Shown: positions 1-64,000 of the stretch, in pieces | How positions within the stretch are numbered: position 1 is the stretch's first letter | How the letters are laid out: each line of letters opens with the position of its first letter | Assembly (NCBI RefSeq): GCF_013626205.1 | Contig: NZ_QHJE01000001.1 | Coordinates: forward strand, 2,026,501-2,090,500 | Length of the DNA: 64,000 bases | Source: Hyphomicrobium methylovorum | GTDB taxonomy: Bacteria; Pseudomonadota; Alphaproteobacteria; Rhizobiales; Hyphomicrobiaceae | Direction of reading: 5' to 3' | The notes under the pieces: model-generated | The model's input: only the letters and a program-made list of their open reading frames with translations | Told to the model about the DNA's origin: nothing | Databases searched by the model: none | Translations under genes and position numbers: made by a program

Positions 1-1
1 G

Positions 2-49
2 GCGGAGATTCCGCCGAATGCGTCGCTCGCCGATAATTCGCAGCACTGA
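2..49 (+). CDS. Possible 3' end of an upstream gene (partial)
   Basis: An open frame enters from the left edge and ends at TGA (47-49), about 55 bases before rlmH on the same strand. Only 15 codons are visible, so no function can be assigned. In many alphaproteobacteria the gene before rlmH encodes the ribosome silencing factor RsfS, which is the natural guess from gene order, but no residue here proves it. Confidence 0.25.
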   Translation, partial: AEIPPNASLADNSQH

Positions 50-103
50 CGGCGAAGTGAAGGCCCGCTCAATTTCGGCCGATGCGTTTTCCGGCAGGTG
101 ATC

Positions 104-589
104 ATGCGTGTTGTGATCGGAGCCGTCGGCAAGCTGAAAGATGCTGAAGAGCGGGCGATGTGTGAGCGCTATATGAAGCGCTTCAACGGAGCGGGGCGAG
201 CCATTGGGCTGGGTCCGCTCGATGTTCACGAATTTTCCGAAAGCCGCGCGCAAAGCGCTGACGAACGCAAACGCGACGAGGCATCCCGTTTATTGAAGGA
301 TGTGCCCGCGGGGGCGTTCATCGTTGCACTCGATCCTGGCGGACGCTCCCTCGATAGCGAGGCATTTGCTGCGCTCATCCGCGACAAGCGCGATGGCGCG
401 ACGAAAGCAACGGCGTTTCTGATTGGCGGCCCGGACGGTCACGGGCGGAGCGTGTTGGACGATTCATCGATCTTGAAACTGTCTCTCGGTGCGCTGACGC
501 TGCCGCACGGACTAGCGCGTGTCGTTCTGCTTGAGCAGATCTACAGAGCCGCTACGATACTTTCCGGACATCCCTATCATCGCGCGTGA
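104..589 (+). CDS. rlmH: 23S rRNA (pseudouridine1915-N3)-methyltransferase RlmH
   Basis: RlmH is a small SPOUT-fold methyltransferase that methylates pseudouridine 1915 in helix 69 of 23S rRNA on assembled 70S ribosomes, using S-adenosylmethionine. The 161-residue length is close to the family norm (about 155-160). The trefoil-knot signature FLIGGPDGHG lies near residue 104, followed by the HGLARVVLLEQIYRA segment and a C-terminal GHPYH. The ATG at 104 was preferred to an in-frame GTG at 98, because AGGTG just upstream fits a ribosome binding site and MRVVIGAVGK matches the family N-terminus. Identification is firm; start is uncertain by two codons. Confidence 0.96.
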   Translation: MRVVIGAVGKLKDAEERAMCERYMKRFNGAGRAIGLGPLDVHEFSESRAQSADERKRDEASRLLKDVPAGAFIVALDPGGRSLDSEAFAALIRDKRDGATKATAFLIGGPDGHGRSVLDDSSILKLSLGALTLPHGLARVVLLEQIYRAATILSGHPYHRA

Positions 590-626
590 TTAGGATGGGT
601 AACTAAAGCAACCGAGGGGAAATCGC

Positions 627-1133
627 ATGGACTCGCTGTCTAAGTGTTGTTTTCCGCCGATCGTCGGGCCCGAGGCTCGAATTCTCGTTCTCGGTACTTT
701 GCCGGGTGAGGAGTCGCTTAGGCTTCAACAGTACTATGGTCATTCGCGAAATCATTTCTGGCCGATCATCGCTGAAGTTTGCGGTGAAAAACTTCCGAGC
801 GAATATTCGGATCGAATTGCGATGGTGATGCGAAGCAGGATTGCTCTCTGGGATGTCCTAAAGAGCGCGGTTCGCGACGGGACAGCCTTGGATTCTGCAA
901 TCGCCAACGAGTGTGCAAATGACTTTGCATCCTTTTTTCGTGAGTATCCGAAGATACGAACGATCGCGTTTAATGGAAATAACGCGCTGAAGTTCTTCAG
1001 GCGTCATGTGCAGAAAACTCAGGATCTACCTGCTGATCTCGTTTTCCTAGAAACACTGCCTTCCACGAGCCCCGCCTATGCTCGGCAGCTCAGCGAGAAA
1101 ACTGCGCGTTGGCAGAACGCGTTCTCTGCATAA
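627..1133 (+). CDS. DNA-deoxyinosine glycosylase (family 6 uracil-DNA glycosylase)
   Basis: The 168-residue protein begins with the glycosylase fold signature ILVLGTLPGEESLR (about residues 20-33), followed by YYGHSRNHFWPI, and has a TLPSTSPA segment near residue 142. This pattern belongs to the hypoxanthine-DNA glycosylase branch of the uracil-DNA glycosylase superfamily, which excises deaminated adenine (hypoxanthine) and some mismatched uracil from DNA in base excision repair. GAGGGG upstream of the ATG is a good ribosome binding site. It stands alone between rlmH and a convergent dehydrogenase gene. Codon use is less GC-rich than in its neighbours, which may hint at later acquisition. Confidence 0.85.
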   Translation: MDSLSKCCFPPIVGPEARILVLGTLPGEESLRLQQYYGHSRNHFWPIIAEVCGEKLPSEYSDRIAMVMRSRIALWDVLKSAVRDGTALDSAIANECANDFASFFREYPKIRTIAFNGNNALKFFRRHVQKTQDLPADLVFLETLPSTSPAYARQLSEKTARWQNAFSA

Positions 1134-1154
1134 ATTGTGCGCCGAATATCGGCG

Positions 1155-1988
1155 TCAGAACCGTCGGGCGAAGTAGTCGCTGGCGAATTCGGGGAGCAGG
1201 CGGCGCATTGCGGCGGCCATGTAGGTCGGAACGGTTACGTAGTAGTGGCGGCGCGGTCGTGAGCTTTCAACTGCGTGCACGAGGCGTTTCGTAACTGCTT
1301 CCGGTTCGAGCTTGAAACGGTTTGTGCCGCCCGCTTGGAACGCTTCGAGGCGTTCGCGATAGGCGGTGCGATGGGGCGAGTTATCGATATCGATCGTCTC
1401 GACAAGGCGCGCGGCGACGTGTTCGACGAAGCGTGAGCGAATGGGGCCTGGGTCAATCAGGGATACTGAGATTCCCGATCCTTCGAGTTCCAGCCGCAGG
1501 GCCGTCGTCAATGCTTCAAGTGCAAATTTCGAAGCGCAGTACGCGCCGCGATATGGGGCCGAGACGAGACCGAGCACGGAAGAGCAATTGACGATGCGTC
1601 CTTCGCCGTTCTTGCGCATCGCCGGGATGAGGCGGCGCGTGAGATCATGCGTGCCGATGACGTTGACTTCAAACTGTTCTCGCAACAGTGCCGGCGACAG
1701 GTCTTCGACGGCGCCGGGTTGGCCGTAAGCGGCGTTGTTGAAAAGAGCTGTGAGGCTGCCGCGCGTCAACTCAAGGGCGCGTATGGCGCAGGTCGCGATT
1801 GACTGAGGGTCGTTGAGTTCCAGGCGTAGCGCGTCAACGCCATCAAAGTTTTTCAAGCGAGCGATGTCGTCTGCTGTTCGGGCCGTCGCGATGACGCGCC
1901 AACCCCGCTCTCGCATCGTGTGCACCGCTGCACGCCCGATTCCAGACGAACATCCCGTGATGAGAATTGATCGTGTCATTTCGCCCAT
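1155..1988 (-). CDS. SDR-family oxidoreductase
   Basis: A classical short-chain dehydrogenase/reductase of 277 residues. Visible are the cofactor motif TGCSSGIG near residue 11, the NNAAYG structural motif, the catalytic YCASK (Tyr-x-x-x-Lys) preceded by the serine of NCSSVLG, and DPGPIRS after the active site. GGAG lies 5 bases before the ATG at 1988. The substrate cannot be read from sequence; the long C-terminal part resembles the 17-beta-hydroxysteroid/retinol dehydrogenase-like SDRs. It converges with the glycosylase gene and is not obviously in an operon. Confidence 0.85.
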   Translation of the reverse strand: MGEMTRSILITGCSSGIGRAAVHTMRERGWRVIATARTADDIARLKNFDGVDALRLELNDPQSIATCAIRALELTRGSLTALFNNAAYGQPGAVEDLSPALLREQFEVNVIGTHDLTRRLIPAMRKNGEGRIVNCSSVLGLVSAPYRGAYCASKFALEALTTALRLELEGSGISVSLIDPGPIRSRFVEHVAARLVETIDIDNSPHRTAYRERLEAFQAGGTNRFKLEPEAVTKRLVHAVESSRPRRHYYVTVPTYMAAAMRRLLPEFASDYFARRF

Positions 1989-2148
1989 CGAAACTCCGGT
2001 GTTCCCGAATTCGGCTTAGCACGCGTGCGATACAATCGCCGAATGGTGAGGCGCACTGAAACGCGATTTTCGCACCGATTCGTGGACGGCGTGGTTGCGG
2101 CGCGACGGTTCAGGCTGTTCAGCAGAGCGTATTGACGGATTTACGCAC

Positions 2149-2538
2149 TCATTTGCGGAATTTCAGAAGCACTTTGCCGTTCTCGCCTTTGAGAACCAGC
2201 TTGCCGTTTTCAAGCGTGAAGGCGCGCGCTTCTTCGAGTGCCGCGAAGTATCTGGATTCGATTTCCGATTTGCCTTCGCAGAACATCCTGGTCGAAACCA
2301 GAGGACCGATCTGCACCGCGTCGTCTTCGATCGCGATCGGACCGTTGAAGCGATTGCAGCCGCCGGTGCCGGAGACTTTGTCAGTCGTGTAAGCGAGCGT
2401 CGGTCCGTCGACCGCTTTGCCGTCGAGTTCGATGGCGACCCATTGAGCCGTCAACGGTGCCTCGTCTTCTTCGGCATGGACGGCGACCGCCAGCGGCAGA
2501 GCCAGCGCGGCAACGGCAAAGGCGATCGCTCGTTTCAT
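2149..2538 (-). CDS. META-domain protein (HslJ-like), exported
   Basis: The 129-residue product starts at MKRAIAFAVAALALPLAVAVHA, a clear signal peptide cleaved around residue 22, so the mature protein is periplasmic or surface-located. The remainder is one META/HslJ-type domain: an AQWVAIELDGK strand, then GTGGCNRFNG, FCEG and a C-terminal LENGKLVLKGENGK. The GG-C-N-R-F-G pattern and the later cysteine are typical of the family. A longer upstream start at 2580 would overlap the end of mcd and destroy the signal peptide. It follows mcd on the same strand with a 31-base gap, so it is probably cotranscribed; its link to that pathway is unknown. Confidence 0.82.
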   Translation of the reverse strand: MKRAIAFAVAALALPLAVAVHAEEDEAPLTAQWVAIELDGKAVDGPTLAYTTDKVSGTGGCNRFNGPIAIEDDAVQIGPLVSTRMFCEGKSEIESRYFAALEEARAFTLENGKLVLKGENGKVLLKFRK

Positions 2539-2569
2539 GTCAAAAGTCCTCAGAGTATTTTGGCCGAAC

Positions 2570-4249
2570 TCAGTTCGCATTCTCCAGCAGGCGGCGCGCG
2601 ATCACCTGCGCTTGAATTTCTGCTGCACCTTCGAAGATGTTCAGGATGCGTGCATCACAGAGAACGCGGCTGACCGGGTATTCGAGGGCGAAGCCGTTGC
2701 CGCCGTGAATCTGCAGAGCGTTGTCGGCGTTGGCCCAGGCGACGCGTGCGCCGAGGAGCTTCGCCATGCCGGCTTCGAGATCGCAGCGACGGCCCGCATC
2801 TTTCTGACGTGCGGAGAAGTATGTGAGCTGGCGCGCGATCATCGTTTCGACCGCCATCATCACGACCTTGTTGCGTACGCGCGGGAACGCATAGATCGGC
2901 TTGCCGAACTGCGAGCGTTCAAGCGCATACTTGAGTCCGAGATCCATTGCGCATTGTGCAACGCCGACGGCGCGCGCGGCCGTCTGAATGCGTGCGCCTT
3001 CGAACGTATTCATAAGCTGTTTGAAGCCTTGGCCTTCAACGCCGCCGAGCAGATTTTCGGCCGGAACTTCGAAGGCATCGAAGGAAATGTCGTATTCCTT
3101 CATGCCGCGGTAGCCGAGAACTTCAATCTCGCCGCCGCTCATGCCCTGCGCCGGGAACGGCTCGCCGTCGCTGCCGCGCGGTTTTTCGGCGAGGAACATC
3201 GACAGGCCCTTGTAGCCGGGCTCATTCGGGTTCGTGCGGGTGAGAACGGTCATCACGTCGGCGCGAACGGGATGCGTGATCCACGTCTTCTGGCCGGTGA
3301 TTTTGTAAACGTCGCCTTCCTTCACGGCGCGCGTTTTGAGAGACGCGAGGTCGGAGCCGGTGTTGGGCTCGGTGAAGACGGCGGTGGGCAGCATTTCGCC
3401 CGATGCGATTTTCGGAAGGTATTTTGCTTTCTGCTCCGGCGTGCCGTTGTGCAGAATGAGTTCACCGGCGATTTCGGCGCGTGTTCCGAGCGAACCGACG
3501 CCGATGTATGCGCGCGAGAGCTCTTCGGACGCGACGCACATTGCTTCCTTGCCGAGTGCCATGCCGCCGAATTCTTCCGGAAGCGCCAAGCCAAACACGC
3601 CGAGCTCAGCCAACTTGGAGATGACTTCGAGCGGGATGTATTCGTTCTTGAGGTGCCACTCGTGGGCGTGCGGATAGACCTCGTCGAGGCCGAAGCGGCG
3701 CATCAGGTCCTGGATCTGCGCGTGGGTTTCGTCGAGGCCCGTGTCGCCGAAGGTCATGGCTTCGGGCTGTGCGGAAATAAGCTCGCCGAGGCGTGCCTTC
3801 ACGGTTTCAGAGCCGCCTTCAGCAATGAGATCCGCGATTGAATCTTCGAAGCGGCGGAGATCTGCTTTCGGCACGCCGAGCGCATCGGCGCGCGCAATTT
3901 CGAGCTGGCTCATCGGGATGCCGTTCGCGATCTGCGCGCCGTATTCGGCGAAGCCCGCAATCAGAAGAAGCTGCTCGAATTCGCCAAGGCGGCCTTCGCC
4001 TTTCAGCCGGCTCGCCCAGTCATGCAACTGGCGGAGGCCTTCAACCGTCGTTGCCAGCCAGGCAAGGCCGTGCGCGACGTGCTGCGCATTGTCGATGCCG
4101 CCTTCTTCCTGGATCTTGATGCGAACTCCGGCCTTCGCTGCTTGCAGGATGCGGTCGGCTTCCATCACGGCTTCGCCGCAGCGCTCGATGAGCTTTTCAG
4201 GGCTGGCGGAAAGATTGCTGCTTCCTGCCTTCAACGGCGCAACGGACAT
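2570..4249 (-). CDS. mcd: (2S)-methylsuccinyl-CoA dehydrogenase (acyl-CoA dehydrogenase family)
   Basis: The 559-residue protein is a flavin acyl-CoA dehydrogenase with an extra N-terminal helical region of about 150 residues, longer than the 380-400 residues of ordinary members. The FAD/substrate motif TEPNTGSD and the C-terminal IFEGAAEIQ, where most relatives have YEGTSEIQ, are visible. This size and N-terminal extension match methylsuccinyl-CoA dehydrogenase, which oxidises (2S)-methylsuccinyl-CoA to mesaconyl-CoA in the ethylmalonyl-CoA pathway; ccr and ecm nearby support the assignment. CAGGAG lies 8 bases before the ATG at 4249; a longer frame to 4351 lacks such a site. Direct repeats in the promoter region suggest regulation. 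Confidence 0.85.
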   Translation of the reverse strand: MSVAPLKAGSSNLSASPEKLIERCGEAVMEADRILQAAKAGVRIKIQEEGGIDNAQHVAHGLAWLATTVEGLRQLHDWASRLKGEGRLGEFEQLLLIAGFAEYGAQIANGIPMSQLEIARADALGVPKADLRRFEDSIADLIAEGGSETVKARLGELISAQPEAMTFGDTGLDETHAQIQDLMRRFGLDEVYPHAHEWHLKNEYIPLEVISKLAELGVFGLALPEEFGGMALGKEAMCVASEELSRAYIGVGSLGTRAEIAGELILHNGTPEQKAKYLPKIASGEMLPTAVFTEPNTGSDLASLKTRAVKEGDVYKITGQKTWITHPVRADVMTVLTRTNPNEPGYKGLSMFLAEKPRGSDGEPFPAQGMSGGEIEVLGYRGMKEYDISFDAFEVPAENLLGGVEGQGFKQLMNTFEGARIQTAARAVGVAQCAMDLGLKYALERSQFGKPIYAFPRVRNKVVMMAVETMIARQLTYFSARQKDAGRRCDLEAGMAKLLGARVAWANADNALQIHGGNGFALEYPVSRVLCDARILNIFEGAAEIQAQVIARRLLENAN

Positions 4250-4565
4250 ACGAATTCTCCTGAGAACGTGCGGGAACGTCGAAGGCGAGCGGGGCCCGGC
4301 TTCGCGACGGTGATTGGTCAATCGGTCAGGTGTGACTTCTTTATAAAACACGGTGATTAGTCAACTCTCGGGGCGCTTTCCGGAGCGCGCGACCTATCGG
4401 CGCGAAACGGGCCGCTGGGCGTTCTCCGGCGAATCGTTAACGGCCCGCGAGCTGTGATTTTATGCCTGTGTCTCAATTGCCTCCCATTCGTCAGGCAGTG
4501 GACCGCGCGCCTGCGAAACACTAGGTTCCCGCGGCTGGTGGCTAACGGATCGGGATTGAAACGGC
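4250..4565. other. Divergent intergenic region mcd / brkB-like
   Basis: These 316 bases separate divergent genes and should contain both promoters. The mcd-proximal half holds the direct repeats described separately. The other half is GC-rich, with a 7-base inverted repeat (CGGGCCG near 4407 and CGGCCCG near 4441) but no clear -35/-10 pair. No small gene is evident. Confidence 0.6.
4308..4364 (-). promoter_or_regulatory. Candidate mcd operator: two 14-base direct repeats 43 bases apart
   Basis: CGGTGATTGGTCAA (4308-4321) recurs as CGGTGATTAGTCAA (4351-4364), 13 of 14 bases identical and about four helical turns apart, 60-115 bases upstream of the mcd start codon. The first copy contains a perfect small dyad, GATTG-GT-CAATC (4312-4323); the second is a degenerate form of it. 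On the mcd strand a TTGACT hexamer overlaps the distal copy and could be a -35 element. Spacing and position suggest a binding site for a dimeric regulator; which protein binds is unknown. Confidence 0.5.
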
Positions 4566-5450
4566 ATGAAGCGGATGCGGCGATTGTTCGATGCCCTCTA
4601 TAGGGTTTACGAGCATTCGGGGTTCGCCATGGCTGGCGCTGTGGCGTTTTCGTTTGTTGTCTCGCTCTTTCCGTTTTCGATCTTCCTCGGCGCCCTGTCG
4701 GGCGTTTTCGGGGGCCGCGAACTGGCTCAAGACGCCATCGCACAGCTCTTCGCAATTCTTCCGGGTCCGGTCGCCAAGGGGATCGCTCCTGAAGTTGAAG
4801 CGGTGATGGGGTCGAGGCGTATCGATCTTCTGACGGCCAGCGGATTTCTTGCGCTGTTCTTCGCAACGAGCGCTATCGAGACGCTGCGCGCGGCGCTCAA
4901 CGGTGCTTACCGGGTGCATGAAACGCGGACGTATCCGCTGTGTCTGCTGATCAGCATGCTTTTTGTTTTCGTCAGCGCGATTTCGACGTTGGTGCTGACG
5001 TGGGCGGTCGTCGTCGGACCAAGCGTCGTTGGACCGGCAATCGCGTCGCTGTTTCAGACGGAATGGGTCAAGACGCTTTTCGACTCGAGCTGGCTCGGGC
5101 CGGGCGTACGTTATGCGCTTGCTGGAGCGGTCAGCGCGATCGAGCTGCTGGCGCTGCATTTGTGGCTCGCTGCCGGGCGCCGCCGCGTGGCCGATGTCTG
5201 GCCGGGCGTTATACTCTCGATTGCTCTATGGCTGGCGCTTGCCGGGCTCTGGTCGCACTATCTCGAGATCACCAACTACTCGCTCTTTTATGCGGGCCTC
5301 TCGCAATTGATGATCGCGCTGATTTTCTTTCAGTTCACGGCGATCACGATTCTGCTGGGCGCTGAATTCAATCGCGGCATCATGGAAATGAAGCGCATGC
5401 GGCGCGAGGCGGCCGAGCGGGCGGCGTTTAGTGGCGGTTCGCCGAGCTGA
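4566..5450 (+). CDS. YihY/BrkB-family inner-membrane protein
   Basis: A 294-residue polytopic membrane protein with about six hydrophobic segments. The N-terminal motif HSGFAMAGAVAFSFVVSLFP and the central segments from about residue 95 (FFATSAIETLRAALNGAY) are diagnostic of the YihY/virulence factor BrkB family (once misannotated as RNase BN). The C-terminus (residues 270-294) is charged and cytoplasmic. The function is unresolved; transport or envelope roles have been proposed for relatives. It converges on ccr, with a shared terminator hairpin between them. Confidence 0.85.
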   Translation: MKRMRRLFDALYRVYEHSGFAMAGAVAFSFVVSLFPFSIFLGALSGVFGGRELAQDAIAQLFAILPGPVAKGIAPEVEAVMGSRRIDLLTASGFLALFFATSAIETLRAALNGAYRVHETRTYPLCLLISMLFVFVSAISTLVLTWAVVVGPSVVGPAIASLFQTEWVKTLFDSSWLGPGVRYALAGAVSAIELLALHLWLAAGRRRVADVWPGVILSIALWLALAGLWSHYLEITNYSLFYAGLSQLMIALIFFQFTAITILLGAEFNRGIMEMKRMRREAAERAAFSGGSPS

Positions 5451-5474
5451 GCTGAAAGCGTATTCCAAAAGAAA

Positions 5475-5502
5475 TCGGGCGAACGCTGTAGCGTCCGCCC
5501 GA
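5475..5502. terminator. Bidirectional intrinsic terminator between brkB-like gene and ccr
   Basis: TCGGGCG (5475-5481) and CGCCCGA (5496-5502) pair, with an inner ACGCT/AGCGT stem giving about 12 base pairs and a 2-base loop. On the plus strand a T-rich stretch follows (ATCGTTTTTC); on the minus strand ATTTCTTTTGG follows. It lies between the two convergent stop codons, so it can serve both transcripts. Confidence 0.75.
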
Positions 5503-5559
5503 GAAAATCGTTTTTCAATTTGCGCCGTGCAAATGTCGCTTGGCGCCTGCCAACTAGCT

Positions 5560-6927
5560 TTAGCTGGCTTTCTGGCCGGCTTCGATAACGTCTTCGAGCG
5601 AGCGAAGGCCTGTCGTCGGAGCGGATACGAGAACGGCCATATTGCCCGGCTTATGCTCGTTTTTGTACATGCGCATATGGGCCTTGGGAATCTGCTCCCA
5701 AGAGAAGACCTCCGACATGCACGGGTCGATGCGCCGTTCGATGACGAGGCGGTTTGCCTGGCTTGCCTGCATGAGGTTGGCGAAGTGTGAGCCCTGCACG
5801 CGCTTCTGGTGCATCCAGAGATAGCGTGCGTCCATCGTCAAATTGTAACCGGTCGTGCCGGCGCAGATGACGACCATGCCGCCACGCTTCACGACGAGGA
5901 CGGATACTGGGAACGTCGATTCGCCCGGATGCTCGAACACGCAGTCGACGTTGTTGCCTTTGCCGGTCGTTTCCCAGATCGCGGAGCCGAACTTGCGGGC
6001 TTCCTTCATCCAGTCGTTGAATTCCGGAGAATTCACCTTCGGGAGCTGACCCCAGCAGTTGAATTTTTTGCGGTTGATGACGCCCTTGGCGCCAAGCTGC
6101 TTCACGAAGTCCGTCTTATCGTCTTCGGAAACGACGCCGATCGCGTTAGCACCGGAGGTGGCACAAAGCTGGATCGCCATTGAGCCGAGACCGCCCGATG
6201 CGCCCCAGACGAGCACGTTGTGGCCGGGGCGAAGAACGTTCGGACGATGGCCGAAAAGCATGCGGTAAGCGGTGGCGAGCACGAGCGTGTAGCAGGCGCT
6301 TTCTTCCCAGGTGAGGTGCTTGGGGCGCTCCAGAAGCTGACGGTCCTGAACGCGGCAGAACTGCGCGAACGAGCCGTCCGGCGTCTCATAGCCCCAGATG
6401 CGCTGGCTGGGCGAAAACATCGGGTCGCCGCCGTTGCATTCTTCGTCGTCACCGTCGTCCTGGTTGCAATGGATGACGACTTCGTCGCCGACCTTCCAGC
6501 GCTTCACCTTCGAGCCGACGGCCCAAACGATGCCCGAGGCATCCGAGCCTGCGATGTGGTAGGGCTGCTTGTGGACGTTAAACATCGAGACGGGCGTTCC
6601 GAGCGACGCCCAGACGCCGTTGTAGTTGACACCGGCGGCCATCACCAGGACGAGAACGTCGTGGCTGTCGAGTTCCCAGGTCGGGACGACCTCGACCTGC
6701 ATCGCCGTTTCGGGAAGGCCCTCGCGTTCTTTGCGGATCGTCCAGGCGTACATGTTCTTCGGAACATGGCCGAGCGGCGGGATTTCTCCGATTTCGTAGA
6801 GGTCTTTTTTCTCGCCCAGCTCGGCGGTGCGAGATGGGCCGGCATTATTTTTAGTTGCCACGTTCTGGCTCGACATTGGTGCTGTGTCTCCCGACAATTC
6901 CCGCAGTGAGTGGCCGTTTTGGCTCAT
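5560..6927 (-). CDS. ccr: Crotonyl-CoA carboxylase/reductase
   Basis: Ccr reductively carboxylates crotonyl-CoA with NADPH and CO2 to (2S)-ethylmalonyl-CoA, the defining step of the ethylmalonyl-CoA pathway. The sequence has KKDLYEIGEIPPLGHVPKN, AGVNYNGVWASLGTP, WGYETPDGSFAQFC, the Rossmann motif GASGGLGSMAIQL and the late MHQKRVQGSHFAN; these include the Asn, Phe/Glu and His positions known to hold CO2 in characterised Ccr enzymes. It is 455 residues from the ATG at 6927. A second ATG at 6876 would give 438 residues, nearer the family norm of about 430. GGGGAAG 9 bases before the 6927 ATG decided the call; that site is partly inside a hairpin. Confidence 0.95.
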   Translation of the reverse strand: MSQNGHSLRELSGDTAPMSSQNVATKNNAGPSRTAELGEKKDLYEIGEIPPLGHVPKNMYAWTIRKEREGLPETAMQVEVVPTWELDSHDVLVLVMAAGVNYNGVWASLGTPVSMFNVHKQPYHIAGSDASGIVWAVGSKVKRWKVGDEVVIHCNQDDGDDEECNGGDPMFSPSQRIWGYETPDGSFAQFCRVQDRQLLERPKHLTWEESACYTLVLATAYRMLFGHRPNVLRPGHNVLVWGASGGLGSMAIQLCATSGANAIGVVSEDDKTDFVKQLGAKGVINRKKFNCWGQLPKVNSPEFNDWMKEARKFGSAIWETTGKGNNVDCVFEHPGESTFPVSVLVVKRGGMVVICAGTTGYNLTMDARYLWMHQKRVQGSHFANLMQASQANRLVIERRIDPCMSEVFSWEQIPKAHMRMYKNEHKPGNMAVLVSAPTTGLRSLEDVIEAGQKAS

Positions 6928-6936
6928 TAACTCACA

Positions 6937-6960
6937 CTTCCCCGCTTTTTGGCGGCGGGG
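6937..6960 (-). promoter_or_regulatory. Hairpin overlapping the ccr ribosome binding site
   Basis: On the ccr strand, CCCCGC (6960-6955) can pair with GCGGGG (6945-6940) across a 9-base loop. The second arm is the first part of the GGGGAAG sequence (6943-6937) that forms the likely ribosome binding site of the 6927 start. Folding would hide it, so translation from this start might be controlled or reduced in favour of the internal ATG at 6876. Confidence 0.4.
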
Positions 6961-7131
6961 ACCGCAGTATGAAGCATGTTTTTGCGCTGCAATGAAGGGG
7001 TAAGCGTGCGCGCTGTTAACTCGGCATCAATAACCCTTTAACCCCTGGTGGCCTAATAATGGCGTGTACAAGACCTGAGGCGTTTTGGCAGCGGTCACGA
7101 TTGCCGCACTTTTTGAGTACGAGAGCGTCGC

Positions 7132-7503
7132 ATGCAAGATTTGATGTGGCAGCTTAAAGATATTGATGCGCTTTCCGTTTACATCACGTTGCTTTTTGCG
7201 GGCGCGGTGTTCTGGTTTATCCGCGAAATCATAGATGCGCCGATGCTGGCGGTTTTTTCGTTGCCCGCTCTCGTTATTGGCGGGCTCTTGGTTCCCGCCT
7301 TTTTCCGGTCTGAAGTCATTGTCCTCACACCGGACCAGGAAGCCAACGCGGCGGCAACGTGTGCGCTGGGCGTGCTGGGTGCTCTCATTCTAATGGTGGC
7401 TGGCAAGTGGCTTTGGCTCGTCTACAAAGAGCGCCAAGTGCAGCGAACCAAACTGGCCGCGCTGCAGTCACAGGTCTTTCCCGAGCAGCCGCCGTCACAG
7501 TAG
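7132..7503 (+). CDS. Small three-helix membrane protein of unknown function
   Basis: The 123-residue product has three hydrophobic segments, at about residues 15-30, 37-55 and 76-97, then a short charged cytoplasmic-type tail (VYKERQVQRTKLAALQSQVF). I do not recognise a family. It lies between ccr (divergent) and ecm (same strand, 139 bases downstream), inside the ethylmalonyl-CoA gene group, so a role connected with that pathway is possible but unsupported. GAGAG upstream of the ATG is a weak ribosome binding site. Hydrophobic codon pattern and length make a real gene likely. Confidence 0.7.
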   Translation: MQDLMWQLKDIDALSVYITLLFAGAVFWFIREIIDAPMLAVFSLPALVIGGLLVPAFFRSEVIVLTPDQEANAAATCALGVLGALILMVAGKWLWLVYKERQVQRTKLAALQSQVFPEQPPSQ

Positions 7504-7548
7504 CTCTTTGTTCCCACATACAAGTGGACCTGTTCTGCTCCTAGGGCG

Positions 7549-7567
7549 CGGCGAACTGCCGTTTTTT
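7549..7567 (+). terminator. Weak terminator-like hairpin before ecm
   Basis: CGGC (7549-7552) pairs with GCCG (7558-7561) across GAACT, followed by six T residues (7562-7567). The 4-base stem is short, so termination would be partial; it follows the stop codon of the small membrane protein at 7503 and lies upstream of the ecm start. Confidence 0.35.
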
Positions 7568-7642
7568 GCTTTCCGTAACGATCCGGTACTTTACAATCCC
7601 TCCAGTACACTTCGGCCCCTGACCTCGAAAGACGCACTTCCT

Positions 7643-9658
7643 ATGTCGGAAAAAAAGCCGTCTCACCCAGCCAAAGCGAAGGATGGGAAGCCAGAGCGGG
7701 ATAGCCCGTGGCTTTTCCGGACTTACGCTGGCCATTCGACGGCCGCGAAATCGAACGAGCTTTATAAGCGCAACCTTTCGAAGGGGCAGACCGGGCTTTC
7801 GATTGCCTTCGATTTGCCGACGCAGACCGGATACGATTCCGATCACGAACTCGCTCGGGGCGAAGTCGGCAAGGTCGGCGTGCCGGTCTCCCATATTGGC
7901 GACATGCTCGCGCTGCTCGACGGCATTCCGCTCGACCAGATGAACACGTCGATGACGATCAACGCGACGGCCGCTTGGCTGCTGTCGCTTTACATCGCTG
8001 TGGCGGATCAGACCGGCGCGTCACGCTTGAAGCTGACGGGCACCGTTCAGAACGACATCATCAAGGAATATCTTTCGCGCGGAACGTATGTGTTCCCGCC
8101 GCAGCCGTCGTTGAGGCTGATCAAAGATACGATCGTCTTCTCGACGAAGAACGTGCCGAAGTGGAATCCGACGAACGTCTGCTCCTACCATCTGCAGGAA
8201 GCTGGTGCGTCGCCGGTTCAAGAACTTGCCTACGCGCTTGCGACGGCGATTGCCGTGCTAGATACGGTGAAAGCGTCCGGCGAAGTGCCTGAAGAAGAAT
8301 TCGGCAACGTCGTTGCGCGCATTTCGTTCTTCGTGAACGCGGGCATGCGGTTCATCACTGAGATGTGCAAGATGCGCGCGTTCGGTGAGCTTTGGGATGA
8401 GATTGCTCGCGACCGCTATGGCGTGACCGACGCGAAGCAGCGACGCTTCCGGTATGGCGTGCAGGTGAACTCCTTGGGGCTGACGGAGCCGCAGGCCGAA
8501 AACAACGTCTATCGCATTCTGCTCGAAATGCTTGCTGTGACGCTCTCGAAGGGCGCGCGCGCGCGCGCTGTGCAGTTGCCAGCCTGGAACGAAGCGCTGG
8601 GACTGCCGCGTCCGTGGGATCAGCAGTGGTCGCTGCGCATGCAGCAGATCGTGGCGTACGAAACGGATCTTCTCGAATACGGCGATATCTTTGACGGGTC
8701 GGTCGAGATTGCGAAGAAGGTCGCGGCGCTCAAGGAAGAGGCGCTGGCCGAACTCGCAACGATCGACAAGATGGGCGGCGCGGTCGCGGCCATCGATTAT
8801 ATGAAGCGGCGTCTCGTCGAGAGCGGCACCGGGCGGCTTTCGCAGATCGAGACGGGTGAGCTTGTCGTCGTTGGCGTCAACAAGTTCGTCGAGACTGAGC
8901 CGTCGCCTCTATCCGGCGGCGTCGATGCGATCATGGTCGTAGATCCGGCTGTCGAGGCTGAGCAGATCGGCCGTCTGAAGGCATGGCGCGAACAGCGCGA
9001 TGCCAAGAAAGCAGCCGCAGCAATTGCCGAGATCGAGCGCGCAGCGAAGGAAGGCCTCAACATCATGGAGCCGTCGATTGCCGCTGCGAAAGCCGGCGTG
9101 ACGACGGGCGAGTGGGGCACGACCCTGCGCAAGGTATTCGGCGAGTACCGGGCGCCGACTGGCGTGGCAGCAGCGGCTGTGGTGCGCCAGGGCGGTCAGC
9201 TCGAAGCCGTTCGCGGTTCGGTTGACGCGGTATCGCAGCGTCTTGGACGGCGTATCAAGTTCCTGGTTGGTAAGCCGGGCCTCGACGGCCACTCGAACGG
9301 CGCGGAACAGATCGCCGTCCGCGCGCGCGACGTCGGCATGGAAGTCGTCTACGAGGGCATCCGCCTCACACCCGCGCAGATCGTGCGCGCGGCCGTCGAC
9401 GAGGCGGTGCATGTTGTCGGTTTGTCGATTTTGTCGGGCTCGCACGTTCCGCTGGTCAAGGATGTCGTCGAGCGGATGCGCAAGGAAGGGCTTACCGATG
9501 TTCCGCTCGTCGTCGGCGGGATCATTCCTCCGGAAGACGCCAAGGAGCTGAAGGCTTACGGCGTTGCGGCGGTCTACACGCCGAAGGACTTCCAGTTGAA
9601 CGATATCATGGCTGAGATCGTTCAACTCGTTGATCAGCATGCGCGCGCGGCGGCTTGA
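7643..9658 (+). CDS. ecm: Ethylmalonyl-CoA mutase (B12-dependent, MeaA-type)
   Basis: Ecm isomerises (2R)-ethylmalonyl-CoA to (2S)-methylsuccinyl-CoA using adenosylcobalamin. The 671-residue protein has the (beta/alpha)8 substrate domain from about residue 20 (SPWLFRTYAGHSTAAKSN, then FDLPTQTGYDSDHE) and a C-terminal cobalamin-binding domain from about 535. The DxHxxG motif is D548-G-H-S-N-G553, followed by LSILSGSH and VVGGII. The MeaA/Ecm type is fused in one chain of about 660-680 residues, unlike longer methylmalonyl-CoA mutases. The ATG at 7643 was chosen because the frame extending to 7508 adds 45 residues without homology features. With mcd and ccr it gives three consecutive pathway steps. 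Confidence 0.95.
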   Translation: MSEKKPSHPAKAKDGKPERDSPWLFRTYAGHSTAAKSNELYKRNLSKGQTGLSIAFDLPTQTGYDSDHELARGEVGKVGVPVSHIGDMLALLDGIPLDQMNTSMTINATAAWLLSLYIAVADQTGASRLKLTGTVQNDIIKEYLSRGTYVFPPQPSLRLIKDTIVFSTKNVPKWNPTNVCSYHLQEAGASPVQELAYALATAIAVLDTVKASGEVPEEEFGNVVARISFFVNAGMRFITEMCKMRAFGELWDEIARDRYGVTDAKQRRFRYGVQVNSLGLTEPQAENNVYRILLEMLAVTLSKGARARAVQLPAWNEALGLPRPWDQQWSLRMQQIVAYETDLLEYGDIFDGSVEIAKKVAALKEEALAELATIDKMGGAVAAIDYMKRRLVESGTGRLSQIETGELVVVGVNKFVETEPSPLSGGVDAIMVVDPAVEAEQIGRLKAWREQRDAKKAAAAIAEIERAAKEGLNIMEPSIAAAKAGVTTGEWGTTLRKVFGEYRAPTGVAAAAVVRQGGQLEAVRGSVDAVSQRLGRRIKFLVGKPGLDGHSNGAEQIAVRARDVGMEVVYEGIRLTPAQIVRAAVDEAVHVVGLSILSGSHVPLVKDVVERMRKEGLTDVPLVVGGIIPPEDAKELKAYGVAAVYTPKDFQLNDIMAEIVQLVDQHARAAA

Positions 9659-9795
9659 ACCCCCGACAGTGAGAGAGGGGCGGTCGTAGGCCCCGTCGCC
9701 ACGCCTGAGTGGTCAATTGGCTCGGCTACCTAAGGAGCAGGTGACCGCGCGAAGCAACTCTGCTAGATGCAGCGCGATTTTCTCAGGAGGCGATC

Positions 9796-10140
9796 GTGCG
9801 TGATGAAACGCGGCGGCGGCTGAATAGGGCGCTCTGGATCGAGCGTGCCCAATACGCCGGTATCGGGCTCGGCATAGTGGCGGCTATCGGGTTGGCTTTC
9901 GGTTACGAAACGCTCGATCTCAAGGTCGACAATACGGATGTGGCGGGCGTCGTGACCGACATCGAGCCGCTTGTGTCCAAAAGGGATGCGGCGGACGGAG
10001 AGAATGTCCTCGTCAAACTGGATGATGGGGAGATGGTTCGCGTAGTTGCCTACAAGTCGCGAAACATCAAGATCGGCGACAAAATCCAGGTCGTTGCCCA
10101 CCATCATGCAACGGGCCGGGTGACGCACACGCTAAGATAA
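9796..10140 (+). CDS. Hypothetical membrane-anchored protein
   Basis: The 114-residue protein uses a GTG start with a very strong site, AGGAGG at 9785-9790. Residues 18-36 (AQYAGIGLGIVAAIGLAFG) form one transmembrane or anchor helix. The rest (VDNTDVAGVVTDIEPLVSK, then LVKLDDGEMVRVVA and KIGDKIQVVAHHH) looks like a small beta-barrel of the kind seen in OB-fold or biotinyl-like exported domains. No family recognised. It follows ecm by 137 bases and may be independent. Note the clean reading frame and high-quality ribosome binding site. Confidence 0.7.
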   Translation: MRDETRRRLNRALWIERAQYAGIGLGIVAAIGLAFGYETLDLKVDNTDVAGVVTDIEPLVSKRDAADGENVLVKLDDGEMVRVVAYKSRNIKIGDKIQVVAHHHATGRVTHTLR

Positions 10141-10208
10141 TGCGCGGAGTGCGTTGACGGATTTGGCGGTACAGGTATAGATCGCCGCCTGCCCACTTTG
10201 GGCGCATA

Positions 10209-10294
10209 GCCTCAGTGGCGGAACGGTAGACGCGGTAGACTCAAAATCTGCTATCTGCAAGGGTGTGGGGGTTCGAGTCCCTCCTGAGGCACCA
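10209..10294 (+). tRNA. tRNA-Leu (anticodon CAA)
   Basis: The acceptor strand GCCTCAG (10209-10215) pairs with CTGAGGC before the ACCA end (10291-10294), so CCA is encoded. The anticodon stem GTAGA/TCTGC encloses the loop CTCAAAA, giving anticodon CAA, which reads UUG. A long variable arm (CTATCTGCAAGGGTGTG region) and a T arm with GTTCGAGTC complete the class II cloverleaf expected for leucine. Confidence 0.95.
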
Positions 10295-10432
10295 AGTTTC
10301 GATGGCGCGATCGCAGCGCCGAGCCAGCACGGGTTGCGGCTCAAGAGATAGGCTTTTCTTCCAGCTTTCTAACAATCGAGCATGAGATGCCGCCTTCTGG
10401 CGGTGTTTTGCGACTGCGAGCGTTCGCGCAAG

Positions 10433-10470
10433 AAAAAACGCCCGGCTCGCTGTTGGGCGAACCGGGCGTT
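10433..10470 (-). terminator. Intrinsic terminator of the outer-membrane barrel gene
   Basis: AACGCCCGG (10437-10445) pairs with CCGGGCGTT (10462-10470). Read on the minus strand the stem ends in a run of six T residues (10438-10433). It lies 27 bases after the stop codon of the minus-strand gene at 10497. Confidence 0.85.
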
Positions 10471-10496
10471 GAAAGCCACATCTGTGGACGGCGAAC

Positions 10497-11270
10497 CTAC
10501 TTCAAAGGAACGTAGGGCGCCGGTTCGTCACGATGGAAGTGATAGGTCAGGCCCACGCGAGCGACCCAGAAGCTGTCGTCCCAGCTTACGCGCGTGGAGC
10601 AGGTTTCGCAGACCGTGGTAACGGCGTACGATTCGCTCTCTGAACCGAGATCGACGTACAGAGCTTCCGCCCGGATCGACCAGTTGCCGTCCCTCATAAA
10701 TTCGATGCCGCCGCCTGCGGTCCATCCCCACTGCGTTCCGCCGCTCGATGCGGAGAAAGAACCGCCCGGTGCGCCGGGATCAAACAGCGTGTGATCTACG
10801 TCGGCATAGGCAAGACCGCCAGTCGCGTAGACGAGGAAGTTATCGCCTGAAACGAGGCCAAGACGTCCGCGCAAGGTGCCGTACCAGTCAATGCTGGAGC
10901 CCAAGAAGGCCGTGCTGCCGAGAAGGGCGCTCGTGTCAGCGTCAAAGTAGTTGAAATCCGTTTCGACGCCGAACAGGACCCGGCCGCACTGAATGTTGTA
11001 GCCAGCGTGCCCACCGATCGAGAAACCGCGATCATTGTCGGACGCGTCAATCCCGCCGATCGGAACGCCGCTCACATATGCCCCGGCTGTGTTCTTCGAG
11101 CGAAGGCTGCCGAAGCCGACGTGAACACCGGCGTAGGGACCAGCAAAGGCGCCGCCGACGCAACGGCCGCTGTCGCCGAAATCGCCGTCTTTCAGGCTGC
11201 CGCCAGCCTGTGCTTGGCTGGCGCCCAGACAAAATGCGCCGGCAATCATCAAGATTGGAAGTAGCCTCAT
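10497..11270 (-). CDS. Outer-membrane beta-barrel protein (Opa/Omp25-like porin family)
   Basis: About 257 residues. From the chosen start, MRLLPILMIAGAFCLGASQAQA is a signal peptide cleaved after residue 22. The mature part has alternating beta-strand patterns with GPYAGVHVGFGS near the start, GGHAGYNIQ, ATGGLAYADV, GWTAGGGIEFM and a terminal WVARVGLTYHFH. It fits the 8-stranded outer-membrane barrel family common in Rhizobiales; the extra C-terminal DEPAPYVPLK tail is unusual for a barrel ending in an aromatic residue. Three in-frame ATGs (11294, 11276, 11270) are possible; AAGG spaced 8 bases before 11270 favours the last. Role unknown, probably envelope structure. Confidence 0.85.
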   Translation of the reverse strand: MRLLPILMIAGAFCLGASQAQAGGSLKDGDFGDSGRCVGGAFAGPYAGVHVGFGSLRSKNTAGAYVSGVPIGGIDASDNDRGFSIGGHAGYNIQCGRVLFGVETDFNYFDADTSALLGSTAFLGSSIDWYGTLRGRLGLVSGDNFLVYATGGLAYADVDHTLFDPGAPGGSFSASSGGTQWGWTAGGGIEFMRDGNWSIRAEALYVDLGSESESYAVTTVCETCSTRVSWDDSFWVARVGLTYHFHRDEPAPYVPLK

Positions 11271-11529
11271 GAGCATGACCTTATGTTGCGCCATAAAAAA
11301 ATGGCGATGAGAGGCGAAGACGCCTGAAAACGAGAATGCTGGCTGTCATCGGAGGTGATTCGTGGGGAGGCGTCGAGGTCAATGACCGAATTATGCCGCG
11401 TTTGTTGGTAATTCGTGGCCTTTTCGCAGCAGGAATCGGCGTTTTCTGCTTGCGCGACGTCAGTTTCGCGCAAGGTTCGAGTGGGTTGCGTGGATAAAAT
11501 GGAGGCAGCTCAGCTCGCCGCCGCTCATG

Positions 11530-13152
11530 TCAGAGCAGGGACCATTGTCCCGCGGCGACGGCCCAGAAAAAGATCACGGCATTGGTCGTCATGTGTGATG
11601 CGACCGCGTCTGTCAGGCGGCCACTTCGGTTCATCAACAGGGCGTAGACGCAACCGGCTAGGGCTGCCGCGATCCAGCGATCATGCATCAATCCAAACAG
11701 CATCGACGAGACGATCAACGCCATCCATCCAAAGGTCTTGAAGTCGACCGTTTCGAAGCGCGAAGAAATCAGTACGCGATAGAGGTAGCCGCGAAAGGCG
11801 AGTTCTTCAGCTATCGGAACCATGACGATCGTGCCGATCGCGCGCAAGGCGAGCCAGGCCATGAGTGCGGGCGTAGCGAGTCCGTCAAGCCAGGCAGCGA
11901 GCCCTCCCTCAGTGGTGCTGCCGGGGTCGGTCGCGATCCACGCTACCGCTACGGCAACGCCAACGCCGATGGAAAACCACGGTACACCGGTCAACAACCG
12001 GGCGTACGCTTCGCGATAGACGTAAACCGGGAGGAGTACGGCCAGGACCTTGACCGGGTAGAGCGCCTGCTCATTCGGAGCGAAGGATTTCGTCAGGATT
12101 TGCGCGGCCATCAGCGCCATGAACGGCGCCAAGTACATGATGACAGGATCGTTCGCGAGGCTGGTGCCCGGCTTGGCTGAGCTTGGTGCGGTTGTGGCTG
12201 ACTGTCCGGCGCTGGCCGCCGTTAGCGAGAAGAACGGCATGCGTTGCGTCACGATCATCATCGAGATGGCGACGAGGAGAAATGAGATCCAACCGAACTG
12301 CGAATGGAAACCGTCGAGCGCAATTTCCGGCGAGTAGTGTGCGCCGATGACAACCAGCAATGCGATCCGCAAGCCGTTGAGCAGCCAGATGGTGACCATG
12401 CCGATCGGCAGAAGCAGAAGAATATTCGGAAACCGGAGCGAGTGGCGGAAGACCCAGATATAGGTCGTGAGGAACGCTGCGATGAGCGCCATGCCTTCGT
12501 AGCCCGAGCATGGCGCAAATACCTGCACACTGAAATCGCGCGCACCGAGGATGCGGGTGTCGAGCTCCATGTGGGCTCGGTCTTCGATCACGGCGAGGAT
12601 GCCGTAAGCGAGGTACAGTGTGGCGGCCGAAAGCCGATCCCAGCCCGCTTCGGAAAGCGCAGTGGCGTGGGCGACGATCGTTCCAATGGGTAAGGCTAGC
12701 GCGAGTTCGGCGCGCCACCGAGCCGCTAGCTGTCTCCAGAACGATAGCGGTGCCGCTACGAATATGAGTGAAACGCCCAACGCGGCGAGCGCGAATGCGT
12801 AAGCATACGACCATTCAAACGCGGTCGAGGGATCCGCGAGCGCGGAGCGGCATACCAAGAGGAATGCGAACGCAGTGAGATTGAAGGCCCCCGCGACTGC
12901 AACGTTGCTGCGGCTCGAGGTGGCATTCAACGCGTGGAGCAGTTCAGCGCGACGGGTCCAGGAGACGATTACGAAAACGATTGCTGCCGCGACCATGGCT
13001 TTCGCCGTGCCGTTGGCAAGCCAGATGGCGACGCTATCGTAGCGAATGGTGGGGATCAGGCGTTCGGCTGCGAGGAGCTGGCAGCCGGCGATAATGGCGG
13101 AACCCGCAATTCGGAATGGAATCCGGCTGTGTCCGGATAGAATCCTAGACAT
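11530..13152 (-). CDS. xrtE: Exosortase E / CPBP protease fusion (VPEID-CTERM system)
   Basis: A 540-residue polytopic membrane protein made of two parts. The N-terminal half is an exosortase: catalytic Cys in PCSGYEG (about residue 213), the Arg of LLNGLRIALL (about 263) and His of GFHSQFGWIS (about 285), the usual Cys-Arg-His set. The C-terminal part is a CPBP/CAAX-type intramembrane protease with AEELAFRGYLYR (about residue 451), LFGLMHDRW and SHMTTN. This two-domain form is the known exosortase E family, which processes proteins with a C-terminal VPEID signal. The matching substrate gene lies 72 bases upstream on the same strand. Ordinary exosortases lack the protease fusion. Confidence 0.92.
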   Translation of the reverse strand: MSRILSGHSRIPFRIAGSAIIAGCQLLAAERLIPTIRYDSVAIWLANGTAKAMVAAAIVFVIVSWTRRAELLHALNATSSRSNVAVAGAFNLTAFAFLLVCRSALADPSTAFEWSYAYAFALAALGVSLIFVAAPLSFWRQLAARWRAELALALPIGTIVAHATALSEAGWDRLSAATLYLAYGILAVIEDRAHMELDTRILGARDFSVQVFAPCSGYEGMALIAAFLTTYIWVFRHSLRFPNILLLLPIGMVTIWLLNGLRIALLVVIGAHYSPEIALDGFHSQFGWISFLLVAISMMIVTQRMPFFSLTAASAGQSATTAPSSAKPGTSLANDPVIMYLAPFMALMAAQILTKSFAPNEQALYPVKVLAVLLPVYVYREAYARLLTGVPWFSIGVGVAVAVAWIATDPGSTTEGGLAAWLDGLATPALMAWLALRAIGTIVMVPIAEELAFRGYLYRVLISSRFETVDFKTFGWMALIVSSMLFGLMHDRWIAAALAGCVYALLMNRSGRLTDAVASHMTTNAVIFFWAVAAGQWSLL

Positions 13153-13224
13153 GCGGGTTCGGCCTTCCGTGTGTATGGCCGAGGTACGTCGCAGACACGA
13201 TCGAGGAGCTGCGATCGTGGCCGA

Positions 13225-13383
13225 TTAGCGCGACTGCATCCGGCGATAAGCGACGGCGCAGCAGCTGGCGAGCAATGCCATTGCAGCAATTCCGCCAGGT
13301 CCGTCGATTTCCGGAACGCCTGGGGTGTCTTTTGTCGGCAAGCAGTCCCAAATCGAGATGAAAAGCGAGCTGATTGTATGCAC
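13225..13383 (-). CDS. VPEID-CTERM sorting-domain protein, 52 aa (exosortase E substrate)
   Basis: This short GTG-start gene encodes 52 residues ending in a classical tripartite sorting signal: the motif GVPEIDGPGG (residues 23-32), a hydrophobic helix IAAMALLASCCAVAY (33-47) and a basic tail RRMQSR (47-52, overlapping by one). VPEID is exactly the signal paired with exosortase E, encoded 72 bases downstream. GGAG spaced 6 bases before the GTG at 13383 supports this start; an alternative GTG at 13395 lacks good spacing, and an in-frame TGA at about 13460 closes the frame. The N-terminus (HTISSLFISIWD) is hydrophobic but too short for a standard signal peptide. Because it is so small it is easily missed. 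Confidence 0.85.
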   Translation of the reverse strand: MHTISSLFISIWDCLPTKDTPGVPEIDGPGGIAAMALLASCCAVAYRRMQSR

Positions 13384-13715
13384 GGTAATCTCCACGGTTG
13401 TCGCCGCACCCTCCGAAAAAATTCGACGGCACTGGGCTGCCCCGAACAGATTTAGCTGTCAGGAAAATGTCGCTCAACGAATTCGTAAACGAATGGTTAA
13501 AATACATTCCATTTTCGCTCAGCGTGGGTGAGGCTCTGCTGAGTGTTTCAAAATCGGTGCCATAAGGAATGATCGCTGGGCGTTTCAATTTGAAACACGT
13601 CTGTGTGAACACATTCGTCACTAGGCGGATTATTGAGGAATGACGCGGTTCTTCAGCTCTCGCAGCGACGTGCGGCTGTGGCGACGCCGGGCGTTCTGCA
13701 CGCTACTGGTGAAAT
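13384..13715. other. Intergenic region egtD / VPEID-CTERM gene
   Basis: These 332 bases follow the egtD stop on the minus strand and precede the VPEID gene on the same strand. They are AT-richer than their surroundings and hold the 15-base palindrome described separately, probably as part of the xrtE-operon promoter. I see no terminator with a T-run after egtD's stop and no convincing additional gene, though frames run through it. Confidence 0.55.
13582..13596. promoter_or_regulatory. Perfect 15-base palindrome upstream of the xrtE system
   Basis: GTTTCAA-T-TTGAAAC is a perfect inverted repeat with a one-base centre, about 200 bases upstream of the VPEID start. Such dyads are typical binding sites for dimeric helix-turn-helix repressors. 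There is no other copy in this intergenic region. Confidence 0.4.
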
Positions 13716-14687
13716 TTAGCCGAGGATCAACTCGTGGATGCTGAACATTTCTGCGTCGTCGGTCCAGAGGCCGCGAGGGCTCCAGCCAGCCTTTACGGCG
13801 GCGTCTCGAAATTGCTCGACGCTGTATTTGTAGGAATTCTCCGTGTGGATCGTCTCACCGCTTTCGAACCGGAAGCGGCGTCCCGCGACGAGGGCATCTT
13901 GTCGGCGTGTGCTCACGAGATGCATTTCGATACGGCCGCGGTTCGCATCGTAAATCGCCCGATGGCTGAAGCCATCCTCGTCGAAGGAACCGCCCAGCTC
14001 GCGATTGATCCGCTTCAGCAGGTTGCGATTGAACGCCGCCGTCACGCCTGACGCGTCATCGTATGCGGAGACGAGGACGGCGGGGTCCTTTTTAAGATCG
14101 ACGCCGACGATAAGCCGTCCGTTCTCGCCGAGCGAATGCCGGAACGTCTTGAGCAGTTCGATGGCGTCGTCGGGCGCCAGATTGCCGATTGTGGACCCGG
14201 GGAAGAAACCGGTCTTGCGGCGCGATCTGAGATCGGGCGGCAGGCTGACGGGTTGGGAAAAATCGGCGACGATGGGGCGAACGTCGAGTGTCCGGTACCT
14301 GCGGGCAAGTCGGGCGCGAGCGTCTTCAAGTGCCGATCGTGAGACGTCGATCGGAACATAGGCAACGCGCGACGCGATGCGATCGAGCAGAATTTCGGTT
14401 TTGACGCTCGAGCCGGAGCCGAATTCAACGAGCAATTCATTCTCGCCGATCGGCGCGCAAATCTCTTCGGCATTTGCGCGTAGGATCGCCGCTTCCGTTC
14501 GCGTGGGGTAATATTCGGCGAGGCCGGTAATGCGTTCGAATAAGCGGCTTCCGCGCGCATCATAGAGGTACCGGCAAGGCAGCGTCTTTTGAGTTTTGGA
14601 AAGACCGGCGTGTACAGACTTTGCGAAAGCCGTGTCGTATTCCCCGCGGGCGTCTTCGCGGTAATCAGCAGACAGAGATTCATTCAT
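13716..14687 (-). CDS. egtD: L-histidine N-alpha-methyltransferase (ergothioneine biosynthesis)
   Basis: EgtD trimethylates histidine to hercynine with S-adenosylmethionine. The 323-residue product matches the known size (about 320). Visible are RYLYDARGSRLFERI and YYPTRTEAAIL near the N-terminus, the SAM-binding LLVEFGSGSSVKTEILL (about residues 77-93), GSTIGNL and the histidine-binding C-terminal part with HTENSYKYS. Its ATG (14687) overlaps the TAA of egtB (TAATG), so the two genes are translationally coupled. A longer upstream frame to 15032 only overlaps egtB and was rejected. The pair forms a minimal ergothioneine operon; no egtA, egtC or egtE is adjacent. Confidence 0.93.
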   Translation of the reverse strand: MNESLSADYREDARGEYDTAFAKSVHAGLSKTQKTLPCRYLYDARGSRLFERITGLAEYYPTRTEAAILRANAEEICAPIGENELLVEFGSGSSVKTEILLDRIASRVAYVPIDVSRSALEDARARLARRYRTLDVRPIVADFSQPVSLPPDLRSRRKTGFFPGSTIGNLAPDDAIELLKTFRHSLGENGRLIVGVDLKKDPAVLVSAYDDASGVTAAFNRNLLKRINRELGGSFDEDGFSHRAIYDANRGRIEMHLVSTRRQDALVAGRRFRFESGETIHTENSYKYSVEQFRDAAVKAGWSPRGLWTDDAEMFSIHELILG

Positions 14688-15991
14688 TATACGTGATCCG
14701 ATGCGAGACGCAGGCCGGCGAACTGCCAGCGTTGATGGGGATAGAAGAAATTGCGGTAGGTGGTGCGCGAGTGGTCTGGTGGCGTTGCGTAAGATGAGCC
14801 GCGCAAGACGTGCTGGCTGACCATGAACTTGCCGTTGTATTCGCCGATTGCTCCGAGTGGCGGCCGATAGCCGGGGTAGGGAAGGTATGCGCTGGCAGTC
14901 CATTGCCAGAGATCGCCGAAAAGTTGCTGTGGAGCGTTCGCGCTTCCGGTGTCCGGCGTTCGATGCGGACGAAGCGCACCGGAGCGCGCACCATTTTTCA
15001 TTTCGCCTGCAGCCTTCGCGGCGAATTCCCATTCGAATTCGGTTGGCAGTCGCTTGCCGCTCCAGCGCGCGAAGGCTTCGGCTTCATAGAACGACAGGTG
15101 CGCAACCGGTTCGGCCGGAGAGACGGGGCGCGATCCCTGCAGCGACATCTGCATCCATCCGCCGTCGGATTGATGCCAGTACAGCGGCGCGTTCCATCCT
15201 TCGCGGTTGACCGTGGTCCATCCATCGGCAAGCCAGAGCGAGGGCGTGCGATAGCCGTCGTCGAGAATGAATTCCAACCACTCCGCGTTGGTTGTCAGTC
15301 GACTCGCGATTGCAAACGGATGGATGAGAGCTTCGTGAGCTGGGTTTTCGTTGTCCCAGGAATAGCCCTCGCCGGAATGACCGATCTTTACGATTCCGCC
15401 GCCGTGCGTGATCCAACGCACGGGGAGCTGTGGCTCAGTATCGTTTATGTCCGCAGCTTCCTGATAAGCGGGCCGAAGCGGATTTGCATCGAACAATGCG
15501 AGGATGTCTGAGAGCAGAAGCTCTTGATGCTGTTCCTCGTGATTGATGCCGATTTCAATAAGCCGCGCAACATCAGGCGCCATGTCGGCCCGCTGTTCGA
15601 AGAGTGTGCGCAATCCTTCGTCGACGTGCGCGCGATACGCCATCACGCATTCTATTGACGGGCGTGTCAGTAATCCGCGCTTAGGCCGTGGATGGCGTGC
15701 GCCTTGGCTCTCGTAATACGAGTTGAAGCAGAAGTTGAAGCTGTCGTCGAAGATGCGATAGCCGGGGAGGTATGGCTTCAGCACGAAGGTTTCGAAGAAC
15801 CATGTGACGTGAGCCAGATGCCATTTCGTCGGGCTGGCGTCTTCCATGGCCTGGACGACCATGTCTTCCGGCGTGAGCGGCGCGGCCAATTCCATGGAGC
15901 GATCGCGCGTTGCGAACAGTCGTTCGGCAATCGATGGGGCATCAGGCTGGTTTAGGATATGGGCTTTGGGCGGGCTCGTTGTGTCTAGCAT
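14687..15991 (-). CDS. egtB: Ergothioneine sulfoxide synthase EgtB
   Basis: EgtB is an iron enzyme that couples hercynine to a thiol donor (gamma-glutamylcysteine or cysteine) with O2. The 434-residue protein has an N-terminal DinB-like helical bundle with iron-ligand histidines in KWHLAHVTWFFE (about residues 56-67) and INHEEQHQELL (about 148-158), and a C-terminal formylglycine-generating-enzyme-type domain with RLPTEFEWEFAA and QHVLRGSSYAT. GGAGG sits 7 bases before the ATG at 15991. It heads the egtB-egtD operon. The thiol donor cannot be told from the sequence by eye; absence of a neighbouring egtC amidase leaves both options open. Confidence 0.93.
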   Translation of the reverse strand: MLDTTSPPKAHILNQPDAPSIAERLFATRDRSMELAAPLTPEDMVVQAMEDASPTKWHLAHVTWFFETFVLKPYLPGYRIFDDSFNFCFNSYYESQGARHPRPKRGLLTRPSIECVMAYRAHVDEGLRTLFEQRADMAPDVARLIEIGINHEEQHQELLLSDILALFDANPLRPAYQEAADINDTEPQLPVRWITHGGGIVKIGHSGEGYSWDNENPAHEALIHPFAIASRLTTNAEWLEFILDDGYRTPSLWLADGWTTVNREGWNAPLYWHQSDGGWMQMSLQGSRPVSPAEPVAHLSFYEAEAFARWSGKRLPTEFEWEFAAKAAGEMKNGARSGALRPHRTPDTGSANAPQQLFGDLWQWTASAYLPYPGYRPPLGAIGEYNGKFMVSQHVLRGSSYATPPDHSRTTYRNFFYPHQRWQFAGLRLASDHV

Positions 15992-16314
15992 CGGCCTCCT
16001 CCGGGGTTTCGTGTGTGATACGGCTGGGCCGGTTGGTTTGTTTCACAAAGTCGGGTCTGGGATTGCGGAGGTGTCGGGTCAGCGGATCGGCTGCTGTTCA
16101 AATTCCCTGAAGACTTTGCCCCGTGTATTTCCGGTATATCGCGGACCGCAGCGCCTACCGCGCGCGCCTGAGATTAGAGAACGACATTATGGCGAGATCG
16201 TTCCCGCTGCGTGATGGCCAAGTTAGGCTTCGGCAATTGTTAATTGACGCAATGCTGCAGACTTCATCAGCTCCGACTTGACGTTTGGGAGAACTGACCG
16301 CTTATGCTGCATCA
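15992..16314. other. Divergent intergenic region egtB / rnpB
   Basis: These 323 bases separate divergent egtB and rnpB. The right end carries the likely rnpB promoter. Elsewhere there is no obvious hairpin, terminator or reading frame with a plausible start, so the rest is probably egtB leader and promoter sequence. Confidence 0.5.
16278..16308 (+). promoter_or_regulatory. Likely rnpB promoter
   Basis: TTGACG (16278-16283) is a good housekeeping -35 hexamer. A -10-like TTATGC/TATGCT follows (16302-16308) with an 18-19 base spacer, and transcription starting 6-7 bases later would coincide with the predicted mature rnpB 5' end at about 16315. Confidence 0.6.
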
Positions 16315-16743
16315 CCAGCCGGCCGGACGGCCGCTGCCGGATTTCGTTGTGGCGAAGCGGGCTCTAAAGGCCCGGTAGCAAGCAAGCGTCCGGTGGAGGA
16401 AAGTCCGGGCTCCATGATGATGCGGTGGCGGCTAACGGCCGCCGGGGGCGACCCCAGGGAAAGTGCCACAGAGACGATACCGCCATTGGGTTCGCCCGAA
16501 GGTAAGGGTGAAAAGGTGCGGTAAGAGCGCACCGCGCGTCTGGTAACAGACGTGGCATGGCAAACCCCACCGGGAGCAAGATCGAATAGGGGTGAGCGCG
16601 TAGGGCGGGCAACCGCTGCTGCGAGGCGTGTCATCACGTTACTCATCCGGGTTGATTGCACGAGGCGCCTGGCGACAGACGTCCCAGAGGAATGGCCGTC
16701 GCGGAGGCAACTCCAGACAGAACCCGGCTTACAGGCCGGCTGG
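16315..16743 (+). ncRNA. rnpB: RNase P RNA (bacterial type A)
   Basis: The catalytic RNA of RNase P matures tRNA 5' ends. The conserved core GAGGAAAGTCCGGGCTCC (from 16397), ACAGAGACGATACCGCC, AGGGTGAAAAGGTGCGGTAAGAGCGCACCG and later CAAACCCCACC with GAGCAAGA are all present in order. The ends were set by helix P1: CCAGCCGGCC (16315-16324) pairs perfectly with GGCCGGCTGG (16734-16743). The 429-base length is typical. It is followed by a T-containing stretch (TACTTTTC) but no strong terminator hairpin. Confidence 0.95.
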
Positions 16744-16856
16744 TACTTTTCATTGCGACTGACGGGATGCAGCTTTTGCTCACCGCGAAGTTGCGAGTCG
16801 ATCCGGCGTCTACACATCATCGAGGTAAGGCGCAGCACGTCTGATCGCGCGTCGTG

Positions 16857-17702
16857 TTACGGCGCGACAACGAGTTTTCTATAGAGATGCCATGTCGCGT
16901 GGCCTAGCACGGGTAATACGATCGCAAGGCCGACAAGAAATGGCAGTGCGCCAAGAACGAGGCTCAGGGCCACGATCAAGCCCCAGAGCGCGATTGGGCC
17001 TGGGTTTTCAAGTGCGGCGCGTACGGATGTTCTGACGGCTGTGGCGGCGCTCACGTGCTGATCGACGAGCATGGGAAACGATACGACGCTAATCGTCAGT
17101 ACAAAGAGCGCAAACACGAATCCCACGACAGTTTCGACGATCAGGACCTGCGTGCCTTTTCCGGAGTGCCAAAGCTGGTCGAAGAATTTCTCCGGCGTTG
17201 CTGCTTCGCTCCCGAAGATCTGCGTGTGAATGAGGTTCGCTACAAAGAGCCAAGCGACGAAGATTGCTGCAAGCACAAGCCCTAGCCGGACGATGGCTCC
17301 GATCCCAGGGCGGTGCAGAACATCAATAGCGCGTGCCGGTGAGATATCGAGCCCCTGTTCTCGCCGTCTGCTCAGCTCATAGAGACCGATCGCAACGAGC
17401 GGTCCGAGAAGCGCGAAGCCTGCGGCCATTGGATAGAGCAGCGGCAACAGTTCGAAGCCGAACTGTAGGCGGAAGAGAATGAGCCCGACCACCGGATAAA
17501 TAATCAGCAGGAAGGCGACCTGTGTCGGCATCGCGCGGAAATCATCGATGCCCTGCTGTAGCGACGACCAGACGTCGGAATAGGTGATCGTTCTGACCTC
17601 GGGCTCTCCGTCGCGCCAGAGGGCGCTTGCTGGCCATCTGGGGTCACCGATGGGGTTCAGCGGGTGTCTGGATGACTGAAGACTGGTGTTTGAGATCGGC
17701 AT
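16857..17702 (-). CDS. DUF2189-family membrane protein
   Basis: A 281-residue polytopic protein. After a charged N-terminus of about 55 residues (VRTITYSDVWSSLQQGIDDFRAMP is characteristic) come roughly six membrane helices, including FALLGPLVAIGLYELSRRRE and a final GHATWHLYRKLV. This is the DUF2189 pattern; some relatives are loosely called cytochrome c oxidase subunit I-like, but no haem ligands are evident and the function is unknown. GGAGG spaced 8 bases before the ATG at 17702 sets the start. It is divergent from mraZ, with 621 bases between. Confidence 0.88.
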   Translation of the reverse strand: MPISNTSLQSSRHPLNPIGDPRWPASALWRDGEPEVRTITYSDVWSSLQQGIDDFRAMPTQVAFLLIIYPVVGLILFRLQFGFELLPLLYPMAAGFALLGPLVAIGLYELSRRREQGLDISPARAIDVLHRPGIGAIVRLGLVLAAIFVAWLFVANLIHTQIFGSEAATPEKFFDQLWHSGKGTQVLIVETVVGFVFALFVLTISVVSFPMLVDQHVSAATAVRTSVRAALENPGPIALWGLIVALSLVLGALPFLVGLAIVLPVLGHATWHLYRKLVVAP

Positions 17703-17964
17703 GTCGGCGCCTCCGATTTCACGGATGCCGAGACATAATTGAGGTCCACAGCATCCGCCGCGGGTACTCCCACCATCAGGCACTGGAGTGAGGATGCGCT
17801 CTGCAGTTGTGGCGTCAAGTCAGGACTGCGTGATTTTGGCTGCATCGGCAAGTCATGGTGTTTAGCCGAAGGATCGCCACACTCCGACAAGTGTCTGATT
17901 TTACGTGCGCTTCGGATTATCGGCGCGGCCGGAGCCCAGTTATCCCCTCTAATAATCCTTAAAA

Positions 17965-17999
17965 TTCCATTGACGACCATTTAATCCCATGGCATCCCA
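17965..17999 (-). promoter_or_regulatory. Candidate MraZ operator: four TGGNN repeats with 10-base period
   Basis: On the minus strand the sequence reads TGGGA-N5-TGGGA-N5-TGGTC-N5-TGGAA: the four TGG triplets are complementary to CCA ending at 17999, 17989, 17979 and 17969, an exact 10-base period. Known MraZ boxes are TGGGN repeats separated by 5 bases, and MraZ represses its own operon. A TTGACG hexamer (17970-17975) is embedded in the array and could be the -35 of the mraZ promoter. Two repeats are perfect, two degenerate. It lies about 325 bases before the mraZ ATG, implying a long leader. Confidence 0.65.
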
Positions 18000-18089
18000 T
18001 GAGTGCCCGTCCGCACCGGGCAGGACACCGTGGTCGGGCGCCGATTTGGTAGAGGGCCCAGATTTGAGCGACCGCCACGGCCCCTTTCT

Positions 18090-18235
18090 TGATTGTTTCG
18101 GGCGACACGCGTTCCGCGCGCCGGCCGCCCGAAACGAAGCCGGTCCTGACGGCCGGCTCCCCGGAGGGGGAGTCGTCAGGACCAAGCGAAGAGATTTTCG
18201 GGCGACACGCAGTTTGTGCGCGGGCCGCCAGAGCC
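18090..18235 (+). promoter_or_regulatory. Structured mraZ leader with duplicated element and competing helices
   Basis: TTTCGGGCGACACGC occurs at 18096-18110 and again at 18196-18210, exactly 100 bases apart, within a longer imperfect repeat of about 34 bases. GTTTCGGGCG of copy 1 (18095-18104) pairs with CGCCCGAAAC (18126-18135); TTTCGGGCG of copy 2 can pair with nine bases of the same segment, so the two helices exclude each other. Between them lies a strong hairpin, GGTCCTGAC (18142-18150) with GTCAGGACC (18175-18183) plus an inner CTCCCC/GGGGAG stem. No T-run follows it. This resembles the UpsM leader RNA reported upstream of mraZ in Rhodobacter; homology is not established. Confidence 0.55.
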
Positions 18236-18323
18236 AAGTGAATGAGTGAGTGTCCGGCAATCGGCGTTCGGCCTACCGGGGCCCAGGTAACGAGTAAGGG
18301 AGCGATTATTCGTTAGCTGGGGG

Positions 18324-18815
18324 ATGGACCGTTTTGTCTCAACATTCACAAACAAGATTGACGCCAAGGGCCGCGTTTCGATCCCTGCATCGTTTCGCGC
18401 CGTCTTGGAGCGCGACGGTTATCCGGGCGGGCTTTACTGCTACCCCTCGCTCGATGCTCCTGCGCTCGATGCAGGCGGCGAAAGACTTGCGAAAAAGATC
18501 GATGGTCTGCTCGCAAATCTCCCGGATTATTCGGACGAGCGGGACCAACTCTCTGTCGCACTCTACGGCGACGTCCAAGTTCTCACGATCGATGGCGACG
18601 GGCGCATCGTCCTTCCTGAAAGCCTCCGCTCCCACGCCGGGCTGGAAACCGCCGTCACGTTTGTTGGCCTCGGTGACAAGTTTCAGATCTGGGAACCTGG
18701 GCGGTTCGAAAAGCGCCGCGCAGAAGCGCGAAGCAAAGTTCAAGTGACGCGCAAACTATTCGCAGCGGGTAGCCGTTCTTCGGGTGAAGGCGGCGATGAA
18801 GGAGCACGGGGATGA
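18324..18815 (+). CDS. mraZ: Transcriptional regulator MraZ
   Basis: MraZ is an AbrB-fold DNA-binding protein that regulates the dcw operon. The 163-residue protein contains the two family half-repeats with the DxxxR motifs: [13 protein letters not shown] (residues 13-25) and [13 protein letters not shown] (about 91-103). It is the first gene of the cluster, its stop overlaps rsmH (ATGA), and a GGGGG stretch just before the ATG serves as ribosome binding site. The candidate MraZ box upstream implies autoregulation. The C-terminal tail of about 30 residues ([18 protein letters not shown]) is longer than in E. coli. Confidence 0.96.
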
Positions 18816-19825
18816 CGCGGGGTGGCGGGGCAGAGGGAGCCTCGCTGGGGCACGATGACAAGCCTCCGCGCCACGTCCCCGTGCTTATTTCCGAAGTCAT
18901 CGAAGCGCTTTCTCCAAAAGACGGCGAAGTCTTTATCGACGGCACGTTCGGTGCGGGCGGATACACGCGCGCGATTCTCAATGCCGCGAATTGCATGGTG
19001 CTGGCGCTCGATCGCGACCCGACAGCACTCGCGAATGCGGAGCCGCTGCGCGCCGAGTTCGGCGCCCGGTTTATCGCCGTTGAATCTCCCTTCAGTGACA
19101 TGGCGGATGTAGCTGAGACGGTTCTCGCAGGGCAGAACGTCGATGGTGTCGTTCTCGATATCGGCGTGTCTTCGATGCAGATCGACGATGCAGAGCGCGG
19201 GTTTTCATTTCAGCATGACGGGCCGCTCGACATGCGGATGTCGCGCGATGGGCAGACCGCTGCCGACTTCGTCAACGAGGCTGAAGAAGCCGAAATCGCG
19301 GACGTGATTTATACGTTCGGTGAGGAGCACAAATCGCGTTCCATTGCGCGCGCCATCGTTCGGCGGCGTGCTCAGGCGCCGTTTGCAACGACGCTGGAAC
19401 TCGCGGATACGGTGTCGCGCGTTTTGCATGGCCGGCGCGTGGACGGGCGCCATCCGGCGACGCGGACGTTTCAGGCGCTACGAATTTATATCAACGATGA
19501 ACTCGGTGAATTGAGCCGCGCGCTCAGCGCTGCCGAGAAAATTCTTAAACCTGGCGGCCGTCTCGTCGTCGTCTCGTTTCACAGCCTGGAAGACCGTATC
19601 GTAAAGAAATTCCTGATCGAACGGTCTGGAAAAGCGCCTGCAGTTTCGCGGCATTCTCCTCAAGCTTCGATAAAAACTGAGCCTGCGAGTTTTCGAATTG
19701 TTAACTCCCGCCCGTTAACACCTTCTAAAGGTGAATTGGATGTGAACCCGCGTGCACGCTCGGCACGACTTCGAGCAGCGGTTCGCACTGATTCTGCGCC
19801 AATGCGGGACAAGACGGAAACCTGA
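18812..19825 (+). CDS. rsmH: 16S rRNA (cytosine1402-N4)-methyltransferase RsmH
   Basis: RsmH (formerly MraW) methylates C1402 of 16S rRNA at the ribosomal P site. The 337-residue protein shows the N-terminal [13 protein letters not shown], the SAM-binding [13 protein letters not shown] (about residues 44-56), [18 protein letters not shown] and DMRM, then [19 protein letters not shown], all hallmarks of the family. The ATG overlaps the mraZ stop by four bases, so the genes are translationally coupled. It is followed by ftsL after 67 bases. Confidence 0.96.
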
Positions 19826-19892
19826 GATTTCGGGGCCGTCCCTTCACCCCGCAGAGGTTGTTCTTCGAGTTTTAGTCAGTAGGGGACATGAA

Positions 19893-20192
19893 ATGCGTCT
19901 CTTAAACATAACGGCATTCTTCTTTGCCATTGCGAGCGCGCTGCTCCTGTATGGCCTTAACTATCAAACGCGCCGTCTCGAAGCCGAGATGCAGGGAATA
20001 GAGCGTCTCGCTGCGAGCGCGCGAGACGACATCGCGGTGCTGAAGGCCGAACGTGGCCACCTCGCCCGTCCTGACCGCATCGATGTCCTGGCACGCCAAC
20101 TTGGCTTTGCTCCGCCGAAGCCCGACCAATTCCGTAACGGACGCATGGTGTCTGAGCTGACCGTCAACGGGGCGCAGGCCGATGGCCGCTGA
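19893..20192 (+). CDS. ftsL: Cell division protein FtsL
   Basis: A 99-residue bitopic protein: short cytoplasmic N-terminus, one membrane helix (residues 6-22, ITAFFFAIASALLLYGL) and a periplasmic coiled coil (YQTRRLEAEMQGIERLAASARDDIAVLKAE). FtsL forms the divisome FtsQLB subcomplex that activates septal peptidoglycan synthesis. Sequence conservation is always low, so position between rsmH and ftsI plus topology give the call. The ATG at 19893 was chosen because the frame reaching back to 19752 overlaps rsmH and lacks family features. It overlaps ftsI by 11 bases. Confidence 0.88.
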   Translation: MRLLNITAFFFAIASALLLYGLNYQTRRLEAEMQGIERLAASARDDIAVLKAERGHLARPDRIDVLARQLGFAPPKPDQFRNGRMVSELTVNGAQADGR

Positions 20193-21861
20193 CATTGCGC
20201 GAGGTCTTGATGCGCGACGGCGCCCGCGCGGTGGATACGGATCGAAAACGCGGCACATAACTGAAGCCTGCGTCTACGGCTTTCTGTTCTTTGCGTTCGT
20301 GCAAGTCGGAATTCAGCTGGTTCTGCTCGCGGTGAACCGGTCTCCAAGCGCGACGCTCGCGCTTTCGGAGCCCGTGGCGCGAAGCTTCAGCCGTCCTGAC
20401 ATTGTCGACCGCAACGGACGGCTTCTCGCGACCGATCTCGAGGCGCCTTCGATCTTCGCCGATCCGGCGCTGGTGCTTGATCGCGACGAACTGGTCGAAA
20501 AACTCGTCACTGTATTGCCGGATATCAACCAGCAGGAGCTGCGACGCGCGCTCTCCGATCGCTCGCGCCGGTTCGTGTGGGTGCGCAGAGGCGTTTCTCC
20601 CAAGATTGCGCAGAAGGTTCATGACCTCGGTTTGCCGGGACTATCGTTCCGCAATGAGCTGAAGCGCGCTTATCCGGCCGGGGCTCTCGCGGGGCACGTG
20701 CTCGGTTCCGTAAACGTCGATAACCGCGGCGTAAGCGGGATCGAGAAGTACATCGACGAAAAGGTCGGGGTCGATCCGGTGCATGCCGCTGTGCTGTCAT
20801 CGCGCGCACCCGTTCGGCTTTCGCTCGACATTGGCGTGCAGCACGCGCTCGAAGACGAACTCGATGACGCAGTAAAGCTGTACAAGACGGAAGGTGCGGC
20901 GGGTCTCATCCTCAACATCAAGACCGGAGAAGTTCTTGCGAGCGCGTCGCTGCCGCGGGTCGATCCTTCCTGGCCGACGGAAGCGCTCGCCGATCAGCGA
21001 TTGGATCGCGTTTCGGGTGGCACGTACGAGCTTGGGTCGGTCTTTAAGACGCTTACGATCGGCATGGCGCTTGATGATGGCCATGTGCAGCCCGGCACGA
21101 TGATCGATGTGCGCAAGCCGATGCAAGTTGGGCGCTTCACCGTCACGGATTTTCATCCGGCGGGGCGGCCTTTGAGCGTGACAGAAATTTTCACGCACTC
21201 GTCGAACATCGGGGCCGCCATGTTGGCGTTGCAGGCGGGGCCGGAGAAGTTCGCGGAGTTCCTCGACAAGGTTGGCGTTCTGGGCACGCTAAAGACCGAG
21301 CAAGGCGTGGTTGCGCCGCCGCAGGTTCCCAAGACATGGACGCGCGCATCGACGATCACCGCTGCGTACGGACATGGGATTGCCGTCGCTCCGATTCAGT
21401 TTGCGGCTGCCGCCGCGACGCTGCTGAATCACGGCCATCAGGTGCAGCCCACGTTCCTTCGCCGGTTCGACGCTGAATCGGCGGATACGAAGCCGCGGAT
21501 AAGCGACGCGACCTCGCGGCAGCTGGCGAACATCATGCGCCTCAACGTGACCGCGCCAGACGGAACGGGCCGGGAAGCGGACGTGCCCGGCTACCGTGTG
21601 GGTGGAAAAACAGGTACGGCCGACCTTGCCATTCGTGGCGGTTACGCCAAGAACGCAGTCATCACGTCGTTCCTGGCGTCGTTCCCGATGGACGAACCTC
21701 AGTATCTGACGTTCGTCGTGCTGTTTCAGCCGAAGGGCGTCGCGGACACTCAGGGGCGGCGTACGGCGGGCACGAACGCGGCGCCGGTTACCAGCCGTCT
21801 TATTTCGCGGGTTGCCGCTCAGCTTGGCGTCGCACCGATGGACGTTGCGCAGAGCCAATAG
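20182..21861 (+). CDS. ftsI: Septal peptidoglycan transpeptidase FtsI (PBP3)
   Basis: The 559-residue class B penicillin-binding protein crosslinks septal peptidoglycan with FtsW. A single N-terminal helix (about residues 32-50) follows an arginine-rich cytoplasmic tail; the PBP dimerisation domain contains RPDIVDRNGRLLATD, and the transpeptidase domain carries SVFK (active Ser, in LGSVFKTLT about residue 287), SSN in THSSNIGAAM and KTG in VGGKTGTAD. All three catalytic motifs are intact. The start overlaps ftsL. There is a 93-base gap before murE. Confidence 0.96.
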   Translation: MAADIARGLDARRRPRGGYGSKTRHITEACVYGFLFFAFVQVGIQLVLLAVNRSPSATLALSEPVARSFSRPDIVDRNGRLLATDLEAPSIFADPALVLDRDELVEKLVTVLPDINQQELRRALSDRSRRFVWVRRGVSPKIAQKVHDLGLPGLSFRNELKRAYPAGALAGHVLGSVNVDNRGVSGIEKYIDEKVGVDPVHAAVLSSRAPVRLSLDIGVQHALEDELDDAVKLYKTEGAAGLILNIKTGEVLASASLPRVDPSWPTEALADQRLDRVSGGTYELGSVFKTLTIGMALDDGHVQPGTMIDVRKPMQVGRFTVTDFHPAGRPLSVTEIFTHSSNIGAAMLALQAGPEKFAEFLDKVGVLGTLKTEQGVVAPPQVPKTWTRASTITAAYGHGIAVAPIQFAAAAATLLNHGHQVQPTFLRRFDAESADTKPRISDATSRQLANIMRLNVTAPDGTGREADVPGYRVGGKTGTADLAIRGGYAKNAVITSFLASFPMDEPQYLTFVVLFQPKGVADTQGRRTAGTNAAPVTSRLISRVAAQLGVAPMDVAQSQ

Positions 21862-21954
21862 GGCTGTCGGCCGTCGCGGCGGCGGTTTGCGTGATTTGAC
21901 GCATCGGCCCCTCGCCTCGTATCTAAGTTCGCGGGGCGAAGGGGCACAAAGCAC

Positions 21955-23430
21955 ATGAGCGATAGCGAGCAGACTGGAGGCGAACTACGGCTCAGCGATG
22001 TGCTGCCGTCCGATATTCCGCTGCCAGCGGGCTCGTCGGATATTTTTGTCACCGGAGTTACAGCGTCGAGTGCCGCAGTCCGGCCCGGCTTTATATTTGC
22101 AGGTCTTCCCGGATCGAAGGTGGATGGTGCTACGTTCGTGCCTGTTGCGGTTGCACGCGGCGCTCGAGTCATCATCGTCGGGAAGGGGAAAGGCAGCGCC
22201 GTCCCGGCGAATGTCGCTCTGATCGAGGTCGACAATCCGCGCGCCGTGCTTGCGAAGATTGCCGCGAAGATTCACGGCAAACAACCGCGCTGCGCTGTGG
22301 CCGTAACAGGTACGAGCGGTAAGACGTCGGTTGCCGATTTTACGCGCCAGATTTTTTCGTATCTCGGCCATCCTGCTGCGTCCCTCGGCACGATCGGAAT
22401 CGTTAAGCCGGGTGGGGCGATCTATGGATCGCTGACGACGCCGGATCCCGTCACGCTGCATGCAACGCTTGCCCAGCTCGCGGACGAAGGCGTTACGCAT
22501 CTCGCGTTTGAAGCCTCATCGCACGGTCTCGATCAGCACCGCCTCGACGGCGTGGAGCTTGCTGCGGCGGCGTTCACAAATTTGGGGCGCGATCATCTCG
22601 ACTATCACCCGGACGAAGAGGCTTATCTGAAGGCCAAGCTGCGCTTGTTTACGGAGCTGCTGCAGGTTGGACAGCCCGCCGTTGTCAACATGGACGGCGC
22701 GCGCGCCAATGATGTGATCGCGGCTGCGCGCTCGCGAGGTTTGCGCGTGATGACGGTTGGCTCAGGCGGAGATCTCCTCAATCGGCTGTCGCTCCGCCGC
22801 GAGGGATTCTATCAGCGCATCGGGCTCGTTTCCCAAGGCAAGGCCTATGACGTGCGATTGCCGCTCGTCGGCGCGTATCAGGTGGAGAATGCGCTTGTCG
22901 CGGCCGGGCTTGCCATTGCCACCGGCGAGGCAACTGCTGACGTTCTGGCGTCTCTCGAGCATCTTAAAGGTGTGCCAGGGCGGCTCGAAATCGTTGGGCA
23001 GAAGAATGGTGGCCTCGCCGTTGTCGATTATGCGCATAAGCCGGAAGCTCTCGCGGCTGCTCTTGATGGTTGTCGGCCGTTTGCTTCGGGCCGGTTGATC
23101 TCTGTGTTCGGCTGCGGCGGCGATCGCGACAAAGGCAAGCGTCCGATCATGGGGCGCATCTCGATCGAGAAGGCCGACATTACAATTGTCACCGATGACA
23201 ATCCGCGCAGCGAGAATCCGGCGGTAATTCGTAGCGAGATCCTGAATGGGGCGGCGGCAGCGCTGGAGATCGGGAACCGGGCGGAAGCCATCGCAACGGC
23301 CATGGCGATGCTGAAACCGGGCGACGTGCTGCTGGTTGCCGGGAAAGGCCATGAAACGGGCCAGATCATCGGCGATCGGGTCGTGCCGTTTTCGGACCAC
23401 GAAGAAATCCGCCGCCGGCTAGAAAGCTGA
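21955..23430 (+). CDS. murE: UDP-N-acetylmuramoyl-tripeptide synthetase MurE
   Basis: MurE adds meso-diaminopimelate to UDP-MurNAc-L-Ala-D-Glu using ATP in the cytoplasm. The 491-residue Mur ligase shows the ATP loop TGTSGKTSVADF (about residues 117-128), EASSHGLDQHRLDG, the domain 3 segment DYAHKPEAL and DNPRSENP (about 417-424); DNPR is the meso-diaminopimelate specificity motif. It follows ftsI by 93 bases and precedes murF by 11 bases. Confidence 0.96.
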   Translation: MSDSEQTGGELRLSDVLPSDIPLPAGSSDIFVTGVTASSAAVRPGFIFAGLPGSKVDGATFVPVAVARGARVIIVGKGKGSAVPANVALIEVDNPRAVLAKIAAKIHGKQPRCAVAVTGTSGKTSVADFTRQIFSYLGHPAASLGTIGIVKPGGAIYGSLTTPDPVTLHATLAQLADEGVTHLAFEASSHGLDQHRLDGVELAAAAFTNLGRDHLDYHPDEEAYLKAKLRLFTELLQVGQPAVVNMDGARANDVIAAARSRGLRVMTVGSGGDLLNRLSLRREGFYQRIGLVSQGKAYDVRLPLVGAYQVENALVAAGLAIATGEATADVLASLEHLKGVPGRLEIVGQKNGGLAVVDYAHKPEALAAALDGCRPFASGRLISVFGCGGDRDKGKRPIMGRISIEKADITIVTDDNPRSENPAVIRSEILNGAAAALEIGNRAEAIATAMAMLKPGDVLLVAGKGHETGQIIGDRVVPFSDHEEIRRRLES

Positions 23431-23441
23431 TCTCTCCATCA

Positions 23442-24863
23442 ATGCAAAACCTCTGGACCTCACCGGAACTCTCTCAGGCGCTGGGAACGGCTTCGTCCCG
23501 CGAGGCGACCGATGTTTCGGTTTCTGGCGTTTCCATCGATACGCGCACGCTGGCAGGCGGTGATCTGTTCGTCGCGCTCAAAGATCTGCGTGACGGGCAT
23601 GAATTCGTGACGTCTGCCTTCAAGGCCGGGGCGAGCGCGGCGCTTGTTTCAGACGCCTATGCGAAGCAGGCGGGAGACGGGCCGCTTTTTCGCGTGCCGG
23701 ATGTGCTGAAGGGACTCGAAGCCCTCGGCGTTGCCGCGCGAGTGCGTCTTGCGGGCGAAGCGCGCGTGGTCGCTGTCACCGGGAGCGCTGGTAAGACCGG
23801 CACCAAAGAAATGTTGCGCGCTTGCTTCTCGATACTGGGCCCGACGCACGCATCAGAGAAATCCTACAACAATCATTGGGGTGTGCCGCTGACGCTTGCG
23901 CGGATGCCTCGCGATACGCGCTTCGCCGTATTCGAAATCGGAATGAACCACGCCGGTGAGATTCGGCCATTGACGGCGATGGTGCGTCCGCATGCGGCGA
24001 TCGTTACGACCGTAGAAGCGGTGCACCTCGAACACTTTTCGTCGGTCGAGGGTATTGCCGATGCAAAGGGCGAGATTTTCGAGGGGATTGTTCCGGGCGG
24101 CGCGGCGATCATCAAGCACGACAATCCGTTTCGCGAGCGTCTTGTAGGCATTGCCAAGAACTGCGGCGCGCGCTCCGTTACCTTCGGATTTGGGGCGGAT
24201 GCGGATGTTCGTGGCGAGGATCTGACGTTGAGCGATGCCGGAACGACGATGACCGTTTCGACGAGCGGGCGGCGGCTTCGCGTTACGCTCGGGATGCCGG
24301 GGCGGCATATCGCGGAAAACGCTCTTGCGGTCGTCGCGGCGCTTGATGCCGTCGGTGCGGACATTGAGCGCGCAATTGCTGCCCTTGCCGAGTTGAAACC
24401 GCCGGTCGGTCGCGGCGAACGAACGATTCTGGCGGTTCGGGGCGAGGAAGCGCTTCTGATCGATGAGAGCTACAACGCGAATCCGGCGTCGATGCGGGCG
24501 GCTCTTGCGACCCTCGCAGCGCAGCCGAGGGACAAATTTGCCCGCCGGATCGGGGTGTTGGGCGACATGCTGGAACTCGGACCGGATGCGGCCGAGCTGC
24601 ACCGGAGCCTAAAGGACGCTGTGGAGGAGGCGGGTATCGATTTGATATTTGCCTGCGGCGTCCACATGAAGGGCCTTTATGATGCCTTACCCGAGTCCAA
24701 GAAGGGCGGGTACGGTTTAACGCCCGGCATTCTCACGGAGGGACTGCTCGAGATTTTGCGACCTGGCGATGTCGTGATGGTCAAGGCGTCGAACGGGACA
24801 CGGCTCGGTGAGGTCGTCTCTGGCCTCAAATCTCATTTTTCGCGACGCGGGTCCGCCGCCTAA
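23442..24863 (+). CDS. murF: UDP-MurNAc-tripeptide:D-alanyl-D-alanine ligase MurF
   Basis: MurF completes the UDP-MurNAc-pentapeptide by adding D-Ala-D-Ala. The 473-residue ligase has VSIDTRTLAGGDLFVAL in the N-terminal uridine-binding domain, the ATP loop VTGSAGKTGTKEML (about residues 110-123), NNHWGVPLTLAR, EIGMNHAGEI and DESYNANPASMRAAL (about 341-355), the standard MurF pattern. It lies 11 bases after murE and 35 before mraY. Confidence 0.96.
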   Translation: MQNLWTSPELSQALGTASSREATDVSVSGVSIDTRTLAGGDLFVALKDLRDGHEFVTSAFKAGASAALVSDAYAKQAGDGPLFRVPDVLKGLEALGVAARVRLAGEARVVAVTGSAGKTGTKEMLRACFSILGPTHASEKSYNNHWGVPLTLARMPRDTRFAVFEIGMNHAGEIRPLTAMVRPHAAIVTTVEAVHLEHFSSVEGIADAKGEIFEGIVPGGAAIIKHDNPFRERLVGIAKNCGARSVTFGFGADADVRGEDLTLSDAGTTMTVSTSGRRLRVTLGMPGRHIAENALAVVAALDAVGADIERAIAALAELKPPVGRGERTILAVRGEEALLIDESYNANPASMRAALATLAAQPRDKFARRIGVLGDMLELGPDAAELHRSLKDAVEEAGIDLIFACGVHMKGLYDALPESKKGGYGLTPGILTEGLLEILRPGDVVMVKASNGTRLGEVVSGLKSHFSRRGSAA

Positions 24864-24898
24864 GCGATGGCGGCATTTACGGGGGAACTTGATCCTGC

Positions 24899-25981
24899 AT
24901 GCTCTATGAGCTCGTAAACTTCAGCGACCAGATCAGCGCGCTGAACGTTTTTCGCTACATCACCTTCCGTACAGGCGGCGCGATCTTCACGGCTCTGCTG
25001 TTTGTGATGATGTTCGGGCCGGCGATTATCGATCTTCTGCGCGTGAAGCAGGGGAAGGGCCAGCCGATCCGCTCTGACGGTCCGCAGACGCATCTTCTGA
25101 AGCGCGGCACGCCGACGATGGGCGGTCTGATGATCCTCGCGGGGGTCACGGTTTCGACGCTGCTTTGGGGGCAGCTTTCCAACGGCTACATTTGGGTCGT
25201 GCTGGGCGTTGCCATTTCTTATGGGGCGATCGGCTTCTATGACGATTTTCTGAAGGTGACGAAGCGTTCGAGCGACGGCTTCTCGAGCAGATCGCGATTT
25301 CTGCTGGAGGTTCTGGTCGCGGCGATTGCCGGTTACATGCTGATGAAACTTGGGCCGAACGGGCTCAACACCGTGCTGACGCTGCCGTTCTTCAAGGATC
25401 TTGTGATCGACCTCGGGCCGTTCTTCATTTTGCTCGCGGTGCTGGTGATCGCGGGTGCGGGCAACGCGGTCAATCTTACGGACGGCCTTGATGGGCTTGC
25501 CATTGTGCCGGTGATGATCGCCGCGGCGACGTTCGGTGTGATTGCGTATCTCTCGGGCAACGCCAAGTTTGCCGGGTATCTCCAGATCCATCACGTTCCG
25601 GGCACGGGTGAGCTGGCCGTTATTTGCGGCGCTCTGATCGGTGCAGGGCTCGGGTTCCTCTGGTTCAATGCGCCTCCGGCGATGATTTTTATGGGGGACA
25701 CCGGGTCTCTGGCCCTCGGCGGCACGCTTGGCGCTATCGCGGTGGCGATCAAGCATGAAATCGTGCTGGCCGTCGTCGGCGGACTATTCGTGCTGGAGAC
25801 GCTATCGGTCGTCATACAGGTGCTGTCGTTCAAGTGGACCGGCAAGCGCGTGTTCAAGATGGCGCCGCTGCATCACCATTACGAGCAGAAGGGGTGGAAG
25901 GAATCGACCGTTGTTATTCGCTTCTGGATTATCGCGGTGATTTTGGCACTCGTCGGACTTTCAACGCTGAAGTTGCGTTAG
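24899..25981 (+). CDS. mraY: Phospho-N-acetylmuramoyl-pentapeptide transferase MraY
   Basis: MraY transfers phospho-MurNAc-pentapeptide to undecaprenyl phosphate, giving lipid I at the inner membrane. The 360-residue protein has about ten membrane helices and the catalytic motifs [11 protein letters not shown] (Asp-Asp, about residues 112-122), [10 protein letters not shown] (about 193-202) and [12 protein letters not shown] near the C-terminus. Length equals the E. coli enzyme. It begins 35 bases after murF. Confidence 0.97.
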
Positions 25982-26021
25982 GTCGCGGCCAAATCATGCG
26001 GGATGCGTTAGATTTCGGCCG

Positions 26022-27440
26022 ATGATTCGCGCAACAACATTCAATGGTCAGACGGTAGCGGTTTTCGGTCTCGGATCCTCCGGGATCGCGGCGGCGAAGG
26101 CGCTTGTCGAAGGCGGTGCCCACGTCGAGGCATGGGACGACGGAGCGGCGGGACGGGAAGCCGCCATTCGCGCCGGTGTTCCGGTTCTTGATTTGCGTGC
26201 CGCCGACTGGTCGCGGTTTTCTGCGCTCGTATTGGCGCCGGGCGTGCCGCTGACGCATCCTGTTCCGCATTGGACGGTGGAGAAGGCGCGCGCCCACGGT
26301 GTCGAGATCATCGGCGATATCGAGATCTTCGCGCGTGAACGGGCAGCGCGGGCGGGGTCCGCTCCCTTCATTGCGGTAACGGGCACGAACGGGAAGTCGA
26401 CGACGTCAGCGTTGATTGGGCACATTCTCGCGTTCTCGGGGCGTGATGTGCAACTTGGCGGCAACATCGGCCGCGCGATTTTGACTCTCGATGAGCCGCA
26501 GAGAACGCGCTTCTACGTCGTCGAGATGTCGTCGTTTCAAATCGATCTGACGCCGACGCTTTCGCCGACCGTCGGCGTGATGCTGAACGTGACGCCGGAT
26601 CATCTCGACCGCCACGGTACGATCGATCGCTATGCCGCCATTAAGGAGCGCATCGTTGAAGGCGCGGAGGTTGCGGCGGTTGGGATCGATGATTCCTTTA
26701 CGCTTGAAATGCTGAAGCGGCGCATCGAACGCGGCGCGGCAATTGCTTTCAGCGCAGAGAAATCCATCGCGCCTGGGTATAGCATTCTTGATGGCACCAT
26801 CGTGTGCAGCAACCGCGAGGGGCTTGCCGTTAAGCTTGGTGCGCTCGACGGTATTGCGACGCTCCGTGGGAAACACAATGCGCAGAACGCGCTCGCCGCC
26901 GTTGCCGCTGTTCGCGAATGTCTGAACTGGATCGGTGAATCGAGCGATCTCGATTGGCAAGGTGCGCTTTCATCGTTTCCGGGATTGCCGCATCGGATGG
27001 AAGAGATTGGCCGCGCTGGCAATGCGGTGTTCATCAACGATAGCAAGGCGACGAACGCGGATTCGACCGAGAAGGCGCTGCTGTCTTTTCCGAAGAACGT
27101 GTTTTGGATCGCAGGCGGTCGTGCGAAGGCGGGTGGGATCGAACCGCTTGCGCCGTACTTCGGCGGTATCACGAAGGCTTATTTGATCGGTGAATCGGCT
27201 GAGGATTTTGCGGCGACGCTTGAGGGCAAGGTTCCGTTTGAAATGAGCGGAACGCTCGACGCGGCACTCACCGCCGCGACGCGCGACGCGAGCGAGATCG
27301 GCGATACCAAGTCGATCGTGCTGCTGTCTCCCGCGTGCGCGAGCTACGATCAGTTCAAGAATTTCGAAGCGCGTGGTGACAGTTTCCGTTCGCTGGTCGC
27401 CGCTTTGCCCGGCATCGTCATGCGGCGGGCCGCGCCATGA
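26022..27440 (+). CDS. murD: UDP-N-acetylmuramoyl-L-alanine:D-glutamate ligase MurD
   Basis: MurD adds D-glutamate to UDP-MurNAc-L-Ala. The 472-residue protein has an N-terminal Rossmann-like domain (VAVFGLGSSGIAAAKAL), the ATP loop VTGTNGKSTTSALI (about residues 119-132), GGNIGRAIL, NVTPDHLDRH, NDSKATNADS (about 341-350) and AGGRAKAGG. The stop overlaps the ftsW start (ATGA, 27437-27440), so translation of the two is probably coupled. Confidence 0.96.
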   Translation: MIRATTFNGQTVAVFGLGSSGIAAAKALVEGGAHVEAWDDGAAGREAAIRAGVPVLDLRAADWSRFSALVLAPGVPLTHPVPHWTVEKARAHGVEIIGDIEIFARERAARAGSAPFIAVTGTNGKSTTSALIGHILAFSGRDVQLGGNIGRAILTLDEPQRTRFYVVEMSSFQIDLTPTLSPTVGVMLNVTPDHLDRHGTIDRYAAIKERIVEGAEVAAVGIDDSFTLEMLKRRIERGAAIAFSAEKSIAPGYSILDGTIVCSNREGLAVKLGALDGIATLRGKHNAQNALAAVAAVRECLNWIGESSDLDWQGALSSFPGLPHRMEEIGRAGNAVFINDSKATNADSTEKALLSFPKNVFWIAGGRAKAGGIEPLAPYFGGITKAYLIGESAEDFAATLEGKVPFEMSGTLDAALTAATRDASEIGDTKSIVLLSPACASYDQFKNFEARGDSFRSLVAALPGIVMRRAAP

Positions 27441-28615
27441 AGATGTCGCGCGCAGACCGCAGCCTGCTGTCTGATTGGTCGTTCACCATCGATCGCGGGC
27501 TTTTGACTGCGCTTCTCTCGTTGATTGCCATCGGCGTAGTGCTGTCGTTCGCGGCATCGCCTGCTGTTGCGATTAAAAAAGGTTTGCCGACGTTTTACTT
27601 CGTCGAACGGCACGTTGTGTTTGCTGCACTGGGCGCCATTTTGATGCTCGGGCTATCCTTGCTGTCGCCGATCGGCGTGCGCAGGCTGTCCGCCGGTTTG
27701 CTTATTCTCGCGCTTGCGGGGATGGGGCTCGTGCTTTTTTCCGGTACGGAGATCAACGGCGCGCAGAGATGGTTGAACTTCGGGGGATACTCGATCCAGC
27801 CGTCGGAGTTTGCCAAGCCCGCGTTCATCGTCGTCATGGCGTGGTTGTTCGCTGAAGCTGCACGGCGCAGCGACATGCCGGCATTGCCGCTGGCGCTCCT
27901 CTTATGGGCGGCCTTCGCGGGGTTGCTGGTGGCGCAGCCAGACGTTGGGCAGACCGTTCTCGTCAGCACAACAGCAGGACTGCTGTATCTTTTGGCGGGC
28001 CTTCCGCTGATCGGTGCGGCGATCCTGGTGGCGATCGGGGGCGGCGGGTTTTGGCTGGCCTACATGAATTTCGGTCATGTGCAGTCGAGGCTTGAGAAAT
28101 TCTTCAGCGCGGCGCCGTTCGAGAACTATCAGGTCGGGCGCGCGATGCAGTCGTTCTCCGAAGGCGGGTTGTTCGGCCGCGGTCCAGGCGAGGGTACGAT
28201 CAAGTCCGTACTGCCGGACGCTCATACCGACTATATCTTCGCGGTGATCGGCGAAGAATACGGCGTCATCGCTTGTGTTGCGCTGCTGATGGTCTTTGCA
28301 TTCATCGTCATCAGGTCTTTGAAGCGCGCGGCTGATGAACCAAATGCTGCGGATCGGCTGGCGGTGCAGGGCTTAGCGCTGCTGCTTGGTTTGCAATCCC
28401 TCATCAATATGGGTGTGAACATTGGCTTGCTACCGCCGAAGGGTATGACGCTGCCGTTCATTTCCGCGGGCGGATCGTCGATGCTGGCGCTGGCGATTAC
28501 GGCGGGTATGCTGATGGCGTTGACACGCAGACGGCCAGATCCGACACGCCTGAAGAAACCGAAAATGGTGGCCATAGACGAACCGCAGTTCGGCAGCCCC
28601 AATCCATCGACATGA
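27437..28615 (+). CDS. ftsW: Septal peptidoglycan glycosyltransferase FtsW
   Basis: FtsW is a SEDS-family glycosyltransferase that polymerises lipid II at the septum with FtsI. The 392-residue protein has about ten membrane helices. Family motifs include NGAQRWLNFGGYSIQPSEFAK (from about residue 106, given here to its first 20 residues), PDVGQTVL with the catalytic Asp, HTDYIFAVIGEE and a terminal PFISAGGSSMLALAI. It overlaps murD by four bases and precedes murG by 10 bases. Confidence 0.96.
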   Translation: MKMSRADRSLLSDWSFTIDRGLLTALLSLIAIGVVLSFAASPAVAIKKGLPTFYFVERHVVFAALGAILMLGLSLLSPIGVRRLSAGLLILALAGMGLVLFSGTEINGAQRWLNFGGYSIQPSEFAKPAFIVVMAWLFAEAARRSDMPALPLALLLWAAFAGLLVAQPDVGQTVLVSTTAGLLYLLAGLPLIGAAILVAIGGGGFWLAYMNFGHVQSRLEKFFSAAPFENYQVGRAMQSFSEGGLFGRGPGEGTIKSVLPDAHTDYIFAVIGEEYGVIACVALLMVFAFIVIRSLKRAADEPNAADRLAVQGLALLLGLQSLINMGVNIGLLPPKGMTLPFISAGGSSMLALAITAGMLMALTRRRPDPTRLKKPKMVAIDEPQFGSPNPST

Positions 28616-28625
28616 GCAGACATCC

Positions 28626-29753
28626 ATGAGTGGCGTGCGATCAATCGTTCTGGCGGCAGGTGGAACGGGGGGACATCTTTTTCCGGCGTTCGCACTCGCC
28701 GAAGAGCTTGTGCGGCGAGGGATCGCGATCGACCTCATGACCGATACGCGCGGCGACCGCTACGGCACGAGTTTTCCCGCGCGTTCGATCTACCGGATTC
28801 CTTCCGCAACGCTTGCGTCTCGTTCGCCAGCGGACATTGCAAAAACGACGTTTGCACTGGCGAGCGGTGTCAAACGCGCGTTCGAGGTTTTGAAGGACGT
28901 GCGTCCGAGTGCTGTGATCGGGTTTGGTGGCTACCCGACATATCCGCCACTCGTAGCGGCGCGCTTGCGCGGCATTCCGACAGCGATCCATGAGCAGAAC
29001 GCCGTGCTCGGGCGCGCGAACAAGATGTTGGCGCGCCGCGTTACGGCTGTCGCGACATCATTTGAGAAGACGAAGTATCTGGAACGACGATTGGCCGAGA
29101 AGGCCGTGTTGACGGGTAATCCTGTTCGCAAGGTCGTTCTCGATGCAGCAGCGCGCCGATATGAAGAGGCGACGATCGATGGCGACATTCGCTTATTGAT
29201 ATTCGGTGGCAGCCAGGGCGCGCGCTTCTTCTCGGATACGATGCCGCTGACGTTGTTCGCGTTATCCGACGATGTGCGTAAGCGGTTGCGGGTGGTGCAG
29301 CAGGCGCGCGAGGAAGACATCGATCGTGTGCGTGAAGCTTACGCCGAGGCCGGAATCAACGCGAACGTTGCACCGTTCTTTTCGGACCTTCCGGCGCGGA
29401 TAGCAGAGGCGCATCTCGTTATCGCGCGGGCTGGCGCCTCAACGGTTGCGGAACTTACGGTCATCGGGCGTCCGTCGATTTTGGTGCCATTGCCGCATGC
29501 GCTCGACAACGATCAGCTCAACAATGCGCAGCGCCTTGCCGAATCGGGCGGTGCATGGTGCATCGAACAGCGCTCGCTGTCGCCAGAACGGCTTGCGGAC
29601 CACTTGCAAAGGCTTTTGGCGGAGCCCGGTGCCCTTGCGGACGCGGCCCGAGCGGCTAAAAACGCTGGGCGCCCGGAGGCGGTTCGTAATTTGGCCGACT
29701 TCGCATTGGCATTGGCAGATCGGCGCCGTCCGGATGTGGCGCGCGCCGGATGA
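28626..29753 (+). CDS. murG: Lipid II synthase MurG (GT28 glycosyltransferase)
   Basis: MurG transfers GlcNAc from UDP-GlcNAc onto lipid I on the cytoplasmic membrane face. The 375-residue protein starts with AAGGTGGHLFPAFALA (glycine-rich acceptor loop, about residues 10-25), then GFGGYPTYPPLVAA, HEQNAVLGRANK, the second G-loop FGGSQGARFFSD and ARAGASTVAEL with PLPHALDNDQLNNA that contacts the nucleotide sugar. All are typical. A 58-base gap precedes murC. Confidence 0.96.
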   Translation: MSGVRSIVLAAGGTGGHLFPAFALAEELVRRGIAIDLMTDTRGDRYGTSFPARSIYRIPSATLASRSPADIAKTTFALASGVKRAFEVLKDVRPSAVIGFGGYPTYPPLVAARLRGIPTAIHEQNAVLGRANKMLARRVTAVATSFEKTKYLERRLAEKAVLTGNPVRKVVLDAAARRYEEATIDGDIRLLIFGGSQGARFFSDTMPLTLFALSDDVRKRLRVVQQAREEDIDRVREAYAEAGINANVAPFFSDLPARIAEAHLVIARAGASTVAELTVIGRPSILVPLPHALDNDQLNNAQRLAESGGAWCIEQRSLSPERLADHLQRLLAEPGALADAARAAKNAGRPEAVRNLADFALALADRRRPDVARAG

Positions 29754-29811
29754 CGCAAGCCAGCACATTTTTTCCGCCGACAGGCTGAAGCTCGACCGAG
29801 GATTTTGAGCC

Positions 29812-31248
29812 ATGCAAATGCCGCGTGAGATCGGGCCCTTCCATATCATCGGTATTGGCGGCATCGGCATGAGCGCCATTGCCGAGATCCTGGTGGCGAA
29901 GGGCTATACCGTTCAGGGGTCCGATCAAAAAGAGAGCGCGAACGTGCGGCGGCTGCGCTCGAAAGGTATTCGGGTGTTCGTTGGCCACGATCCCGTCAAC
30001 CTGATCGGCGCGCGCTATGTTGTGATTTCGACGGCGGTGAAGCCATTCAATCCGGAGCTGATCGCGGCGCGCCAGAAGGGCCTGACGATCATTCGGCGTG
30101 CAGAAATTCTTGCGGAATTGATGCGGCTTTACTCCACGGTTTCGGTGACCGGCACGCACGGCAAGACGACGACGACGTCGCTGCTGTCGCATATCTTCAC
30201 GGAAGCAGGCGAAGAGCCAACGGTGATCACCGGCGGCATCATCAACTCATGGGGATCGAACGCGCGGCTTGGACGCGGCAAGTGGATGATCGTCGAGGCG
30301 GATGAGAGCGATGGCACGTTCACGCGTCTGCCGACGGAAATCGGCATCGTTACGAACATCGATCCCGAGCATCTCGACTATTTCGGTTCGGTCGAAGCCA
30401 TGCACCGCGAGTACGAAGCCTTTCTGAAGAACATTCCGTTCTTCGGCTTGGCAGTTGTTTGCATCGATCATCCGGTGGTGCGGGAACTGGTCGAGCGATT
30501 GAATCTGAGAGCAGACGGACGGCGGCTTTTGACCTACGGGGAAAGCGCCGATGCCGATCTTGTTCTGAAAGGTATCCGCATCGAAGGAAATACGGCGGTT
30601 TTCGACGCGACGCTTACGGCTCTCGTCAAAGGCGGTGCGCGAAAGCTCGAAGGCTGGTCGGTGCCGCTGCCGGGCACGCACAATGCGCTCAACGCGCTTG
30701 CGGCGATTGCTGTCGCGACGCAAGCAGGCCTCGATGATGCGAAGATCAAGGCCGCGATGGCCGGATTTTCAGGTGTCAAACGGCGCTTCCAATTTACCGG
30801 CGAGTGGAACGGCGTCAGCATCTACGACGATTATGGGCATCACCCGGCGGAAATCGCGGCGGTGTTGTCGGCGGCACGTGGCGGCGCGAAGGGTAAGGTG
30901 ATCGCCGTCGTCGAACCGCATCGGTACACGCGCGTGCGCGATCTGTTCGATGATTTCGCCCGGTGCTTCAAAGATGCCGATCACGTCATCGTCGGCCCGC
31001 TCTACACGGCGGGCGAGGGGCCGATTGCGGGCGTGGACAACAGAACACTTGCGGAGCGCATCGGCACTCTTGGACGGCGCTCCGTCGAAGCGGTGGATGA
31101 TGCGATGGAAATCGTTCCGGCGATCGAACGCGTCGGCAAGCCCGGCGATATCGTGGTTTGCCTTGGCGCCGGATATTCGACCGAATGGGCGCACGCATTG
31201 CCGGATTGGCTGAATGATGGTGCGCGTCGCGCTGGGGGCGTTGCGTGA
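29812..31248 (+). CDS. murC: UDP-N-acetylmuramate:L-alanine ligase MurC
   Basis: MurC adds the first amino acid, L-alanine, to UDP-MurNAc. The 478-residue ligase has [17 protein letters not shown] at the N-terminus (UDP-binding), the ATP loop [15 protein letters not shown] (about residues 112-126), [19 protein letters not shown] and [10 protein letters not shown] (about 341-350). The stop codon overlaps the murB ATG (TGATG), so translation is probably coupled. Confidence 0.97.
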
Positions 31249-32228
31249 TGTTTGCAGATGTCACGAGCGACCTGCGCAGCGCAATGCCGGATCTTCGCGG
31301 GCGGCTGGCGGCGAATGCGTCGCTGGCCGACATCACGTGGTTCCGTGTCGGCGGTCCGGCGCAGGTTTTGTTTACGCCCGCCGATGAAGCGGATCTTGCT
31401 TACTTCATGGCAAGGCGGCCGCGCGACCTGCCGGTGCATGTGATTGGGCTCGGTTCGAACTTGCTTGTGCGTGATGGCGGCGTGCCCGGAATCGTCATTC
31501 GGCTTGGACGCGGGTTCAGTGAGATCCGCGTCGAGGATGGGCATCGGCTCAGTGCGGGAACGGCGGTGCCCGACGTGAAAGTTGCGCGCGCTGCGGCAGA
31601 TGCCGGTATTCGTGGCTTGGCGTTCTATCGCGGCATTCCGGGCTCGATCGGCGGAGCGCTGCGGATGAATGCGGGTGCTCACGGCCGTGAGACGAAGGAT
31701 TGCCTTGTTGGTGCGCGCGCGGTCGATCCCGATGGCAACGTGCATGTGCTGTCACTTGCCGACATGGAATTCACGTATCGCCATTCTGGAATTCCCGCGG
31801 ATTGGATTTTCACGGAGGCGACCTTCGCGGGTGAACCTGGAGATTCCGCCGAGATAGTGAAGGAAATGGACGAGGTCGCGGACTATCGCGAGAAGAACCA
31901 GCCGATCAAGGAGCGCACCGGAGGTTCAACATTCAAGAACCCGCCCGGTCACAGCGCCTGGAAGCTGGTCGACGCAGCTGGGTGCCGTGGATTGCGGGTC
32001 GGTGGAGCGAAGGTCTCCGAGATGCACTGCAATTTTCTGATCAACGACCAGCAGGCAACCGGCGAAGACGTCGAGACTCTTGGCGAGACGGTGCGCGCGC
32101 GCGTGAAGGCGTCGTCGGGCATTGAATTGAACTGGGAGATCATTCGTCTCGGTTCCGCAAAGCCCGGCCGGTTAACCGGCGAGGCGTTGGCGATTGCCGA
32201 CGCGACTACAGAATCTTCCCAAACTTGA
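31248..32228 (+). CDS. murB: UDP-N-acetylenolpyruvoylglucosamine reductase MurB
   Basis: MurB is the FAD enzyme that reduces UDP-GlcNAc-enolpyruvate to UDP-MurNAc. The 326-residue protein has [14 protein letters not shown] and [18 protein letters not shown] as FAD-binding signatures, and [21 protein letters not shown] near residue 220 with the catalytic serine of GGSTFKNP. This is the type II (shorter) form common in alphaproteobacteria. I prefer the ATG at 31248, one base inside the murC stop, over a GTG at 31245. Confidence 0.95.
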
Positions 32229-32258
32229 ACCCTTTCGCGAAGCGAGGTCGAGGGCGCC

Positions 32259-33212
32259 ATGAATAAACTCGGTCCGGTGCCGAAGCGCACGCACGAACAC
32301 GTTGCCGTTCTGAAGGGCGGTCTTTCGGCGGAGCGCGAGGTGAGCCTCAGGTCGGGTGCCGCCGTTGCGGAGGCGCTTCGTGGCGAAGGCTACCGTGTTA
32401 CCGAGGTTGATGCTGACCGCAATCTTGCGATCCAGTTGCAGGAGTTGAAGCCCGATGTCGCGTTCAACGCGCTGCACGGCAAGTTCGGCGAAGACGGATG
32501 CGTTCAGGGCATCCTCGAACTTCTTGGGGTGCCCTACACGCACTCTGGCGTTCTGGCTTCCGCGCTGGCCATGCACAAGGAACGCGCCAAGGACGTAATG
32601 AAGCTGCAGGGCATTGCAGTCGCTGAAGCCAAGCTCGTGACGCGCGGTGAAGCGCTCGCGTCCCATGTTCTGCCGCCGCCCTATGTCGTGAAGCCCATCG
32701 CGGAGGGCTCGAGCTTTGGCGTCGTCATCGTGCCGCCGGATGCTGCCCAGCCACCGAATTCGATAGCTGCTTCTGCAACTCTCGATGAAGTCGTCATGGT
32801 CGAGCGCTATGTCGCCGGGCGCGAACTGACGTGCGCCGTACTTGGCGACTTTGTGACGGATGTCATCGAGATCGTGCCCTTAAGGGGACTCTCCTTCTAC
32901 GATTACGAGTCGAAGTACGGTCCTGGCGGCTCCAAACATGAGCTGCCTGCACAACTTTTACCCGATGTTTACCAGTCAGTCCGTTCCTTAACGTTAAGAG
33001 CTCATCAGGCTTTGGGCTGCCGTGGTGTGTCGCGTGCGGACTTCCGCTTCGACGATACGCCGGGTGGCAGCGGGGAGCTGATCTGTCTTGAGGTGAACAC
33101 CCAGCCGGGCATGACGGGAACTTCTCTCGTGCCAGAGCTGGCCGGATATGCGGGCTGGTCGTTTGGCGACCTTGTCCGCTGGATGGTCGAGGACGCGAGT
33201 TGCAACAGGTAG
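32259..33212 (+). CDS. ddl: D-alanine:D-alanine ligase
   Basis: Ddl makes the D-Ala-D-Ala used by MurF. The 317-residue ATP-grasp protein shows AVLKGGLSAEREVSLRSG at the N-terminus, NALHGKFGEDGCVQGILE, the omega-loop/nucleotide region KPIAEGSSFGVVIV and the metal-binding C-terminal EVNTQPGMTGTSLVPE. GAGG lies upstream of the ATG. It overlaps the presumed ftsQ TTG start by 13 bases. Confidence 0.96.
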   Translation: MNKLGPVPKRTHEHVAVLKGGLSAEREVSLRSGAAVAEALRGEGYRVTEVDADRNLAIQLQELKPDVAFNALHGKFGEDGCVQGILELLGVPYTHSGVLASALAMHKERAKDVMKLQGIAVAEAKLVTRGEALASHVLPPPYVVKPIAEGSSFGVVIVPPDAAQPPNSIAASATLDEVVMVERYVAGRELTCAVLGDFVTDVIEIVPLRGLSFYDYESKYGPGGSKHELPAQLLPDVYQSVRSLTLRAHQALGCRGVSRADFRFDDTPGGSGELICLEVNTQPGMTGTSLVPELAGYAGWSFGDLVRWMVEDASCNR

Positions 33213-34189
33213 CGGGCATCGAGCGGTGGTGGGGGCGAGCGCACAAAGCGCTAACGTCCGGAACCGCTCATGTTCGCACGTCTCCCGCGACCGGAAGCAC
33301 TCAAGGTGCGGTTCGCGGGCGTACTTCGGTTTCTCCTCAGAGCTTACGGGTTCCGCGCGGTGATCGGCGGCCGCCACGCCGTTCGCGGCGCTCGCTTCGG
33401 CGCTGGACGCGCGCGTTGATTGCATTCTCGGTCTGCGGTTCAGCGATCGGCGGTGCTTACTTCGCGCTGCCGCGTGATGCATTCAATCCGGCGGATGCAA
33501 TTCGGTTCGTGCAGGCACAGGCGACTGCGCTGGTCATTGCTGCGGGCTTCGGCATCGATCAGGTGAATCTCTCGGGACAGCGCTTCGCCGCCGATAGCGA
33601 CGTCTATGATGCTTTGGACCTCACCAACGTCAGGACGTTTGCAGCATTCGATTCGGACGCGGCGCTGAAACGCATCGAGCGTATTCCGTGGGTCGATACC
33701 GCGCAGATCACACGCGTTTATCCGAGCACACTCGACATCATCATCCGAGAGCGGACGCCGTCGTTCATCTGGACTCGCGGCAGTGACGCATACCTGGTCG
33801 ATGGCACCGGGCGCGTGCTGGGTCCGGTTCCGGTGGCGAGCAACTGGGCGTTGCCGCGCGTTGCGGGCGAAGGCGCGAAAAACGAAGCTGCATCGATGCT
33901 CGCCGCGATCAAGCGTTATCCCGCAATCGCGCGCCAGTATGCCTATGGCGAACGTATTGCAGAACGGCGTTGGCGCATCGTTCTTGCCAACGGTTCCGTT
34001 CTCGAACTTGCGGCCGACCGCGAAATCGAAGGACTGGAAGAGATCGCAAATACGAACGCGGTTTCAACGCTTCTCAAAGGAGACCCTATGGTCATCGATG
34101 TGCGGACGCCGGGTCGGATTGCTGTTCGGCCGGTGGACGTTGCGGTTGCCAGCAATAACGGCGGTTCGACGCCTTCACTTCATCGGTAA
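33200..34189 (+). CDS. ftsQ: Cell division protein FtsQ
   Basis: FtsQ is a bitopic divisome scaffold. The 329-residue product has an unusually long arginine-rich cytoplasmic tail of about 75 residues, a membrane helix (about residues 71-88, LIAFSVCGSAIGGAYFAL), a POTRA domain (VNLSGQRFAADSDVYDAL, then FDSDAALKRIERIPWVDTAQI with VYPSTLDIIIRERTP) and a FtsQ/DivIB C-terminal domain. The only start upstream of the membrane helix with reasonable position is TTG at 33200, inside the end of ddl; this is a guess and the true N-terminus needs confirmation. Four bases separate it from ftsA. Confidence 0.85.
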   Translation: MQQVAGIERWWGRAHKALTSGTAHVRTSPATGSTQGAVRGRTSVSPQSLRVPRGDRRPPRRSRRSLRRWTRALIAFSVCGSAIGGAYFALPRDAFNPADAIRFVQAQATALVIAAGFGIDQVNLSGQRFAADSDVYDALDLTNVRTFAAFDSDAALKRIERIPWVDTAQITRVYPSTLDIIIRERTPSFIWTRGSDAYLVDGTGRVLGPVPVASNWALPRVAGEGAKNEAASMLAAIKRYPAIARQYAYGERIAERRWRIVLANGSVLELAADREIEGLEEIANTNAVSTLLKGDPMVIDVRTPGRIAVRPVDVAVASNNGGSTPSLHR

Positions 34190-34193
34190 GCTC

Positions 34194-35450
34194 ATGGCGG
34201 ACAAGCGCACATCTAAAACGTTCGGCCTCCTCGATATCGGCACCAGCAAGACGGTGGCGGCGGTGATTGTCGCCGAGCAAAGGCCGGGCTCCGCAGAGCC
34301 GGTGCTTAAGCTGGCGGGCCTTGGCATGCAGCGCTCAAAGGGCGTCAAAGCCGGTGTTCTGACAAATCTTGATGACGCAGAATCGATCGTGCGTTCGGTG
34401 ATAGGGCATGCCGAGCGGACGGCTGGCGTGTCGGTTGGCAATTACACCGTGTCGATTGCTGCAGGGCGTCTCGCATCGACGCATTGCACGGCGCGTATCG
34501 ACGTCGAAAGCGGTCACGTCACGCACGAGGATATGGCGCGCCTGATGTCTGCGGGCGAAAGCTACGCGCAACGGGATGGCCGCACGCTGCTTCATCTCAA
34601 TCGTTTGGCTTGCGAACTCGACGGCGCGGCAGGCGTACGCGATCCGATCGGATTTGCGGCCCGGCGTCTCGCGGCAGGCCTTCATGCCGTAACTGCTGAC
34701 GAAGCGCCGCTGCGCAACCTTCTGGTTCTGATCGACCGCTGTTACGCGGAGTGTGATGGGCTCGTCGCGACGCCTTATGCCAGCGCGCTTGCGGTGACGA
34801 CGCCGGAAGAGCGTCAGTTCGGTGTGACATGCATCGATTTCGGCGCCGGTACGACGACACTGGCTATGTTTTCAGAGGGGATGCTTGCGGGCGTCGATGT
34901 CGTTCCGGTGGGTGGTCAGCACATCACCTACGACATCGCGCGGACGTTGCAGACGCCACTCTCAGAAGCCGAGCGAATCAAAACGCTTTATGGCACACTG
35001 CTCAATGCCCAGTCTGATGAGCACGAGTCGATCGCCCATCCGGTTGCCGGGGAAGATGACGACGCGAGCTACGAAACCACCAAGGCACGACTGACGGAAA
35101 TCATTCGGCCACGCGTGCAGCAACTCTTGGGGCTAGTCGGCGAGCGGATCGCGCTCAACCCGGCGAGTCGCTTTGCAGGAGAGAAGGTTGTTCTGACGGG
35201 CGGAGCCAGCCAGCTTCTCGGACTATCCGAGTATGTCGCGCACGAATTCGGGCGGCCGGTACGACTCGGTCGGCCGAACGATCTCGTGGGACTGAACGCA
35301 AGCCTATCCGGACCGCAAATGGCGACGATTTCCGGTTTGGCGACGATTGCGGCCCGGGGTCGTGCCGAGTGGAGTCCGCCATATGGGCGCAAGGTTCTTA
35401 CGCAAGGGTACCTCGGACGTGTCGGTTCGTGGCTCAAGCGCGGGTTTTAG
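34194..35450 (+). CDS. ftsA: Cell division protein FtsA
   Basis: FtsA is an actin-fold ATPase tethering FtsZ to the membrane. The 418-residue protein has GLLDIGTSKTVAAVIV (phosphate 1 loop), the SHS2 1C domain, CIDFGAGTTTLAMF (phosphate 2) and VVLTGGASQLLGL, and ends in GYLGRVGSWLKRGF, an amphipathic membrane-targeting helix. The ATG at 34194 was chosen over a frame running to 33783, which only overlaps ftsQ. 90 bases separate it from ftsZ. Confidence 0.95.
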   Translation: MADKRTSKTFGLLDIGTSKTVAAVIVAEQRPGSAEPVLKLAGLGMQRSKGVKAGVLTNLDDAESIVRSVIGHAERTAGVSVGNYTVSIAAGRLASTHCTARIDVESGHVTHEDMARLMSAGESYAQRDGRTLLHLNRLACELDGAAGVRDPIGFAARRLAAGLHAVTADEAPLRNLLVLIDRCYAECDGLVATPYASALAVTTPEERQFGVTCIDFGAGTTTLAMFSEGMLAGVDVVPVGGQHITYDIARTLQTPLSEAERIKTLYGTLLNAQSDEHESIAHPVAGEDDDASYETTKARLTEIIRPRVQQLLGLVGERIALNPASRFAGEKVVLTGGASQLLGLSEYVAHEFGRPVRLGRPNDLVGLNASLSGPQMATISGLATIAARGRAEWSPPYGRKVLTQGYLGRVGSWLKRGF

Positions 35451-35540
35451 GGACGGTATGGACAGGTTCGCGGCAGGGATAAACCAGAAGGGGCGCATTA
35501 CGCCCTCGGGTCCGGACCGGCTAGAATTTTCGAGGACGTC

Positions 35541-37196
35541 ATGAGCATCAAGCTGCAATTGCCTACATTGGTCGATGTGAAGCCGCGGCTGACGGTCGTC
35601 GGCGTCGGTGGCGCAGGCTGCAACGCTGTCAACAATATGATCGCTGCCGGATTGCAGGGGGTCGAGTTCGTCGTTGCGAACACGGACGCGCAATCTCTCG
35701 CGGCTTCAAGCGCGGAATATCGCGTTCAACTCGGCGCTAACCTCACGGAAGGGCTTGGCGCGGGATCGCGGCCGGAGATCGGCGAAGCGGCCGCTGAAGA
35801 AGCAATCGATGAACTGAGAACGCATATCGCGGGCTCGCACATGGTGTTCGTTGCGGCTGGCATGGGCGGCGGAACGGGAACGGGCGCGGCGACTGTCGTG
35901 GCGCGGGCTGCTCGTGAGACAGGTGCGCTGACCGTCGGCGTCGTCTGTAAGCCGTTTCAGTTCGAAGGTGCGCGGCGCATGCGCATCGCGGAAGCTGGTG
36001 TGCAGACGCTGCGCCAGTACGTCGATACGCTCATCGTCATTCCGAACCAGAATCTGTTTCGCATCGCGAACGAACGGACGACGTTTGCCGAAGCGTTCGT
36101 GCTGGCCGACCAGGTGCTCTATTCGGGCGTAGCTTGCATCGTCGAGCTTGTACTGAAAGAGGGCCTAATCAATCTCGATTTCGCTGACGTTCGCACCATC
36201 ATGAGTGGAATGGGAACAGCGATGATGGGTACGGGCGAGGCGACGGGAGAGCGGCGCGCCGTTCTCGCGGCCGAAGAAGCCATCGCCAACCCGCTGCTCG
36301 ACGACGTGACGCTGCGTGGCGCGCGCGGACTGCTGCTTTCGATCTCGGGCGGCCGAGATATGACGCTTTACGAGGTGGACGAGGCCGCGAGCCGGGTCCG
36401 CGAGGAAGTGGATCCCGAGGCGAATATCATCGTCGGCGCAACGTTTGACGATCAGCTCGGCGACCGGCTGCGGGTTTCCATCGTTGCTTCCGGTATGAAT
36501 CGCGCCGAAGCGCAATTTGCGGCGCAGCAATCGGCTCAGGCTCAAGCGCAGGCTCGCGGCGGTGCAAAACAGCCCGCGCAGCAACCAATGCAGAGCGGCA
36601 ATGGCGGCTACGGCGCGCCGGAACCCTTTTCTCAGCCGCAGGCTCCCGCGAAACCGCAAGGGCAAGCCGGAAAGGGAAATCCTCCCGGCGATTTACAGCG
36701 GCGACTTTCCGAAGCGATGCAACCGCAATCGGCGGATCGTTCGCAGAACTATTCTAATGAAACGGAAAACGATTCGCGTGGCTCCGGTCGCGACAGCTGG
36801 ATTGCACCGGGCAATGTCAGCATCGAAGACGGACTCGAGAATTTTCCTCCGCTCACCGGCAACGCTTTGTTACGAACGCCACCGCTTCCACCGGGTGGTC
36901 TTACGACTGCAAGCGGACATCACTTCGAGCCTCAAGCGCCCGCAGAATTTCAGCGGGGCGGACGTCGCTTGCCGCAGATCGAAGACTTCCCTCCGCAGGC
37001 GCAGAAGGAATGGAATGCGCGTCGATCCACAGATGGTGGACGCTCAGAAGAGTCAAGAAAATCGGGCTTTTTTGGACGTTTGACGAATTTCAGCCGCAGT
37101 GTAAAACAGTCGTCACAAAGAGACGATGCGTATCGCGTTGAAGGCGATGATGAGAATCCATCTCTGCCAGTTTTTGTTGCACGCGAGCGACGGTGA
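35541..37196 (+). CDS. ftsZ: Cell division GTPase FtsZ (long linker)
   Basis: FtsZ is the tubulin-like GTPase of the Z ring. The 551-residue protein has [15 protein letters not shown] (residues 16-30), the tubulin signature GGGTGTGAA (about 111-119), [15 protein letters not shown] and the T7 synergy loop NLDFADV (about 212-218). After residue 320 comes a glutamine/proline/serine-rich linker of about 215 residues, then a C-terminal peptide ([13 protein letters not shown]) that diverges from the usual alphaproteobacterial IPAFLRRQ but keeps the Pro-x-Phe core. The 269-base gap to lpxC may hold a separate promoter. Confidence 0.95.
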
Positions 37197-37465
37197 GATT
37201 GCGACTGCTTCAAGACAAACGTGTCGTCAAGCATGGTTGCTAAAGCGTAACAGAATGTAAGAAAGCGTGATTTGTCGGTGTTTCGCGAAGCAGTTAGCTT
37301 TTGGACATCGACTTCCTGCAGTGATCCTTCCAACGGTTCAAGACACGGCGAAAATAAGCCGGCGAACTGGCAAAAATCAGAAGGTGATGTGCAGCAGTCA
37401 GGGGGTGGTTGACCGCATTAATGCTGGGGAGCAGCGGTCCACCAGAACACGAGGGACGGCGCTGT

Positions 37466-38410
37466 ATGTCGAATCGATTCATCGGTGCGCGGCAAACCAC
37501 GCTTGCTCGCGAAATTCAGTTGACAGGCACGGGGGTGCACAGCGGAGCTCCGGTATCACTCACACTGCATCCAGCAGAGGCTGATACTGGGCTCCGTTTT
37601 CTTGTCACCAAACGTGGCAGGGTCATTGCTGAAATCGCTGCGCATGTCGCGAACGTAAAAAATCTAACGCTCTGTACGGTCATCGGCGATGAAGCCGGTA
37701 CGACCGTCAGCACAGTCGAACATCTTCTTGCCGCGCTCCGTGGCCTCGGGATCGATAACCTCTATATCGAGATCGATAGCAAAGAAGTTCCGATCATGGA
37801 CGGCAGCTCGGCGGATTACGTCGAAGCCATTGATCGGGTCGGCATTCGCGAGCTCTCTGAGCCGCGCAAGTACATCAAGGTTCTCAAATCTGTCCGCGCT
37901 GAAGAAAATGGCTGCTGGGGTGAGCTTCATCCGCACACCGGTTTCCGTATGGACGTTGAGATCGACTTTGAATCGCCCGTTATCGGTCGTCAGCGGCTCC
38001 AGTATGAGATGAGCCCAGGCATCTTCCGTCATGAAATCGCTCGCGCTCGCACGTTCGGCTTTATGAGCGACGTCGAGAAACTCTGGAAAGCAGGACTGGC
38101 GCTCGGCGCCGATCTTTCCAACACGGTCGCTATCGGCGAAGGCCGTGTGATGAACCCGGGCGGCCTGCGTTATCCACAAGAGTTCGTCCGTCACAAAATG
38201 CTCGATGCAGTTGGTGATCTGGCGCTGGCAGGTATGCCGCTGCTTGGTGCTTACCGCTCGTATCGCGGTGGCCATCGCCTCAATTCGATGGTTTTGCAGG
38301 CTCTGTTTGCCGATGCTTCGAACTGGAGCGTCGTGCAGGTTCCGCGCACTCGCACCACGCGGGCGCCGATGCCGGTTGCAACGTCCGGTATCGCAATCGC
38401 TGCGGAATAG
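37466..38410 (+). CDS. lpxC: UDP-3-O-acyl-N-acetylglucosamine deacetylase LpxC
   Basis: LpxC is the zinc deacetylase that commits UDP-acyl-GlcNAc to lipid A synthesis. The 314-residue protein begins with RQTTLAREIQLTGTGVHSG, contains STVEHLLAALRGLGIDN with the first zinc His (about residue 83), EVPIMDGSS and KMLDAVGDLAL preceded by a further zinc His. A longer frame to 37409 adds 19 residues, mostly unlike the family, so the ATG at 37466 is preferred. It sits after ftsZ as in most alphaproteobacteria. Confidence 0.95.
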   Translation: MSNRFIGARQTTLAREIQLTGTGVHSGAPVSLTLHPAEADTGLRFLVTKRGRVIAEIAAHVANVKNLTLCTVIGDEAGTTVSTVEHLLAALRGLGIDNLYIEIDSKEVPIMDGSSADYVEAIDRVGIRELSEPRKYIKVLKSVRAEENGCWGELHPHTGFRMDVEIDFESPVIGRQRLQYEMSPGIFRHEIARARTFGFMSDVEKLWKAGLALGADLSNTVAIGEGRVMNPGGLRYPQEFVRHKMLDAVGDLALAGMPLLGAYRSYRGGHRLNSMVLQALFADASNWSVVQVPRTRTTRAPMPVATSGIAIAAE

Positions 38411-38417
38411 TCTATCG

Positions 38418-38444
38418 GCGGGGCCTCAATCGCGGTGGCCCCGC
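38418..38444 (+). terminator. Hairpin after lpxC
   Basis: GCGGGGCC (38418-38425) pairs perfectly with GGCCCCGC (38437-38444) across an 11-base loop, 8 bases beyond the lpxC stop. Only ACTTTCG follows, not a full T-run, so it may be a partial terminator or an mRNA-protecting stem. Confidence 0.5.
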
Positions 38445-38627
38445 ACTTTCGGCCTGGAATGCACCACATTCCGCCGATAAATTTTCCCTGGGACAGGGTC
38501 TTCGGCGCGAGGGCGCCGATCTTTCAGATCGAAGACGGAAATGCTATCCGGGTTCCGGGTTGCAGTCGTTGACGAGATGGCCAAGAGCGGCACCAGCGCG
38601 GGCCAGGGTGGGGAAGCAACGCGGCGT

Positions 38628-39494
38628 ATGACGATACTCGCAGACAAGATCATTCCGTATTTCGTGCGGTTTTTTGCTGGAGCAACGCTTGTTGCAGCGC
38701 TGGCGCTTGCCGGCTGCGCGTCGAGCAAGCTTGATACCTCAGCGCTTAATCCCGATCCGCCTTCGAAAATGTTCGCGGATGCGGACGCAAAAATGGCGAG
38801 CGGAAATTTCGAGGATGCAGCGAAGCAGTTCGAAGCCGTCGACCGCGAGCATCCATATTCGCCGGAAGCGCGCCGTTCGATCGTGATGGCGGCTTACGCG
38901 TATTATCGCGCAGGCAAGGCGCCTGAAGCGATTGCGTCGGCCGAGCGCTACGTCGCGATGCATCCCGGCACGAAAGAAGCGCCGATGGCGCACAACATTA
39001 TCGCCCAATCGTACTTCGACGACATGAAGACGTCGAACCGGGATCAGACGCCCGCGCGGAAGGCGCTTGAACAGTTCAAGACTTTGAAGACGCGCTACCC
39101 TGATAGCGAGTACGCGCGCGATGCGGACAACAAGATCCGTCTTTGTCAGGATAACATCGCAGCTTCCGAGATGGAGGTTGGCCGCTACTACCTCGACAAG
39201 CACAACTACGTTGCCGCGATCAATCGCTTCAAGACAGTGGTGAGCGATTACCAGACGACTGCGCATGTCGAGGAAGCGCTTGCGCGCCTCGTCGAAGCCT
39301 ACATGGCGCTGGGGATCGTTAAGGAAGCGCAGAATGCGGCCGCTGTGCTTGGGCACAACTATCCCGATAGCAAGTGGTACAAAGATTCCTATGCCCTGCT
39401 TCAGTCGGGTGGTGTCGGTCCGCGTGAGGACGGGGAGTCGTGGCTCTCAAAGACTTGGAACGCAGTACCGAAAATTAGCCTCGGTAACGGTTAG
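38628..39494 (+). CDS. bamD: Outer-membrane assembly lipoprotein BamD
   Basis: BamD is the essential lipoprotein of the BAM complex that inserts outer-membrane barrels. From the ATG at 38628 the signal segment ends in the lipobox LALAGC (Cys at residue 30), followed by tetratricopeptide-type repeats: KMFADADAKMASGNFEDAAKQ, HPYSPEARRSI, and YPDSEYARDAD. The 288-residue size is close to the family. A frame extending to 38541 lacks a signal-like N-terminus. It follows lpxC and precedes ligA directly; recN, often found here, is missing. Confidence 0.93.
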   Translation: MTILADKIIPYFVRFFAGATLVAALALAGCASSKLDTSALNPDPPSKMFADADAKMASGNFEDAAKQFEAVDREHPYSPEARRSIVMAAYAYYRAGKAPEAIASAERYVAMHPGTKEAPMAHNIIAQSYFDDMKTSNRDQTPARKALEQFKTLKTRYPDSEYARDADNKIRLCQDNIAASEMEVGRYYLDKHNYVAAINRFKTVVSDYQTTAHVEEALARLVEAYMALGIVKEAQNAAAVLGHNYPDSKWYKDSYALLQSGGVGPREDGESWLSKTWNAVPKISLGNG

Positions 39495-39510
39495 AGCTGT
39501 TCGCGGCTGA

Positions 39511-41724
<2,214 letters not shown>

Positions 41725-41760
41725 GCTTTGCCCTGCGAACCGCGCGTGCTTTATGGTTGC

Positions 41761-43572
41761 TTATAGAGGCTTCGTTGCCTGTTTCAGCCACGCACGGTCG
41801 TGTGCATCAAGTTTGCCCGAAAGCGTTTCAAACACGCGGCGATGGTAAGCGTCGAGCCATTCGCGCTCGATTGTCTCAAGCATCTCGACATCGATCAAGC
41901 GTCGGTCGATCGGCGCGAGCGTCAATGTTTCCAATGCCATCATCGGCCGTTCGCCGTCGCCGATTTTTTCCGCGGGCGTGACCAGCACGACGTTCTCGAT
42001 GCGAATTCCATAGGCACCGACTTTATAAAAGCCGGGCTCGTTGGAAATGAGCATGCCGGGTTCGAGCGGCGTCATGCCTCCGCGCGAGATCGACTGCGGG
42101 CCTTCGTGTACCGAGAGATAGCTGCCGATGCCGTGACCCGTGCCGTGGTCGAAGTCTTCACCGATGGACCATAGCGCGCGGCGCGCGAAGGGATCGAGAT
42201 CGATGCCGCGCGTGCCTTTTGGAAAGCGCGCTGTTGCGACTGCGATGTGTCCTTTGAGAACGGCGGTGAAGTGCCGCTTCATATTTTGGTTCGGCTCTCC
42301 GACGGCGACGGTGCGCGTGATGTCGGTCGTGCCGTCCTGGTATTGTCCGCCGCTATCGATCAGGAAGAGTTCGCCAGGTGTGACTGTCCGATTGGTGGCT
42401 TCGGAGACGCGATAATGGACGATGGCGCCGTTCGAACCGGCGCCGGAAATGGTTGCGAAGCTGATTTCGCGCAGCATGTTCGTGTCGCGACGGAAGTCTT
42501 CAAGTTTTTTAACGGCCGTGATTTCGTCAAGCTCGCCTTTGGGTGCGGTATCGTCGAGCCACGCCAGAAAGCGAACGACTGCTGCGCCATCGCGTTCGTG
42601 CGCGGAACGAGCGCCGTCGATTTCGGCTTCGGTCTTGATCGCCTTTGGCAGAATGCACGGATCCTGTCCGCGCGCGATTGCTGCTGGGCCGAGTTTCAAT
42701 TCGAACCATGCGCTTGCCGTTTCAGGGTCCAGGCGAACGCGCTTGCCTTGTGATTTCAGGCTGGCGAGGCGCTCCTTCATGGTCTTCGGCGGAAGCAACT
42801 TGGCGACCTTCGCGAGGCTGGTGCGCGCTTCGGCGTCTACCCTTTCAGCGTCAATAAAAAGCTCGGCCTTGCCGCTGGCGGGCACGATCGCGAATGCGAG
42901 TGCGACGGGGTTATGCGCGACGTCGCTTCCTCGGATATTGAATAGCCAGCAGATCGAATCCGGCAGCGTCAGAATGACGGCGGCCTGTCCTTCACTTTTC
43001 AATCTCGCCTGAATGCTCGCGATCTTGTCGGCGGCGGACTTGCCCGTGAATTCGAGCGGCTGCGCTATGACGGGGTTTGCTGGCGGCTTTGGACGCGCTT
43101 TGCCCCACAGCGTGTCGATTGGATTCTTGGGCAGCGGTTTTAGTTTGATGTTCTTCGAAGAGAGCGCTGTTTTGAGACGCGCGATCTCTCCGCCCGTGTG
43201 TGTCCAAGGATCAAAGCCGACGGTGTGGCCCTTGCCGAGCGCGCTGCTCAACCATTCGCCGAGCTTCGCGCGGGGCAACAGCGAGACCTCGAAAACGGAC
43301 TTATCGGTCTCAGCCGCAGCTTGAACCGTGTAGCGGCCATCGATCATCAGCATCGCGGATTTGCGCGTGACGACTGCGAGGCCCGCTGAGCCCGAGAAAC
43401 CAGAGATCCATTGCAGACGCTCGTCTGACGCCGGGACGTATTCGCCCTGATGCTTGTCGGCGCGCGGGATCAGTACGGCGTCGAGCTTTGCTTTGGCCAT
43501 CAGCGCGCGCAGCGCCTTTACGCGCGCGGCGACGTTTTCGGGGTTCGACTGCGATTGGAAGGTTTGAAACAT
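41761..43572 (-). CDS. pepP: Xaa-Pro aminopeptidase (M24B, aminopeptidase P family)
   Basis: A 603-residue metalloaminopeptidase that removes N-terminal residues preceding proline. Two creatinase-type N-terminal domains (first about 1-150, with ISGFSGSAGLAVV and DGRYTVQA) precede the C-terminal pita-bread catalytic domain. Metal ligands are visible in LIDSGGQYQDGTTDITRT (two Asp), GTGHGIGSYLSVHEGPQ (His), NEPGFY (Glu) and RIENVVLV (Glu). This three-domain layout resembles eukaryotic APP1 and bacterial long forms. The ATG at 43572 was preferred over a TTG at 43608. It is convergent with ligA. Confidence 0.9.
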   Translation of the reverse strand: MFQTFQSQSNPENVAARVKALRALMAKAKLDAVLIPRADKHQGEYVPASDERLQWISGFSGSAGLAVVTRKSAMLMIDGRYTVQAAAETDKSVFEVSLLPRAKLGEWLSSALGKGHTVGFDPWTHTGGEIARLKTALSSKNIKLKPLPKNPIDTLWGKARPKPPANPVIAQPLEFTGKSAADKIASIQARLKSEGQAAVILTLPDSICWLFNIRGSDVAHNPVALAFAIVPASGKAELFIDAERVDAEARTSLAKVAKLLPPKTMKERLASLKSQGKRVRLDPETASAWFELKLGPAAIARGQDPCILPKAIKTEAEIDGARSAHERDGAAVVRFLAWLDDTAPKGELDEITAVKKLEDFRRDTNMLREISFATISGAGSNGAIVHYRVSEATNRTVTPGELFLIDSGGQYQDGTTDITRTVAVGEPNQNMKRHFTAVLKGHIAVATARFPKGTRGIDLDPFARRALWSIGEDFDHGTGHGIGSYLSVHEGPQSISRGGMTPLEPGMLISNEPGFYKVGAYGIRIENVVLVTPAEKIGDGERPMMALETLTLAPIDRRLIDVEMLETIEREWLDAYHRRVFETLSGKLDAHDRAWLKQATKPL

Positions 43573-43617
43573 GACGACGTTTTTAGGAGGCTCACGGGGT
43601 GGCGGCAACGTGCGATT

Positions 43618-44493
43618 TTAGCGCCGTTCGAACGTCAGTGCCGACCATCCGGTGTGGCGGTCGTGGCGCATGAGCGCAAAGTCCTGCGTGCGATAGGCGG
43701 CGATGACTTCTGGCGCTTGCGGAATGAGGATGCCGGAGAGCACCAGCGTTCCGCCGGTTGTGACGGCTTGTGCAAGCGCCGGTGCGAGACGCAGCAACGG
43801 ACCGGCGAGAATGTTCGCGATCAATAGATCATAAGGTGCGCGGCTGCGAACCTCGGGATGGGCCAGGCCATCACCCTCATAAAGCGCGATGCGGCGCGAG
43901 GCCCCATTCAGGCGGACGTTCTCTGTCGCGACCTCGACGGATTTAGGGTCGATGTCCGCGGCGATGACGCGAGCGTGAGGCATCGCCTTTGTGGCGGCGA
44001 TTGACAGGACGCCCGATCCGCAGCCGAGATCCAGGATGTTTTCGTAAGCGCGTGAGCGGGACAGCCGGTCGATCGCAAGCAGGCAGCCCAGCGTCGTTGC
44101 GTGGTGCGCTGTGCCAAAGGCCTCTCCCGCATCGATCAGGATGGTATTGGGACCTCGTGCAACGCGATTGCGATCATGGCTGCCGTGGATCGTAAAGCGA
44201 CCGGCTCGCACAGGCGGCAGGGCCGCTTGGGACACCGCCACCCAGTTGAGGTCAGGCACGATCTCGGCTGTGAATTCCGGAAGAGGGCCTTCCATGATCT
44301 GAGCAAGCTCGTCCGCGAGGTTGCGGTCTCCGCTGTCGAGATCGACATATGCTTCGACGCGCCACTTGCCCGGACCGTTCTCGAACACGGTCAATGCGTC
44401 CGGCGGCGGCTCTACGAAGTCCTGTAGAGCGTTGACGGTCGCATGCGCGAGGGATCGATCGGTAAAGTCAGCGGCGAACTTCTTGACGGTCAT
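43618..44493 (-). CDS. prmA: Ribosomal protein L11 methyltransferase PrmA
   Basis: PrmA trimethylates ribosomal protein L11. The 291-residue protein has an N-terminal L11-recognition domain, the linker GEAFGTAHHATTLGCLLAID and SAM motif ILDLGCGSGVLSIAATK (about residues 154-170), then the post-motif segments LIANILAGPL with Asn-Ile of the NPPY-like NIL signature. Same strand as pepP, 45 bases upstream of it, so probably cotranscribed. Confidence 0.93.
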   Translation of the reverse strand: MTVKKFAADFTDRSLAHATVNALQDFVEPPPDALTVFENGPGKWRVEAYVDLDSGDRNLADELAQIMEGPLPEFTAEIVPDLNWVAVSQAALPPVRAGRFTIHGSHDRNRVARGPNTILIDAGEAFGTAHHATTLGCLLAIDRLSRSRAYENILDLGCGSGVLSIAATKAMPHARVIAADIDPKSVEVATENVRLNGASRRIALYEGDGLAHPEVRSRAPYDLLIANILAGPLLRLAPALAQAVTTGGTLVLSGILIPQAPEVIAAYRTQDFALMRHDRHTGWSALTFERR

Positions 44494-44507
44494 AAGCTTC
44501 AGTTAGC

Positions 44508-45956
44508 TCATCGGCCCTCAAACTCATAGCCCTCTGATGGGATCGGATCGGGAAGGTGATCGAGAAACAGGTCCCACTTGTCGTCGATGTGCTTGGCGGC
44601 CTGGGCCGGCGGCAGGGTTGCCAGCGTTCCGTCGGGCTTTTCGACGACGATGCCGTCGCGAATTAACCGATCGAGGGCATCATCGATCTCGAAGTCGACT
44701 TTCACGCCGAACGTCCGGTGCAGGTACGACTCGATGGCGAGGTCGATCGAGGGAAGGTCCGCACGCGTCGATTTTTCTTTCGCGAGAACGCTGTAGAGCA
44801 GCATTTCTTCCTTTACGTCCTCCTCGGCGCCGCGGGCAGCGATCTTGAGGATGACGCCGCGGTTGTCGGCCATCGTGTGGAAGTAGAGGTTCTGCGCCAT
44901 CACGACCATGTAGCGCTGCTTCTGATTGAAAAAGCCCATTGCCTGACGCGCGGCGATACCGCCGAGGCCTGCCAAGGCACCCATGGCCGCGATTGGATTG
45001 CTGGCGAGCAACGCGATCTTTCCGGCGGCGCCAAAGGCACCCATGCCGAGGCCGCCCCCGGCCGTAACGCCGAGGCGAAGCTTATCGCGCGAGCGGAAAC
45101 GCACCTCCGTATTCGGAAACACCATCTCGATGTCTGTGCGCGGAATGTTCTTGAAAAGCTTCAAGTAGATATTTTTATCCGCGATGCCCGGCGGAAGTTG
45201 CTGCCAGCGGCGATCGACCCATTTGGTGGCGGCCTCGCGGGTCCATTTGCGATCCTGCATCACCTCTTCGACGCGGGTTTCAAACGGCTTCAGTTTGAAC
45301 ATGATGAAAAGGCGCTGGAAGATCGGGACGTTGAACTCTTCCTTGCGCAGGAACTTGCGAACAATCCGTTTTTCATAACGCTGGTTGGTGGCGCCGCGGT
45401 AGTAGATCACGATGCGTTCGAACGCTTTCATGTCCACGGTCAGGTCCAGCCCGTAGTGGCTGTCCCGCGTCAGAATCATTTCGACGTCGGTTGGGTCGAT
45501 GCGTTCGTAGTTGGCACGCTGCAAGAGGCCTTCGACTCCCTCGAAGACCCGATGCTTCAGCACATCGCGATCCTCCTCAGAGAACTTCCGCGTCATCAGC
45601 AGATCGCTGTCGGGCGAGAAGGTTTCGTAGGTCTGCTCGAGATCGAGCAGCAGCGCGAAATACTGCTGCTGGCGCCAATAATCGAGATAGCGGAAAAAGC
45701 GTCGTGCGTCGGCTGCCTGGCCCGGTGGCCAGAGCCACGGCTTGGTCAGGCGATCCAGCAGCGCGAAGCGCGTGACGGGAATGAAGCGCTCGCGCTTTCT
45801 TCGTTCGTCTGGTTGAAGGATGTCGCTCACGCGCTCTTCGACGTCGTCTTCGCGCGCCTCGGCCGGTTTGGCGTCGAGATCGGTCAGATCGTACAGGCGC
45901 TCAAAGAATCCCGGCTTCCTCGAAAGAGGGCCCGCTGTAAAATCCGCGGACGACAT
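44508..45956 (-). CDS. TMEM143/DUF3754-family protein
   Basis: A 482-residue protein of the DUF3754 (TMEM143-like) family, so far without a known function; its eukaryotic relatives are mitochondrial membrane proteins. Seen here: an N-terminal charged region, ERFIPVTRFALLDRL (about 57-71), a conserved KLKPFETRVEEVMQDRKWTREAATKWVDRRW... block (from about 220), and one or two hydrophobic glycine-rich helices (GGGLGMGAFGAAGKIALLASN, about 300-320) before a C-terminal soluble part with a helix-turn-helix-like segment. The ATG at 45956 with GGGGAG upstream was chosen over a TTG at 45965. It lies 14 bases upstream of prmA on the same strand, suggesting an operon. Confidence 0.8.
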   Translation of the reverse strand: MSSADFTAGPLSRKPGFFERLYDLTDLDAKPAEAREDDVEERVSDILQPDERRKRERFIPVTRFALLDRLTKPWLWPPGQAADARRFFRYLDYWRQQQYFALLLDLEQTYETFSPDSDLLMTRKFSEEDRDVLKHRVFEGVEGLLQRANYERIDPTDVEMILTRDSHYGLDLTVDMKAFERIVIYYRGATNQRYEKRIVRKFLRKEEFNVPIFQRLFIMFKLKPFETRVEEVMQDRKWTREAATKWVDRRWQQLPPGIADKNIYLKLFKNIPRTDIEMVFPNTEVRFRSRDKLRLGVTAGGGLGMGAFGAAGKIALLASNPIAAMGALAGLGGIAARQAMGFFNQKQRYMVVMAQNLYFHTMADNRGVILKIAARGAEEDVKEEMLLYSVLAKEKSTRADLPSIDLAIESYLHRTFGVKVDFEIDDALDRLIRDGIVVEKPDGTLATLPPAQAAKHIDDKWDLFLDHLPDPIPSEGYEFEGR

Positions 45957-46267
45957 ATGACGCAACTCCCCGTCGTGTGATTTCCCCCGGCCCCTTTGCC
46001 CTGATCTACGGGTCCGGCGGAGATTTTAGTCGGCCCAGGGCGGCTTTGTCGAGTTTGGCAGTTCCCTAGATCGGACGGCACTGTTCGCGACGCCCTTCTC
46101 TCTGGTTGCTTGGAGAGAACGGCAGCAGCATGGCGGGGACGGAGAGGGCATGTTGCACGCCAGCATTGTAGAATACCGGTTCATAACTTGCCGAATTGCC
46201 ACAGTCGTGCCGAGGTCGCGATACGATCCTTGTACAAAGGGATCGGGAAGTGATTGCCGGGGGATGA
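45957..46267. other. Divergent intergenic region (DUF3754 / J-domain gene)
   Basis: 311 bases between divergent genes. No clear operator, hairpin with T-run, or small ORF with a ribosome binding site was seen; it presumably contains the two promoters. Confidence 0.4.
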
Positions 46268-47443
46268 ATGCGGTTCTGGCGGAGTAGTTTGAGGATCGGA
46301 GCCGGAGCGGGCTTCGGTTTGGTAGCGCTGGTTTGGGCTCTTCCCACTGAGCTTCACGCGGAAGATCTCGTCATTCCATTCACTTGCGAGATGACGGCGG
46401 GATCGCCGCGTCTGGCGCATTCCGCGCCGACCACGTACCCGATTGTCGGAAGACGTGACGCGCGCCCCTTTTCGGCCTGTTCCACGGATGGCGGAGTGGG
46501 ATGCGAATCGATCCTAGTCCATCGGTTTGCAATCGCGTGCGATGGCCAGACGGTCCCCTGGGCAACGGTTGCAGCTTCGGCCAGCGCGCTTGGCGTTGAA
46601 TTGCCTGTGAATCTACCGGCTGGATATGCGCCGATCGCAGGGTTGCGCGGGCGTATCGTTCTGCCAGGCTTCGGACAGACGACACGGCTGCCTGCCGTCT
46701 CGCGCCAGTTTCTTTCGCCCGACGATGTGATTGTGGACCGCGACCCCCAATCCTCCGAGGCAACGTCCAGTTGGGTAACGGTCGTCAGCCCGTCGGAAAG
46801 TTTCGTTTCATGGGGTGGCATAGCGACAGGTTCAGCGGCGATCGCTGTCCTCGCGCTGGGATTGTTTGCGACCAGCCGCGCTTTCACGCGCCGCCGTCGC
46901 GCTGGTGGAGCTGATAATGCGGCGCTCGAAGGCGATCTTGGGCATCTGATCAACTCGGTTGCGCTGGCGAAGGCGCGTATCGCGCAGACTGAGATGATTG
47001 TCTCATCGCTTGCTTCAGGGCTTGCGCTTCGCAGTGTGCTGCAGTCGGAGCTCGACGGCCTCAGAAAGCGCGCCGACGACGTGGCGCAGCGTGGCAAGAC
47101 GCTGGCGCCGGAGCGGGCGGGGGCCATGCTCCGCGGTTTGACTCGCGATCTCGACCGTATCGCGCGAATTGCGAAAGGCGCTGGGGAGCAGCCGGAAGGC
47201 GACGAGCAGTTTCTGGCCGCGTCACCATCGACGACATTCGAAGCCTACCGCGTCCTGGGTCTCAATGCGGAGGCGCCACAAGCTGCGGTCAAGAAGGTCG
47301 TCGATGCGCTCAGAATGTCATGGCATCCCGATCATGCGCAGAACGAGCCCGACCGGCTGTATCGGGAGCAGCGGATCAAGCAGATCAACGCTGCCTGGGA
47401 TATTCTGAAAGGCAACGGCGCCGGGCAAGTCGCGGCGGCTTAG
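46268..47443 (+). CDS. Membrane-anchored J-domain protein
   Basis: A 391-residue protein with an uncommon layout. Residues 1-31 form a signal peptide (RIGAGAGFGLVALVWALPTELHA), followed by an extracytoplasmic region with four cysteines (TCEMT, FSACSTDGGVGCES, IACDG), a membrane helix at about 182-204, a cytoplasmic coiled region, and a C-terminal J domain (about 334-391) with an intact HPD tripeptide (H353-D355). It should recruit DnaK to the inner face of the membrane. GGGG upstream of the ATG is the ribosome binding site. The exported region matches no family I know. Confidence 0.8.
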   Translation: MRFWRSSLRIGAGAGFGLVALVWALPTELHAEDLVIPFTCEMTAGSPRLAHSAPTTYPIVGRRDARPFSACSTDGGVGCESILVHRFAIACDGQTVPWATVAASASALGVELPVNLPAGYAPIAGLRGRIVLPGFGQTTRLPAVSRQFLSPDDVIVDRDPQSSEATSSWVTVVSPSESFVSWGGIATGSAAIAVLALGLFATSRAFTRRRRAGGADNAALEGDLGHLINSVALAKARIAQTEMIVSSLASGLALRSVLQSELDGLRKRADDVAQRGKTLAPERAGAMLRGLTRDLDRIARIAKGAGEQPEGDEQFLAASPSTTFEAYRVLGLNAEAPQAAVKKVVDALRMSWHPDHAQNEPDRLYREQRIKQINAAWDILKGNGAGQVAAA

Positions 47444-47521
47444 TTTCTTGCCCTCGACCTTGCTTCAGTCGCCGTCGGCTGTTGTTGCGCTGGGCGTTTG
47501 GGCAAATCGCAGAAACACAAA

Positions 47522-47540
47522 CGGCGCCTCATGGGCGCCG
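47522..47540 (+). terminator. Hairpin after the J-domain gene
   Basis: CGGCGCC (47522-47528) pairs with GGCGCCG (47534-47540) across TCATG. TTTTT follows only 18 bases later and a run of seven T at 47574-47580, so it is an imperfect but plausible terminator for the upstream gene. Confidence 0.5.
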
Positions 47541-47612
47541 CTTGAAACCGGAATCCGTTTTTGCTTCCGTCTGTTTTTTTCGTCTCTCTGGTGCCTAAGC
47601 CGATCCTCGATC

Positions 47613-47810
47613 TCAGGCGGAACAGCGATGAGCAACGGGAAGTTTTCTTACTTCCTCTTCGCTCAGCGGTTTGATGTCCTGCAGGACGTATGACCTAGGC
47701 TTCGCCTTCGCTTCTTCGCGCCTCATACTGATGACGCGCAGCAGGCCATATCCGTCCAGTCCTCGTACGAGTCCGATTTTGCCGCTTAAAGGAAACCGGT
47801 ACGTGCTCAT
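47613..47810 (-). CDS. Small hypothetical protein, 65 aa
   Basis: The 65-residue basic protein (MSTYRFPLSGKIGLVRGLDG, later KPRSYVLQDIKPLSEEEVRKLP) shows no recognised domain. AGGAG spaced 8 bases before the ATG (47810) is a strong ribosome binding site, favouring a real gene. It could be a small regulatory or ribosome-associated protein, but nothing in the sequence says which. It is flanked by noncoding sequence, facing the plus-strand J-domain gene. Confidence 0.55.
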   Translation of the reverse strand: MSTYRFPLSGKIGLVRGLDGYGLLRVISMRREEAKAKPRSYVLQDIKPLSEEEVRKLPVAHRCSA

Positions 47811-48115
47811 GGATAGCTCCTCTCCAGGACTCTACCCCTCCCAAACCAAATCGACCCACTCAAGTTGCACCCCCGCGCAAATTTACTTTCGTGGGTCACG
47901 AAACGCGCAACAAGAACTCGTCACCGAAGTGATTTCGGCGTTACCAGAATAACTTAGCTTGTGAACCCCCACAGCTCATTCAGCTGCGACAAACGTGCCA
48001 TCGAATTGTGGCGAGATCTGGATTCTGCGGGCGAAAATCGATTCGGGAGGGCAAATTTCTTGCTCTCACCGCGAGATTAATGCTTTGTTGTAAAAGCATT
48101 TTTTCAATTGTGATG
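47811..48115. other. Noncoding region with orphan plus-strand terminator
   Basis: 305 bases between the small hypothetical gene and the uvrD stop codon. A plus-strand terminator lies at its right end with no plus-strand gene assigned to it here. No protein-coding frame with a plausible start was found. Confidence 0.5.
48079..48104 (+). terminator. Intrinsic terminator (orphan, plus strand)
   Basis: AATGCTTT (48079-48086) pairs with AAAGCATT (48093-48100) across GTTGTA; the stem ends in six consecutive T residues (48099-48104). It points rightwards, yet the adjacent coding genes are on the minus strand; see findings. Confidence 0.7.
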
Positions 48116-50584
48116 CTAACTCTCGATCGGATCGACGAAGCTCGCCACAACCCGTTTTGTTGAGCCATCGTCGAAGTCGATGGTGAGCTTGTTGCCGTCA
48201 ACGAAGGTGACGGTGCCTGAACCAAACTTTTCATGCTGGACGCGCGTACCGACCTTGAATGCGGGGGCGCTGGCGGAGGAGGCGGCTACAAGCTCGCCTT
48301 CGAGCGTCACAGGAGGGCGGGATTTGCGTCGGTTGTCACGGCTGCCGCTCCACGATTGCTGGGCGCGCTGCCAGCCGGGTGTATTGTAGGTCGAGGCGAA
48401 TGGGTCCGACCCGCCCGCGCGATCGAACCTGCTCGGTCCGAACGAGCCACCGTAACCGAACGCGTTCGAGCGCCCGCCGTAGGGCATCTCGCTTTCGACG
48501 ACGTCGACGGTCGCTTCGGGAAGCTCATCAACGAAGCGGGACGGGATCGCAGACTGATATAGGCCGTGCGTGCGCCGGTTCTGGGCGAATGAAATTTTTG
48601 CCCGGCGCTTTGCGCGGGTGATGCCGACGTAAGCAAGCCTGCGCTCTTCTTCGAGGCCAGCGTTGCCGCTTTCATCAAGCGCGCGTTGATGCGGGAAGAG
48701 CCCTTCTTCCCATCCGGGCAAAAATACGATGCCGAATTCGAGACCCTTCGCGGCGTGCAGCGTCATCAGCGATACGCGATCTCCGTCGCTTCCCTGATCC
48801 GCATCCATGACAAGGGAAACGTGCTCCAGGAACCCTTGGAGCGTGTCGAAGCCGTGCATGAAGCGCACGAGTTCTTTCAGGTTTTCGAGCCGGGTTTGCG
48901 CCTGCGGGCTCTTATCCGCCTGCCACATCGCAGTGTAGCCGGACTCGTCGAGCAGGAGTTCCGCCAGATCGGTGTGCCGCATGTGGTCGAGGTTGCTACG
49001 CCAGCGTTCGAATGCGTTCGTCAGGTCGCTGAGCGATTTGCGCGCCTTGGTGGCAAGCTCGTCGGTTTCGACGATTTCGCGCGCCGCCTGATAGAGCGGC
49101 AGCCCGCGAGCGCGGCCATGTTCGCGCACGCGCTTCACCGTGGTGTCGCCGAGCCCGCGTTTCGGGACGTTGATGATGCGCTCGAACTTCAAATCATTCG
49201 ACGGATTGGCAACGACGTCGAGATAGGCAATGGCATCCCTGATTTCCTGACGCTCATAGAAGCGCGGACCGCCTATGACGCGGTAAGGGAGGCCAAGGGT
49301 GATAAAGCGGTCTTCTATCGCGCGCATCTGTGAGGACGCCCGCACGAGAACCGCCATGTCATTCAGCTTTTCACGTGTGCGCTGAAAAGATTCGATGTCC
49401 TCGCCGATGGCGCGGGCTTCGGCTTCATCGTCCCAGAAATTGGCAACGGCGATTTTCTCGCCAGATGCGCCGTCGGTGAACAGCGTCTTCCCGAGACGGC
49501 CGCTGTTCTTGGTGATCAGACCGGATGCCGCGGCGAGAATATTGCCCGTCGAACGGTAGTTGCGTTCAAGGCGAATGACCTTCGCGCCTGGAAAGTCTTT
49601 CTCAAAGCGCAGGATGTTGTCGACCTCGGCGCCGCGCCAGCCGTAGATCGACTGGTCGTCGTCGCCGACGCAGCAGATGTTTGGCGAGCCTTTCGCGAGG
49701 AACCGCAGCCAGAGATACTGGGCGACGTTCGTGTCCTGATATTCGTCGACGAGAATGTAGCGGAAGCGCCGGTGGTAGTCCGCGAGCACGTCTGGATGCT
49801 CGCGGAAGAGGCGCAAGCATTCGAGTAGCAGGTCGCCGAAATCGCAGGCGTTGAGGTCTTTCAGACGCGCCTGATAGGCCGCATACAACGCGGCACCTTT
49901 GCCCGCGGCGAAAGCGAAGGATTCTCCGGCCGGAACTTTGTCGGGCGTTAATCCACGGTTCTTCCAGCTATCGATTTGGCCAGCAAGCTGGCGCGCGGGC
50001 CAGCGGTCCTTGTCGAGACCGGCGGCTTCGATGACTTGCTTCAGCAGGCGGAGAGAATCGTCGGTGTCGAGGATTGTGAAGCCAGACTTCAGGCCTACGA
50101 GTTCGGCGTGGCGGCGCAGGATCTTGACGCCGATGGAGTGGAACGTGCCGAGCCAGGACATACCCTCGAGCGAGCCGCCGATCAGCGTGCCGATGCGCTC
50201 GCGCATTTCGCGGGCGGCTTTGTTCGTGAACGTCACCGCAAGGATTTGTGACGGATAGGCTCGCGCCGTCGCCAGGATGTGCGCGATGCGTGTGGTCAAA
50301 ACGCGCGTCTTGCCAGTGCCTGCGCCTGCCAGAACGAGAAGCGGGCCTTCTGTCGTTTCTACGGCGTCGCGTTGCTCGGGATTGAGGCCGTCCAGGTACT
50401 GGGGTGCACCGCGCGCAGCGGCAACCGCGCGCGCCGAGATGGACGGGCGTGTGCTGTTATCTGAGGCGGGCTTAGGCGCAGAACGATCGGTCGTCGCCGG
50501 AGCTTGTGGGAGATCAAACGGCGGGTCGTCGTCAGGCGGCAGATCGGGACCTGCCGAAGCGCTCGGCTTGCGAGTCGAATTCAT
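48116..50584 (-). CDS. uvrD: ATP-dependent DNA helicase UvrD/PcrA
   Basis: An 822-residue superfamily 1A helicase unwinding DNA in excision and mismatch repair. After a disordered N-terminal 60 residues come motif I GAGTGKTRVL (about 88-97), motif Ia, motif II DEYQDTN, motif III DDDQSIYGWRGA, motif IV RSTGNIL, V (GLEFGIVFLPGWEEGLFP), VI (EERRLAYVGITRAK). The C-terminal 60 residues form the FGSGTV...-type Tudor-like domain of PcrA/UvrD (VQHEKFGSGTVTFVDGNKL). The order and length match the family (about 720-820). Confidence 0.95.
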   Translation of the reverse strand: MNSTRKPSASAGPDLPPDDDPPFDLPQAPATTDRSAPKPASDNSTRPSISARAVAAARGAPQYLDGLNPEQRDAVETTEGPLLVLAGAGTGKTRVLTTRIAHILATARAYPSQILAVTFTNKAAREMRERIGTLIGGSLEGMSWLGTFHSIGVKILRRHAELVGLKSGFTILDTDDSLRLLKQVIEAAGLDKDRWPARQLAGQIDSWKNRGLTPDKVPAGESFAFAAGKGAALYAAYQARLKDLNACDFGDLLLECLRLFREHPDVLADYHRRFRYILVDEYQDTNVAQYLWLRFLAKGSPNICCVGDDDQSIYGWRGAEVDNILRFEKDFPGAKVIRLERNYRSTGNILAAASGLITKNSGRLGKTLFTDGASGEKIAVANFWDDEAEARAIGEDIESFQRTREKLNDMAVLVRASSQMRAIEDRFITLGLPYRVIGGPRFYERQEIRDAIAYLDVVANPSNDLKFERIINVPKRGLGDTTVKRVREHGRARGLPLYQAAREIVETDELATKARKSLSDLTNAFERWRSNLDHMRHTDLAELLLDESGYTAMWQADKSPQAQTRLENLKELVRFMHGFDTLQGFLEHVSLVMDADQGSDGDRVSLMTLHAAKGLEFGIVFLPGWEEGLFPHQRALDESGNAGLEEERRLAYVGITRAKRRAKISFAQNRRTHGLYQSAIPSRFVDELPEATVDVVESEMPYGGRSNAFGYGGSFGPSRFDRAGGSDPFASTYNTPGWQRAQQSWSGSRDNRRKSRPPVTLEGELVAASSASAPAFKVGTRVQHEKFGSGTVTFVDGNKLTIDFDDGSTKRVVASFVDPIES

Positions 50585-50819
50585 GTGAGTTGACCTAAAC
50601 CACCCGGGCTGATCCTACAACTGATGCGTCCGGGTTGGGCGAATTTGCACAGGTGCGCCAACAGGAAAAACAGAAAAAGTACCTATGCCTGAATTGACGC
50701 CAAAATTCGGGTTCAGAGTGTGCGCACTCCGTGGCATATAGGTGCGCACGGGGGTTCAGTTTTTCAATCTGACCCGACGCAGCGCCCGGCGATCCGCGTG
50801 CGGGCTGCAAGAGTAGCTC

Positions 50820-53800
50820 ATGAACAACGGGCTGTTATACTTTGGCGGACTTCTGGTCGTCGTTCTAGCGGCGCTTTTTGCCGTCCCGAATGTCATCGAC
50901 TGGAATGGATATCGCGGCGTCTTCGAAGAAGAAGCTTCGAAGGTCCTTGGCCGGGAAGTGCGTGTCGGCGGCGAAGTCAATTTGAAGTTCCTGCCCGCGC
51001 CCTACGTCCGTTTCGAGAAGGTCCGCATTGCGAACGTCTCGGGACAGACGGGTGAGCCGTTTATCCGCGCTGATAGCTTCAAGATGTGGCTCTCCGGTTC
51101 GGCGCTGCTGCGCGGCGTTCTCGAAGCGAGCAAGATCGAACTCGAGAAACCGGCGCTGGCGCTTGTCGTGGATCCGCAGGGCGGTGGCAACTGGGCGAAC
51201 ATCGAACTGAAGCCAGGCGACCTGCCGTTCGTGCCGCGCGACGTGGCGCTGCGCTCCGTTCGTCTCTCGGATGGCAGCGTATCGATCTACAACGCGGCGA
51301 CGGAGCGTGTGGCGCAGGTTGAGAATATCAACGGCGAGCTTTCGGCCGATAGCTTGCGCGGACCGTTTCGGTTCAAGGGCGATGCTGCCTGGTCGGATAC
51401 GGTGCATGACATCAAGTTTGCGACTGACCCCGCTGCAAGTGATGGCTCTATCGGGATTAAGCTCGCCGCGCGCGCCGAAGGAACGTCGAACTCGTATCTG
51501 CTAGAAGGGCGTGCATCGGATATCGGTACCAATCCCGTCTTCAAGGGTTCGTGGACTGGTACTGTTGCAGTTCCGGGTGGTGAAGGGCTTGCCGGGGCAG
51601 AAAACGGCGAGGCACCGCTGATCGACCTCAAGGCTGACGTGACGGCTGACGTTGCTGGCGCAAAGCTTGAGGATCTTTCTCTGTCGCTCGCGAATGCCGC
51701 TGAACCGCAGACGATCACTGGTTCGGCCGTTGCGACCTGGGCGACTCCCGCGAAGCTCGATCTTGCTCTCAATTCGCAGTGGCTGGACATCGATTGGCTG
51801 TCTGGATCTGCAAAAGGCGGCGCGTCATTTGCAAAGCTGAAGCAACTCGTTCTCGGTCTGGTGGAGACGGTCGCAGGCGAGAGCAAGGCTAGCGCGAAGA
51901 TCAACCTCGATCGGGTGAAACTTGGCGGCGAAAACGCCGGTGGATTGCAGATTGATGCCGAGCGCGACGGAGCGGTTACGCGGATTACGCGTTTCAACGC
52001 TGGCCTTCCCGGGGGAGCGCGTCTCGATCTCTCGGGAGACATGAAAGACAACAAGGGCAAGCGCAGTTTCTCCGGAAATCTGTTTATTGGCGGATCGAGC
52101 CTTGCGCGTCTGCGAGACTGGGCTGCTAAAGGCGGCATCGATATCGGCGTGACAGCCGATGGCGCATATTCGCTCACCAGCAAGCTCGATATTGATCCGG
52201 CGCGCTTCACGCTAAGCGACGCTTTCGGCACGATCGCCGGGAGAGCGATGTCGGGTGATCTGACTGTTGCGAATAAGGATAGCGGACGTATCGATCTGGT
52301 GCTGCAGGCGGCCGACCTCGACGCCGGCGAAATTTTTCCGACGATGCTTGCCGGGCTCAAGACGGAGCTTCGCAAGACGCTTGGATTGCCGGACAACGCT
52401 GAGAAGGCTTCAGAGAAAGATCTTCCGGGAGACATGCGTCTCCGCGTCATTACAGGAAGTCTCACGGACGGCTCGGATCGGTATCGTGACGTGGACGTGA
52501 CTTTCGAACTCGAGGGATCCGACATTCGCGTGCCGTCCGCAAAGGTGACGACGGCTAGCGGTCTGACCGTCGGTCTCGAAGGTAAGATTAAGAAGGGCGA
52601 AGGCGCGGCCATCGGACGGTTGGCTTACGACGTGTCTGCTACGAGTCCGGATGCCATGCGGGAGCTGGCGCAGAAGACGGGGCTCGTCGAGTTGACAGGG
52701 CCGGAGGGTCTTCGCGGGCTCAAGACTGGCAAGCTCGCGGGTCTCATTGAGTTTGGCCGCCGCACTCCCGGTGCGGTGGACCTCAGTGTCGATGGCGTTC
52801 TCAATGGTTCGCTGTTCCGCGGCTCCGGAGAGTTTGATGGCGGGTTTGCAGAATGGCGTACACGGCCGAGCCGCTTGGACGTTACGTTCGATGCGCCAAC
52901 GCTTCGTGAGTTGCTGCCGGCGATCGGCCGAGAGCCGAGGTCCGTGAGGGATGCCGCGCGTGCGCCGGAGGGTTCTACGCCTGGCCGGGCAACGGCATCG
53001 GTCGTTGCGGCGGGTACTGTTGCAAACGGTGTTGCGACGCGCATCGAGATTTCTGCGCCGGGATTTGCAGCGACCGCGAATGGTACGACGGTGTGGCCCG
53101 AAGGCGCGCGTTATGCCTTTACCGGAAGTGGCGATGTCAAATCGAATGACGTGGCTGACGTTGTTGCGTTTGCCGGTTTGTCGCTTCCTGCCGGCGTTGC
53201 GCCAGCGGAAATGCATGGGCGGTTCGATATCAATCGCGAAAACGGCGCGTGGAGTTTGGCGACGCACGATTTGCACCTTGGCACTTCGGCCGTTTCGGGT
53301 GATGTGCAAGTCAGCGTCGACGATAAGGGGCAGCGCAGGATCAGCGGAAAAATCGGCGCGGATCGCGTGCGGATTGCGACGCTGTTTACCGCGGTCACGG
53401 GCGCGCCATCAGCTGGAGCTGAATCGGACGGTGATACGTCCGCGCCGCAGGGGGCTGACGTTTGGCCTGCAGGACTTTTTGATTTTTCTGCGCTCGATAA
53501 TACCGAAGCGGATTTGCTGGTTAGCTTCGCGTCTCTCAATCTGAGCGGAAACCTCGCGACGCACGAAGGCGAAATGCGCGTGAAGCTGACGCCTGGAAAA
53601 ATCTCGATCAGCAATCTCTCTGCGGATGCAGCGGGAGGAGAATTTACGGGCAGCGCGGATCTCGAAAAGGTTTCGAACGGCGTGACGCTGGCGTCAAAAT
53701 TCAAGCTCGACGGGGCGAAGCTTTCGTCGCTTAGCAGCGCGGCGAAAGGCACGGCGAATGTTAGCCTCGATGGCACCGCGCGGGCGCAAAGTCCGGCGGG

Positions 53801-54761
53801 CCTCATGGCAGTTCTTACTGGCTCAGGGCATGTGACGCTCAAGGATGCGACGCTGCGCGGCCCGTCTATCGAGGCGCTTTCGCGCGTCGTCGACGACGTT
53901 GTGCAGGGCACGGCGCAGAACGATACGCGGACAATATCAGCGGGGTTGCTCACCGCGCTCAATACGTCCGAACTCCATGTCGGCGACCGCGAATTTGCGC
54001 TGCAGATGGCGGACGGGACGATCAAGTTCGAGCCTCTCAAGATCGATGCCGAGGGTGGTAAAGTCGACGCGACGGTCTCGGCCGATCTCACATCGTTCAA
54101 TCTCAGTGCAGCGTGTCAGGTGACGGCACCCGCCAAACCTTTGCCTAAGCCGCCAATTCCGTTGCCGGACTGGAACCCGACGGCGCAGACTGCGCCGCTG
54201 CCTCCGGCGATCGTGCTTTACGATGGGTCTCTCGATGATCTTTCGGTCATCAAGACGAGTGTGGACGTTAACGATCTGCAGCGTGAACTTGCGGTGCGGC
54301 AGGTGGAGCGGAACGCGAAGCTGCTTGAGCAACATCGCAGGGTGGATGAAGAGCGCGCGCGCCTAGAGCGCGAACGCCGGAAGACTGTTGAGGCGCAGCG
54401 TGCGGCGGCAATTGCGGCCGAGCGCGCGAAGAAAGAAGCTGAACAGCTTCCGCCGGTCATTCCAGAGTCTGCCGGTACCGATGGCGGTTCCATATCGCAG
54501 CAGTCTCCTGCTGGCGAAGGTACCACATCTGCTGGGGCGTCGGCGTCTTCAAACGGAAACACGGTTTCTTCTCCCACCATCACGGTGGAGCCGATTCCGT
54601 CAGCCTCAGGCGACGCGACTGCGCCGTCGATCGATCCGACGACTGGTATTCCCGTTGTTGCGAAGGATCAGGCTGTGGTGAGACCTCGGCCGAGGCCGCA
54701 GCCGCCGGCTCAGCGGCGTACATCCTCAGACGAAGTTATGAAATCGCTTCGTAATTTCTGA
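50820..54761 (+). CDS. AsmA-family envelope protein (giant, 1313 aa)
   Basis: One N-terminal membrane helix (residues 3-23, GLLYFGGLLVVVLAALF) anchors a periplasmic protein with an AsmA-type N-terminal module (NVIDWNGYRGVFEEEASKVLGREV, FKMWLSGSALLRGVL) and a C-terminal AsmA_2-like module (about 900-1100). AsmA-like proteins are predicted to bridge inner and outer membranes and move phospholipids; this is family knowledge. The last ~190 residues include a coiled, Arg/Glu-rich stretch (QHRRVDEERARLERERRK) and a serine/proline-rich linker ending in RPRPRPQPPAQRR, unlike smaller relatives. Confidence 0.85.
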   Translation: MNNGLLYFGGLLVVVLAALFAVPNVIDWNGYRGVFEEEASKVLGREVRVGGEVNLKFLPAPYVRFEKVRIANVSGQTGEPFIRADSFKMWLSGSALLRGVLEASKIELEKPALALVVDPQGGGNWANIELKPGDLPFVPRDVALRSVRLSDGSVSIYNAATERVAQVENINGELSADSLRGPFRFKGDAAWSDTVHDIKFATDPAASDGSIGIKLAARAEGTSNSYLLEGRASDIGTNPVFKGSWTGTVAVPGGEGLAGAENGEAPLIDLKADVTADVAGAKLEDLSLSLANAAEPQTITGSAVATWATPAKLDLALNSQWLDIDWLSGSAKGGASFAKLKQLVLGLVETVAGESKASAKINLDRVKLGGENAGGLQIDAERDGAVTRITRFNAGLPGGARLDLSGDMKDNKGKRSFSGNLFIGGSSLARLRDWAAKGGIDIGVTADGAYSLTSKLDIDPARFTLSDAFGTIAGRAMSGDLTVANKDSGRIDLVLQAADLDAGEIFPTMLAGLKTELRKTLGLPDNAEKASEKDLPGDMRLRVITGSLTDGSDRYRDVDVTFELEGSDIRVPSAKVTTASGLTVGLEGKIKKGEGAAIGRLAYDVSATSPDAMRELAQKTGLVELTGPEGLRGLKTGKLAGLIEFGRRTPGAVDLSVDGVLNGSLFRGSGEFDGGFAEWRTRPSRLDVTFDAPTLRELLPAIGREPRSVRDAARAPEGSTPGRATASVVAAGTVANGVATRIEISAPGFAATANGTTVWPEGARYAFTGSGDVKSNDVADVVAFAGLSLPAGVAPAEMHGRFDINRENGAWSLATHDLHLGTSAVSGDVQVSVDDKGQRRISGKIGADRVRIATLFTAVTGAPSAGAESDGDTSAPQGADVWPAGLFDFSALDNTEADLLVSFASLNLSGNLATHEGEMRVKLTPGKISISNLSADAAGGEFTGSADLEKVSNGVTLASKFKLDGAKLSSLSSAAKGTANVSLDGTARAQSPAGLMAVLTGSGHVTLKDATLRGPSIEALSRVVDDVVQGTAQNDTRTISAGLLTALNTSELHVGDREFALQMADGTIKFEPLKIDAEGGKVDATVSADLTSFNLSAACQVTAPAKPLPKPPIPLPDWNPTAQTAPLPPAIVLYDGSLDDLSVIKTSVDVNDLQRELAVRQVERNAKLLEQHRRVDEERARLERERRKTVEAQRAAAIAAERAKKEAEQLPPVIPESAGTDGGSISQQSPAGEGTTSAGASASSNGNTVSSPTITVEPIPSASGDATAPSIDPTTGIPVVAKDQAVVRPRPRPQPPAQRRTSSDEVMKSLRNF

Positions 54762-54773
54762 GCGGCGTTCCCG

Positions 54774-55013
54774 TCAGTTGTCGCAATTTTTTGCGTGGGG
54801 AGCGGCGCGGGATTTCAGCCGATCCAAAATCCACACGCGTACGGCGCTCGATAGGCCAGCTTCTCCGCGTTGTTCGTCGATCTTGCTGATCAGTCCGGCG
54901 AGCGGCACGCCATCTTCCGCGGCGGCTTCCTTGAGCGCCACCCAGAATGGCGCTTCCAGCGAAATCGAGGTTCGATGTCCTCGAATCGAGAACGATCGCT
55001 TCTCAGGTCGCAT
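54774..55013 (-). CDS. Ribbon-helix-helix domain protein
   Basis: The 79-residue protein (MRPEKRSFSIRGHRTSISLE followed by FWVALKEAAAEDGVPLAGLI) fits the ribbon-helix-helix_4 domain: the beta strand SFSIRGHRTSISLE then two helices. Such proteins usually bind DNA as dimers. It overlaps by one base the start of the DUF4169 gene upstream; the two occur together in many alphaproteobacteria. Target unknown. Confidence 0.85.
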   Translation of the reverse strand: MRPEKRSFSIRGHRTSISLEAPFWVALKEAAAEDGVPLAGLISKIDEQRGEAGLSSAVRVWILDRLKSRAAPHAKNCDN

Positions 55014-55240
55014 TATGACGCTTTGGGACCCGGATCCTGATCGTCATCGTCGATGTGATGCTCGTTCTGGCGGCGCGCACGGTCGAGGTCCATCTGCGAC
55101 TTACGGCTTTGCGCATCGAACAGGCCGCGCTCCGCCTTCGACTGGCCGAACTTCATGCGATTTTCCTCAGCCTCGCGCTCACGATTGGCGCGCTCACGCG
55201 CCTTTCGGACCTTGTTGAGGTTGACGATCTCTGCGGTCAT
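55013..55240 (-). CDS. DUF4169 family protein
   Basis: A 75-residue, highly charged helical protein with the family pattern MTAEIVNLNKVRKARERAN followed by EREAEENRMKFGQSKAER. DUF4169 has no known function and is often cotranscribed with the ribbon-helix-helix protein, as here (stop and start overlap by one base). Likely a small cytosolic, nucleic-acid-associated or adaptor protein; this is inference. Confidence 0.85.
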   Translation of the reverse strand: MTAEIVNLNKVRKARERANREREAEENRMKFGQSKAERGLFDAQSRKSQMDLDRARRQNEHHIDDDDQDPGPKAS

Positions 55241-55415
55241 AAAAATGCACTCCGCAACGGGTCGGGTCTAACGACGTTTGCTGCATCTTACGTGCATCAA
55301 TGCAAAGCCGTCAAACTTCGCGTCGTTCTATCCGCGACGGTTGGTGCTCGATGGAACACTTCCAGCCGCGGTCTACGTGAGTATGTGCATCTTCTGAGTG
55401 CGACGAAACGATGTC

Positions 55416-56807
55416 TCAGCCGGGGCCGATCATCTTTTCCGGACGCACGATGTCGTCGAACTCCTGATCGGTCACGTACCCGCCGCCGACGGCTTCTTCA
55501 CGCAACGTCGTACCGTTTTTGTGTGCGGTCTTGGCAATTTTCGCAGCGTTGTCGTAGCCGATTTTCGGTGCAAGCGCCGTGACGAGCATCAGCGAACGCT
55601 CGAGCCCGGCCTTGATGTTGTCTTCGCGCGGCTCGATGCCCGCGACGCAATTTTCCGCGAAGGACGTTGCGGCGTCGCTCATCAAGCGTACCGATTGCAG
55701 GAAGTTGTAAGCCATCACCGGGTTGAAGACGTTCAGCTCGAAGTGGCCCTGGCTGCCCGCGAACGTCAACGCAGCGTTGTTGCCGAAGATCTGCACGCAA
55801 ACCTGGGTCATCGCTTCGCACTGCGTGGGATTAACTTTGCCCGGCATAATCGACGACCCGGGTTCATTTTCGGGAAGCGACAGCTCGCCGAGGCCAGAGC
55901 GCGGGCCTGAGCCGAGGAAGCGAATGTCGTTCGCGATTTTGAACAGCGACGCCGCTACCGTGTTGATCGCTCCGTGTGAGAACACCATTGCGTCGTGGGC
56001 GGCGAGGGCTTCGAACTTGTTCGGCGCAGACTTGAACGGAAGCTGCGTGATGGCGGCGATGCGCTCGGCCACCATTTCGGCAAAGCCTTCCGGCGCGTTG
56101 AGGCCGGTGCCGACGGCCGTGCCGCCCTGCGCAAGCTGCATCAACGCGGGCAGCGTCTGCTCGATGCGGGCGATGCCGTTTTCGACCTGCGTGGTGTAGC
56201 CGGAAAATTCCTGACCGAGCGTCAGCGGTGTCGCGTCCTGCGTGTGCGTGCGGCCGATCTTGATGATGCGCGTCCAGGCGTGCGCTTTGTCGTTCAGCGT
56301 ATTGCGCAGGTGCTGGAGCGCGGGCAATAGCCGGTGCACGATCTCTTCGGCGCAAGCGACGTGCATCGCCGTCGGATACGTGTCGTTCGACGACTGGCTC
56401 ATATTGACGTGATCGTTCGGATGCACGGGCTTCTTCGAGCCCTGTTCTCCGCCGAGGCTTTCGATGGCGCGGTTCGAGATCACCTCGTTCGCATTCATGT
56501 TCGACTGCGTGCCGGAGCCCGTCTGCCAGACGACGAGCGGGAAGTGATCGTCGAGCTTGCCTTCGATCACGTCCTGCGCGGCTTTGACGACGGCGTCGCC
56601 GATTTTGGTATCGAGCCGTCCGAGCGCCATGTTGGTTTCGGCGGCGGCGCGCTTCACAATGCCGAGAGCACGGACGATCGGCGCGGGCTGCTTCTCCCAG
56701 CCGATCTTGAAATTGCCGAGGCTGCGCTGGGCCTGCGCGCCCCAATAGCGGTCGGTGGGAACTTCGATGGGCCCGAAGGTATCGGTTTCGGTGCGCGTTT
56801 TGCTCAT
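55416..56807 (-). CDS. fumC: Fumarate hydratase class II FumC
   Basis: FumC hydrates fumarate to malate in the TCA cycle. The 463-residue size matches the class II family. Visible: [21 protein letters not shown] at the N-terminus, [33 protein letters not shown] and the signature [11 protein letters not shown] (about residues 318-328) with the catalytic Ser. The ATG at 56807 was chosen; frames reaching 56897 add unrelated residues. It converges with the pair of small genes' promoter region. Confidence 0.96.
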
Positions 56808-57566
56808 GTCGTTCGGTCCCATTTGCAGATCGTGAGTGTGAAATTGCGAGCTTCGTCGCGCATGGAGCGGGCTTTGTCGAGCGTTTTCCGGCCGCATTTA
56901 CCAGTGCGAGCCTGTCGACGGTGGCGGGTGTAGCACCAAGCGGGAGTTCGGCTGGCCCGCAGAATGCGAGTCGCCGTGACGGATGAAAACAGAAGGACGG
57001 GGCGGTGTGGCCTCGCTCTTTGCAATTGGATTAGCGATGCGAACCAGCGCCGCCCCGTGCATGCCAACTCTCCGCCTCGGCCCCGGCCCCGGCCCTAACG
57101 TCCGGCGCCTCTCGTATGAGTGCGGATCGCCGCACGGCGATCTTTGAGCCTTCGAACCCGCCATCCGCCCCCGCATCACATTCCGAGCGGCGTTTCACCG
57201 CGCCGCCTCCTCAGAGGCCCGAGCGCGGCAGGCAGCGAACCCGCGGCATACCGATTTCTCCGCGCGACCCCGCATGCTCTCATCCACTCATGTCTCGCGG
57301 CACGAGCTCATGCTCTCTGTAAGCGTGGTAAGATGCGTGGAAGTATGAGGTCGTCGGGTAGAGCGGGGATAAGTTTTCGGGTGGGATGGGGAAGGATGGT
57401 TAGTGTCGCCGCGCTAGCGCGCCGGGACGAAACTTTGGTTTTGCGGGTGCGTTGCTAGCGAGGCGACGATCAAGGTTTGGCTTGCCTTTCTCGGTCAGCA
57501 GTGATGGTCGCAGTGAAACGGCATCATGAAGCAGAATGATCCGCTTGTTGGGGGCGCTCCGCGGAG
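56808..57566. other. Longest gene-poor stretch
   Basis: 759 bases without a supportable gene. Several open frames exist, but none has a convincing ribosome binding site or recognisable protein. It contains a short ccggccccggcccc-type repeat near 57083, and the inverted repeat at 56997-57058 described separately. It probably holds the fumC promoter and the region upstream of the next gene. Confidence 0.5.
56997..57058. repeat. 9-base perfect inverted repeat in gene-poor region
   Basis: ACGGGGCGG (56997-57005) and CCGCCCCGT (57050-57058) are perfect complements with a 44-base intervening loop. On the minus strand CCTTCTGTTTTC follows the second arm, a weak T-rich tail. Could be a long-loop terminator or a structured RNA; nothing decisive. 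Confidence 0.3.
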
Positions 57567-58076
57567 ATGAAACACAAGACCGTACACGTGAACGACAAGA
57601 TGCAGCGGGGCTATCGCTACGAATTGGTGGCGGGGGCGGGTCGCGATTTTGCGTCGGACTTCGCGCCGGATCTCACGCCCACAGAGATGCTTAGCCTTGG
57701 CGTCTTTGGCGGCAAATACATGACCGACTGCCAGAAAGAGTTTCCGAAAAGCTGGTTTCAACACGCGAAGCTCTCGCCAGATCGATATGACGCGACGCTG
57801 AATTTTTTCAGGATCAAGGCGAGCCAACCGCTTTCGGTTTGGCGCAAGAACGGATGGATTCATTCGGACGATCCGCGCGGCTGGTTCCAGTGGTACTGCC
57901 GCTATTACATGGGCAGGCGCTTGCCGGAAGAAGACGCTCGCCAGATCAAGCGTTGGAGACAGATCAGCCGTCATGTGGGGCAATTGAAGCGCAACTGCGA
58001 CACTCTCGATCTCGGTTGCAGGCGGCGGCAGCGGCAGGCTCTGCTTCACTGGGCGTATGACAGCAGGAAGATTTAA
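57567..58076 (+). CDS. Conserved hypothetical protein rich in Trp/Tyr/Arg
   Basis: A 169-residue soluble protein with strongly structured, uncommon composition: PTEMLSLGVFGGKYMTDCQKE, FPKSWFQHAKLSPDRYDATL, then WRKNGWIHSDDPRGWFQWYC with RYYMGRR, and RRRQRQALLHWAYDSRKI at the end. I recall this pattern as a conserved protein in bacteria, without known function, but cannot name the family. No signal peptide or membrane helix. GGAG immediately precedes the ATG, which is too close for a typical site; the start may be imprecise. Confidence 0.75.
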   Translation: MKHKTVHVNDKMQRGYRYELVAGAGRDFASDFAPDLTPTEMLSLGVFGGKYMTDCQKEFPKSWFQHAKLSPDRYDATLNFFRIKASQPLSVWRKNGWIHSDDPRGWFQWYCRYYMGRRLPEEDARQIKRWRQISRHVGQLKRNCDTLDLGCRRRQRQALLHWAYDSRKI

Positions 58077-58155
58077 GTTTGCCTGTATCACGTCGGTGCT
58101 GTCGGGATCGGTCCTCTCGAAACGTCCTCGTTTCGAAACGCCAGAGGAGCACGCC

Positions 58156-58758
58156 ATGAGAGAGCTGATTTTGAAGATGTTTGTTTCCCTCGATGGGTTC
58201 GTGGGAAGCGCGGATGGCAATCCCGGTGTGCTGCAGCCGCCGCCCGATCCCGTGGCGAAGGCTTGGAACGCAGAAAGGGTCTCGGAGACCAGCCTGCACG
58301 TCGTGGGTAGCAACACGTTCCGGATGTGGGCTGGTTATTGGCCGAGCGCGACCGACGCGTTTGCCGCTCCCATGAACCGGATTCCCAAGGCCGTGTTTTC
58401 GAAACGCGGAGCGGCGATCTTGGATGAGGCCCGCGCGGCTCTCTCTAAGCTCGAAACTGTTCAACCTGGCGCCGAAAGCTGGTCACAGGCCTATGTGGCG
58501 AGCGGAGACCTCGTTGATGAAGTCGCCAAATTGAAAGCGCAGGACGGGAAGCCGATGTTCGCCTATGGCGGCGCGTCCTTCGCTCGCAGTCTCATCGCCC
58601 ATAACCTGGTCGACCAGTTCGAATTGGCGACCGTTCCGATCGTGTTGGGGCAGGGTCTTCCGATTTTCACGGAGGTGATCCAGCCTCGTCGCTTCACTCT
58701 GATCAGCTCGAAAGCATTTCCTGCGGGCACGATCGTCAACTGCTATCGGCCGAGCTGA
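58156..58758 (+). CDS. Dihydrofolate reductase/RibD C-terminal family protein
   Basis: The 200-residue protein begins MRELILKMFVSLDGFVGSADG, continues with VVGSNTFRMWAGYWPS and ends with an GGASFARSLI-type nucleotide loop and VLGQGLPIF. This is the RibD C-terminal/bifunctional-deaminase-reductase fold, seen in many stand-alone reductases of unknown substrate. GAGGAG lies 8 bases before the ATG at 58156; a longer frame from 58057 overlaps the end of the previous gene. A true folate role is unlikely as folA is separate downstream. Confidence 0.82.
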   Translation: MRELILKMFVSLDGFVGSADGNPGVLQPPPDPVAKAWNAERVSETSLHVVGSNTFRMWAGYWPSATDAFAAPMNRIPKAVFSKRGAAILDEARAALSKLETVQPGAESWSQAYVASGDLVDEVAKLKAQDGKPMFAYGGASFARSLIAHNLVDQFELATVPIVLGQGLPIFTEVIQPRRFTLISSKAFPAGTIVNCYRPS

Positions 58759-58920
58759 GTGCGAGCGCGTTGGGGGCAGCGGTCGTTGGTCGCTGTCGGC
58801 TGGGGTAGGGCGCGGGCTTCAAAGTCTTCCCCCAGCGAAACCATCTTGCCGTAGTGCGGAGAGATACCTAGGTTTACTCGCGATCTCGGATGGGACCGAG
58901 GGCAAGGCGAGGTTTGAGGA

Positions 58921-59493
58921 ATGCTCCAGGCCTGGTTGTCTTACGGTTTTATCATCCTGTTCGCGATTGGCGTGCTCGCATATGTGCTTTGGCGCAAGGG
59001 CGGGATGGTTCTGGCCGTCGCATCGCTCATTGTGGGGCTGCCCATCTGGTTCGCATGGGAGTATGCGCGTCCGACTTGGACGACGGGACTCGTAACCGGA
59101 ACGGAAGTGCGCCGTAGCGAACCAGACGCGAAAGGGAATACGACCGACGTCCGTTACATTTTTATGCGCAACCAATCCGATCGCGGGCTAGAGCTGGCGA
59201 ACGAGGATTCCTGGTGGTGGCTGAAGCGCAATAGCGATCGCGTGTTCAATGATGCGAAGACGTTCGAGGGCCGCAACGAGAAAGTGACCGTGGTGTGGAA
59301 CAGGTGGCGCTCGACGCTCTTCTCGTTCTATCCCAACGTCGTCGCCATCGGTGCCGCCGGTAACTGGCCGCTGTGGTCCGTGCGGACCATCGTTTTTTAC
59401 GGCCTCTCCGTGGTTCTTTGGCTCGGTTATTTTTACGGCTTTATCAGGCTGCTTCGTTGGAAGGGTTCAACGAATGCCGCGCCGTCCGCATGA
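58921..59493 (+). CDS. DUF1523-like membrane protein
   Basis: A 190-residue protein with two N-terminal hydrophobic helices (about 5-22 and 29-47), a periplasmic or lumenal central domain (TGTEVRRSEPDAKGNTTDVR, NEDSWWWLKRNSDRVFND) and a C-terminal helix (about 155-175). The TGTEV, DVRYI, NED and FYPNVV segments resemble DUF1523 proteins, whose function is unknown; the match is from memory and tentative. GAGG precedes the ATG. Confidence 0.6.
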   Translation: MLQAWLSYGFIILFAIGVLAYVLWRKGGMVLAVASLIVGLPIWFAWEYARPTWTTGLVTGTEVRRSEPDAKGNTTDVRYIFMRNQSDRGLELANEDSWWWLKRNSDRVFNDAKTFEGRNEKVTVVWNRWRSTLFSFYPNVVAIGAAGNWPLWSVRTIVFYGLSVVLWLGYFYGFIRLLRWKGSTNAAPSA

Positions 59494-59573
59494 AGATGCT
59501 GGCGGTGGAGTAAAGCCGTTTTCAGGCGCTGCCCGCCTCTTCCCAACGGAAGAGGCAAGTTAAGGCGGCACGC

Positions 59574-60248
59574 TTATTTCTTGCGGAATTGGTCGAGGCT
59601 GAGGATCTTCGCGCCTTCGGACGGACGGTCGTCCGTTTGCGCAACGTCGTCAGATTTTTCGACGTCTTCTCCTGCGCGCGATGCGGGCTCAGGCGAGGGC
59701 GGCATCGCTTCGCTTTCGTCACGCGCGGTGCGTGCCGTATTCAGCGGGGCGTCCTTTTCGGCACGTGACTTGCGAGGTGCGCGCGGGCGCTTCGTCGTCG
59801 TGCGCGGAACGTCTGCTGCGCCACCGACTTGATCGTATGTTGCGTCGGCGGTGAGTGCATGATGCGGGCGCGCGGCCTCGGCTTCGACGGCTTCATCATC
59901 GAACTGCAGGCCGTAGCGAACGCTCGGATCGATGAACACCTTGATGGCGGCGTAAGGAACGACGAGCCGCTCCGGTATGCCGTCAAACGTCAGCTTCACC
60001 TCGAAACGATCTTCCGAGACGATCAGGTCCCAGAAGCGGTGCTGAAGCACAATCGTCATCTCGGTGGGGTACTTTTCTTTCAAGCGCTTTGAAAGAATGA
60101 CGCCCGGCGCCTGCGTGAGAAACGAGACATAGAAATGATGCTCGCCCGGCAAACCGGTTTTCACGATTTGCTGGAGTACGGCGCGCACTACGCCCCGCAT
60201 CGCGTCCTGTTGTAGTTTCGCGTAATCGATTGATGGCCCGGATGCCAT
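59574..60248 (-). CDS. sspB: SspB-type ClpXP adaptor (alphaproteobacterial)
   Basis: SspB delivers ssrA-tagged proteins from stalled ribosomes to ClpXP. The 224-residue protein has the globular tag-binding domain (about 1-125: MRGVVRAVLQQIVKTGLPGE, HHFYVSFLTQAPGV, FWDLIVSEDRFEVKLTFDGI) and a flexible linker ending in the ClpX-binding peptide ILSLDQFRKK. It is downstream of the ssrA gene on the same strand, a functional neighbour. The linker is long and acidic-basic mixed. Confidence 0.92.
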   Translation of the reverse strand: MASGPSIDYAKLQQDAMRGVVRAVLQQIVKTGLPGEHHFYVSFLTQAPGVILSKRLKEKYPTEMTIVLQHRFWDLIVSEDRFEVKLTFDGIPERLVVPYAAIKVFIDPSVRYGLQFDDEAVEAEAARPHHALTADATYDQVGGAADVPRTTTKRPRAPRKSRAEKDAPLNTARTARDESEAMPPSPEPASRAGEDVEKSDDVAQTDDRPSEGAKILSLDQFRKK

Positions 60249-60309
60249 GCTTCAGCCTTCGAAAGTGCCGCACTCTTTATCGACGGTTGAGATCAGTTTT
60301 GCCGCTCAG

Positions 60310-60695
60310 TCAAGTCCGAACGGCTTGTGGCGGTAAAGTGGAGGGCTTCTGTTGCCCGGTGCCCTCCGGACCGCGCCTTACCCGGCTAAGGGTAAGGGCT
60401 TCAAGTTCAGGCTAGTCGCGCTGCATTACGCAGCGAGAGCGGCCTCAGCATAGTTGTCATTGGCAACTATTCTGAATGACCCGATAACGGTGGTATCATG
60501 CCGGGCAAAAGCAAAGTCCTTTACACTTTCGTCGATCCTATTTCGCCCCCATATTCCCTGGCGCTTCGCGACTCCCCGGAGGGGAGCCGGCCGCGAAGCG
60601 CGGCAGAGAGAAATGGTGGAGGCGCCGGGTACCGCCCCCGGGTCCGATCAGCTTATTACGACCGCGTTTATCGCCATAGCCGGCAAGCCGGCACA
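60310..60695 (-). ncRNA. ssrA: tmRNA, circularly permuted two-piece type
   Basis: Read on the minus strand, the acceptor piece comes first: its T stem/loop CCGGG-GGCGGTA-CCCGG is followed by CGCCTCC and the encoded ACCA (3' end at about 60614). An intervening segment with a strong hairpin follows. The coding piece starts at GGGGGCGAAA (60550), which pairs with CGCCTCC to make the acceptor stem, and carries the tag frame GCC...TAA at 60464-60426, encoding ANDNYAEAALAA. The permuted order is characteristic of alphaproteobacteria. The outer limits are approximate. A -10-like CATTATAT lies near 60707. It rescues stalled ribosomes and tags products for ClpXP. Confidence 0.9.
60426..60464 (-). other. 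tmRNA tag-peptide reading frame (ANDNYAEAALAA)
   Basis: Twelve codons from the resume codon GCC (60464-60462) to TAA (60428-60426) encode the proteolysis tag ANDNYAEAALAA. The terminal LAA is recognised by ClpX and the N-terminal AND(N) portion by SspB. Confidence 0.9.
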
Positions 60696-60841
60696 GGAAA
60701 TATAATGCCTCGCGCCAAGAAAACAAAGCGGTTCCGCATGAGAGAAATTACGCTCCCAAGGAAAGTTCATTGTCAGATGGTCGAGTTGACGCGGGGCGTG
60801 CGCGGCCATGGGATGCGCGGCTGTAACCAGGCGGCGGCATT

Positions 60842-61618
60842 TTGAACCTCTTTGCAGGTCAGCGTCAGGAGCCGGGCGAGCGCGCTGGGTGGAAGCCGGT
60901 CGTTGCGGTCTTCGTCATCACCGCCGCGATTATCGTTCTGGCGACTGCGGCCGGTTTCGGGGCAGCGAAGCTGTTCGACATCGTGTCTCGATTGGACGAG
61001 CCGCGTGCCTTTCGCGCTGGGGAACCCGAGTTTTTGCTGACGGCGCGGGTTGCGGCGTCGCTCTTCGGATTTCAAGCCGTGACGGTGCTTCTGGTATTTT
61101 TTGCAGATGCCCGGCTGCGTGCCAGCGGACGATCTCTATTGCCGTTCGGAATGCCGAAGGAGGGCATCCGAACGCTCGTATTGTCGGTGATCGCGTTGAT
61201 GGCGCTGGCGGCCCTGATCGGCGCCTCAACCTATGCGTTCGATGGGGATGCCGTTCGTCAGGATCTGGAACCGTTCGTCGGTTTGATGGGGACGGGCGCG
61301 TGGTGGTTGATGCTCATCGCCGCAGGTATCGGCGCACCGCTGGCTGAGGAACTTCTGTTTCGCGGTCTTCTCTATGCGGTGCTTAGACGGTCGGTGTTCG
61401 GGTTTCTCGGTACGGCGCTCGTGACCTCGGTGCTCTGGGCGTCGCTGCACGCGAACTATTCGATCTATGGCGTGATCGCGGTGCTGGTGATCGGGATTTA
61501 TCTGGCATTTCTGCGGGAGCGCACGGGGACGCTGGTTGCGCCCATGGTCGCGCATGGTGTCTACAACTCTTTGATCGTGCTTATACTCGCGTTCTGGCCG
61601 TCTTGGCTGATCGGCTAG
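60842..61618 (+). CDS. CPBP-family intramembrane protease
   Basis: A 258-residue polytopic membrane protein of the CAAX protease/bacteriocin-processing family. Catalytic motifs are GAPLAEELLFRGLLYAVLRR (the EEllFR motif, about residues 172-191), LWASLHANYSIYG (second motif His) and HGVYNSLIV (third). Function of the family members varies (self-immunity, maturation, envelope signalling). The start is TTG at 60842 with AGGCGG upstream; it is uncertain but no better start fits. The thyA gene begins 38 bases after its stop. Confidence 0.85.
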   Translation: MNLFAGQRQEPGERAGWKPVVAVFVITAAIIVLATAAGFGAAKLFDIVSRLDEPRAFRAGEPEFLLTARVAASLFGFQAVTVLLVFFADARLRASGRSLLPFGMPKEGIRTLVLSVIALMALAALIGASTYAFDGDAVRQDLEPFVGLMGTGAWWLMLIAAGIGAPLAEELLFRGLLYAVLRRSVFGFLGTALVTSVLWASLHANYSIYGVIAVLVIGIYLAFLRERTGTLVAPMVAHGVYNSLIVLILAFWPSWLIG

Positions 61619-61655
61619 TTGAACCTCCTGCCAGAATCGCACGAGTGCTTGGGAC

Positions 61656-62450
61656 ATGCAGCAATATCTCGATCTCTTGCGCCGCGTGCGCACGGAAGGT
61701 GTGAAGAAGACCGACCGCACCGGCACGGGCACGCTCAGCGTGTTCGGGCATCAGATGCGGTTCGATCTGGCGGATGGGTTTCCGCTGGTGACGACGAAGA
61801 AGCTGCATGTGAAGTCGATCATCGTCGAGCTGCTGTGGTTTCTGATGGGCGCGACGAATACGAGCTACCTCAAAGCCAACGACGTTTCGATCTGGGATGA
61901 ATGGGCGGACCCTGAAGGTGAACTCGGGCCGGTCTACGGTAAGCAGTGGCGCTCCTGGGGTGGGGAAAACGGCGCGTCGATCGATCAGATCACGTCGGCT
62001 GTCGAAACGTTGAGGCGCGATCCCGATAGCCGTCGCATCATCGTTTCCGCGTGGAATCCGACGGATATTCCGAAGATGGCGCTGGCGCCGTGCCATTGCC
62101 TGTTTCAGTTTTACGTCGCAGACGGACGACTTTCCTGCCAGCTCTATCAACGCTCGGGCGATGTGTTTCTCGGCGTGCCCTTCAATATCGCAAGCTACGC
62201 GCTGTTGACGCTGATGATGGCGCAGGTGACCGGATTAAAGCCGGGCGAATTCGTGCACACGCTCGGTGATGCGCACCTTTATCTCAATCATCTGGAGCAG
62301 GCCGATCTGCAGCTTTCGCGTGCGCCGAGGCCGTTGCCCCGAATGGCGCTCAATCCCAGCGTGACCTCGATCTTCGATTTTCGCTATGAGGACTTTACGC
62401 TTGAGGGTTATGACCCCTGGCCGCACATCAAAGCGCCGGTAGCAGTTTAG
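61656..62450 (+). CDS. thyA: Thymidylate synthase ThyA
   Basis: ThyA methylates dUMP to dTMP with methylene-tetrahydrofolate. The 264-residue size equals the E. coli enzyme. Visible are [39 protein letters not shown], the catalytic cysteine in [10 protein letters not shown] (C146), [19 protein letters not shown] and [15 protein letters not shown]. It is followed 12 bases later by folA, the usual pairing. Confidence 0.97.
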
Positions 62451-62462
62451 AATGGTTGTACA

Positions 62463-62978
62463 ATGAAGGTTTCTCTTGTCGTTGCCGTATCCGAGAACGG
62501 CGTCATTGGTCGGGACGGCGGGTTGCCGTGGCGGTTGTCGTCCGATCTCAAGATGTTTCGCCGGCTGACGATGGATAAGCCGCTCGTGATGGGCCGGAAG
62601 ACGTTCGACTCCATCGGCAAGCCGCTCGATGGGCGCGATAATATCGTCATTACGCGTGATCCGGCGTTTGAAGTTGCGGGCGTTTCGGTCTGCGACAGTG
62701 TCACGGATGCGCTTACGCTGGCGCGGATACTCGGAACGACCCGGGGCGCCGACGAGATCATGGTTATTGGCGGTGTGGCCGTGTTCGAGGCGACGTTGCC
62801 CGTTGCAGATCGCATTTATTTCACGCGCGTGCATGCCGACGTCGAGGGTGACCGGCACTTTGCACCGCTGGATGACGCCGTCTGGCGCGAAGTCAGCCGG
62901 GAGGGGCTTCCGCAGGGCCCTCGCGACGAACATGCGGCGACCCTAATCATTTATGAACGGACAGGCGCTACCGAATAA
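62463..62978 (+). CDS. folA: Dihydrofolate reductase FolA
   Basis: FolA reduces dihydrofolate, which ThyA produces. The 171-residue protein has VAVSENGVIGRDGGLPWRLSSD (residues 6-27, given by its first 20) with the substrate Asp, LVMGRKTFDSIGKPLDGRDN and IGGVAVFEATL (NADPH binding). Direct follow-on to thyA on the same strand, likely one operon. Confidence 0.96.
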   Translation: MKVSLVVAVSENGVIGRDGGLPWRLSSDLKMFRRLTMDKPLVMGRKTFDSIGKPLDGRDNIVITRDPAFEVAGVSVCDSVTDALTLARILGTTRGADEIMVIGGVAVFEATLPVADRIYFTRVHADVEGDRHFAPLDDAVWREVSREGLPQGPRDEHAATLIIYERTGATE

Positions 62979-63059
62979 AGTTCGCCGGAGTTTGGGCCAT
63001 TCGCCCTTGAAGGCGGCCTGGGGCTGCCCCAAATTGCGATTAGCCAAACAAAGCGGAAT

Positions 63060-63087
63060 TTGCGAACGGTCGATCCCTGCCCTATAA
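63060..63087 (+). promoter_or_regulatory. Possible promoter upstream of hflK
   Basis: TTGCGA (63060-63065) and CTATAA (63082-63087) are separated by 16 bases, a plausible housekeeping promoter about 150 bases before hflK. Sequence match to the -35 is partial, so this is a candidate only. Confidence 0.35.
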
Positions 63088-63237
63088 GCTGCGCAAAACT
63101 CTGATCAATCGAGTTTTCGCAATTCGTCAGCGGTGCACCTCTGGCATTTCGTATCGGGGCTCGGCCCGGATCGATTTGAGGGGCTCTCCGTATTGATCTC
63201 ATTCAGCCCTAAATTCTAAAGACGAGGTCCCTGATTT

Positions 63238-64000
63238 ATGCCCTGGAGTAGTCAAGGCGGCGGTGGCAGCAGCGGTGGAGGCGGCGGCAACGGCGGCCGT
63301 AAAGGTGGCGGACCTTGGGGTCAGGGGCCTTGGGGCTCAGGCGGCGGTGGTGGCGGCGGCAAGGAGCCGCCGGATCTCGATGAAATTCTCAGACGCGGCC
63401 AGGATCGCATGCGCCAGGTGATGCGCGGCGGTGGCGGCGGTAATGGCAGCGGCGGCGGAAGCTTGGGCGGCGGCGTGCCGAAGCCCTTTATCTTCCTGGT
63501 CTCGATGCTGCTTCTCGCTGGCGTGGCGTTTTACGGCTTTTTCTTCCGCGTGAATCCGGACGAGCAGGGCATCGTTCTGCGGTTCGGCAAGTTCGATCGC
63601 TGGGAGCCCGCTGGTCTGCATTTCCGCTGGCCGTATCCGATCGAAGAAGTTCGCCTGCCTAAGGTTACGCAACAGCGCACGATCGAAGTCGGCTCTGCGC
63701 GGAGCGCTATCGGTGCGCGTGACAGCGGTTTGATGCTGACCGGCGACGGTAGCGTCGTCGATGTCCGGTTTGTTGTGTTCTGGCGCATCAGCCCGGAGCG
63801 TGACGAGAAGACCGGCGAAACGGGCGTCGAGCAGTTCCTGTTCAACATCGCGGCGCCGGAAACGACGGTTCGCGAAGTTGCTGAAAGCGCGATGCGTGAA
63901 GTCGTCGGGCAATCCAACCTGCAGCCTCTTCTGACCGGTGGCCGGCAGCAGACGCAGGAAGAAGTTCAGAAGTTGATGCAGCGAACGCTCAATTATTACC
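63238..64000 (+). CDS. hflK: FtsH protease modulator HflK (5' part)
   Basis: The gene runs off the window; 254 codons are visible from the ATG at 63238, preceded by GAGG. The N-terminal 80 residues are glycine-rich (GGGGSSGGGGGNGGRKGGG, and again GGGGGNGSGGGSLGG) with conserved PPDLDEILRRGQDRMR (residues 42-57). A membrane helix follows (about 81-103), then the SPFH domain (NPDEQGIVLRFGKFDRWEPA, LHFRWPYPIEEVRLPKV, DGSVVDVRFVVFWRI). HflK with HflC forms the large cage that regulates FtsH; hflC would be expected next. Confidence 0.92.
   Translation, partial: MPWSSQGGGGSSGGGGGNGGRKGGGPWGQGPWGSGGGGGGGKEPPDLDEILRRGQDRMRQVMRGGGGGNGSGGGSLGGGVPKPFIFLVSMLLLAGVAFYGFFFRVNPDEQGIVLRFGKFDRWEPAGLHFRWPYPIEEVRLPKVTQQRTIEVGSARSAIGARDSGLMLTGDGSVVDVRFVVFWRISPERDEKTGETGVEQFLFNIAAPETTVREVAESAMREVVGQSNLQPLLTGGRQQTQEEVQKLMQRTLNYY

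Follow-up and report, generated by a model that had tools for sequence, protein, structure and literature searches.

A 52-residue putative exosortase E substrate in Hyphomicrobium methylovorum and micro-cargo precursors at related loci

Exosortases are usually viewed as surface-protein sorting enzymes. What, then, might exosortase E be doing beside a gene of only 52 codons, whose product would leave few residues to sort? We addressed this question by computational analysis of a 64,000-nucleotide stretch of the Hyphomicrobium methylovorum genome (the window), of genomes of its genus and family, and of exosortase E loci from other phyla (loci and genomes are given as L and G numbers).

The small gene and its sorting signal

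The features of the small gene are as follows.
13225 to 13383, minus strand: 52-residue VPEID-type precursor, start codon GTG at 13383, stop codon TAA
13390 to 13393, minus strand: possible ribosome-binding site GGAG, 6 nt from the GTG start
13342 to 13383, minus strand: N-terminal cargo core, MHTISSLFISIWDC
13228 to 13317, minus strand: sorting signal, VPEIDGPGG followed by a hydrophobic helix and a basic end (residues 23 to 52)

A sequence-only reading of this DNA had proposed such a minus-strand open reading frame (ORF), with GGAG six bases ahead of a GTG start, and re-reading the sequence agreed with it throughout. The translation is VHTISSLFISIWDCLPTKDTPGVPEIDGPGGIAAMALLASCCAVAYRRMQSR (52 residues, then the stop codon); V-P-E-I-D begins at residue 23, where the signal had been estimated to start, and the C-terminal end consists of an uncharged span followed by AYRRMQSR. 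The claim that no longer gene runs in frame from upstream also stood: the earliest in-frame start, a GTG at 13395, gives 56 residues and the stop-to-stop frame has 77 codons, so that no long N terminus is possible and a larger in-frame gene, or the tail of a long protein, is ruled out. In genus relatives, e.g., MHTVVNFCLTLWDC and MQFVVDCFIVIWHC, the start codons line up with the start at 13383. An ORF of 158 codons overlaps the gene in a different frame. A simple scan found no coding-strand promoter for the 52-residue gene, the hairpin between it and the exosortase E gene is not unusual (z of -1.25), and a plasmid search with the ORF gave no match.

Exosortase E and its neighborhood

The exosortase E gene starts 72 nt beyond the stop codon of the precursor and is followed by a beta-barrel gene.
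11530 to 13152, minus strand: exosortase E/protease, 540 aa, with exosortase and CPBP (Rce1-like) domains
10497 to 11294, minus strand: outer-membrane beta-barrel protein (OMP_b-brl, PF13505)

The downstream neighbor had been read as an exosortase E fused to a CPBP protease, and profile searches bear this out, with 245.3 bits for TIGR04162 (cut-off, 150), 49.7 for PF09721, and 58.8 for PF02517. At E values up to 0.01 the genome has no other exosortase match. Its sequence was aligned with 46 enzymes from the species-genome scan described below, and TIGR04162 matches all 47 at E values up to 1e-5. In the exosortase part, the active-site residues C215, R262, and H283 are invariant in 47/47 enzymes. 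The CPBP part (motifs EExxxR, H, and HxxxN, as given in the available text of PMC11980579) has E449, E450, R454, H490, and H520 invariant in 47/47 and N524 in 90% or more. Invariance of both residue sets suggests that both halves of the enzyme are active. An AlphaFold2 model of the enzyme is confident (pLDDT, 89; pTM, 0.78), and a Foldseek search of this model against the PDB gave no match with an E value up to 0.001.

Of 19 exosortase E regions, 17 of them from the window's family, 8 have a BLAST relative of the beta-barrel protein close to the enzyme, and one more family locus, L069, has a beta-barrel there, on either strand across loci. Because of this recurrence, and since the genome has just six PF13505 matches in all, the adjacency is unlikely to be chance, and we regard the beta-barrel as a linked part, a recurrent neighbor of exosortase E in the window's family. 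The loci are the window, L164, L171, L173 to L177, and L069; PF13505 itself was seen in the window, L057, and L069, and the rest were found by BLAST. Directly upstream of the precursor, on the same strand, are EgtD and EgtB (ergothioneine synthesis; 13716 to 15991).

The only strong substrate candidate in the genome

The ORF had been claimed as a VPEID-CTERM substrate. It has the C-terminal motif, the hydrophobic span, the basic end, and an exosortase E in the same genome, and the pairing with the enzyme and the leave-one-out profile described below speak for the claim; the direct check with TIGR04161 does not, at 16 bits against a cut-off of 33, over profile positions 1 to 19 of 31. The protein thus behaves as VPEID-CTERM-like but falls under the curated cut-off, and it is therefore not filed as a TIGR04161 member. 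At E values up to 10 this model gives six matches in the genome, the best being the 13225-to-13383 ORF, although at that threshold it also gives matches in 9 of 14 control genomes.

A leave-one-out profile (A4) built from 23 related tails, with the window sequence left out, scored the ORF at 57 bits against the whole genome (E value, 7.3e-15), and the runner-up reached 13.5 bits. A search for the tail pattern gave a single match in the 64-kb window and none in 60 order-1 Markov copies of it. Two sub-threshold matches to PEP-CTERM (TIGR02595; cut-off, 16 bits) were found in the genome, the best at 14.6 bits, both away from the locus. A degenerate DNA motif for further substrates, GTNCCNGARNTNGA, was uninformative (21 matches versus 18 in a backward control). 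No further convincing substrate appeared in the genome with TIGR04161, the DNA motif, the leave-one-out profile, or PEP-CTERM; the 52-residue ORF is the sole detectable substrate and the only strong profile match.

Co-occurrence with the enzyme and purifying selection

Of 103 family genomes, 28 have a TIGR04162 match with an E value of at most 1e-20, and 27 of these score over its cut-off. A tail profile of 24 rows (A3), which covers the tail only and can thus also find large-cargo proteins, gave 39 matches of 30 bits or more, in exactly the 28 exosortase E genomes, presence being built in for the 21 that supplied 21 of the 24 rows. All seven positive genomes outside A3 also match, several being closely related to A3 rows; the 75 enzyme-negative genomes are independent of the profile. 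None of the 75 has a tail match above 20 bits: four have matches of 18 to 20 bits in open frames of 274 to 505 codons, and the remainder have no A3 match at E values up to 0.01. All 39 strong matches lie in open frames of 47 to 143 codons. Eleven of them are extra copies, in nine genomes, on other contigs or hundreds of kilobases from the enzyme, and the only copy in genome G058 is on a different contig from the enzyme.

Relatives of the 52-residue gene show purifying selection. When the N-terminal part (signal peptide included) and the tail were treated as separate segments, 12 overlapping pairs gave 24 comparisons, of which 22 had a defined dS, and dN was the lower value in every one of the 22. 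For the N-terminal part and the tail, respectively, dN and dS were 0.052 and 0.664, then 0.036 and 0.436 (L011/L014); 0.016 and 0.276, then 0.049 and 0.635 (L008/L017); and 0.038 and 1.012, then 0.016 and 0.542 (L010/L019). The window copy is without a close relative, and its own test is therefore weak: against L161 the values are saturated (dN of 0.774 and dS of 2.472 for the cargo part; 0.495 and 1.411 for the tail).

Could the ORF be a chance frame carrying a lucky motif? Its score under the curated cut-off and the overlapping 158-codon ORF would fit that explanation. Against it stand the absence of the tail pattern from the Markov copies, the leave-one-out E value of 7e-15, an N terminus and start colinear with those of genus relatives, and purifying selection among relatives. 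A chance ORF is thus highly improbable, and the 52-residue gene is very probably real.

Forms within the genus and family

Eight genomes of the genus have the enzyme. Seven of them carry the form without a signal peptide, whose starts align and whose first 14 residues are colinear, and the remaining one, G061, carries a signal-peptide form (L021). Four of the eight carry a second, signal-peptide copy (L149 to L152). Five of the six genus relatives of the signal-peptide-less form have C-F-x-x-x-W-x-C at residues 7 to 14, and in the sixth, L161, the first Cys is one place later; in the window copy, Leu replaces the first of the two Cys present in all six. Together with L010 and L019 of another genus, the signal-peptide-less forms number nine, and all nine combine a net negative N-terminal side with a net positive C-terminal side, the pattern expected for N-out insertion of a single C-terminal span. 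This form in the window's genus appears to be new within the searchable literature.

Across the family, 30 of 39 substrates have a signal peptide (assigned by eye), with a median cargo of 10 residues. Cys occurs in 25 of the 39 cargoes, 14 of which have at least two, the whole N-terminal part being taken as cargo in the nine signal-peptide-less forms. A general model of lipid attachment on Cys, as for MYXO-CTERM, is weakened by the signal-peptide substrates outside the family, of which 13 of 71 have a Cys-containing cargo.

Exosortase E loci beyond the family

The species-genome scan gave 262 enzyme relatives, and the best 80 of these 262 were kept; they are nominally from Alpha-, Beta-, Gamma-, and Deltaproteobacteria, Planctomycetota, Acidobacteriota, Myxococcota, and Thermodesulfobacteriota. 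A strict pattern (PE[ILMVF][DNSG] 22 to 36 residues from the end, with an uncharged span and a basic end) found 96 candidates in 64 of these 80 loci and none in a reversed-letter control; a looser pattern gave 66/80 loci versus 2/80 in a backward control. The other 16 of the best 80 had no strict candidate within the stretch examined. By our count, 22 of the 80 are members of the window's family or look like it, and most of these come from genomes already in the 103-genome set. Outside the family, 44 of 58 loci have a candidate and 14 have none, some contigs ending near the enzyme. Of the nominal Myxococcota loci, L084 has no candidate and L090 one doubtful match of 236 residues.

As a control, 18 of 190 genomes supplied 19 exosortase A loci, 12 of them over the exosortase A cut-off. 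Taken with flanks of at most 1.5 kb, these gave no strict match, versus 29 of 32 exosortase E loci, the window's own included, in the same strict test. The three misses are explained by a copy on another contig (L007), a copy cut by the locus end and recovered in L157 (L022), and a fragment (L035).

Short cargo, which had been claimed for the window's ORF alone, was seen in most of the substrates found. By a crude home-made rule, on which these cargo lengths rest, an AxA-like signal peptide is present in 85 of the 96 candidates, the median precursor has 59 residues, and the median cargo of the 85 signal-peptide forms has 8 (4 to 10 in 59 of them); copies at one locus were counted singly, so that these figures are not independent and multicopy loci weigh heavily. 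The longest ORF is at most 150 residues in 89/96 candidates. Exceptions with large cargo are L113 (ORFs of 283, 302, and 362 residues) and L118 (one of 171), and ORFs of 99 to 138 residues occur at several loci, among them L071, L075, L077, L095, L102, and L103. Micro-cargo precursors appear to be the usual substrate in the exosortase E loci examined, which appears to be new within the searchable literature.

Nine loci (L058, L061, L064 to L067, L070, L076, and L109) carry three or four tiny precursors each, with closely similar tails and unlike cargo. Over 46 pairs from 16 multicopy loci, mean identity was 58% for the signal peptide, 16% for the cargo, and 83% for the tail; over the 34 pairs with short cargo it was 62, 18, and 82%, respectively, and the cargo was the least identical segment in 33. 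Among 49 framework-matched pairs, the 12 whose cargoes are equally long gave pooled dN/dS values of 0.48 for cargo, 0.26 for signal peptide, and 0.06 for tail; these values, which mix paralogues and leave out 37 pairs of unequal cargo length, are a hint only.

Other gene clusters recur near the enzyme. One of them, typed as fatty-acid hydroxylase by PF04116 in three tested members, is found at 12 loci (L052, L058, L061, L064 to L067, L070, L076, L091, L099, and L109), and in the gammaproteobacterial L099 and L109 the gene lies 21 to 26 nt downstream on the same strand. Nine planctomycetal loci (L073, L074, L078, L080, L085, L087, L089, L093, and L108) have an SdrD_B/SpaA repeat-protein cluster, so typed in both members tested (L080 and L108). 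The Marinicaulis-type loci L052, L061, L064 to L067, and L070 have a histidine kinase cluster near the enzyme, whose tested member (L065) carries HisKA and HATPase_c.

Recognition by current models and comparison with known systems

Among 48 chosen substrates, TIGR04161 matched 24 at E values up to 0.01 and none at 1e-7, taken as near its cut-off; no Pfam family matched more than one. Only two of 20 genomes searched directly, G433 and G124, have a TIGR04161 match over the cut-off. Current models thus recognize the enzyme well and mostly miss the partner. The exosortase E/protease itself is already known. In the literature searched, mostly open access, no mention was found of VPEID-CTERM, exosortase E, TIGR04161, or XrtE alongside exosortase; exosortase together with small-protein terms gave no match in the literature listed, and the string "VPEID" occurred only in work on other subjects, judged by title.

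The window's pair resembles the VPEID-CTERM/exosortase E system (TIGR04161/TIGR04162) in an enzyme over its cut-off, V-P-E-I-D with a helix and basic end, and adjoining genes, but the substrate is under its cut-off, has 52 residues, and lacks a signal peptide. In the two genomes over the TIGR04161 cut-off, the partners (L036 and L037) have about 91 to 93 residues, a signal peptide, and a Gly-rich linker. PEP-CTERM/EpsH shares the tripartite C-terminal signal and multispanning enzyme; according to the available text of PMC1569441, genomes with that system have a median of eight substrates of varied kinds, as a rule with a signal peptide, whereas the window's genome has one tiny substrate and the 19 exosortase A loci have no tiny gene. 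The CPBP intramembrane protease and, in many members, a Cys before the helix are shared with MrtJ/JDVT-CTERM and MrtX/MYXO-CTERM, and MrtJ is paired with a single neighboring substrate (available text of PMC11980579), as is exosortase E in the window. Unlike in MrtJ and MrtX, the window's CPBP protease is fused to an exosortase, and Cys is not invariant, with cargo Cys in 25/39 family substrates.

A very short exported peptide and its alternatives

The 28/28 versus 0/75 profile, linkage in several phyla, purifying selection, and the lack of any other strong candidate support the 52-residue protein as the putative cognate substrate of exosortase E, with minimal cargo. Our preferred reading, which we consider likely, is that this sole detectable substrate of the genome's only exosortase is turned into an exported peptide of very few residues, anchored more probably than free. 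The precursor, having no signal peptide, would enter the inner membrane N-out, as its charges suggest, which would leave the P-E-I-D motif on the periplasmic side of the C-terminal helix. Using Cys215, Arg262, and His283, the exosortase domain would cut at or near P-E/I-D and pass the short N-terminal peptide to an acceptor lipid, a glycan, or water. This peptide would have about 25 residues in the window and mostly 6 to 12 in relatives after removal of the signal peptide. Removal of the remaining tail, or a second cleavage, may fall to the fused CPBP protease. Anchoring to lipid or glycan seems at least as likely as release; exosortase chemistry is treated as inference in the available text of PMC11980579.

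Two other readings accept the gene and assign it a different role. The tiny protein might act with exosortase E in the membrane as a partner or regulator, its tail docking in the enzyme and its N-terminal residues acting as a mere spacer. Such a role would suit the tight pairing, the very little cargo of many members, and the cargo's position as the fastest-changing segment. It accords poorly with two to four copies in nine genomes, the extras on other contigs or far off, with the unlike cargo of the three or four copies at nine loci, with the same kind of tail at the end of large proteins (L113 and L118), and with AxA-like signal peptides in 85/96 candidates, and we think it distinctly unlikely. 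Alternatively, signal peptidase and exosortase E could free 6 to 30 residues as a messenger or competition peptide, pheromone- or RiPP-like. The cargo that varies between conserved ends, the two or more cysteines in 14 of 39 family cargoes, and the histidine kinase-type genes of the Marinicaulis-type group are consistent with a messenger, but an unconstrained spacer would vary too, the loci examined have no consistently linked receptor or exporter, and exosortase-type systems appear to leave their products on the surface (available text of PMC11980579). Only the pattern of conserved ends and variable core was seen among RiPP/pheromone-type features, and we rate a messenger as unlikely.

A broader and more tentative reading, which we hold to be possible rather than probable, is that exosortase E is in essence a ribosomal-peptide maturation enzyme that trims, and attaches or frees, peptides of about 6 to 30 residues that vary between conserved ends.

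Implications

Tiny genes often lie beside relatives of the enzyme in several phyla, and the enzyme may therefore produce short peptides for export in place of surface proteins. On the broader reading of exosortase E as a ribosomal-peptide maturation enzyme, its peptides would be lipo- or glycopeptides or signals of a new ribosomally encoded class, spanning alpha- and gammaproteobacteria, Planctomycetota, Acidobacteriota, and others and largely invisible to present annotation models; the current substrate model misses most of the examined partners of a well-recognized enzyme. Small, cheap one-enzyme/one-substrate pairs such as that of H. methylovorum would suit tests of exosortase chemistry. 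For this exosortase branch, a usual substrate that leaves so few residues shifts the question from which surface protein is sorted to what the peptide is for.
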